DNA from: Antedon bifida
Lineage: Eukaryota > Echinodermata > Crinoidea > Comatulida > Antedonidae
DNA length: 64,000 bases
NCBI GenBank assembly: GCA_963402885.1
Contig: OY727099.1
Span: 436,501-500,500, forward strand
Direction: 5' to 3'
Shown here: positions 1 to 64,000 of the stretch, in pieces
Numbering within the stretch: position 1 is the first letter of the stretch
Layout of the letters: each line of letters starts with the position of its first letter
The notes under the pieces: model-generated
Told to the model about the DNA's origin: nothing
What the model saw: the letters and a program-made list of their open reading frames with translations, nothing else
Database searches by the model: none
Made by a program: the position numbers and the translations under genes

Positions 1-865
1 TTGTAAAGTAACTTAAAAGTCTTTTTTTAATTGTTCCACAAAATGGGACAGTTGCCATAAATAAATGTCAACAAAACATCTTTTTAAACTGCCACATAAT
101 TTTATTATTTCACTAACATATGCCCTGTGGATCGTTTTTCGGTTTTTTATTCCCTATTGTGTTGATCCCTCCGTACTACTCCTGGCTAGCTAGACCTAGT
201 ATAATCCGTTCCTTACTGAACTTGCAGCAGAGCCAGGCAATTACATCATCTAGGCCTAGTTAGGCCGGGGCCTAGGGCCAGGCATAATAACAGATGATGA
301 TTGGGTAAATATAATATAACTCTTTACACGCCTAGCTAGGGCCAGATTTTTAAACTTAAATTCCTACAAAATAATAAATTTACCTACTACTAGGGCCTAG
401 GCTATATCAATTCTTCACATCAACAGCTGTGTTTTTGTGCGGAAGAAGGTCACCTTTTCTTTTCCTTTTTAAAACATCGATAGAGATCACGTACACACAA
501 CATTTTTTGTTTACGTTTTTTATGACATTACAAAAACAGAACCTTTTCGGTCCAGTACGGTAAATTGTGGTTATTATGCACAGTGTACACGCACAGCAAA
601 ATATAATCTTCGTCCGGGATCAAAGAGAGTGTGAGAGGGGTGTTTTCACATTTTCAGAATTGTATGTTAAAAAAACGTAAACAAAAGTCTTGTTTTTGTT
701 GATGTTGGCGCACAGTAATGTGAGTATTGAAATGTGTTAACGTTTTATTTGTTTTAAACAAGCGTAGATATATTATTATATACTATATTATGAACGTGTA
801 TAGGCCTATAATTATTCAATTTTCCAACATAACTATCCTAGGCTAGGCCTACCTTACCTACTACA
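1..865. other. Intergenic sequence, no gene seen
   Basis: AT-rich sequence with many copies of short CTAGGCC/AGGCCTA words, for example around 180-320 and 840-855. No long open frame, no plausible exon with splice sites and no RNA gene is visible. The AGGCCTA words recur through the whole window and look like a lineage-specific low-complexity signature. Confidence 0.6.
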
Positions 866-874
866 TAACACAGT

Positions 875-2014
875 GGGTGCAGGTCAAGTCGGCCCCAAAC
901 CGTCTCGGCCAAAGTCAAATCGGCCCCACGTCAAGTCGGCCCCAAGTCAACTCGGCCTCAAGTCAACTCGGCCTCAAGTCAACTCGGCCTCACGTCAACT
1001 CGGCCAAAAACTAATCGGTCAACTCGGTCACAATAAAGTATGGAACGCAAAAAGTGCTTAATATTATTATGATAATATTACTATCCACGCTTTAAAAAAA
1101 ATGAAGAAATAAGAAAAATACTCATATAAAAAATGATCTCATTGCCGATATGAATAGAAGTACCCGCGTGTTACAAAAACATGTGCAGGTACAGCATTTA
1201 AGTAAATCGAAGACGTAGGCCTAGGCCTACGTTCCACCATTTGGCCATAGAAAACATGATCGTACATCGTTTTGGCGTGCCTCGTTTTTGTCCATGATTT
1301 GCGTTTTTAAAAAAGGGGAATCCCCCGGTCAGCGAAAACACGTAGCAGTTGTAGATATCGAAATAGCTACCAAACAAAGGCGCAGGGAGGCTCAGCTACG
1401 AATTGGTTTCAGATGTTGTCGCCTAATCAAATGGATATGCATACACTGAAAAAAATCTACGCGTGATTCAACCATATAGTTAACATTAATATTTTATACC
1501 TCAATGATTCAACCAAACAATCTAATTACTACACCTATAATAGTTCATGTCCTCGCATATCGGACATTATTGAATTTTGACGCACGAACGAACATAGTTT
1601 AGCCTAGTTTAGTTATAATGGGAAAGTTTAGGCTATGCCTTTTTAAACCCCATATCAACTACATCATCATTATTGGGCCTACAATGTGTTCCTATTTATT
1701 ATCTAAATGTTCATTGTAATAAGTAATAATGATTGCTTATCATTCTTATTTTTGTAAATATTAATATTCATTAAAAGTCAGAATTATTCATAGGTAAAAA
1801 AAATGTGAAGAAATATCAATCCCCTTCCTTTGCACTTTTTGCGTTCCATACTTTAATGGGGCCGAGTTGACCGATTATTTTTTGGCCGAGTTGACGTGAG
1901 GCCGAGTTGACTTGGGGCCGAGTTGACGTGGGGCCGAGTTGACTTGGGGCCGAGTTGACCTGGGGCCGACTTGACTTTGGCCGAGACGGTTTAGGGCCGA
2001 CTTGGATCGAAATC
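875..2014. mobile_element. Foldback/TU-like transposon with long repeat-built inverted termini
   Basis: Two arms of about 183 bp, 875-1057 and 1832-2014, are inverted copies of each other. Each arm is built largely from tandem 16-bp units such as AAGTCAACTCGGCCTC with variants. The inner edge of each arm carries the same word, read GCACTTTTTGCGTTCC on the right and its complement on the left. The nine-base sequence TAACACAGT occurs directly outside both ends, at 866-874 and 2015-2023, as expected for a target-site duplication. The 775-bp interior has no long reading frame, so the element is non-autonomous. Long terminal inverted repeats made of short tandem repeats are known from sea urchin TU elements and Drosophila foldback elements; a 9-bp duplication also fits Mutator-like elements. 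The class is inferred, the structure is seen. Confidence 0.85.
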
Positions 2015-2023
2015 TAACACAGT

Positions 2024-3249
2024 ACTACTCCCCTCTAGACTGGTGGTACTACTGTACTCTAGAGCTAGGCCTAAGTAAGTAGGCCCATGAGGCATACATA
2101 GCTAGGCTAGCCTTTGATTGTAGTGTAATGTTAATGATAAACAGATACCAATTAGTGGATCGCCAACACGATTCATAAAACGTTTTTATAATGCTATGTA
2201 AAGTTACTGATTTAATTATATTATTATAATTTTTTATAATTATAATAATATGACATTTGCTAAATTATTAATAATAGCATAGTCTACGTATTTGCTTAGT
2301 AATGATGTGATTTCAGTTAAAAGTGAATTGAATTTATGATTTAAGTATTGATTTTGTAACGAGTTTGATAATGATTCATTTTGAATTTCGATGTTTTAAT
2401 GTCCATTAGGCATAATAATCAGGTCCCCAAAGAAAACAGATGATTTGACCTCTGACCGTTCACATCTGACAGTTTTAAGCAGAGATTCGACAGGGCCAAT
2501 CCGTCATTGTAACCCCCCAGATAAAATCCATCACTCCCATCCAAACGTGCCTGGACATACTTAGGACCAATCATTAATCTCACAGATGATGTAATGACAT
2601 ATATGCTAATGAACAGAAGAGTACAAACATACCTAATAGACACTTCTTCGAAGACGCACCTTACCGACACTTCCTCAGAAGCACATCTACAGCCACACCT
2701 CACTTACAGCATCACTTACACTTTGTTCCTGTTTCTTTATTGCATTATCCTGTATTATATCGTATTGAGTATTATAACGATTATTGAATAAACAACTGTG
2801 ATATTCAATCAACCAAGCGAGTAGAGTCTTTAATATAGTAAAACCTCCACACATTATATTACTGTAGGTAGGTAGATAGCTAGTGAAAAGTATCATTTTA
2901 TTTACAAAGTGTCCGCCAACAATTACTGAAAGGCTGTGCTTATTTAATATTTATGATATGATGATAGATTATAAATCCTTTTAATTTTTATTAGTCACAG
3001 TGTTCCACATAAATTTTCGGTTGGAACTGAGGGAATGTGATTCTGCGACCCAGCGCACAAATGTTTTGGTTTTTGTAAAAGGAATTGAGAATGTTGTAAT
3101 GCCAGCTATGGCAATGGCAATGATGCACTACTGATGTGTTATTATTGATAATTTAATTAGTGACTGTTTGTTTAAGGTAATTTATTTATCTATTGTTAAT
3201 GTTTAACAGGACAATGACTAATTTCATTCTACATGTTTTATTTTAACAG
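2024..3249. other. Intergenic sequence and likely 5' region of PIK3C2
   Basis: No gene can be supported. An open frame on the minus strand (2419-2703) reads a short acidic repeat (EEVS, twice) followed by ordinary-looking sequence, but has no recognisable domain and no clear splice context. A TTTTAACAG acceptor ends at 3249, so at least one untranslated exon of PIK3C2 must lie further upstream. I could not place that exon or the promoter. Confidence 0.5.
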
Positions 3250-3256
3250 GTTACAG

Positions 3257-3295
3257 ATGGCTGTTTTTCAGTATTTTAAGGAGGAACTAAAATAG
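3257..3295 (+). promoter_or_regulatory. Upstream open reading frame in the PIK3C2 5' leader
   Basis: The exon that starts at 3250 contains an ATG at 3257 that opens a 12-codon frame (MAVFQYFKEELK) and stops at 3293-3295, 42 bases before the main ATG at 3338. A second minimal frame, ATG ATC TGA, starts at 3314. Both precede the main start and could lower its translation. Whether the leader is always spliced this way is not known. Confidence 0.5.
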
Positions 3296-3337
3296 AAGGA
3301 ATATTAGAAATTCATGATCTGAAAATATAAGATTAAA

Positions 3338-28186
<24,849 letters not shown>

Positions 28187-28329
28187 GGCAAGCCCAGCCT
28201 GAATTATTTAGGATTGAGGCCAGCTTTGCTTGTTTCTAATTTTTGCCATGATTAACAGCAGAGAAATAACAAAATCCTGGAAGCATGAATTGAAACTGAA
28301 ACATGCTTTTAGATGAGAAACCATTAACC

Positions 28330-29800
28330 TGATGCATTGTAGATAAGATGACACTAGCCTGGTTATGTGTTGAACATATGACAACACTAACCTAATACGG
28401 TATGTGTTGAATATGTGAACACTAGGCTTGTAAACCAGCTTTGTAGATTGGACACCACCAGCCTGGTAACAAGCATTGTTGATGAGGCACTAGCATAATA
28501 CAGGCAGTTTAGATGAGACAACACTAGTCTGGTGTGTTAAACATACAACAACACTAGCCTCGTAACAAGCATTGTAAATAGGGCAACACTATCAATATTT
28601 TGAACATGCAACAACACTAACCTTGTTACAAGTTGATGAGACAATACTAGTGTGATATAACAGACATTGTAGATGAGACAACACTAGCCTGGCAATATGT
28701 GTTGAACATGCAACAACACTAGCCTGGTAACAAGCATTGTAAATGAGGCAACACTATCAATATGTTGAACATGCAGCAACACTAACCTGATAACAAGCAT
28801 TGTAGATGAGACAACACTAGCCTAATATTAACAGACTTTGCAGATGAGACAACACTAGCCTGGTAATGTGTGTTGAACATGCAGCAACACTAAACTGATA
28901 ACAAGCATTGTTGATATGACAACACTAGCCCGGCAATATGTGTTGAACATGCAACAACACTAGCCTGGTAACAAGCATTATAGATGAGGCAATTTGTTGA
29001 ACATGCAGCAACACTAACCTGATAGTTGCATACATTGTGAATGATACAACACTAGCCTAGTAATAATGTGTTGAACATGCAGCAACACTAACCTGGTAAT
29101 AATGTGTTGAACATGCAGCAACACTAACCTGATAACAAGCATTGTAGATGAGACAACACTAGTCTAATATTAACAGGCATTATAGATGACACAACACTAG
29201 CCTGGTAATGTGTGTTGAACATGCAACAACACTAGCCTGGTAATAGTGTGTTGAACATGCAGCAACACTACCTGATAACAAGCATTGTAGATGAGACAAC
29301 ACTAGCCTGATATTAACAGGCATCGTAGATGAGACAACACTAGCCTGGTAATGTGTGTTGAACATGAAACAACACTAACCTGGTAACAAGCATTGTAGAT
29401 GAGACAACACTAGCCTGATATTAACAGGCATCGTAGATGAGACAACACTAGCCTGGTAATGTGTGTTGAACATGCAACAACACTAGCCTGGTAATAATGT
29501 GTTGAACATGCAGCAACACTAACCTGATAACAAGCATTGTAGATGAGACAACACTAGTCTGATATTAACAGGCATCGTAGATGAGACAACATTAGCCTGG
29601 TAATGTGTGTTGAACATGCAACAACACTAACCTTGGTAATAGTGTGTTGAACATGCAGCAACACTAACCTGATAACAAGCATTGTAGATGAGATAACACT
29701 AACCTGGTATTAACAGGCATCGTAGATAAGACATCACTGGTGATATATGTTGAACATGAAGCAACACTAACGTGATAACAAGCGGTATGGATGTGAAGAC
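28330..29800. repeat. ~35-bp minisatellite just downstream of the PIK3C2 stop codon
   Basis: About forty copies of a ~35-bp unit in two alternating types. Both begin ACAACACTA(G/A)CCTG; one continues GTAATGTGTGTTGAACATGC and the other ATAACAAGCATTGTAGATGA. The array starts about 150 bases after the stop codon at 28184-28186. If the poly(A) signal near 30076 is used, the whole array is in the 3' UTR. Confidence 0.9.
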
Positions 29801-30075
29801 TACCCTTGTAAACATAGACCTCTATATGAGACAACAGTGGTAACATATATAGTAGAAACTTTAAACGACTCAATCATGTAAAATGTAATTGTATTTACTG
29901 TTTATTCTGAATTGATCCAGCTATTTGCTAATATAGAATTTGACTCTTTCATATGGATGTTGGACCACTGTGGAGATGTTGGTTTATTATACGAATGAAT
30001 TATGAACATTTTAATTTGAAGACAATGTTTTATTCCCAGAATTTTATACCTTTCGTTTTAGTGATTTTTAATTCA

Positions 30076-30081
30076 AATAAA
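30076..30081 (+). terminator. Candidate PIK3C2 poly(A) signal
   Basis: An AATAAA about 1.9 kb after the PIK3C2 stop codon, in TA-rich sequence. Another AATAAA lies at about 30656. Neither can be chosen without transcript data. Confidence 0.3.
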
Positions 30082-33000
30082 TTTTAATGATATTGGAAAT
30101 TTATGCCAACTTTATTATATACCGTAGTTTAACAATGTAGATATATATTTATATGTTTCATTTATATCAATGTATTTTAATTTGCAATATATTATAAATC
30201 ACGCTAGTATGCTAGCTATTTTACGTATTTACGTAATGTAAACGGTTGTTACCTAAAGCTAGTAGGGTTAGTAGCCGAGTTATTGATTGTGGTGGCACAG
30301 TAGGCTGCTAATACAGTATTGATTATTCAATGTCACTATTTTGATTATTGAATGCCATTTTTTTTTATCATTTAGCATGGAAATCACGCAATACTTATTT
30401 TCTACATTTAATTCTCATTTCATACATACCCCGTAAACAAATATAGGCCTACACTGTGTCTTATATGATATTGTTTGTTCCAAATGTTTTACCGTTAATA
30501 TGTTTTTAAAATAGTTGATTATAAATCAATTTTGCTGTGTTACTTTGCAATTTTACTGTATACAAACTTTATAAAGTTTTATAGAAGCTATATTATTATG
30601 ATTTTTATTATGTAATTATTGTCAACGACACGTCAGTTGCCTTAGGATAATGTCAAAATAAAATTCGAAATCAAATATATTAATCTAACATAGTAGGGAT
30701 TTAAATCAATTATTTTATTTCGTGTTTTAAGCAAATGAAATAAATAGTTTTTAATTGAAATCTATATGTTTCTAAATTTTCACTTTTTTGTTTATAATTG
30801 CAACAACCACCAAATATTGTATTATTTTCGTCTACTTCTGCTTTACACATTTAAAGAAAAATACATAATTCGTAATTTGGTCCGCGCATTACCATACAGT
30901 TGGAATATATCGGTCTACACATTGAACCACAGTGAACTTTATTTAAAAATTGTATTCATTTTCGCGGTAAATTACCAGTAGAGGTGAAAATGGTGGTGGT
31001 ATAGCCACTACTGAAAATCGCCAACGTAAAACATGCTTAAAAAAAATAACAAATTTACACACATACTCAGTAGGCCTGATGCAATAACAAACACGTTTTG
31101 TTTGTAGGTAGGCCAGAGTAATCCATAATGTGAACATGCGTAGGCCTACGCATTTAGCGAGTTTGAGGCCTATAAATTCGACACAATACGGAATAAGTTT
31201 GCCTCTTGTAAAGAAAAATGTGATTGAATTGTTTCGATCATATCCGGTGATAGATTCCAATTAAGCCTAATTAACTAATTTAGTTTAAATGGAAATTCGA
31301 TTTAAAATAGACTACTGTACACAGCTAACACGATGTACGTCAGTGCTGTCAAACAGATGCCCAAATAAGGCAATGTGAACGAAACGGTGAAACAGATTGG
31401 TAGCCGGAATTGTTAGTTTCTGAAGGGAAAAAATAAATAAAAAGCGGTATTCGATTTAGGCCTACGTTACGATAACCACAATAACGCTCGTGAGAGTAAT
31501 TGAAGTATGTGGCAGGTAATGAGCTATCATTAATATTTATTTAGGAACTTTAGGTCTATACGTTAATACATGCATATTTAATAAAATACATTTCTTTTTT
31601 AGTATTCATATAAACAAGTTCGGAATCTCCACTGATCTGGTACCAGTTTACAATTCAAGTAAAATAGATATTCTATTTGCAAACAAAACTTCCAGTTTGT
31701 TTTCTATGCTGTTTGCTCAATAACAAACTGCTTTACAATGTGTCAATTTCATTCCTATCATATCAATGTGTTATACAGTATATATTATTATGTCGTTTTG
31801 ATTATTCTTACACAGTGATATTTACCCGCAATAAATGGAATAGTCCAAACATTTGGCTTCCTCTTCTCTTGAGGTTGTGCTTGCAGACGACCCCTTGTCC
31901 TCTCCGATCGTGTTTACACTCCCATGCACTTTCTAAGGAAGTTTGTTTGCAGATTTCATTTTATTTGGACATCTAACAAGACAGAAAAGTTGTGGATAAT
32001 TTTGAGGTTAGTACAGTAGCATAACACTATGAATTTTATATTTGTTTTTCTTGTAATATCTAATACAATATAAAACAAAGCAATAAAACCACTTTCGTGC
32101 AGTTGAGTCGGTAGTTGATTTACGACCAAAAGCAGTTCAAACAGTGTGTGGTGTATTTCTCAACTTAGGGTTTATAAGATTATCATTTCTAAAAACACAA
32201 CGTATTTGTATGGCTTTTTCGTTAATTAAGTGTCGGTCGATCAGTTTGTCCTCTGTCATTGCATGTGGATTTTGTGTTTCCGTCCAATTTCATATCTCAA
32301 ATGTTACGGTATTACATTCTCCGATACTCTATCTACTATTGTTGTTGCTTGCTATTAAAACCAATCGTGCTTATCGTTGAATATTCGACTAGTTAAAGGT
32401 TTTGTTTTCATTACAACTGCGAACTGTCAATGCAAAGCCATTAATTAAGTTACGGAGTCAGTTTACACTCATGGTCTCATAAAGAGTCTTGTTGTTGTAT
32501 AGCACTTAGCACAAGAAACTTGAATGAAGGACGAGGCCTATTTTTATTTAATATAGGCCTAGTATTTCCTCCAAGCTTTTCACGGAATGAAGGAAGCCAA
32601 TCTCAAGCTCTGTCGACACTATCACACTACAGTTTGTAGTTTGACACAAAAAAGTGTGATATGCCCAAATTTGATAGTGATATGACATATTATGTCCATA
32701 TATGGGCACATCACATTTTTTGTCACATAAATTTTGATAGTGTAGACAGAGCTTAACTCGATTGATATAGGCCTAGGCCTAAATATCTACAGTAGCGTAA
32801 TTACAGAAGTGCTGTTTAATGTTCGAAAATTCGAACAAAACATGAAACCATGGAGTAAAGATTAAAACATTTTTTTTTAACTCCAAAGTTTGAATTGTTT
32901 ATGATTGAAAATTGCGAAATCGAAAAAAAGAAAGATATAAACGATACCGGTACCGTATTGCGCACTTTGCACTGTACGCGACTTGTATTATAGACTAACA

Positions 33001-35024
33001 TACAATAATAATTCAGTTAGTATTTTTTTCAACAATTGGCTTTTTTGTTTGAATTGAATATTATTCAAAGTTTTTTTTAATATTAAAGAGACGGGATAAT
33101 GGCAAACAGGCATACAGATGTGTGAAATATGTGATTAATGCATTTGCTGGACCCATTCATTATACAGTAATTACTCAACCATAAGTTTGAAGTGATGGAA
33201 GACGAACTCAGGGTCGCGTCCATGATGTACACTCGATTTGATGGTGGAATTAGGCCTATATTAGTTGAAACCATGGATACCATTGAAACATTTTACTAAA
33301 CACGAAGTATTCATTTTTCAATTTGACTAGTACGCTAGTTTTCAAAACAAGTTAGATAAAAAAAATTCAGGATAAACAAAACTTTATTTTAAAAAGTATA
33401 GAAATAATAATATGCCTACAGTATACTGTTTTGAATACCCACTAAATATGCAATAATAGCCATGTTTGTGTGTCGCATCGGCCTAGTGAACCGGTAAACA
33501 CGACTCCTTTATCTGTATTGGTGACTTAGCATGTTGGTCAATATTGTAAAATGTAGGAGCATTTTATAGTTCGAGTGAAACACTGTCAAAAATGTCATGT
33601 GACTAAATTGTAATGAATACAAGCTTTTACTACTTTACTACGATTGGCATATTTGGATTGGCCTCGAAAATCCATGATATCAACAACATTGCAGAGATTG
33701 GCACGTGTGAAATAACGACTTGGCAATTAAATTGATATACGTGTTTGACACAAAACTTCAAATATTAATATGAGTATTTAAGCAGGGATTTAATTTGCAA
33801 AAAATGTACATTATGGAACGCCAAAGGCCAATTGAATCATTTAAGAAATTACTTATCGGCCTACGTAAATCCACCTCCAATTTAAGACCGCTCTCAATTT
33901 GTTTTTCATGAAATAATCATTACTTGTACAGTATGGATACCAGTTTCATGTTTCAAAAGTTTTTCCAATTCACAAATTGCGCATTGAAACAAAAAAGAAG
34001 AACCGCTAAAAAGAATATATATGAGCATGTGCAAATATTCATTATGCCTATGTTTTGTTCTCACATTCTCCGAGCTTGGCAACTTCATTACTTCCGCAGG
34101 TGTTTTACCGATAGCTCGTCAAAAGTGTCAATTTTCGCTATTCCCATGATGGTCGGATCATATGTTCGTGTCTTCAGGAAATTGAAGTTCTCAAAAATAT
34201 ACCAAACACTTGAGATAATTACCTTTAAACGCATTTTAAAGGAGACCTTGCAAATTGAATACAGTACACAGTACCCTACAGTCTACCTTAGCTTTCCTAT
34301 GTACTCATACTTGCCATTCAATAAACGTGTCTAAAAGTTTAAAAATTTAGTTTAAACTTTAAAAACATTTAGACATAGGCCTATTAAGCGTATTTCCTTA
34401 TAAAAAATAACGTTAATTGTTTATGCATCACATAGGCCTACTCCTATTTTCTTTTAACAATGGCCTCGTTGAATTTCCCAAGTAGCAGAATAATAAGTTT
34501 AGTGTCATTCGGAGTTTAACGATATCAAATGTTGATTCGCTGTAGTTGAGAATTTCTTTGTGGTATTAACTATAATATGTCATTAGTAGGTTACACGAGT
34601 TTTCGTGTTTCGAGAATAACATCAATGAAATATTAATTTGTAAAGGGTGTGGTGTGGGAGAGGATGCTTAATATTTCCTTAGGCCTATTAGGTCACAGAT
34701 TTTACAGTAACTGCGGTAGTCTATTTTTTCTATCTCATCCTTTTTTGTCTAAAACCATTGTTAAATCAGTAGGCAATAAAGGACAAGACACGAAAGCTAA
34801 ACACTTGAATACTGTATACCAATTTGCATTTCTTGAGTACGTACGCTATGGAAATTATATTTTTGTTGTCCTTCCACCAGTTGCGGAATATACGGTAATT
34901 CGCCATGGCACGAATTTTTGTTTCGGCTAAATCAATATTCTTTACTATCTGAACGGATATTGTATTTCGACGTAGGTAGTAGCAAAGAGGTAAATATTTA
35001 GCCAGCCACTTTCACTTGAAAGAC
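30082..35024. other. Gene-poor interval between PIK3C2 and troponin T
   Basis: About 5 kb of AT-rich sequence. Apart from the MITE at 32604-32755 and scattered AGGCCTA words, I see no supported gene. Open frames such as 33924-34334 (136 codons) and 31677-31976 have no recognisable domain and no splice or codon pattern that favours coding. A noncoding first exon of troponin T could lie in the last kilobase. Confidence 0.5.
32604..32755. repeat. Full-length MITE, AAGCTCTGTCTACAC family
   Basis: Left end AAGCTCTGTCGACACTATCA and right end GATAGTGTAGACAGAGCTT are inverted copies. Internal halves also pair (GTGTGATATGCCC against GGGCACATCACA), so the whole 151-bp element can fold into one hairpin. 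Best example of the family in the window. Confidence 0.85.
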
Positions 35025-35062
35025 CAGGGAAGAGTTAAATTACTTAATTTAACTCTTCCCTG
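35025..35062. promoter_or_regulatory. Perfect 18-bp inverted repeat upstream of troponin T
   Basis: CAGGGAAGAGTTAAATTA is followed by two bases and its exact reverse complement. The 38-bp hairpin ends 77 bases before the troponin T ATG. It may lie in the promoter or the 5' UTR. A regulatory role is inferred only from its position and perfection. Confidence 0.6.
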
Positions 35063-35139
35063 AAAAGACTCTCGTTCTTTACATTATACACGCATCGATC
35101 ATAGTGTGATAATACTACTTTCATTTAACCAAAGGTAAC

Positions 35140-38100
35140 ATGGATCCCGAAGAAAGAATTAGACGTCGAGAAGAACGAAGACGGAGGCGAGAATCTGAAA
35201 AGTATGATCTTTATTAGGCGTAGGCCTATTTTATTACTATCAATTTTGTTTATTGACTGTTAATTAAATTCTATGTAAAGATTACATCTTCTTGTTTCAA
35301 GCTTCTATTTCTTAAAGGCAATATTGTATTCATTGTTTCGTGTCTCACCCAGAAGCGTCTAAATCTATGCTTCTAATTGTGAACTTTAGTATATTATTAC
35401 TATCCTGTAAGCCTAATGCTTATTAATTATGCATTTCAGAAACTTGATGGAAAAAGAATTTTCTGAAACTAAAGTAAGTAAAGTACAACAATAAATTACA
35501 GGAAATATTTAAGATTGGATTAATAGTTTTAAAAAAGTATCTCGCAAGAGAATTTGGGAGGGAGACCGATCATGAAGAGTGAAGATGATAAATAAAGATT
35601 CAAATAGCATTTCCCTGAACAACATGCGACCTCACCGCTGTTGATTTAATATCAGAAATACAAAATATGGCAATATTATAACGAAAACGACTTGGGAGTG
35701 GTTGGTAATCCAGATTTGTGTTAAACTGCACGACTATGGTATTAAGCATTAGCATGTGTCGGTCGATTCTCGGGTTTATTAATATTAAATGAATATCACT
35801 TATCGGATGGTCTGTGATATAATAATATGGAACGCTAATCGTGCCTCTGAATAGCATGATTTTAAATATTTGAAATAATTGTCTAAAGCTCTGTCTAGAC
35901 AATCAATTTTAACAAAATGTGGTATGCCCATATATGGACACGATGACGTCATATCACTACCATATTTGAGAACACCACACCTTTTTTGTCAAACTAGTTC
36001 GATAGTGTAGTGTAGTTTAATTCTCTCACGTCGTATATTAATATTCTTGTTGTAGCAGAAGCGATCAGAACTTTCAGAAGATTCATCGACTAATGTATAT
36101 GAGAAAAAAACTATTATAAAAGAAAGTAGCACTGAACTGGAATCACAGCCGGTAATTGTGAACGATAACGAATCAAAATGGAATGGTGATGAGAATCACA
36201 ATGATACAAAAGAAGAACACAATGAAGAACACAGTAAAGAACACAATGAAGACTACTCGTGTACAAATGGAAATGAATCGGATTCAAAAGCGTCAAGGAT
36301 TTCAGAACAAATGGAACGAGAAATCGAAGTGGCACAATCGAAGACTGCAGTTTCTTTGCCAAACAAGTATGTTCAATTAATAATTAGACAGTTAAATAAA
36401 ATACTGTTACTGTTTTAAAATAGTGAAAGTGAAATTGTAAAGCAAGGGTAATTAAGAAAAGATTTTATTTTTCTTTAAAAACAAAATTACAGTGCTTTGG
36501 CTTATGGCGCGTTTTCTCATTTCACATATGAACATTTACAGTGAATAAATCTTACTTACAATTTCCTATTATGACTACTTATCATTTTGTGTTTTTCAGG
36601 CCTGCAGCAGTGCCGGAGGCTTTGAACGTTTACAAGGTAATATAGACGTCATATCACTACCATATTTAGGCACATCACACATTTTGATTTGATAGTGTAG
36701 ACAGAGCTTAATAATATAAAAGATTGTAATACATTGTACACATCAAATTCATACAAGTCAACACACTCATTATTTCTACACATACAACACACTTTCAAAT
36801 TTCCAACTTATTGCGGAACACGACAGTTATCCACGCACGATTATTACAAACTGTACGTTGAGGAGGAACATTGATACTTGGTGCAGGGAATAATGGTTCT
36901 TTCTGCTGGTTGGTGCTAGGCTATAGATGCTTTTATCGCTTATCTGGTATTATCCACACTTCGCGATTATTTAGAATAACATATTTGTGATTTCTTGTTT
37001 TTGTACGTTTCAAAGGAAATGAAGAAAACTCAAGATGATGAATCGTTTAAAAACGCCATTGATCAACTGCGGATCGAACGAAATCAAATTGCTGAAGAAT
37101 TAAAAGAACGGAAAAGAAGAAAGGTATTACACCGCTACTAATTTGTACCGTCGTTAACACCGAAGTTTACTTTAAATTGAAAACTTTATGGACATAATAA
37201 CAACAATACTTCTTTGTTTTACAAAATATACAATAATCAGTATTTTATCTTCTTTTGATCTTTATGATCATAGTATGGCTGTAGTATCTAATACCTAATG
37301 AATAATCTGTAACTAGAGTATTCCAAGACTATAAAAATAGAATAGAAATGTCTTACTATTTTATACATTATTTTTGCAATTGCAATCTCAGTCTTGCATA
37401 TCATTTTCTAAAGTTATCACTTTCAAAAAGATTCTTTCTTAGCTAGGATAATAACCGTAAATCCCCTCCCGTCCCACTGAATGATTTTAGGCTCATTGGC
37501 TGTTTGTTTTACACAGGCTGAGCGTGCTCGCCAGTGGGAGGAAGCAGATCGTGTTCAACAACAACATGCCGAAGAACGTCGCACGCGACAACAGGAAGAG
37601 GAGCAAAGATTGAAACAGGAATTTGAAAAGAAAAAGAAGGAGCGTGAATTGCGTATGAAAAAGATGGCGCATAACCCATATGCATACCTAGCACCTGTTG
37701 TAGTAGTAAGTGATTTGCAATTGAGAAGGGAGCTGGCATGGGCTCGTGATTTGTGTTGTGAGAGTAATCATGTGTTCGAAGTACAACAAATATATACTTC
37801 AATAATAATCTTACCTTTTGCAAAGTGCTGTACTGTACTTTCATTTAACCTGACGAATGCTTAGTGTTAATAGAAAGCTCCTTCTCTTCTTTCTACTTGA
37901 TCAAAAAAGGCAGGGTTAGTTCCTATGTCTCTTTCAGTCTAGGACATACATTTCAATTCTATCCTATCTTTCAGACAGGCAAATAAAAAGAATTTGTTTT
38001 GGTAGATTTCTTTAGAATATAAATATTCACATTCTGAAACCATCAAATGGTCATCAAATTTGTTTTATAAACTGTTTTGCTGAGTAAATTGTTACATTTT

Positions 38101-41100
38101 AAAAATGGACAATGCCTCTTTAAAATAGTGAAAAGTAAATATACATCTTCATAGTTTAAATTTTCAACTCTCTATGGTTTAATCGAGTCGAGTGCCTGGG
38201 CGCGGGTTAAGGCATGGGCGCCGTAAACCATAGGTTCAAGACATTCCTCGATCACTGGTGGTGGAGCGGGTAGAACAAGTCTTCTCGGATAAGGACTTAA
38301 CTGTGAACCCAGTTAGGAAACATCTTTTTACTTATTATTTTGGTAGGACGTAAATTCTGTTCCGGCGAGCTCTCATATGGGAGCTTCTAAGTGCTGGAGA
38401 ACGGAGCAGTGTAAATGGTTCCTCTGCTTCTTCGTAACTTGTTGGTTATCTTAGGATATATAATGGATCTTTTTTGTGTGTAAAGCGCTTAGAAACATTG
38501 TACTAGGCGCTATATAAGACTACCATTATTATCATGATATTTGATTAACAGTTGACTGCTTTCTGTTTGATAGAACGGCAAGGCACCACCGAAGTTTAGC
38601 ATGAAGTCTGAAGCACGCGAACGTGAAAAGAAAAAAGTTCTGGCAGAGAGAGTACCACCACTTGATATTAGACCAAACACAAACACAGAAGCACTTCGAC
38701 AACTCGCAGAAGATCTGGTAGAGAAACTGAAAACAGCTTATGGAAGATTCTTTGATCTTGAATATCAGGGTGAACGTTCGAAGTACACTGTACGTATTGA
38801 TACCGATATTAAGAAAGATAATTTATGCAGACTCTTTACTTGCCCAACATTTTTAAGAAGACGCTTCAACCAAAACATCAAGACATTCTCAACCCATACT
38901 TTTTAATTTTTTATTTCATTAACATACCAATATTGCTGATATTTTTTTTACAATTTTTATTATCAATTTTTCGCCATACAAACCTTTTAACAACATTTTA
39001 TCTGCTGATCGTTACGATTTCTTTGAGCTCAATTTAATTGGTTATCCGCACAATTTTGTCCGCAGCGTATCTCTAATACTTGTCAACATAAGATTATAGG
39101 CCTATAACTTTGTCAGAAGATTGACCTCTAACTGTAGATGTGCAAGAAACTTCGTTATATGACTTTAGAGTCGATTTTATGAATTTCTGGTATTTAACAT
39201 AGGTCGATAACCATAAAACAATTTAAATTGAAACTTCGCAAAGTGTAAATGTCATGCGCTAACTATCTATGGAAAAATGGCTTGTTTTACTGAAGGTTAC
39301 GCGAAAAATCAATTTCTAATCAACTTTCTACGCGTTTCATGTCATTTTGAGCATGTCAAAAATTCGCAGTGCGCACGTAGCGTTAAAAACATATTTGTTC
39401 GCGTGATTTATGTTTTACCAGCCTTTTCTAGTAATTTTACCAACTTTTAAACAATTTCGACTTAAAATTACGTCATACGAGCACGTCGAATTGAACAATT
39501 TGCGCGCGTTTTTTATGAAAAAGTTCAAAAATGTTATACTATTTTCAAGTCGCCTTTTTGGTAAATTCATTTAATTTGTATGCATTTTTATTTATATTTA
39601 ACCCAGATACACGAACTGAAAACACGAATCAAGGCAATGAATAAATACAGGTTAGATCTATGTTATGTATTTCATTTTTTATTTAATTAAATACTCGAAT
39701 ATCCGCCATGTCCAAAGTGCAGTATTTTACAAAATAGAAATTAGTTATTGAATGCTCTCTTCTCGTAGATTATTTACGTTAAGTTATTTCGAAAATGATA
39801 GAAAACTGTATAAGAAGGCAGAAACATTTTAAAAAACCCCTTAAAACACACTTTATCAATGAAAATGTCCTAAGATTTTACAATATAACTTTTCATACAG
39901 AATAACACGAAATTCATTTCACCTACAGCTATGAGAGACAGGTGAAGGCTTCTGCTGTCGGCTTGTCTGATATGTAAGTACAGTGTATTCAGTGCTAGGC
40001 CTACTATATTGGATCTTGTAATCATAATAATTTTGGAAATGTTGTATCAAATTCAAAAGCATAACAATTATGCTGGCAGAGAAGCACTTCAAATCCAGGT
40101 TTATATATAAGAATAATATTTTAATTATGCGTGGATTTGAAGTGCTTTTCTAACAACAAGAGGAGTATTAAGGCCATTGTGTTTTGCGTAAACGCAAAGT
40201 ATCAATTCCGTTGTCCAAACTAATTTCCGGGAAACGAAAAGATTAATTGTCGACTGTTACTAAATCATGGCGTATTTTTATTTGTAGTGTGAAGCAATTG
40301 GAGCAAGCTCAGAGTACAAATGTAAGTTTCGTTTCCTTGTGTAAAAAAGAAGCAACATTTTCCAAGAAACCTTAGAATACGATTGAACTATAATGTAAAT
40401 GATGGAATAACCTGCGACTTGCAGCCTACTTGGCTGAATTGCGCACAGGTGTGGACGACACATACCACAACTTTCTTCTCCCCTAAGGGTCCCTTCGTGT
40501 AGAGTGATGCCACCAAACGGCGCCCGTTCGTCTGTCCACAACGACAGATGCTGAATGGACCAGTACACCGGGGTAACACCCACCCCCTACTCCCCCTACT
40601 CTTCCGAAAGATGTACTGGGCTCTTTAAAGTGTACACGAGCCAGATGTGTACACTGGACATGTCCTTATCCGAGAAGACTTGTTCTACCACCAGAACAAT
40701 GGCCGAGGAGGGATTTGAACCTGTGCCGATTGTATAGGTATGGTTTGCGGCGGCGCCCCTGCCTTAACCGCTCGGCCACTCGACTCGAAAACTATGTATT
40801 ATCTGATCTGAATAATATTGCAACTAAATTATATAGGGACGACCAAAGTCTCGTCTTGAACGGGAGAAGCAAGCAGGGAGCATCCTAGGTAGCGGTGGCG
40901 TAAAGGCCCGTTTAAACATGTTTGGTGGAGGCTCGTTAAACCGATCCAATAGGGTAAGTTAAGTATGGTATGTTACTGTACAATATAATTTCATCCTCTC
41001 AAGATAGTAGAATATTGATATTTAGTGCAAAGACAATACATTAGTTTAGTCTGTTTTTATACCTTCTGCTGTGGTTTATATATTATTTGTTATTCAAACA

Positions 41101-41241
41101 GCTTCAAATGAAAAGTATTGATTGTTGAATTGTTTTGTAATTTACCTAAGGTAATTAGCAACATGTCTTATGATGATAATGAAACAGGTTATCTTTTTAT
41201 TGCAGGAAACACAGAGCCACCAGGTTGATTTGACCAAGTAA
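35140..41241 (+). CDS. TNNT: Troponin T, muscle thin-filament tropomyosin-binding subunit
   Basis: Anchors the troponin complex to tropomyosin and couples calcium binding to contraction. Exons: 35140-35201, 35440-35473, 36056-36366, 36600-36636, 37016-37123, 37517-37705, 38574-38789, 39607-39650, 39929-39973, 40288-40321, 40837-40953, 41206-41241. All junctions are in phase; product 410 aa. Residues 1-32 are very basic (RRREERRRRR); 33-148 form a variable acidic linker with EEHNEEHSKEH repeats; 149-247 form a charged coiled coil; 248-333 match the family core, with EREKKKVLAER (263-273) followed by heptads and KYTIHELKTRI (317-327), cognate to the vertebrate KYEINVLRNRI. The donor after KYT (38789) was chosen because it restores that match. 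Residues 334-410 form a long Gly/Ser-containing tail absent from vertebrate TnT. Exon 3 has a NAGNAG acceptor, which could add or drop one Gln. The basic N-terminus recalls caldesmon, but the core argues for troponin T. Confidence 0.88.
35885..36020. repeat. MITE, AAGCTCTGTCTACAC family, in troponin T intron 2
   Basis: Left end AAGCTCTGTCTAGACAATCA, right end TCGATAGTGTAGTGTAGTTTAA. The middle contains GACGTCATATCACTACCATA, shared with the copy at 36643. It ends 35 bases before the acceptor of exon 3. Confidence 0.75.
36643..36712. repeat. MITE right half, AAGCTCTGTCTACAC family, troponin T intron 4
   Basis: Starts six bases after the donor of the exon ending at 36636 with TAGACGTCATATCACTACC and ends GATAGTGTAGACAGAGCTTA. 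It is the right half of the same element type as 35885-36020. Confidence 0.75.
38178..38537 (+). repeat. tRNA-derived SINE copy (family 1), troponin T intron
   Basis: Head GAGTCGAGTGCCTGGGCGCG with GGTTCAAGACATTCC as a worn B box, then GGTAGAACAAGTCTTCTCGG. The 3' part ends in AAGCGCTTAGAAACATTGTA and GGCGCTATATAAG, a tail typical of marine-invertebrate SINEs. It fills much of the intron before the exon at 38574. Confidence 0.8.
40388..40790 (-). repeat. tRNA-derived SINE copy (family 1), best preserved head, troponin T intron
   Basis: Read on the minus strand it begins GTCGAGTGGCCGAGCGGTTA (A box intact), then the B box GGTTCAAATCCC about 60 bases on, then GGTGGTAGAACAAGTCTTCT and the shared body to GGGGTTACCCC-type sequence. 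The head looks like a tRNA with a long variable arm (Ser/Leu class), but it is continuous with the SINE body, so it is not a tRNA gene. Confidence 0.85.
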
Positions 41242-41355
41242 TTTGCCGCCATTCAAGCAATTTAAACAAGCTGTCACCAGCTTAGTCTACTGTAGGCACC
41301 ACTAATCATATAATTATTGCTTGCAGTATGTCGCACACTAATGCTTGGTTCCAAC

Positions 41356-43068
41356 ATGGATTAAAGAATAGAAGGATATGCATCGACTTGAGATCAAGGG
41401 TTCCTTGACTCTCGCCGACAGACCGCGGACCGCCCACAATGTTACAGTTTAATTAACCGCATGGTAACAACGAAACGGTCGCGTGCCTAATATATTGTTT
41501 ACTGCACATGTGCAACGACATTTAACCTTGTTGGCTACGCTTCTTTCGCGCGTTGGTTTCCGGTTCTTCATAGAAACTTTACTGCTACCACAAATCGTTT
41601 GCAGACACAACTGGTGATTGCTCATTTTCTATCTAGAAAATAGAAAATATTGTTGCAACTATGTATTCATACATATTTGAACAGTATAATCAGTGGCGTA
41701 ACGACTATGTGCGCTCACTGGCTAAACCCAGGGGCTCTGAAGCTTGGGGCCCATGAGCAGTGCCCAGAGGAACAGGCATAAAATATGTCGAAAATGCTAA
41801 AAACGTCCCAGGCCTCGATCTTTGAAACTTGGAGGGCCACTTAGGTTTCATAAACAAGTGGCTTCAGGCCTCTGCCTCACGCCACTGAGTATAATTGTTA
41901 TTGAAAACAGTTATTAAATTACATTGTATGTTATTGTTAAGACCCTAGTGTAGGCCTACTTCATCAATATACCAGATAAAAACAATACTATATTGTTATT
42001 GGCTTAGAATTGTAGATGCTATAATTGTAATTAGTATAAGTTTCTGCCGCGATTGATCTTCGCTAATGTTTTTATGACATTAAAGTAGCATTTTATGACC
42101 TGTAGTAGCCCTACATCTGAGACAATGTTTTCTCAGCCTACATGTAAAATTACAAAATCAGCAAGAATACTAGGCCTAGGCCTTCTAGGCTTACTAGTAA
42201 ACCATATGATTTGCCGACATTGATACTGCTAATCTTAAGTGTAGTAGATACAACATTTAATCATGATCTATATACTCACCGTTGTCTTACTTCTTGTGTG
42301 AATAATAATAGGTACTTCGTTTGTTCGTGATTAAGTTTGCCCTGCGTGTACTTTTCAAAACGACCGCTAGGTAACGTATCGCAACTATACATAGCCAGCC
42401 AATCCCGGATCAGGGATCGCTGTTTTCATTCAATTAGGCCCGGTGATTGGATGTGATGTGGATGACATAACCACTAGCCAATCACTAGGCACTACAATTT
42501 AAATATAATCACATCGATAATTAAGGAGATTTATGAAGAAACCACTGCTTAGCCATATATTAAAAACACGATTGTTGTATGTGTGAACACCGGCCACGCT
42601 AATAACATACATGGTCAAATGCATAATTTAATATTCTATAGATTAACGCAATTTTTAATGACAGAAGATGGCAGGCAAATAATGATAATTCAAATATAAA
42701 AATTGCATATTTTATTAATATTACCAACAACTTAAAATTACCAGTCGTAAGAAAGTGAACTTTTCGTAGTCCGATTGTGATGAAACTAAAACAGAATTGT
42801 TTAGCAATATATTTTTGTTGTCAATTAATCATCGACGCAGACATGTCAATAGAACATTCAGACTGCGCATACGATTTCTACATGGTTACGTTTTGGTCTT
42901 AAAAAATGTAAAAGTTGATTCGCAGCGTTTTACAGAGGGCCGCGGTTAGAGACACGGAGTTCAATGAGCGTGTTTGTTTGATTGGCAGCAGTGCTTTAGT
43001 ATAGGCAAGCGCGTTGTAAAATCGTTTGATGTCACCGTCGATGCATATCCTTCTATTCTTTAATCCAT
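41356..43068. mobile_element. Non-autonomous DNA transposon with 32-bp perfect inverted ends and a 9-bp target duplication
   Basis: The 32-bp termini 41356-41387 and 43037-43068 are exact inverted copies (outermost ATGGATTAAAGAATAG). GGTTCCAAC stands directly outside both ends (41347-41355 and 43069-43077). The 1.7-kb interior has no transposase-like reading frame. A 9-bp duplication is typical of Mutator-like elements (8-9 bp for some other superfamilies). The left end lies 114 bases after the troponin T stop codon, so the element may contribute to that gene's 3' UTR. It carries a nested hAT-type MITE. Confidence 0.88.
41691..41887. mobile_element. hAT-type MITE with intact 8-bp target duplication
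   Basis: Starts CAGTGGCGTAACGA, ends CTCACGCCACTG. AGTATAAT is present directly before (41683-41690) and after (41888-41895). The 8-bp duplication and CAGTGGCG ends fit the hAT superfamily. It is 197 bp long, noncoding and nested inside the element at 41356-43068. Confidence 0.9.
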
Positions 43069-43202
43069 GGTTCCAACTAGGACGTAACGCAAGTGACGTA
43101 AGCGCAATTCAAACGAGTTGACCAATGACAAGCGACAGTTCGAATAATCCATTGCGATTGGTCAAATTGCTTGCGACGGTGCGTACGTCCTTGGGAACCA
43201 AG

Positions 43203-44606
43203 ATTAATACTAGTTGCGTATAGATACGTTTCAATTGCACGAGTTGTGAAAACTTTCGCGACTGTTTTAAGCTCTTTATAGGCTTCTCATGTACTTTCAT
43301 TCTCCACGCATTTGTACTGTCGATATACACTTTTTTTTATTACATCAATACGGCAGTTGATTATATTACTCCAAAGTAATAATACAATTACACAGTATTT
43401 ATACACATTAGTGCAACTATTCTCTGTGTTTCCAATTTAATTAAACATTCCCATTAACTGTGACCAAATTTGATATAATTTAATAATGTTTTGGAAAATC
43501 TATTTAATACTAATGTGTACATTATATAATTGTTTAGGTTGATTAATTTGAATTAGTTGATTGTTATTCGATTTTAATTTAATATTGACCAAATTATATT
43601 TCTTAGTAATATAACCATTTTATAGTTTAGGATAGTTTAATATTTATTACGTATACTTCAATTAATTATTTAAAAATCTTGCTTCAATAATGCAATAAGT
43701 CGTCATCGATTAATTTAATTGATATGAAACAAGTCCTGACCGCCAAAATAGTCGTATCTAGTCATGTTTTTATTCAATTTAGATTTATACAATGAGTTAA
43801 TAATACAATTGCGAAACATCGCTTCCATAAGCCAATGGCGCCGATTCGTTTTTGAATGTTGAGGGAGGAGGTGGATGCCAACAGACATTCACGAGAATTA
43901 AAAAAAAAAACCTGCTTTATTATACATTTTAGACGTTTTCCGATGAAAAGTGACTGCGCACCCTAGTACAAAACACAAAATCCGTAGACTTTTTTTCGTT
44001 CCCATGATAAAAACTTAAAATTAGTTTCTAATTTAAAATTAATTTATAAAACTTTTCTATAGTGTCGATAAGATATATTTATTTCAAACGGTGTGGAAAG
44101 ACAGATTTGGACCTAAAACATGATAACATTTTAATCTCCAGCCCTTTATGACGCAATGCATCTTGGGAAATAAAGTGTTTTTAGTTGTTTTTTTTATAAA
44201 CTTTAGATTTAATTTAGTTTGTGAGACGATATCTGACAAAAAAACATAATTAATTACTATTTTACAATTTTAATAACTTGGTTCCGTATTTCTAGTTATA
44301 TTATACTGTATAATAGAAGCACTGAATAAAAATCAAATTAGTTGATTAAAATAAACATTTGAAGTACAATATTGATACATACTAAACAGACATTCTTTTG
44401 AAAAACGTTCTGTAAGGTCATAACATTTTTTAGTTTTGCATATAACAACTTCTCTAGAACGTTATTGAAAATTTACTCTTAATAAGTATCAATAATCTTA
44501 TAAATTTAAATTAATTTTTAATCCGTTTTATTATTGTTTGACTTTTTATATCTTTCACTTAAATATTTTGTATTAAAATTGTATATAGGCCTACACACAA
44601 CTTTGC
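43203..44606. other. Intergenic sequence, no gene seen
   Basis: AT-rich sequence with no supported reading frame, splice pattern or repeat family. The minus-strand frame at 43109-43330 overlaps the MITE end and has no domain. Confidence 0.6.
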
Positions 44607-44612
44607 TTTATT
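44607..44612 (-). terminator. Candidate poly(A) signal for the minus-strand gene at 44776-45642
   Basis: AATAAA on the minus strand, 164 bases after the stop codon. This spacing would give a short 3' UTR. Confidence 0.45.
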
Positions 44613-44775
44613 CATATTTTATGATGGGAGCTCCTTACAATTTCATATAGGAACCTGGTGCAAATTAAGGAGCTGTGAGTGTCTCCTAAAATTTGATCCC
44701 GGCTGGCTTTCAAACGTGATTTTTTTATTTTACAAAAACATTAATTCAAAACGCCATGATATCTAAAAGTCTTGG

Positions 44776-45642
44776 TTATTTGAAAAATACAGCATTTTGT
44801 AAATGTTTGTTCGTTGATGAAATGGACTGGCTATATGCCTGTCTTTCCCTCATTACCTCTTTATACTGTGGATTGTTATCTTTAAAAGAGAGTTTCCATA
44901 ATCGAGTCGGACTTGTTCGGAACGTTCCCGTAACACCTCGCTGAGAGTCTCTTTCCAGTTCGGTCATCTGTCGCAAATTTACGGAATTCGTCGGTGTTGG
45001 GTTTGGATCAAAACGTTCAATCTTCGTCTGTTCATACGATCGAAAGTCACTTGGTGGAAGAATAATCCCGTATTCGTCCATAGGCGGAACACGCATTTCG
45101 CTCCGTAGCTTTAGTTTTTTAAATTCTGCCATATCTTTCTCTGATTTTGCGACAGCAATTGCACGTAGACGATCATTTTCGATCACGTGTACTTCGTTTA
45201 GGTACTTGGCGAATGTGTTAGTACCCATGCTGGAGTGTGGTGGGATCTTCAATGGATACATTTCTGCTATATGGGTCGAAACTGACTTATTTGGTATTTC
45301 TAATTTAGTATCCTTCGTTCGAAAGTTGCGCCAGACGTTGCTATCGAATGCCGGATCCCATCGGCGGGGAAATGGAGGTTCCCGTCGACCACTCTCAATC
45401 CATAATCGAAAGGCATCTGTTGGACTAACTCTGGTCGAATCGTCAATAAATGAACGCACCTTATGATTCACATGTATGTTTGTCAGTGTTTTTGGTGCTC
45501 GCTGTGTGGTTAATTTTCCAACCGGACGCGGGCAAAATGCGCTATGTTTGTAAGTTCGATCCGATTTAAGACGATCTCTTTCATCGATTGTCATCTGTTT
45601 TTGTTCATCTTCAAAATAGCTTTGGACATTTGACACCGCCAT
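44776..45642 (-). CDS. Intronless 288-aa basic protein, family not recognised
   Basis: One open frame from an ATG at 45642 to TAA at 44776-44778; a GTG just upstream is not a plausible start. Base composition and codon use are more even than in the surrounding AT-rich sequence, which supports coding. The protein has no signal peptide or membrane segment. It is rich in Arg, Pro and short aromatic motifs, such as FPRRWDPAFDSNVW (residues ~95-108), PPMDEYGIILPP (mid) and SPTRLWKLSFKD near the C-terminus. Short Pro/Trp/Arg motifs in small soluble proteins are common in axonemal microtubule inner proteins of cilia and sperm; placing it there is a guess from style, not a match. A TTTATTTTATAG acceptor stands 18 bases before the ATG, so a noncoding first exon is likely. 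It is divergent from the gene at 47768. Confidence 0.75.
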   Translation of the reverse strand: MAVSNVQSYFEDEQKQMTIDERDRLKSDRTYKHSAFCPRPVGKLTTQRAPKTLTNIHVNHKVRSFIDDSTRVSPTDAFRLWIESGRREPPFPRRWDPAFDSNVWRNFRTKDTKLEIPNKSVSTHIAEMYPLKIPPHSSMGTNTFAKYLNEVHVIENDRLRAIAVAKSEKDMAEFKKLKLRSEMRVPPMDEYGIILPPSDFRSYEQTKIERFDPNPTPTNSVNLRQMTELERDSQRGVTGTFRTSPTRLWKLSFKDNNPQYKEVMRERQAYSQSISSTNKHLQNAVFFK

Positions 45643-45660
45643 CACAAAAATAAGCGTTAC

Positions 45661-47570
45661 CTATAAAATAAAGTTAGATCAATCAATTTTAAGGCATACT
45701 ATTTAGGCCTACTAACAGTAGTAGTCGTCCGATACCCTTGTTTGTTACGTGTCTGATCCCTTTCTTTTTATTTGCATACCTAACAATTGCCTTAGAATAA
45801 GATCTAACTAGGGAATATAAAGGGCGTCGTCAACAAGTGTGCACATATATCGACTGTACCCTGGCCTACCTTTTGAGTTGACTAACATTAATCGATGCAA
45901 ACACTGTTTGAGTTCACTACATTCTTTGATAAACCATATTCATTATACGTAAATTGTAGGCCTATCAGACCTATGTAGTTTTAATCATTTTCGGAAAGAC
46001 AGCATGGACTTTGTGTTAACAACATGATTCGTAATTTGTTGACATGTTAGACTACATCACTATTATAATGGTAAATCCTGAAGTTATAAACTATGATATG
46101 GTACTTAGAAATAACATGTGTATAAATTAAATGTGTAAAGTATGCATTTAAAATTTGCTATAGTTATGGTAATACATTTTTAGTTGTATACAATTGCAAA
46201 AACTATTATTAGTCAGATTCATGTTATTCTAATCACCACAATTGTGCATAATGGAACAGTCCAAAATTGCTTAGCAACGTGTTCGTCGGTTGTCGTTTGG
46301 CCGTAAGCTGTTACATATTATGAACTCACCCCTTTCACCTAATTAATTTCATATATAAATTATTAATGAATACATATCTTTTAATAAAGACCACATATAA
46401 TTACATATAGTGATATATGTAGTTTAATCGAATATATAAAAAGACAAACAAATATTTGCTATTAGAGTGTTTACTAAGCAAGTTATATAATAACATATAA
46501 GGGGTAAGCGCATTCATTTTGTCGGTAACACTACCTGACGATCAATAATGGTTTGTAGACACAGGTAGTATACTGTAAGCTAATATTATGGGTTAAGACC
46601 AGGTTTATGTCGATAGCAACAGATGATAATATTAACATGCTGGAATCAATGGAAATTGGATAAATTCTAACTCATAATTAAGGTAAGATCACTCATAATC
46701 AACCTGAATTTGAATTTATAAATTCCTAAACATTGTAGGCCTATGCCATATGCTATTTGCTGTTGAGCCTAGCGGGGTTTATGCAGCTTACTTTGAACCA
46801 GATTATATGATCTTAAACAAACGTGCAACTTGCCAATGGTTATACCCATGTGCAGGTGCGCTTATTATGGGTTCCTGGTGTATTAATTCTTTTCATTTGT
46901 TACAAAAGGTATTGTCTTGCATACAATATCCGGAATATCCTAACATCCGATCGTTAAGTCCTATTTAATAGAATGGTATAGGCCTGTAAAAAGTTACAGT
47001 TTAGTTTATAAAATGACTGTATCATTTGAGACAGCTTAAAATAAGAGCCATTGTGTCCTTCGATTGTTCAATCATTAATTCCCATACTTTCAAGCTAACT
47101 ATGCTATCATAATCATTAAATTCAGTTTAATAATGTTCAATTTGATGCTTCGCAATTTTAAAATTTGTATATCTTTGTATTTTAATTGTTTACTTATAAT
47201 TATGTTCAAGTGCAGTATATGGAGAGCCATCTCGATAGTGCTTTGCACTCATGGCAATCCTCAGGGTGCTCCACCGCTGTCTTGTTATGTATTTTTGTGC
47301 CTGAAAATTGAATAAAATAAAATAAAATAAAAAATTAATCATAAAAAAATGTCTTGCCTCCTCGACTTTCCCCGCATTTCTTTAAATAGGGCAATTCTTA
47401 TGTAAAGTATGGAAATTATTTTTATATATTTCATTTTATTTATCAATGTTATAAATGTTGCAATGGAAGCCAGATTTGATTTTTGTATCTAACCTAATCT
47501 GTATTTCTAAAAATCAAAATATTAAGTCTAATTAAATTAAATGGATTTGATGATGGCTTCAAACCCCAAT
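45661..47570. other. Intergenic region between two divergent genes
   Basis: About 1.9 kb of AT-rich sequence without a supported exon. It must contain the promoters and probably a noncoding first exon for each neighbour. An X-box-like site is at 46266-46278. Short open frames (46750-46968, 47133-47315) show no domain. Confidence 0.5.
46266..46278. promoter_or_regulatory. RFX X-box-like site between divergent genes
   Basis: ATTGCT-T-AGCAAC fits the RFX X-box consensus (RYYRYY, 1-3 bases, RRNRAC) at every constrained position. It lies about 620 bp upstream of the minus-strand ATG and 1.5 kb upstream of the plus-strand ATG. RFX factors drive cilia and sperm genes. A match to such a loose consensus is expected by chance every few kilobases, so this is only suggestive. 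Confidence 0.3.
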
Positions 47571-47764
47571 ACGTTTATTTTTTATTATAGTACGGTACAA
47601 TTACGCTATAATATTTATTAATATTTAAATAAATATTAATTTTCCATTATTTTAGGCCGTAGGCCATAGGCAACGTTTATTTTTTATTATGGCACAATTA
47701 CGCAATAATATTTATTAATATCTAATTCATATTATTTTTCTATTATTTTAGGCCATTCATCCAC
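47571..47764 (+). repeat. Tandem duplication carrying two copies of a 3' splice acceptor
   Basis: Blocks 47571-47662 and 47673-47764 are diverged copies. Each begins ACGTTTATTTTTTATTAT and ends (C/T)(C/T)ATTATTTTAGGCC. Each ends in a credible acceptor: one after 47655 and one after 47751. The second is 16 bases before the ATG of the gene at 47768. Confidence 0.75.
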
Positions 47765-47767
47765 AAG

Positions 47768-49852
47768 ATGGCTGAAAGAAGAGCTAAATACGAAGTTACG
47801 CAGATGTTACGCTATTTATCAGACGAAATACCAGTTAGTCCGCGAACTTCTCCTCGATCGCCAGACCTATCGCGCTCCGATGAAGTACTTCGAGAAAAAT
47901 ACAACGAACTAAACAATCTTATGTTATCTCATATTGCCCAAAGAAAGACTCTAGGGCATCTGTATTCATCATATGATTTAGACTTCAAGAAAGTTAGTCC
48001 TGAAAATAGCAAAACAAAACTCAATAAAAAAGAAATTCGAACATTGAAAGGACGTGCAAAACGGTTAACTGAATTTAATGATTATGATAGCAAAGTTAGC
48101 TTGAAAGTATGGGAAATACCGAGCGATTCCGAACCCGATGATAGAGATTTAGGTGAAACTAGTGAATTATGTGATGACGTCAGTGAACACACGTATAATT
48201 CGACAATAAATTCAACTGTAACAATCCACGAAGTAAACTCCGAAGGTGAAGAAATCAATTCCGACTATGAAAAAAACTCTTATGCAAAATCAAAACAGGT
48301 TTCTTTTGTGGAAAACAAAAAACTGAAAGATGACCCAATTCCAATCTTTGATCCTAACTCATTAGAAACTCTTATTTTAAAGGACATTTTACGTCATCAA
48401 AGATCAAAACCAAAGCATACTGATTCAGGAATTTCACTCAAGACAAAAACAGGGAAAAATCAATGCAGATCCAATCATAGGAAAGGTTCCCCACGCAAAA
48501 AGAAGTCTAAGACAGATCCGCCGGAAACATCTCCTAGGATAAAAACAAAAAGTGCCCTAGACAATCATCTTCTTTCCTCTTCTAATGCAGACGTCAAACG
48601 ATGGATTAGAGAAAAGAACAAATTAGCCCGAAAGAAATTAAAAGAAGAAAGGAAAAAAGAGCGAGAAGAAATGGAAAAAGAACACAATGCTGATACTGAA
48701 AGGACAGCAAGAATGATTGAGTCGGAGGAAAAGGTTAAAACGTGGGTTAACGAAAAACACAAGCAAGTATTATTGCAAAGAAAACTAAAACAGCGTGTCG
48801 AGGAGATTCAACTGCACAGCACAACTGAAACATCAGAAGAATCAGTACCACGTAACAGTCAAATTAAGGAACAATTTGAATTGAGAAAAACAGCTATCAG
48901 GCGACGTCAACGCCGTATTAGAAACCGAAAAGAAGAAGAAACAAATAGTGATAAGGCAGGAAGAAATGAAAAGGCGTTTCCTATTAAGCCAGCATCCGCA
49001 CGATTGATTCATGACGAAAAACTTCAAGCGAAAGCAGCAAAGAAGAAATACGGTGTTTCTGTTAGAGGGACATTAGATAAGGCTGCAAAACAGATGCAGA
49101 AAGAAGAAAAGGGACAAATGAATCAAGATACAAACGATTTGAATAATAACGTAAAAAAAACAATTGGAAGAACATCTCAGATAAAAAACATTGATAAGAA
49201 AATGAAACCGAAAGAGAAAAATAATAACAGTTGCTCTACACCAGACAATAATAAAAGTACTGATGATGTTGATCCCATCAACCACGTTCGGAAAACTAAT
49301 AGAATGACATACAATGCTTGGATAAATATTAAACTAGAAGGTGATAAGAAGAAAAGGCAAAAAGAATTAACAAAGAAAGTCGATCCTGATTTAGAAAGAC
49401 TTCTTCCCACCCTTTCACAAGAACGCATCCGAAGAGCAACTGATTCAAAGAAGTCTACGATGTCTCCTGAAAGAGATTTTAGAAACAAAACTAATTCTTC
49501 TTCTCGTAATCATCGCAATGAACCAGAAAACGTGTTTTCACAAAGGCCAAAATCCGCCATGACAACTTCTAAAGACAATCCAGATTATTTACCTAAACGA
49601 CCTGCTAGTGCGAAAACTAAGAAATCCGTGCTGTCGCATAACTCTTTCGAAAATGAGTTAAACGAAGTCCTGGAGGGTGAAAGACCTGAACCGCAAGGCT
49701 GTGAACTTCCCGATAATAGTCCTTGTCATGACCGGACGAAAGCAACTCGACAATTATTATTAACTGATGATCGTAAAAGTGCAACACGTTCTCTATCGAC
49801 TGACCTGGACATTTTAAACACTGAAAGTGTATTCATAACTGCTTCAAATTGA
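47768..49852 (+). CDS. Intronless 694-aa basic coiled-coil protein, possibly microtubule-associated
   Basis: One long open frame, by far the longest in the window and far beyond chance in such AT-rich DNA. The start is preceded by a TTATTTTAG acceptor, so a 5' noncoding exon is likely. The N-terminus (1-60) is Ser/Pro-rich (SPRTSPRSP). Residues ~100-200 are acidic, ~275-440 are strongly charged Lys/Arg/Glu coiled coil, and the rest is basic and low-complexity with SAR/SAM-type Ser-Ala motifs. A motif of the form VKRWIREK / VKTWVNEK / YNAWINIK occurs near residues 276, 323 and 515. Trp-containing Lys-rich repeats of this kind occur in MAP9- and CCDC181-like microtubule proteins of cilia and spindle. 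I do not see enough to assign it to either family. It has no membrane segment or enzyme motif. It is divergent from the gene at 44776-45642. Confidence 0.85.
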   Translation: MAERRAKYEVTQMLRYLSDEIPVSPRTSPRSPDLSRSDEVLREKYNELNNLMLSHIAQRKTLGHLYSSYDLDFKKVSPENSKTKLNKKEIRTLKGRAKRLTEFNDYDSKVSLKVWEIPSDSEPDDRDLGETSELCDDVSEHTYNSTINSTVTIHEVNSEGEEINSDYEKNSYAKSKQVSFVENKKLKDDPIPIFDPNSLETLILKDILRHQRSKPKHTDSGISLKTKTGKNQCRSNHRKGSPRKKKSKTDPPETSPRIKTKSALDNHLLSSSNADVKRWIREKNKLARKKLKEERKKEREEMEKEHNADTERTARMIESEEKVKTWVNEKHKQVLLQRKLKQRVEEIQLHSTTETSEESVPRNSQIKEQFELRKTAIRRRQRRIRNRKEEETNSDKAGRNEKAFPIKPASARLIHDEKLQAKAAKKKYGVSVRGTLDKAAKQMQKEEKGQMNQDTNDLNNNVKKTIGRTSQIKNIDKKMKPKEKNNNSCSTPDNNKSTDDVDPINHVRKTNRMTYNAWINIKLEGDKKKRQKELTKKVDPDLERLLPTLSQERIRRATDSKKSTMSPERDFRNKTNSSSRNHRNEPENVFSQRPKSAMTTSKDNPDYLPKRPASAKTKKSVLSHNSFENELNEVLEGERPEPQGCELPDNSPCHDRTKATRQLLLTDDRKSATRSLSTDLDILNTESVFITASN

Positions 49853-49990
49853 TACCACCAAATGGGCCATTTTACCATCAATCTATAAAACAAAAGCAAA
49901 GGTAAAATTACAATCTGAAACTTAATCAACTAAATAATACGATGATGCTAAAAGGGTAACGACGATGTTGCTCGTACGTGCTTATTTGAT

Positions 49991-50910
49991 ACCCTTTTTA
50001 CACTATCGACTGGGAGAGAAACACGAGTTGAACTCGGAGACAATTTCCATTTACACTAGCCAAAAAAACTGCGAGATGAACTCGAGTTGCGCCCATTTAC
50101 ACTACATCGATCACCCCGGTGTTGTCAATCAATCAAAACACTGGAACATATCGACAAATCTCATATCAAAACATAATAATCCGAATTTACACACAATTGA
50201 TTTAATTTTGAATGTAGTTCAGTGTTAAATTTTCTTTGTGGCTATTAAGATTATCATTTATTATTTTAAACATTAACAATTATTTTTCTTTTTAAAATGA
50301 CTGCATTTCCGCCTTGTAGACTGTACGTACATTAAATAGGCCTTACATTGTTAGGTTGGCGTAAAATAGGGTAGGTACTGTAGGTATTTAAAAGAAAAAA
50401 TGCATTTGTTAATTAGCATAACAATGTATCAATAAAGGAAAATTAATTATTGTATGGTACGTTTTCATTTTATGTATCATTTTCATCCATTGAGACGTTA
50501 GTATTATATATATTTTTTTCCCTTTTTCAATAATTAGGCCTACATAGAATCGGCCAGGGTAGAGTTACACCAATATTACATTATTTTAGGCCTTCTGGTA
50601 AGGTAGAAAGCACACGAATAATTTCAATATTTTCAGCAGAAAAAAAATGTTCACGTCAATGACCTTTAACAGCTCGGTGTTGAACCACAAAAACCGTTTA
50701 CACTTCGTGACTCCGGTGTAGATTCGACTACACCGGAGAAGGTACACCGGAAAACATTCAGCTTCGTTTCACCCCGGGGAGAGCACACCGGGGTGGTTGG
50801 ATTTTCCCATTTACACCAGTCAATAAAAACCACAACACCGGCGTTTAACGGCCCGGTGTACTAACAACTGCGGGGTTACACCGCTGTTACGGTGATAGTG
50901 TAAAAGGGGT
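49991..50910. mobile_element. Non-autonomous DNA element with ACCCTTTTTACACTATC-type ends
   Basis: Left end ACCCTTTTTACACTATCG is matched by the inverted right end ACCCCTTTTACACTATCA. The motif (C)CATTTACAC(T/C) recurs several times inside in both halves, and CCGGTGT/ACACCGG words crowd the right half. No transposase frame is present. I cannot define the target duplication. The element starts about 140 bases after the stop codon of the gene at 47768. Confidence 0.65.
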
Positions 50911-51645
50911 AACTGGAACTTTTGAAGATGAACACGTCAGAGTTTAATCGTCAGTCAAACCACGCACTGACACGTAGGCCTTCCAGGTTTATCTTTACTC
51001 GATACATTTTTTCTACCCCTTAGGTCCTGCATGGTGATGATCTTATAATTGTAGAGAGTTTAGTTTAGAAAATCAGAGTTACATTTGTAAGAATGTTGGA
51101 ATTAAATTTTAGATAAAACGTGTTAATTCAAGGTCACTTTGTGTAATGATCGCTAACTATTTATAGTTAAGTAGTGGGTTGTAAATATTAAAGAAAGAGT
51201 AAAAAATATATTATAAATTATAGTTTATATTTTAAATTCAATGCTACATAAAGATCAATGTTAATTAATTTGTTATACGAAACTGTAAGTATACTGTACT
51301 TACACGTGACATAGAAGAGATTTAATGAACAATTTTAGTCTGTTCCTTCGTTATTTATTGATTATTATATTACATCATAATAGCATAAATAAATGTACTC
51401 TCTATGGTCATGAATTAACTCAAGCATATTTTTTAGTATTACGAGTTTTTGTAATGAACACGACGTGATTCAACAGCCTATTGAAAACGCATGGCTTATC
51501 GTTTTGTGTAAAGTGGAATTGTCGTTTAGTTTTTTTTTAGTGTGCTGGTTTATTAAATTAGTAAAAAAATAAATATATTTGCACTGGCGTTTCATACGTA
51601 GGCGTATATATATTATATAAGCTCACATTTTCGTAGTTTTCAGAC

Positions 51646-51682
51646 AAAAAATCGAAGCCCACCAGTGGGCGTTTCGATTTTA
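51646..51682. repeat. Hairpin with AAATCGAA / TTCGATTT arms
   Basis: AAATCGAAGCCCAC is followed by CA and then GTGGGC, two bulged bases and TTCGATTT. The arms pair over 14 bases. Its function is unknown. Confidence 0.6.
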
Positions 51683-52002
51683 CATAAAGTACATAAAGAA
51701 GACAATAACTACAAACTTGGTGCTGATTATACATTTCACATTTTGTACATTGTTTTTTCTATAGGCTACACATAGGCTATAAGACCAGCCCGACGAAAAT
51801 TAACAAAACCGTATATCAGTTTCTATAGAAAATTGTTTTATCCATCTATAACATATCCAAACAAGAACGCCTTTTAAACGCAATGTGGCCCATGATAACG
51901 CGCTTTGGATAATTTCCGCTCAGCTGAGAGAATGGACAATCGCCGCCGTCACGTCCACGGACGTCACGATCGCCACGGGTCCAATCAGGTTATAAAGATA
52001 GA

Positions 52003-52028
52003 CCATGGAGGTATAAATACCTCCATGG
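52003..52028. repeat. 26-bp palindrome centred on a TATAAATA-like core
   Basis: CCATGGAGGTAT, two bases, ATACCTCCATGG: 12-bp perfect arms. The core reads GTATAAATAC, which resembles a TATA box. It could be promoter-related or a small inversion product. Confidence 0.6.
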
Positions 52029-52362
52029 ATAGACGATCAGGTTAAAAAAAAAAGCTGGAAAAAAAGTTTCAAACTCGACTCACAGAGCAGAAGAAGGGCA
52101 AGGTTACGCCGGAAGTGTTGAAGTTTTCACCGGAAATATATTAATATAATTATATAAAAGTCATTATATAAATGACCGGAAACATTTATAATATACTTCC
52201 TGCTGTAACCTCAACACCAGTGATAGTATTTCCGATCGTTTGTATATATTAGGCCTAAATAGGTCAATTATAGTAGTATTATAAAATAATGATTATTTCT
52301 TCCGGTTACATGTATTTAATTTATAAATAAACAATGACCTTCGACAATTATACTACTTCCGG

Positions 52363-53628
52363 TGTACTTCAATGTATCTTGAGAGTAATGGTCTTTTGTG
52401 CAACGAACAATTTGGATTCAGACAAGGTAGATCATGTGCATTACAACTACTTGATGTCCTGGAGAGTTGGACTACTAACCTGGATAACCATGATAGCTTT
52501 GATTGTGTCTATTTAGACTATAAAAAGGCTTTTGATAGTGTGCCACACCAAAGGCTTCTAGTCAAATTGAAAGGTTTTGGTATTACGGGAAATCTACTAG
52601 GTTGGTTCTCTAATTATTTGTCAAATAGAACGCAACGAGTTAGCGTCAATGGTCAATTATCATCACAGGCTCCAGTATTAAGTGGAATTCCACAGGGTAG
52701 CGTTGTGGGCCCAATCTTATTTTCAATCTTCATTAACGATTTACCTGATGTTGTCGAATCTAGTATACGTTTATTTGCAGACGACACTAAGTTGTATAGA
52801 GTGGTCAATAACATTGATGATGCGGATTTATTTCAGAGAGACATTGACAGTGCTTCCCATTGGTCTAATGTTTGGCAATTGCCATTTAATGACACTAAGT
52901 GTAAGGTATTTCATTATGGTCGTGATAATCTTAAGTTCTTGTATTCAATGGCTGGTAATTTACTACATGAGGTAAAGCAGGAGAAAGATCTAGGTGTTAC
53001 CTTTGATCCTAGTTTAATCTTTAATTTGCATGTAGCGGATATCTGTAAAAGAGCTAATAAGAAACTAGGAATGATTTATAGATCTTTTAAATTCTTGAAT
53101 AAGGATGGATTTTTGAAGCTGTATAAGTCTATTGTCAGGCCAACGCTTGAATATTGTAACACTGTTTATAATCCTATTAGAAAACGAGATCAGGATGAAA
53201 TAGAGAAGGTCCAGCAAAGAGCAACAAGATTGATTCCTAGGTACCGAAATATCCCTTATGAACAACGTTTGAGAATTCTTGGTCTTCCTACTATGAGATA
53301 TCGAAGGCAGAGAGCGGATATTATCCAAGTTTTTAGGATTGTTAAGGGTTTCGATCGTATCTCGATCAACACATTTTTTGAATTTGATCTAGAATCTCGG
53401 ACCCGTGGACACACATATAAACTCAAGTTTAAAAGCTCTCTTCTTAATATTAGGAGGGACACGTTCTCCAGGAGAGTTATTCTCTTATGGAATGCTCTGC
53501 CTACGGATGTAGTTTCATGTGCTACGGTGAACTCGTTCAAAGCAAAACTTAACGTCGCATGGTCTAACCACCCGCTGAAGTTTTCACCCTATATAGAATA
53601 TGATTTTATTGCTAAGAGGGGCTTTTAA
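52363..53628 (+). CDS. C-terminal part of a non-LTR retrotransposon reverse transcriptase
   Basis: The frame is open from the element's truncated edge; the first ATG is at 52372 and leaves 418 codons. It begins inside the finger domain (FGFRQGRS) and holds the catalytic motifs of RVT_1: YLDYKKAFDSV, then LSGIPQGSVVGP, then the FADD box in RLFADDTKLYR. After the polymerase comes the thumb region and the conserved C-terminal block with LWNALP. The endonuclease domain and ORF1 are missing, so it cannot move on its own. It fits the Jockey/CR1 side of the LINE tree. Confidence 0.93.
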   Translation, partial: CTSMYLESNGLLCNEQFGFRQGRSCALQLLDVLESWTTNLDNHDSFDCVYLDYKKAFDSVPHQRLLVKLKGFGITGNLLGWFSNYLSNRTQRVSVNGQLSSQAPVLSGIPQGSVVGPILFSIFINDLPDVVESSIRLFADDTKLYRVVNNIDDADLFQRDIDSASHWSNVWQLPFNDTKCKVFHYGRDNLKFLYSMAGNLLHEVKQEKDLGVTFDPSLIFNLHVADICKRANKKLGMIYRSFKFLNKDGFLKLYKSIVRPTLEYCNTVYNPIRKRDQDEIEKVQQRATRLIPRYRNIPYEQRLRILGLPTMRYRRQRADIIQVFRIVKGFDRISINTFFEFDLESRTRGHTYKLKFKSSLLNIRRDTFSRRVILLWNALPTDVVSCATVNSFKAKLNVAWSNHPLKFSPYIEYDFIAKRGF

Positions 53629-53694
53629 GCACTGAGTGCTTCGCCTCGATCCCGTAGACGAAAGTGTACGGGAAACAAGTAAACAAGTAAACAA
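52363..53694 (+). mobile_element. 5'-truncated CR1-like LINE with a 12-bp target-site duplication
   Basis: TACTACTTCCGG occurs at 52351-52362 and again at 53695-53706, directly bounding the element. The 5' end cuts into the reverse-transcriptase frame, as is usual for target-primed insertions. The 3' end finishes with an ACAAGTAA 8-bp repeat (two and a half copies). Short 3'-terminal tandem repeats are typical of the CR1 group. The open frame has no stop or frameshift, so the insertion looks young. Confidence 0.92.
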
Positions 53695-53787
53695 TACTAC
53701 TTCCGGCGTTTATTCCGCCCCGATCCCCGCCGCCGTGACCGTGACCCTGACCTGGCAACGAGTAATTAATTAACAATCTCTTCAAAG
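53695..53787 (+). promoter_or_regulatory. Proximal upstream region of ACOT9
   Basis: The 93 bases before the ATG are GC-rich for this window (CCGCCCCGATCCCCGCCGCC) and begin with ACTTCCGG, an ETS/GABP-type motif that is half of the LINE target duplication. GABP sites are frequent in promoters of nuclear genes for mitochondrial proteins. No TATA box is visible. Confidence 0.4.
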
Positions 53788-56700
53788 ATGTCTATTTTCC
53801 TGAAAAGGTATTTTCATAAGCCTATCCTCCTAGGCTTAGCTAGCTACCTAGGCCTAGGTCCTAGGCATAGTTTAATAACTTTAATAATTACATTTATTTT
53901 CTAGGCCCTAGGCCTAGTAGATTATTATAGGCCTGCCTCTCCTCCAACTAGCTAGTACTAGGCCTAGTAGTAGAGTACTACCTACTACCAGCCTAGGCCT
54001 ACCTAGGCCTAGCCTAGTAGCACTAGGCCTAGCTAGTTAGTAGCACTAGCCTAGCCTCTCTAGGCCTAGCTAGTAGTAGGAGTACTACTAGGCCTTAGTA
54101 GGTCTAACTAGAGTAGTACTAGCCTAGGTTAGGCACAGTATAGTAGGTACAGTAGACTTAGCAGGGCCTTATTTAGGTGCTAGCTAACCTAATAAGCCTG
54201 TGCTGTGTTGAAAAAAAAAAAAAAAAAATTTTTATTGTAAATAATAGAATAGAAAAATAATGCTTTTTTAAGCGTTAATTTAGCTATTGATTAGAGTTAA
54301 AACATTCTTTTTAAGCATTATTTTTCTATCAATTAAAATTGTTTATTTACAGTATTTTAACGCTTGTAAGAGGTCAGGAATCTGCAAGACAGGTGATGAA
54401 GAATGCAAGATTTTGCTCTACTTTACAAAATATTTCAAGTATTAAAGAATGTATGGATGTGGTATTTATTATGTATAACCACTTTATTATGTAGTAAAAA
54501 AACACAAAGCTACTATTTTATGCACAGTGACTGTATGATTCAGGTTAATTAGGCTGCTGGCTGCAGAGGAAACCTAAATTGGCTGTTTAATAGAATTTCA
54601 AAATGAAAGAAAAATGATAAAATATACACACAGCCAATACTAAAGTCATGTAATGAGTTAGTAATCTTTATATGAGTGTATGATAAAGTTTTCACCAAGG
54701 CTAGTTAACAGAATCTTCGTTTTCAAAATCCTTTATTGCATCACATAAACGCAGTAGGCCTACTAACTACACTCACGTAGGAAAATCTGAAAACATGACA
54801 GTGTACTTTTATTAATATAGTTATCTAATTTTTTTTTTAGTGAGGCAAAAACTTCATGACTTGGCCGGTGCACAAAAGAAATGGGGGTAAGTATCTACAG
54901 TATACGTAAAATCTATAAGTAAATTACAATAAAGGGCGTCCTCAAGAAATAACATTTTGTCAGACGGTTATTGCCCAGAAATAGCACGCTCATTTGGATA
55001 CTGGATGTCTGTACTGTATATACTGATTCCCATCTTGATGGTCCTATGTGAATAGATATGTGCCAGCATACCTGTGACAAAAGGGCTTTTGTGTGCTGCT
55101 GACCTCTCCACCAAAATAAATCCAACTATAAATAAGATAGAGATATCTATTTAATTAACAAAATTCTTCAACATTTTCAGTGATTTAAATGATGGCATTT
55201 GTGTCCCACACTGAAATAAGATTATTTCAATTTTTTAGCACGGAAAGTGATCGTTCCGGATTATTCAACCAGTTACCGAAAGATCAATCTAGTCTTGAGG
55301 TGAAGACGATGAAAGACAGTTACCAGGAGTCATGTATTCCGCTTGCGAGTAATACGGCTCTACGTGAAAAGTATGTCAACTTCAGCAATACCATACGCAT
55401 TGGACGTATTTTAGAAGACCTTGACACTTTTGCAGGTAGCTAATGTTTTACTCATGAAATTAATGTAATTCACTAAATCAAATTGGCAAATAAATAAAGA
55501 TAGTATGATGGAAAGGAAAGAAGAACAATAAGTAGGTGACTTTTCTTCATTATTTTTGTATTGTAAACACTAATGCAAAAAAACCTATTCATTGTAGAGT
55601 GATTCATTATTACAGTGTATATATATATACATATATCTCAGAATTGTCTTCGTTGTCATGACAATATATTCAGATGTTCTAAATTACAGGATATATCTCA
55701 AGCGATATTCTGTCAGCCCCTTAAGGTGAAATGTCTTCAAATTGTTTTGGGTAATTAAAAAACATCTTGACCATTTTGCTGCTACTAGGGCCATTTGGGT
55801 TAACCAAATGTGTAAAATGCGTTGGCCATAGAAAGCACCTGACATACCTATAGTTTACTGTAGATGCTGATGGCCTCTTTGTTTGGATGTATTTTCTTCC
55901 TATTATTTGGCCATATTTTCTTCCTATTATTTGGCCATATTTTCTTCCTATTATTTGGCCATATTTTCTTCCTATTATTTGGCCATATTTTCTTCCTATT
56001 ATTTTGTCATATTTTCTGTCTGTCGTTTTTCCAAGTTCGGACCGCTGTATTTTCATTATATTTATATAGATGTACTGTACATGTACATTTATTAAAGCTT
56101 GTGGAACATGTGGAAGAAATGTTATTAGTTGGAAGTGTACACTTTTTTTTATGTGCAGTGTGGATAAGTTACCAACACAACAAGAGAACTGGAGAGAAAC
56201 AATCACCTTTGGTTATAGTCACTGCATTGGTAGACCGTATAGGTAAGTTGATTTATTCAGCACAAACAGTGGCTTAACCAGGGGGCAAAGTCCTAAGGAG
56301 CCCTCCAACACTGGGTAGTTGCATTGGATTGCTCATGCTCTGGGGCCCCTAGGTTTAGCTGTTATGGTACTGAGCACACATTCAACAGTAATAAATGTAT
56401 TTTATGTCATGATTCTGGATTTTGCACATTCCTTTTAGCAAAAAAACTAAATTATTGATTTTAACAAAGAATTTGTTACATAATAAATTGTTTGTAGGCA
56501 AGCAAGTACTAGTCTGTATGTGAAGCTGTGGGAACTAGATTAGATTGTTATTGTCTGCTGCCTGCATGCAAAATGTTCAATAAAAAAAAAATAGACAATA
56601 AATCTGTTAATATTTTCATTCCTTTCTCTGTCTTACTGTAAAATTGTAGGTCTAATTTGGTCTAGACATTGTAGTTAGGTTGCCATATACTTATGCCCTA

Positions 56701-59700
56701 CAGTATGCTGACATTGAGTTGATGTAACGTGCTGAACAGCCTATGTAGAGTTTAAAAGCAAGGTGTATCCATTTTATACCGCCATGGCTTAATTTATAGA
56801 AAAATCAATCTACAGAAAACTGAATTTTTAAATGAGGTTAAGTTTGCAATTTGTTTTGAGCAGATCTTGATGAATCTGAAATGTCACCTGATCATGATGT
56901 CAAGATGACTGGTAATATCACCTGGACAGGTAAAACATCAATGCAGGTGTCTATGAATCTCATGCAGGTATTTTAACAAATCACTGTATCATATATTGAG
57001 TGACAGAAAAAGATGTCTGCTCTGGTCAGCTCCAGATCATGTTCGCTTCAGATTGCGCATACAGCAATAGCGACTTTTCGTTTCCACAGAAAGCCACATG
57101 AATATCGAGTAAAAAAATTGGCACATAGCCCAAGTGTAAAAACGAAACTTTGAGATGTGATTTTAGTTGCCGGAGCTGGACCAGAAACTGAAAACTGAAA
57201 CTGAAACTTTCTGCAGAATAATTTTTTGATGAAAATTACACTCTGTTGAATCTGTATACATACATAATTGAATTTAGAATTTTAGTAACTTCCCTAGCTT
57301 ATAAACATTCTTTTTTATATACTGGCGATTTTTTCATGCAGCCTTAGGCTACACAGCTACCCATATTAAGATATTCTCAAAATTAATTTGCCATATCATG
57401 GGAAGCAATAATGATAATAATTGGTAATTCTGTTTAGATGCAAGATGGTGAAATGCGAAATAAATTAAATGCAGTATTTTTAATGGTCGCAAGAGATCCT
57501 GCAAATAAAGGGTATACATTTTCTTTTTGATTTGTGTAAAATTCTCCTTAACTGTAAAATTCAATACAAAATAATATTTAAACCACCAATATTTAAATGT
57601 ATGCAGTACTGTGTACTCTAAAATGGCGTTTTTAATCTCGAAAAACGAAAACAAAAGAAAACAGATACACTAAATAAGATTAAGTAAAATTATTAAGATA
57701 ATAATAAAAGTAACGTCTTGATCTTCACTGGATCTTTAGCTTAATAAGAAAAGCAAATCAAATGTTTCTTCCATAGATCAGCATTTGTTAATCCGTTGAA
57801 GGCTGTAACTCCTGAAGAGGAATTAATTTTAAAAGAAGCGGAGACTGTCACTCAGAAAAGGAAACAACAGTCTCAACATTCACTTTTAAAAGTTGCTCCA
57901 AGTTCTGAAGAAACTGACCTTGTACATCAATTGTTTATTAACTCTCTAAGTAAACAGTAAGTTAAGTTGCTTCAAAGTCTTAATTAAGGAGAAAAACCTC
58001 ATACATCAGTTATTTATGAACTTCCTAAGTAAGTACCACCCTCATAGATCAGTTTATCAAGTCTCTTAGTGAACAGCAAGTTAACATACATACATACATA
58101 TGGGATCCTCCTTCTACATCGTAGAACTGGAGTCGAAAACCTATTCAGCACCAAATAGCCTACTAAGGTGTTCGTTAAGAATTTTCTTCGATTGTGTAAT
58201 TAAGTTGCTCCAAAGTCTGAGGAGACCAACCTCATAGATCAGTTTACCAACTCTCTTAGTGAACAGTAAGTTAAGTTGCTCCAAAATGTGAGAAGACCAA
58301 CTTCATACAGTAGATCAGTTTACCAACTCTCTTAGTGAACAGCAAGTTAAGTTGCTCCAAAGTATGAGTAGACAAACGTCATAGATCAGTTTACCAACTG
58401 ATAAGAACCGTAATCCATAACCATAACATCGGCAGGGTTTTGAGGCTTACTCGCTCCATGGTTCTGGTGGTAGAACAAGTCTTCTCGGATAAGGACTATA
58501 AACTGTAGGTCCAGTGTATGTATATTGCTAGTGTGCACTTTAAAGAACATAGTACATCTTTCGAGACGAGTAGGGGGTTACCCCGGTGTACTAGTTCGCT
58601 CACACACTGTCGTGGACAGACGTAATGGCACCGTAGTTGGCTGCCAATGACACGATGTGACCCTTAGGGGAGAAGAATGTTGTTGAAAAGGTGTAAACAC
58701 CTAAGTCCACAGCGCTCTGATCTTCATGAAATAGCGCTATATAAATGTCGCATTACATTACATTACATAAATTACCATCAAATTTTAATGGTTTTTTTTT
58801 CAGAACTGTATCATTTTCAATTAGGGTGAAACCAGAAAACACAGTTTGGATGGAAGATGCAAAACTAAAGAATGTTATTATATGTTTTCCTGAGGTATGT
58901 ATTCAACTTGTATTCAACACCTGTCGATAACCAAACAGCATTGTGATGACATCAACAACATCCACAATTTTCAATTCATGTCAGAAAAGCCTTCCCAATG
59001 TATATTGTAAGATTGCTCATATATTTGTTATGGTCTATTGCTTCATATCTTTTATTATGTTATTCCATTTTATAAACCATGATTTTTTACAGCAACGAAA
59101 CCTTTACAACAAGATATTTGGAGGTTATTTAATGAGAAAAGCAGTTGAAATTGCTTATGCTGCTGCGTTAGTTCACAGGTAAATATGAAACCACAGTAGA
59201 ACCCCTATTAAGGGGGCACCTTTGGGACCTAACAAGGTGTTCGCTGAATAGGGCTTAGTGTTAAAGCATATATTGCCTCTTGCTTGCTGTTTTTCCTAGC
59301 CAATCAAAAGCTGTTTCTCATACATAAATTATCAAAATATAAATGTTAATTTAAAGAATGCTGTTTTTCCTAGCCAATCAAAAACTGTTACTCATACATA
59401 CTATAGATTGTCATAAAATGTAATGTTAATTTAAATAATGTTTTCTCCAGCCAATCAAAGGTTGTTTTCCGATGTATAGATGACATAATGTTTCAGCGTC
59501 CAGTTGAAGTTGGTTCATTGCTTTACTTATCATCACAGGTAAGTAATCTATATATACCGCTCTTGTGAGGCCTTATTTTAGCAAACCTACTTTATTCCCT
59601 CATTCCCCAATATTCTAGTACTACTTTATTACTTAATATTTAACTGCCTTTATTTTGGGGACCTCAATTCTATCTCATCAATGGGAATTCCTCACTTGAT

Positions 59701-61653
59701 ACATACAGTACAGCTAATAATTACTGCTTCGTTCCCACGCGTAACCCTTCGTAGCCCACGCGTGGGGCATTGTTGAACCTACGATGTATTGTCTTTTGAT
59801 CGCGATCCCACGCGCTCCCACGCGCTCCCACGAAGGCCATTGTTTTTTGATCGCGATTCTAGGAGAGGTATTGTTCTTTGATCGCATTCCCACGCGCTCC
59901 CACGAGCTCCCACGAAAGGCATTATATTTTGATTGCGATTCTACGAAACGTATTGTTTCTTGATCGCGTTTCCACGCTCTCCCACGAACGTGTTTTTGGG
60001 GAGAAGATTCTATTGTGTGTGTCATGGTGTAGATGGCTAGGCGAGACCTGTATACAACGTACGTACTACAGAATACCTTTATGTAGCCTATGCCGGACGA
60101 TCAGGCATTGACCTCGCGTCGTATAGTTTGTTTTTTAAATTAGCTCATGCGTATATTTGAACGTAGTTGCAATTAAAAATTACGGGCATTATGCTACAAA
60201 TACAGTATATTTAGGCCTGCACGTTTTATCGTCATAAAAATAATGATGATGATAATGATAAATAATTATAGGCCTAGACCTAGCCTATTCCCATGTAGAC
60301 TTTGTGGTTGTGAACTTTGTCCTATTACTCCACTGACTTGTGTATCATGGCTGGTGTTTCTAAATGATTCGTTTCGTTTATTTATTTGACCAGAATAATA
60401 TCAATATACTGTAATAACATACAAAACACCAAATGGGTAAATTTCTGAGAAATTCAAAAAATAATAAATAAACTGAATAATTAATGTAATGCATGTTTTA
60501 AAAAGTCAATCATGATTTTCTTCGATAAGCTTGCAGTATATGTTACGTTTATGCCAAATATGTAAGGGTAAATCAATGTATAGTGTTAGTCATTACAGTC
60601 ATTGTTAATATCTATTGAAATTTAAATTATCTATTGAAAGGCGGGGTACAATCATGTTGGTTAACTCCCTAATAATGCACTGTAATTGCTGTCATTTATC
60701 ATTTCTGGTCAGTAGTAAGCATACGTTAATTCCATTTATAATGTCAAAAACGCCATCTCATATCCGATCAAGGATCGTTCGTTACCATCATATGGGGTAT
60801 AAACTAACAAAGATATTGGAAATCCTACACACTGAAGGTTATTACGTTCATAAATCGACAATATCAAGAATTATAAAGCGATTTCAATGTATTCCATGAT
60901 AAAAAATAAACATAATTTTAACAAAGAAATTTCAATTTAATATGATTACTTGTACTACCTAGATTACTTACACCGAAGGCGAGTTTCTGCAGCTCAGAGT
61001 TCACGCTGAGGTCATGAACCCCAAGACAGGCGAGCATTACACAACAAATTCTTTTAATTTCACGCTAGCATCTAAAGGCGATGTGAAACCTGTGATACCA
61101 AAGACATATGGTGGTAAGATTTTCCAATCAATGTTGTATACCAACAAAAAGATTTCTTACATACATAGGATTCTACAAAAATTTCATTTTTATTATCATT
61201 TTATACATTTTCCAATGTAATGTAGTAATTGTATTTCAGACATTAAAAAAAATGTATTAACTAGAGACACCATGTTCAATAGAACATGAACCCAGTCAGC
61301 CATTTTGTTTAATCATAACAGGAATTATACTTAAATTGGTCAAGTAACTTGAGTAACCCAAGTTCAATGCCAATCTTTAGTGGTCCCAATAAAAAGATAG
61401 CTAGTTCAATAACTCATTCCATTTCCTGTATGAAAGGAAAAATACATATGTAGCTCATGATGAGTCGTACAAGGCTGACCGCTTGGACTATCTACTCAAC
61501 ATCAATAACCATCTTATTTTGATTTTGAGATAAAGTTGAGTTAGTAATGATTACTTGATATACATATTATTACTGTACTACATTTCAGAATCTATGCTGT
61601 ACTTGGATGGAAGGCGTCATTTTCAAGAATTTAAAAAGGCAGCTAAGTTATAA
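53788..61653 (+). CDS. ACOT9: Acyl-CoA thioesterase 9, mitochondrial
   Basis: Hydrolyses acyl-CoA esters to free acid and CoA in the mitochondrion. Exons: 53788-53807, 54353-54450, 54841-54886, 55239-55435, 56159-56242, 56864-56967, 57438-57511, 57777-57956, 58804-58894, 59093-59178, 59451-59538, 60963-61113, 61589-61653. All junctions are GT-AG and in phase; product 427 aa, close to human ACOT9. The N-terminus MSIFLKSILTLVRGQESARQ is basic and hydroxylated, as expected for a mitochondrial presequence. Two hotdog domains follow. The first includes MKDSYQES and IRIGRILEDLD (~residues 85-240). The second includes VWMEDAKLKN, NKIFGGYLMRKAVEIA (304-319) and RPVEVGSLLYLSSQ. The end is ESMLYLDGRRHF...AAKL. 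An alternative acceptor at 55181 would run into a stop, so 55239 was taken. The donor at 54450 is the weakest call. A LINE lies 93 bp before the ATG. Confidence 0.94.
53812..54190. repeat. Low-complexity CTAGGCCTAG-rich block in ACOT9 intron 1
   Basis: Dense overlapping copies of CTAGGCCTAG, CTAGCTAG and TACTA words in both orientations over about 380 bp. It is the strongest concentration in the window of the AGGCCTA signature seen elsewhere. Not a clean tandem array. Confidence 0.8.
55891..56012 (+). repeat. 24-bp tandem repeat in ACOT9 intron
   Basis: Five copies of ATTTTCTTCCTATTATTTGG plus CCAT. The 24-bp period keeps three frames open and produces 60-160-codon frames on both strands that are not genes. 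Confidence 0.9.
56267..56375. repeat. Fragment of the CAGTGGC hAT-type MITE family, ACOT9 intron
   Basis: Begins ACAGTGGCTTAACCAGGG and contains TAGTTGCATTGGATTGCTCA, shared with 8637-8767. The right terminus is missing. Confidence 0.6.
58425..58770 (+). repeat. tRNA-derived SINE copy (family 1), ACOT9 intron
   Basis: The head is truncated. The body has GGTTCTGGTGGTAGAACAAG, TCTTCTCGGATAAGGAC, CTTTAAAGAAC and GGGGTTACCCCGG. The tail has ATAGCGCTATATAAATG followed by a (CATTA)n end. It stops about 30 bases before the exon at 58804. Confidence 0.85.
59735..59990. repeat. Degenerate tandem repeat of TTGATCGCG / CCCACGCGCTCCCACGA words, ACOT9 intron
   Basis: Four or so units of about 60 bp, each with TTGATCGCG(A/T)TTC and CCCACG(C/A)GCTCCCACGA. 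The unit is much richer in GC and CpG than the flanks. It explains the 103-codon minus-strand frame here. Confidence 0.75.
60741..60899 (+). pseudogene. Helix-turn-helix relic, probably from a DNA transposon
   Basis: A 52-codon frame contains a basic helix-turn-helix: RSRIVRYHHMGYKLTKI, then EGYYVHKSTISRIIKRF. This layout (first helix, GYK-type turn, STISRIIKRF recognition helix) is that of Tc1/mariner-like transposase N-termini and related HTH domains. The frame stops soon after, and no DDE catalytic part follows. It lies in the ACOT9 intron 59539-60962, 63 bases before the next exon, but an out-of-phase stop keeps it out of that gene. Confidence 0.5.
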
Positions 61654-61733
61654 CATGAGGACTTGGTATACATTATATTTATCAAATAGTGAGTAACTAC
61701 CACACACAAGTCTTCACTTATTTTATATCATGT

Positions 61734-61739
61734 TAATAA
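61734..61739 (+). terminator. Candidate ACOT9 poly(A) signal
   Basis: AATAAA 80 bases after the ACOT9 stop codon, the first such hexamer downstream. Confidence 0.45.
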
Positions 61740-62489
61740 ATGCAATATCAAACTAAGTTATTAGTGATAATTATAACTTGTTATATATTATTTTATGTTA
61801 CCAAGTCTATAATAAATGGTGATGACTATAACTAAAGGTGGTCTACAGTATTTTACAATATATACAATACACTGACATTAAAATCATCATTAATATGTTG
61901 GCTCTTTAAAATTGATATAAAATAATCCTTTACATTCTTTCTTCAACTCTATTTTATAATTTATAGGGTTTTGATACAAAATCAACAAAAGAATAGGAAT
62001 TGTAATTTTTGCGAATATTTTTTAATTAAAAGTGTTATAAATAAATTTGAACTTTTCGGTAAACCAATTGTCAAGTACTACTTCTACATTTTGGCTATTT
62101 TGAGTAGCCTTGGTCACGCAAATGACTCTGAGATGATCTTCTGTCATTTATCATGGCTCGGTGATTTGTGCCATCACTTGCCTGATGTTCAGCTTTCTGC
62201 AGCAGTATCTTTGAATTTGAAACCAGATGAAATTTTTCAAGAATAATTTTAAATCGATCAAATTAATTACTTTGCAACTTTTTTCACTAGCAAGTTTTTA
62301 TGATAAAAAAAAGACAAAAGGTAGTTGCCAGAGGGTCACCACAAAAATAAAAAAACTAAGTCACTTTTCAGTGTTCCTCCCACGACATTTAGAAAATTGT
62401 CAGCCTTAGATACTAAAGCTACCGCTATGAAACAGCTTATTAATGAATATGTCCTCCTGGGACATAGCTGGCTAGAGCCGCGGTGCGAA
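61740..62489. other. Sequence between ACOT9 and the satellite
   Basis: AT-rich. A 91-codon plus-strand frame at 61971-62246 has an ordinary-looking end (LSWLGDLCHHLPDVQLSAAV) but no domain, no splice context and no homologue that I recognise. I do not call it a gene. Confidence 0.5.
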
Positions 62490-63925
62490 AAATATTGACA
62501 TGCGCAATCACATACTGTGTGTTCTGTACATGTTAACTCAATACATATTTTTTCAATATTTGACCATTTTTTGAAAAAATCCCTGTACTATAGTCAGGTA
62601 CAGAGAAATTTTCGAAAATTTGCTAAATTTCGACCCTTTCATATTTTGCAATACCTATTGCGCACATCACATAGTGTGTTCTGCGCATGTTACCCTATGC
62701 ATATTTTACAGGTCGATATTTAACACATTAAAAACACACAAAAATTAGCCAAAATATTTTTATAATTCAATTATTTTGCGATGATATTGCTATACGTGCA
62801 CATATATTGCTTTGCATCAATTCTTAGAGCCATAGTAAACAGTTTTGTCGAAAAATAAAAGGGTCGAAATTTTGCATTTTTTTGAAAAAAATCCCTATAC
62901 TATAGTACAGGAATTTTTCGAAAAATGCTCAAAATATTTACTTTTTTAAATTCATATTATTGCTTTGCATTAATTCTTAGAGCCATAGTACACAGTTTTG
63001 TCGAAAAATAAAAGGGTTGAAATTTTGCACTTTTTTGAAAAAATCCCTGTACTATAGTACAGGGATTTTTTAGAAAAATGCCCAAAATATAGACTTTTTA
63101 AAATTCAATTATTTTGCGATGATATTGCTATACGTGTACATATATTGCTTTGCATCAACTTTTACAGCCATAGTAAACACTTTTGTCAAAAAATAAAAGG
63201 GTCAAAATTTTGCAATTTTTTCAAAAAATCCCTGTACTATAGTACAGGGATTTTTTAGAAAAATGCCCAAAATATAGACTTTTTAAAATTCAATTATTTT
63301 GCGATGATATTGCTATACGTGCACATATATTGCTTTGCATCAACTTTTACAGCCATAGTAAACAGTTTTGTCGAAAAATAAAAGGGTCGAAATTTTGCAA
63401 TTTTTTGAAAAAATCCCTGTACTATAGTACAGGGATTTTTTAGAAAAATGCCCAAAATATAGACTTTTTAAAATTCAATTATTTTGCAATGATATTGCTA
63501 TACGTGTACATATATTGCTTTGCATCAACTTTTACAGCCATAGTAAACACTTTTGTCGAAAAATAAAAGGGTCGAAATTTTGCAATTTTTTGAAAAAATC
63601 CCTGTACTATAGTACAGGGATTTTTTAGAAAAATGCCCAAAATATAGACTTTTTAAAATTCAATTATTTTGCGATGATATTGCTATACGTGCACATATAT
63701 TGCTTTGCATCAACTTTTACAGCCATAGTAAACAGCTTTGTCGAAAAATAAAAGGGTCGAAATTTTGCAATTTTTTGAAAAAATCACTGTACTATAGGTA
63801 CAGGAATTTTTTAGAAAAATGCCCAAAATATAGACTTTTTAAAATTCAATTATTTTGCGATGATATTGCTATACATGCACATATATTGCTTTGCATCAAC
63901 TTTTACAGCCTCAGTAAACAGTTTT
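62490..63925. repeat. 185-bp satellite array with an embedded perfect 34-bp palindrome
   Basis: From about 62760 to 63925 the sequence repeats with a 185-bp period: GCGATGATATTGCTATACGT recurs at 63116, 63301, 63486 (one change), 63671 and 63857. Each unit holds a palindrome whose left arm is AAAAAATCCCTGTACTA and whose right arm is its exact complement. Four copies are perfect, at 63038, 63223, 63408 and 63593. The outer units at about 62890 and 63778 carry mutations in it. A further diverged duplication with CATAGTGTGTTCTGCGCATG words precedes the array (62500-62720). Confidence 0.93.
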
Positions 63926-64000
63926 GTCGAAATTTTTTGGAAATGGAAAAATGGAAAAATTGCATAAATAATCACTACATGATTGCAAACTATTATTCCA

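Follow-up and report, generated by a model that had tools for sequence, protein, structure and literature searches.

A dispersed foldback-type DNA transposon family with tandem-repeat arms and unequal ends in the crinoid Antedon bifida, probably mobilised by a Mutator-like transposase

TU elements of the sea urchin Strongylocentrotus have outer inverted domains made of short tandem repeats, with 15-bp units and 8-bp target duplications; the target duplication of hAT elements is likewise usually 8 bp, and that of Galileo is 7 bp. Galileo is a foldback-like member of the P superfamily with a THAP transposase, and has THAP binding sites within its tandem repeats (PMC3688188). The Tetris paper holds that most foldbacks seem to be of Mutator type, with exceptions (PMC4079207), and a survey of Mutator-like elements (MULEs) gives target duplications of 8-11 bp (PMC6446971). 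Tm1 of root-knot nematodes is a Mutator/foldback element of the Phantom subclass, with a Phantom-type MULE in its coding copy; it is described as having asymmetric 7-bp tips outside the inverted repeat, tandem units of ~14 bp, and target duplications mostly of 9 bp, ranging from 8 to 10 (PMC3169594). Muta1 of Aedes aegypti is a MULE and type 2 foldback with a FLYWCH finger and 145-bp TIRs containing nine 12-bp units, and Muta5 has 151-bp arms containing nine 15-bp units; in yeast, the Muta1 enzyme gave 21 duplications of 8 bp and 39 of 9 bp (PMC5225508).

We describe here an element of 1140 bp with a 774-bp interior, located near the start of a 64-kb stretch of A. bifida DNA (C12:436501-500500; "the window" is this whole stretch, and positions are counted from its first letter). 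Its features, with strand in brackets, are:

866..874 (+): target site duplication, left copy TAACACAGT; 9-bp class, seen in 4/31 tip pairs
875..884 (+): left tip GGGTGCAGGT, conserved among copies, lying at or beyond the margin of the inverted repeat
883..1005 (+): left arm, 16-bp tandem units with core GTCAACTCGGCC
1006..1017 (+): 12-nt A-rich spacer breaking the array
1018..1029 (+): single extra unit beyond the spacer
1035..1057 (+): left arm inner end AAAGTATGGAACGCAAAAAGTGC
1058..1831 (+): interior, matching other copies at 71-100% where BLAST aligned
1231..1238 (+): GTTCCACC, unoccupied here; in L012, hit by another copy of the family
1832..1854 (-): right arm inner end, complement of 1035-1057
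1860..1975 (-): right arm, 16-bp tandem units with core GGCCGAGTTGAC and a 12-nt spacer at 1872-1883
2005..2014 (+): right tip GATCGAAATC, unlike the left tip
2015..2023 (+): target site duplication, right copy TAACACAGT
Family tip pair: GGGTGCAGG and GATTTCGATCC, with GTCAACTCGGCC-type arms

An earlier note, made from the letters of the window, had described inverted arms of tandem 16-bp units with TAACACAGT directly outside both ends, and this architecture is real. The two arms (875-1057 and 1832-2014) match at 165 of 183 ungapped positions, with the mismatches concentrated in the outer ~10 nt, and the stretches 885-1057 and 1832-2004 are 94% complementary over 173 nt. Tandem Repeats Finder reports a period of 16 at 904-1005 and at 1884-1975. 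With up to two mismatches allowed, the core GTCAACTCGGCC occurs 15 times in the 64-kb window, every time within the two arms; 100 shuffles gave a mean of 1.13 occurrences and a maximum of 4. Read inward, both arms have the identical order of array, 12-nt A-rich spacer, one unit and inner end AAAGTATGGAACGCAAAAAGTGC. The word TAACACAGT has no same-strand occurrence in the window other than those at 866-874 and 2015-2023, with a single copy of its complement, at 6056; from base composition, an exact 9-bp match adjoining both arms has a chance probability of ~9e-6, or 0.004 if 21x21 offsets are allowed. There is no long reading frame in the element, the longest stop-to-stop stretch being 74 aa.

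A genome search with one arm had been named beforehand as a test of the transposon reading, which a lack of other copies would have contradicted; other copies exist. Across the genome (315.6 Mb in 27 contigs), the left arm of the window element gave at least 41 matches (40 of 406 candidates scored). With up to one mismatch tolerated, there are 106 sites for the left tip GGGTGCAGGTCAAGTCGGCCC, 71 of them exact, and 83 for the right tip GATTTCGATCCAAGTCGGCCC, against zero for the reversed pattern of either tip. The family numbers about a hundred copies or more, the window element included. Starting from the 100 listed left tips of the 106, we obtained 59 left-right tip pairs no more than 20 kb apart, of which 41 span 850-1250 bp; at least one of the 59 is a mispairing caused by a nested copy, the outer copy in L012 having been joined to the end of the copy nested in it. 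A sister subfamily has the tip GGGTGCAGGTCAACTCGGCCC; its copy L036, of 797 bp with the duplication TTTAAGTT, matches the window element in the arms only. The first 20 loci were chosen by the left arm of the window element, so the constancy of left-arm length among them is biased; the left arm is shorter in L032, L034, L042 and L043/L044. In a text search for 11- and 12-mers of the unit, the matches listed (20 of 29) have unrelated-looking titles and are probably primers, which does not imply that the family is absent from print or from Repbase.

Among 31 tip pairs read, one of which (L037) has a right end that is a loose match, 18 are flanked by an exact 8-bp duplication, 4 by an exact 9-bp duplication and 9 by none. 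The nine include the outer copy in L012, a mispairing whose true right end gives an 8-bp duplication; they also include L031 and L040/L041, which have common immediate flanks and therefore look like one insertion counted twice. For the first 22 element calls (8 bp in 15, 9 bp in 3, none in 4), pairing the flanks of different copies gave 0/462 for 8 bp and 0/462 for 9 bp. Thirteen of 15 8-bp duplications have T at position 2. The 9-bp target duplication reported by the earlier note thus holds for the window copy but not as a rule for the family, in which duplications are mostly 8 bp and sometimes 9.

In L012, one copy of the family has inserted into another at GTTCCACC. Once the nested copy and one duplication are removed, 105 of 112 positions match the interior of the window element, and GTTCCACC reads through without an insert in 20 of 22 printed rows, the other two being the junction and several rows duplicating one place. 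The unoccupied site belongs to this nested sibling rather than to the window copy. Given the scattered copies with constant ends, the target duplications and the unoccupied sibling site, this is a mobile family: a non-coding DNA transposon with fixed ends and 8- or 9-bp target duplications. Indeed, the inverted tandem-repeat arms, together with many genomic copies bearing such duplications and the sibling's unoccupied site, place it in the foldback-type structural class, as had been supposed from the window.

The two ends of the element are unequal, the left tip reading GGGTGCAGGT and the right tip, read inward, GATTTCGATC, so that they disagree over the outermost ~10 bp. Excluding the 14 outermost columns, left arms are 98.8% alike and right arms 96.9% among 18 copies. 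Left and right arms are on average 94.0% identical within a copy (18 copies) and 94.0% identical between copies (306 comparisons), which means that the arms were already different when copied. Left and right ends are thus separate lines of descent, and arm identity cannot date an insertion. We rejected arm identity as a means of dating for this reason, which leaves the earlier suggestion that matching arm lengths indicate a recent insertion unsupported; in this family, insertion age is not readable from arm-to-arm identity. Nonetheless, comparison of whole copies, with gaps ignored, places the window copy at 98-99% identity to 7 of 12 other compact copies and at 92-94% to the remaining 5, which indicates a recent spread of its subgroup, and the window subfamily does look recent.

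Copies of the family hold additional DNA (~0.7 to 10 kb), often in the form of other transposons. Movement probably does not depend on the interior, which, being probably dispensable, would be free to vary and to tolerate insertions. Loci L011 and L015, on different contigs, share an insertion position within the element, and their inserts are related, with identity over 327-328 bp; there is an 8-bp duplication at L015 and none at L011. These observations suggest copying of an already loaded element to another location, although the duplication needed as proof is absent at L011. The inserts span L011:6562-7804 and L015:1443-2128; that in L011 has inverted arms of ~315-330 bp, and the 16-bp array at L011:7257-7347 (GGGACGATTCGGCCCT) sits between these arms, not within them. 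We also noted a nested element of ~4.5 kb (L020:1590-6099), with inverted arms of ACAAATGTGAAAAC-type units, within a copy of the window type, and another inverted array pair of foldback-like appearance at L013:41-418, with units of 15-17 bp (GGACAACTACCCCC). A nested element of ~10.5 kb on C8 runs from ~976 in L040 through L041 to ~100 bases before its end. It contains THAP pieces, a P2RX7_C domain and a weak MULE-like piece, the MULE-like piece and one THAP piece falling below the Pfam cut-off; it has inverted ends of its own starting TAGGCTACTG and, judged by eye, an apparent 3-bp TTG duplication in the right arm. L031 holds a shortened form of the same nested element. For capture of host gene fragments, we scanned 14 frames (seven in L040/L041, two each in L020 and L033, and one each in L015, L025 and L031) and found no nameable host gene among them; for 6 of the 14, no Pfam family was returned at the thresholds applied.

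The earlier note had anticipated that aligned copies would show flanking 8-9 bp duplications and lead to an autonomous partner encoding a Mutator-like transposase. The duplications were found, but neither the genome-wide list of PF10551 matches nor the long copies that were read yielded a partner of Mutator type bearing this arm. In the seven long tip pairs that were read (3.8-11.7 kb) we saw nested elements and no recognisable transposase partner, L032, L034 and L043/L044 having been assessed by eye. L020 contains the nested element with ACAAATGTGAAAAC-type arms, L025 a reverse transcriptase frame, L031 and L040/L041 their nested element, L032 a nested element with inverted repetitive frames (by eye), L033 a nested inverted-repeat element of ~5.5 kb (from inverted frames), and L034 and L043/L044 retroelement-like frames (by eye). 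Of the 33 PF10551 matches in the genome, not one comes within 20 kb of any of the 100 listed left tips (at most one mismatch), a comparison that misses weak pieces. Indeed, the MULE-like piece in L040 scores 24.1 bits against a cut-off of 27.6 and is absent from the PF10551 list, so weak, divergent or exon-split enzymes can be missed by this search. In the stretches read, the MULE genes L035 and L045 are not flanked by long inverted arms. The KDZ domain of Zisupton and its relatives (PF18758) had no match in the genome; the control genomes were silent too.

The same genome does contain an element of like plan that encodes an enzyme. L046:320-2810 (C10:20284519-20287009) is a 2491-bp element with a frame that has FLYWCH (1.6e-13) and MULE (1.8e-7) domains, such that a FLYWCH finger, a MULE domain and tandem-unit arms are found together in this genome in one copy, with an unrelated unit. 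As in the window element, its inverted arms (320-400 and 2721-2802) are built of 16-bp units, its tips are unequal and it has a 9-bp duplication; unlike the window element, it is coding, and its arms are only ~82 nt long with ~three units of AAAAAGCCACCCCTGT. That unit matches the window unit at 8/16, the level of shuffled sequence, and is unrelated. The duplication ACCTGTATT bounds the 2491 bp and is the longest word common to the two 60-nt flanks, with 14 of 2000 shuffles reaching 9; since L046 is a single copy, its boundaries are those given by this duplication alone.

Comparison with described elements argues for a Mutator-type affinity. Tm1 is like the window family in having asymmetric short tips beyond the inverted repeat, 8-10 bp duplications and mostly non-coding copies, and its array is followed by a 12-bp purine-rich motif and one unit, where the window element has the 12-nt A-rich spacer and one unit (PMC3169594). 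The Tm1 tip CCTACCC (inward GGGTAGG) resembles GGGTGCAGG, possibly by chance; Tm1 is unlike the window family in unit sequence, in having 9 bp as its commonest duplication and in having a known transposase-bearing copy (PMC3169594). Muta1 and Muta5 likewise have arms of short tandem units plus a terminal motif, duplications of 8 and 9 bp, and hundreds of derivative non-autonomous copies, the Muta1 derivatives having interiors that vary and arms that are often truncated (PMC5225508). They differ from the window family in that their units are 12 or 15 bp rather than 16, their autonomous copies are known, the Muta1 tip is an imperfect palindrome, and Muta1 is described as having little or no target preference (PMC5225508), whereas the window family has T at position 2 in 13/15. 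Galileo shares long arms with tandem repeats but has a THAP transposase and arms of 0.5-1.2 kb (PMC3688188). Taken together, the asymmetric tips, short tandem units and mixed 8/9-bp duplications correspond to the plan of the Mutator-type foldbacks Tm1 and Muta1/Muta5.

We propose that the window element is a 1140-bp non-autonomous cut-and-paste transposon, in ~100 copies or more, and that it is probably mobilised in trans by a MULE of Phantom/Muta1 type with a FLYWCH zinc finger. Such a transposase would attach to the arrays of 16-bp units in the two arms and draw the ends of the element together; cutting would occur at the asymmetric tips, and insertion into an 8-9 bp staggered cut. Duplications of 8 bp in 18 of 31 pairs and 9 bp in 4, with none in 9, agree with the 8-10 bp of a MULE, for which mixed lengths are allowed. 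The Mutator assignment is inferred, because we found no copy that combines this arm with a transposase; we count against it this result, the unrelated unit of L046, the T at position 2 in 13/15, and the fact that hAT duplications are also 8 bp.

It is unlikely, in our view, that the same non-autonomous element is instead driven by a hAT transposase. Eight bp is the commonest duplication, the T at position 2 in 13/15 recalls the hAT target preference, and hAT genes are present, with 39 PF05699 matches in the genome; however, a hAT enzyme would be expected to leave duplications of 8 bp only, whereas 4/31 pairs here have 9-bp duplications with the same ends, and to our knowledge arms of tandem units with asymmetric tips are not a hAT trait. 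Three PF05699 matches lie within 20 kb of a listed left tip, at 2.8, 8.8 and 17.9 kb, and none is inside a paired element; the nearest, which is the sole match within 3 kb (C8:14837427), is not part of the element but sits upstream of L031, which has its immediate flanks in common with L040/L041. Mobilisation by a P/Galileo-type THAP transposase, acting on long arms with repeated binding sites, would be in keeping with Galileo, a foldback-like element with THAP sites in tandem repeats (PMC3688188), and with the THAP pieces inside one long copy (L040/L041). The ~10.5-kb insert that bears those pieces nonetheless looks nested, being bounded by inverted ends of its own and showing, as judged by eye, an apparent 3-bp duplication, and we regard this source of transposase as distinctly unlikely. 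True membership of the sea urchin TU family, to which the earlier note had likened the element, we consider very improbable: TU elements resemble it in their 8-bp duplications and in having outer inverted domains built of short tandem repeats, but their unit is 15 bp rather than 16. A local inverted duplication of a minisatellite, which would account for the repeats themselves and nothing more, is practically excluded, and we see it as already refuted by the dispersed copies with fixed ends, the target duplications and the unoccupied site.

Three other features of the window were noted. A 52-nt inverted repeat (47076-47127 and 48067-48118) is 96% complementary, with its second arm inside an open frame of 708 aa (47726-49852) and its first arm upstream of that frame. 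A 433-aa reverse transcriptase frame (RVT_1, 5.4e-26) at 52327-53628 marks a retroelement; genome contigs scanned with this reverse transcriptase gave no confirmed match. At 62953-63932 there is a tandem array of a 185-bp unit (5.3 copies, 96% matches), the units of which contain internal inverted repeats.

The element is, then, of an ordinary kind: it is a well-delimited, non-autonomous foldback DNA transposon and most likely falls in the Phantom/Muta1 branch of the MULEs, its enzyme class being inferred. The repeat pitch in inverted arms is 16 bp in both the window family and L046, and 15-17 bp in L013:41-418, with the arms of the L020 insert, at periods of 18-41, outside this pattern. As a speculation to which we give little credence, unrelated foldback families in this genome may keep a similar pitch while the letters of their units differ wholly; a conserved oligomer of the enzyme may read the fixed spacing, with DNA-binding finger and unit sequence changing together. 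If true, this would be a fast-changing end code that separates coexisting families. Whatever the enzyme, the window element adds to the tandem-arm foldbacks a well-delimited and apparently recently active family, with ~100 copies and fixed unequal ends. With a FLYWCH-MULE of like plan in the same genome, recognition of repeat arrays by the enzyme becomes testable.
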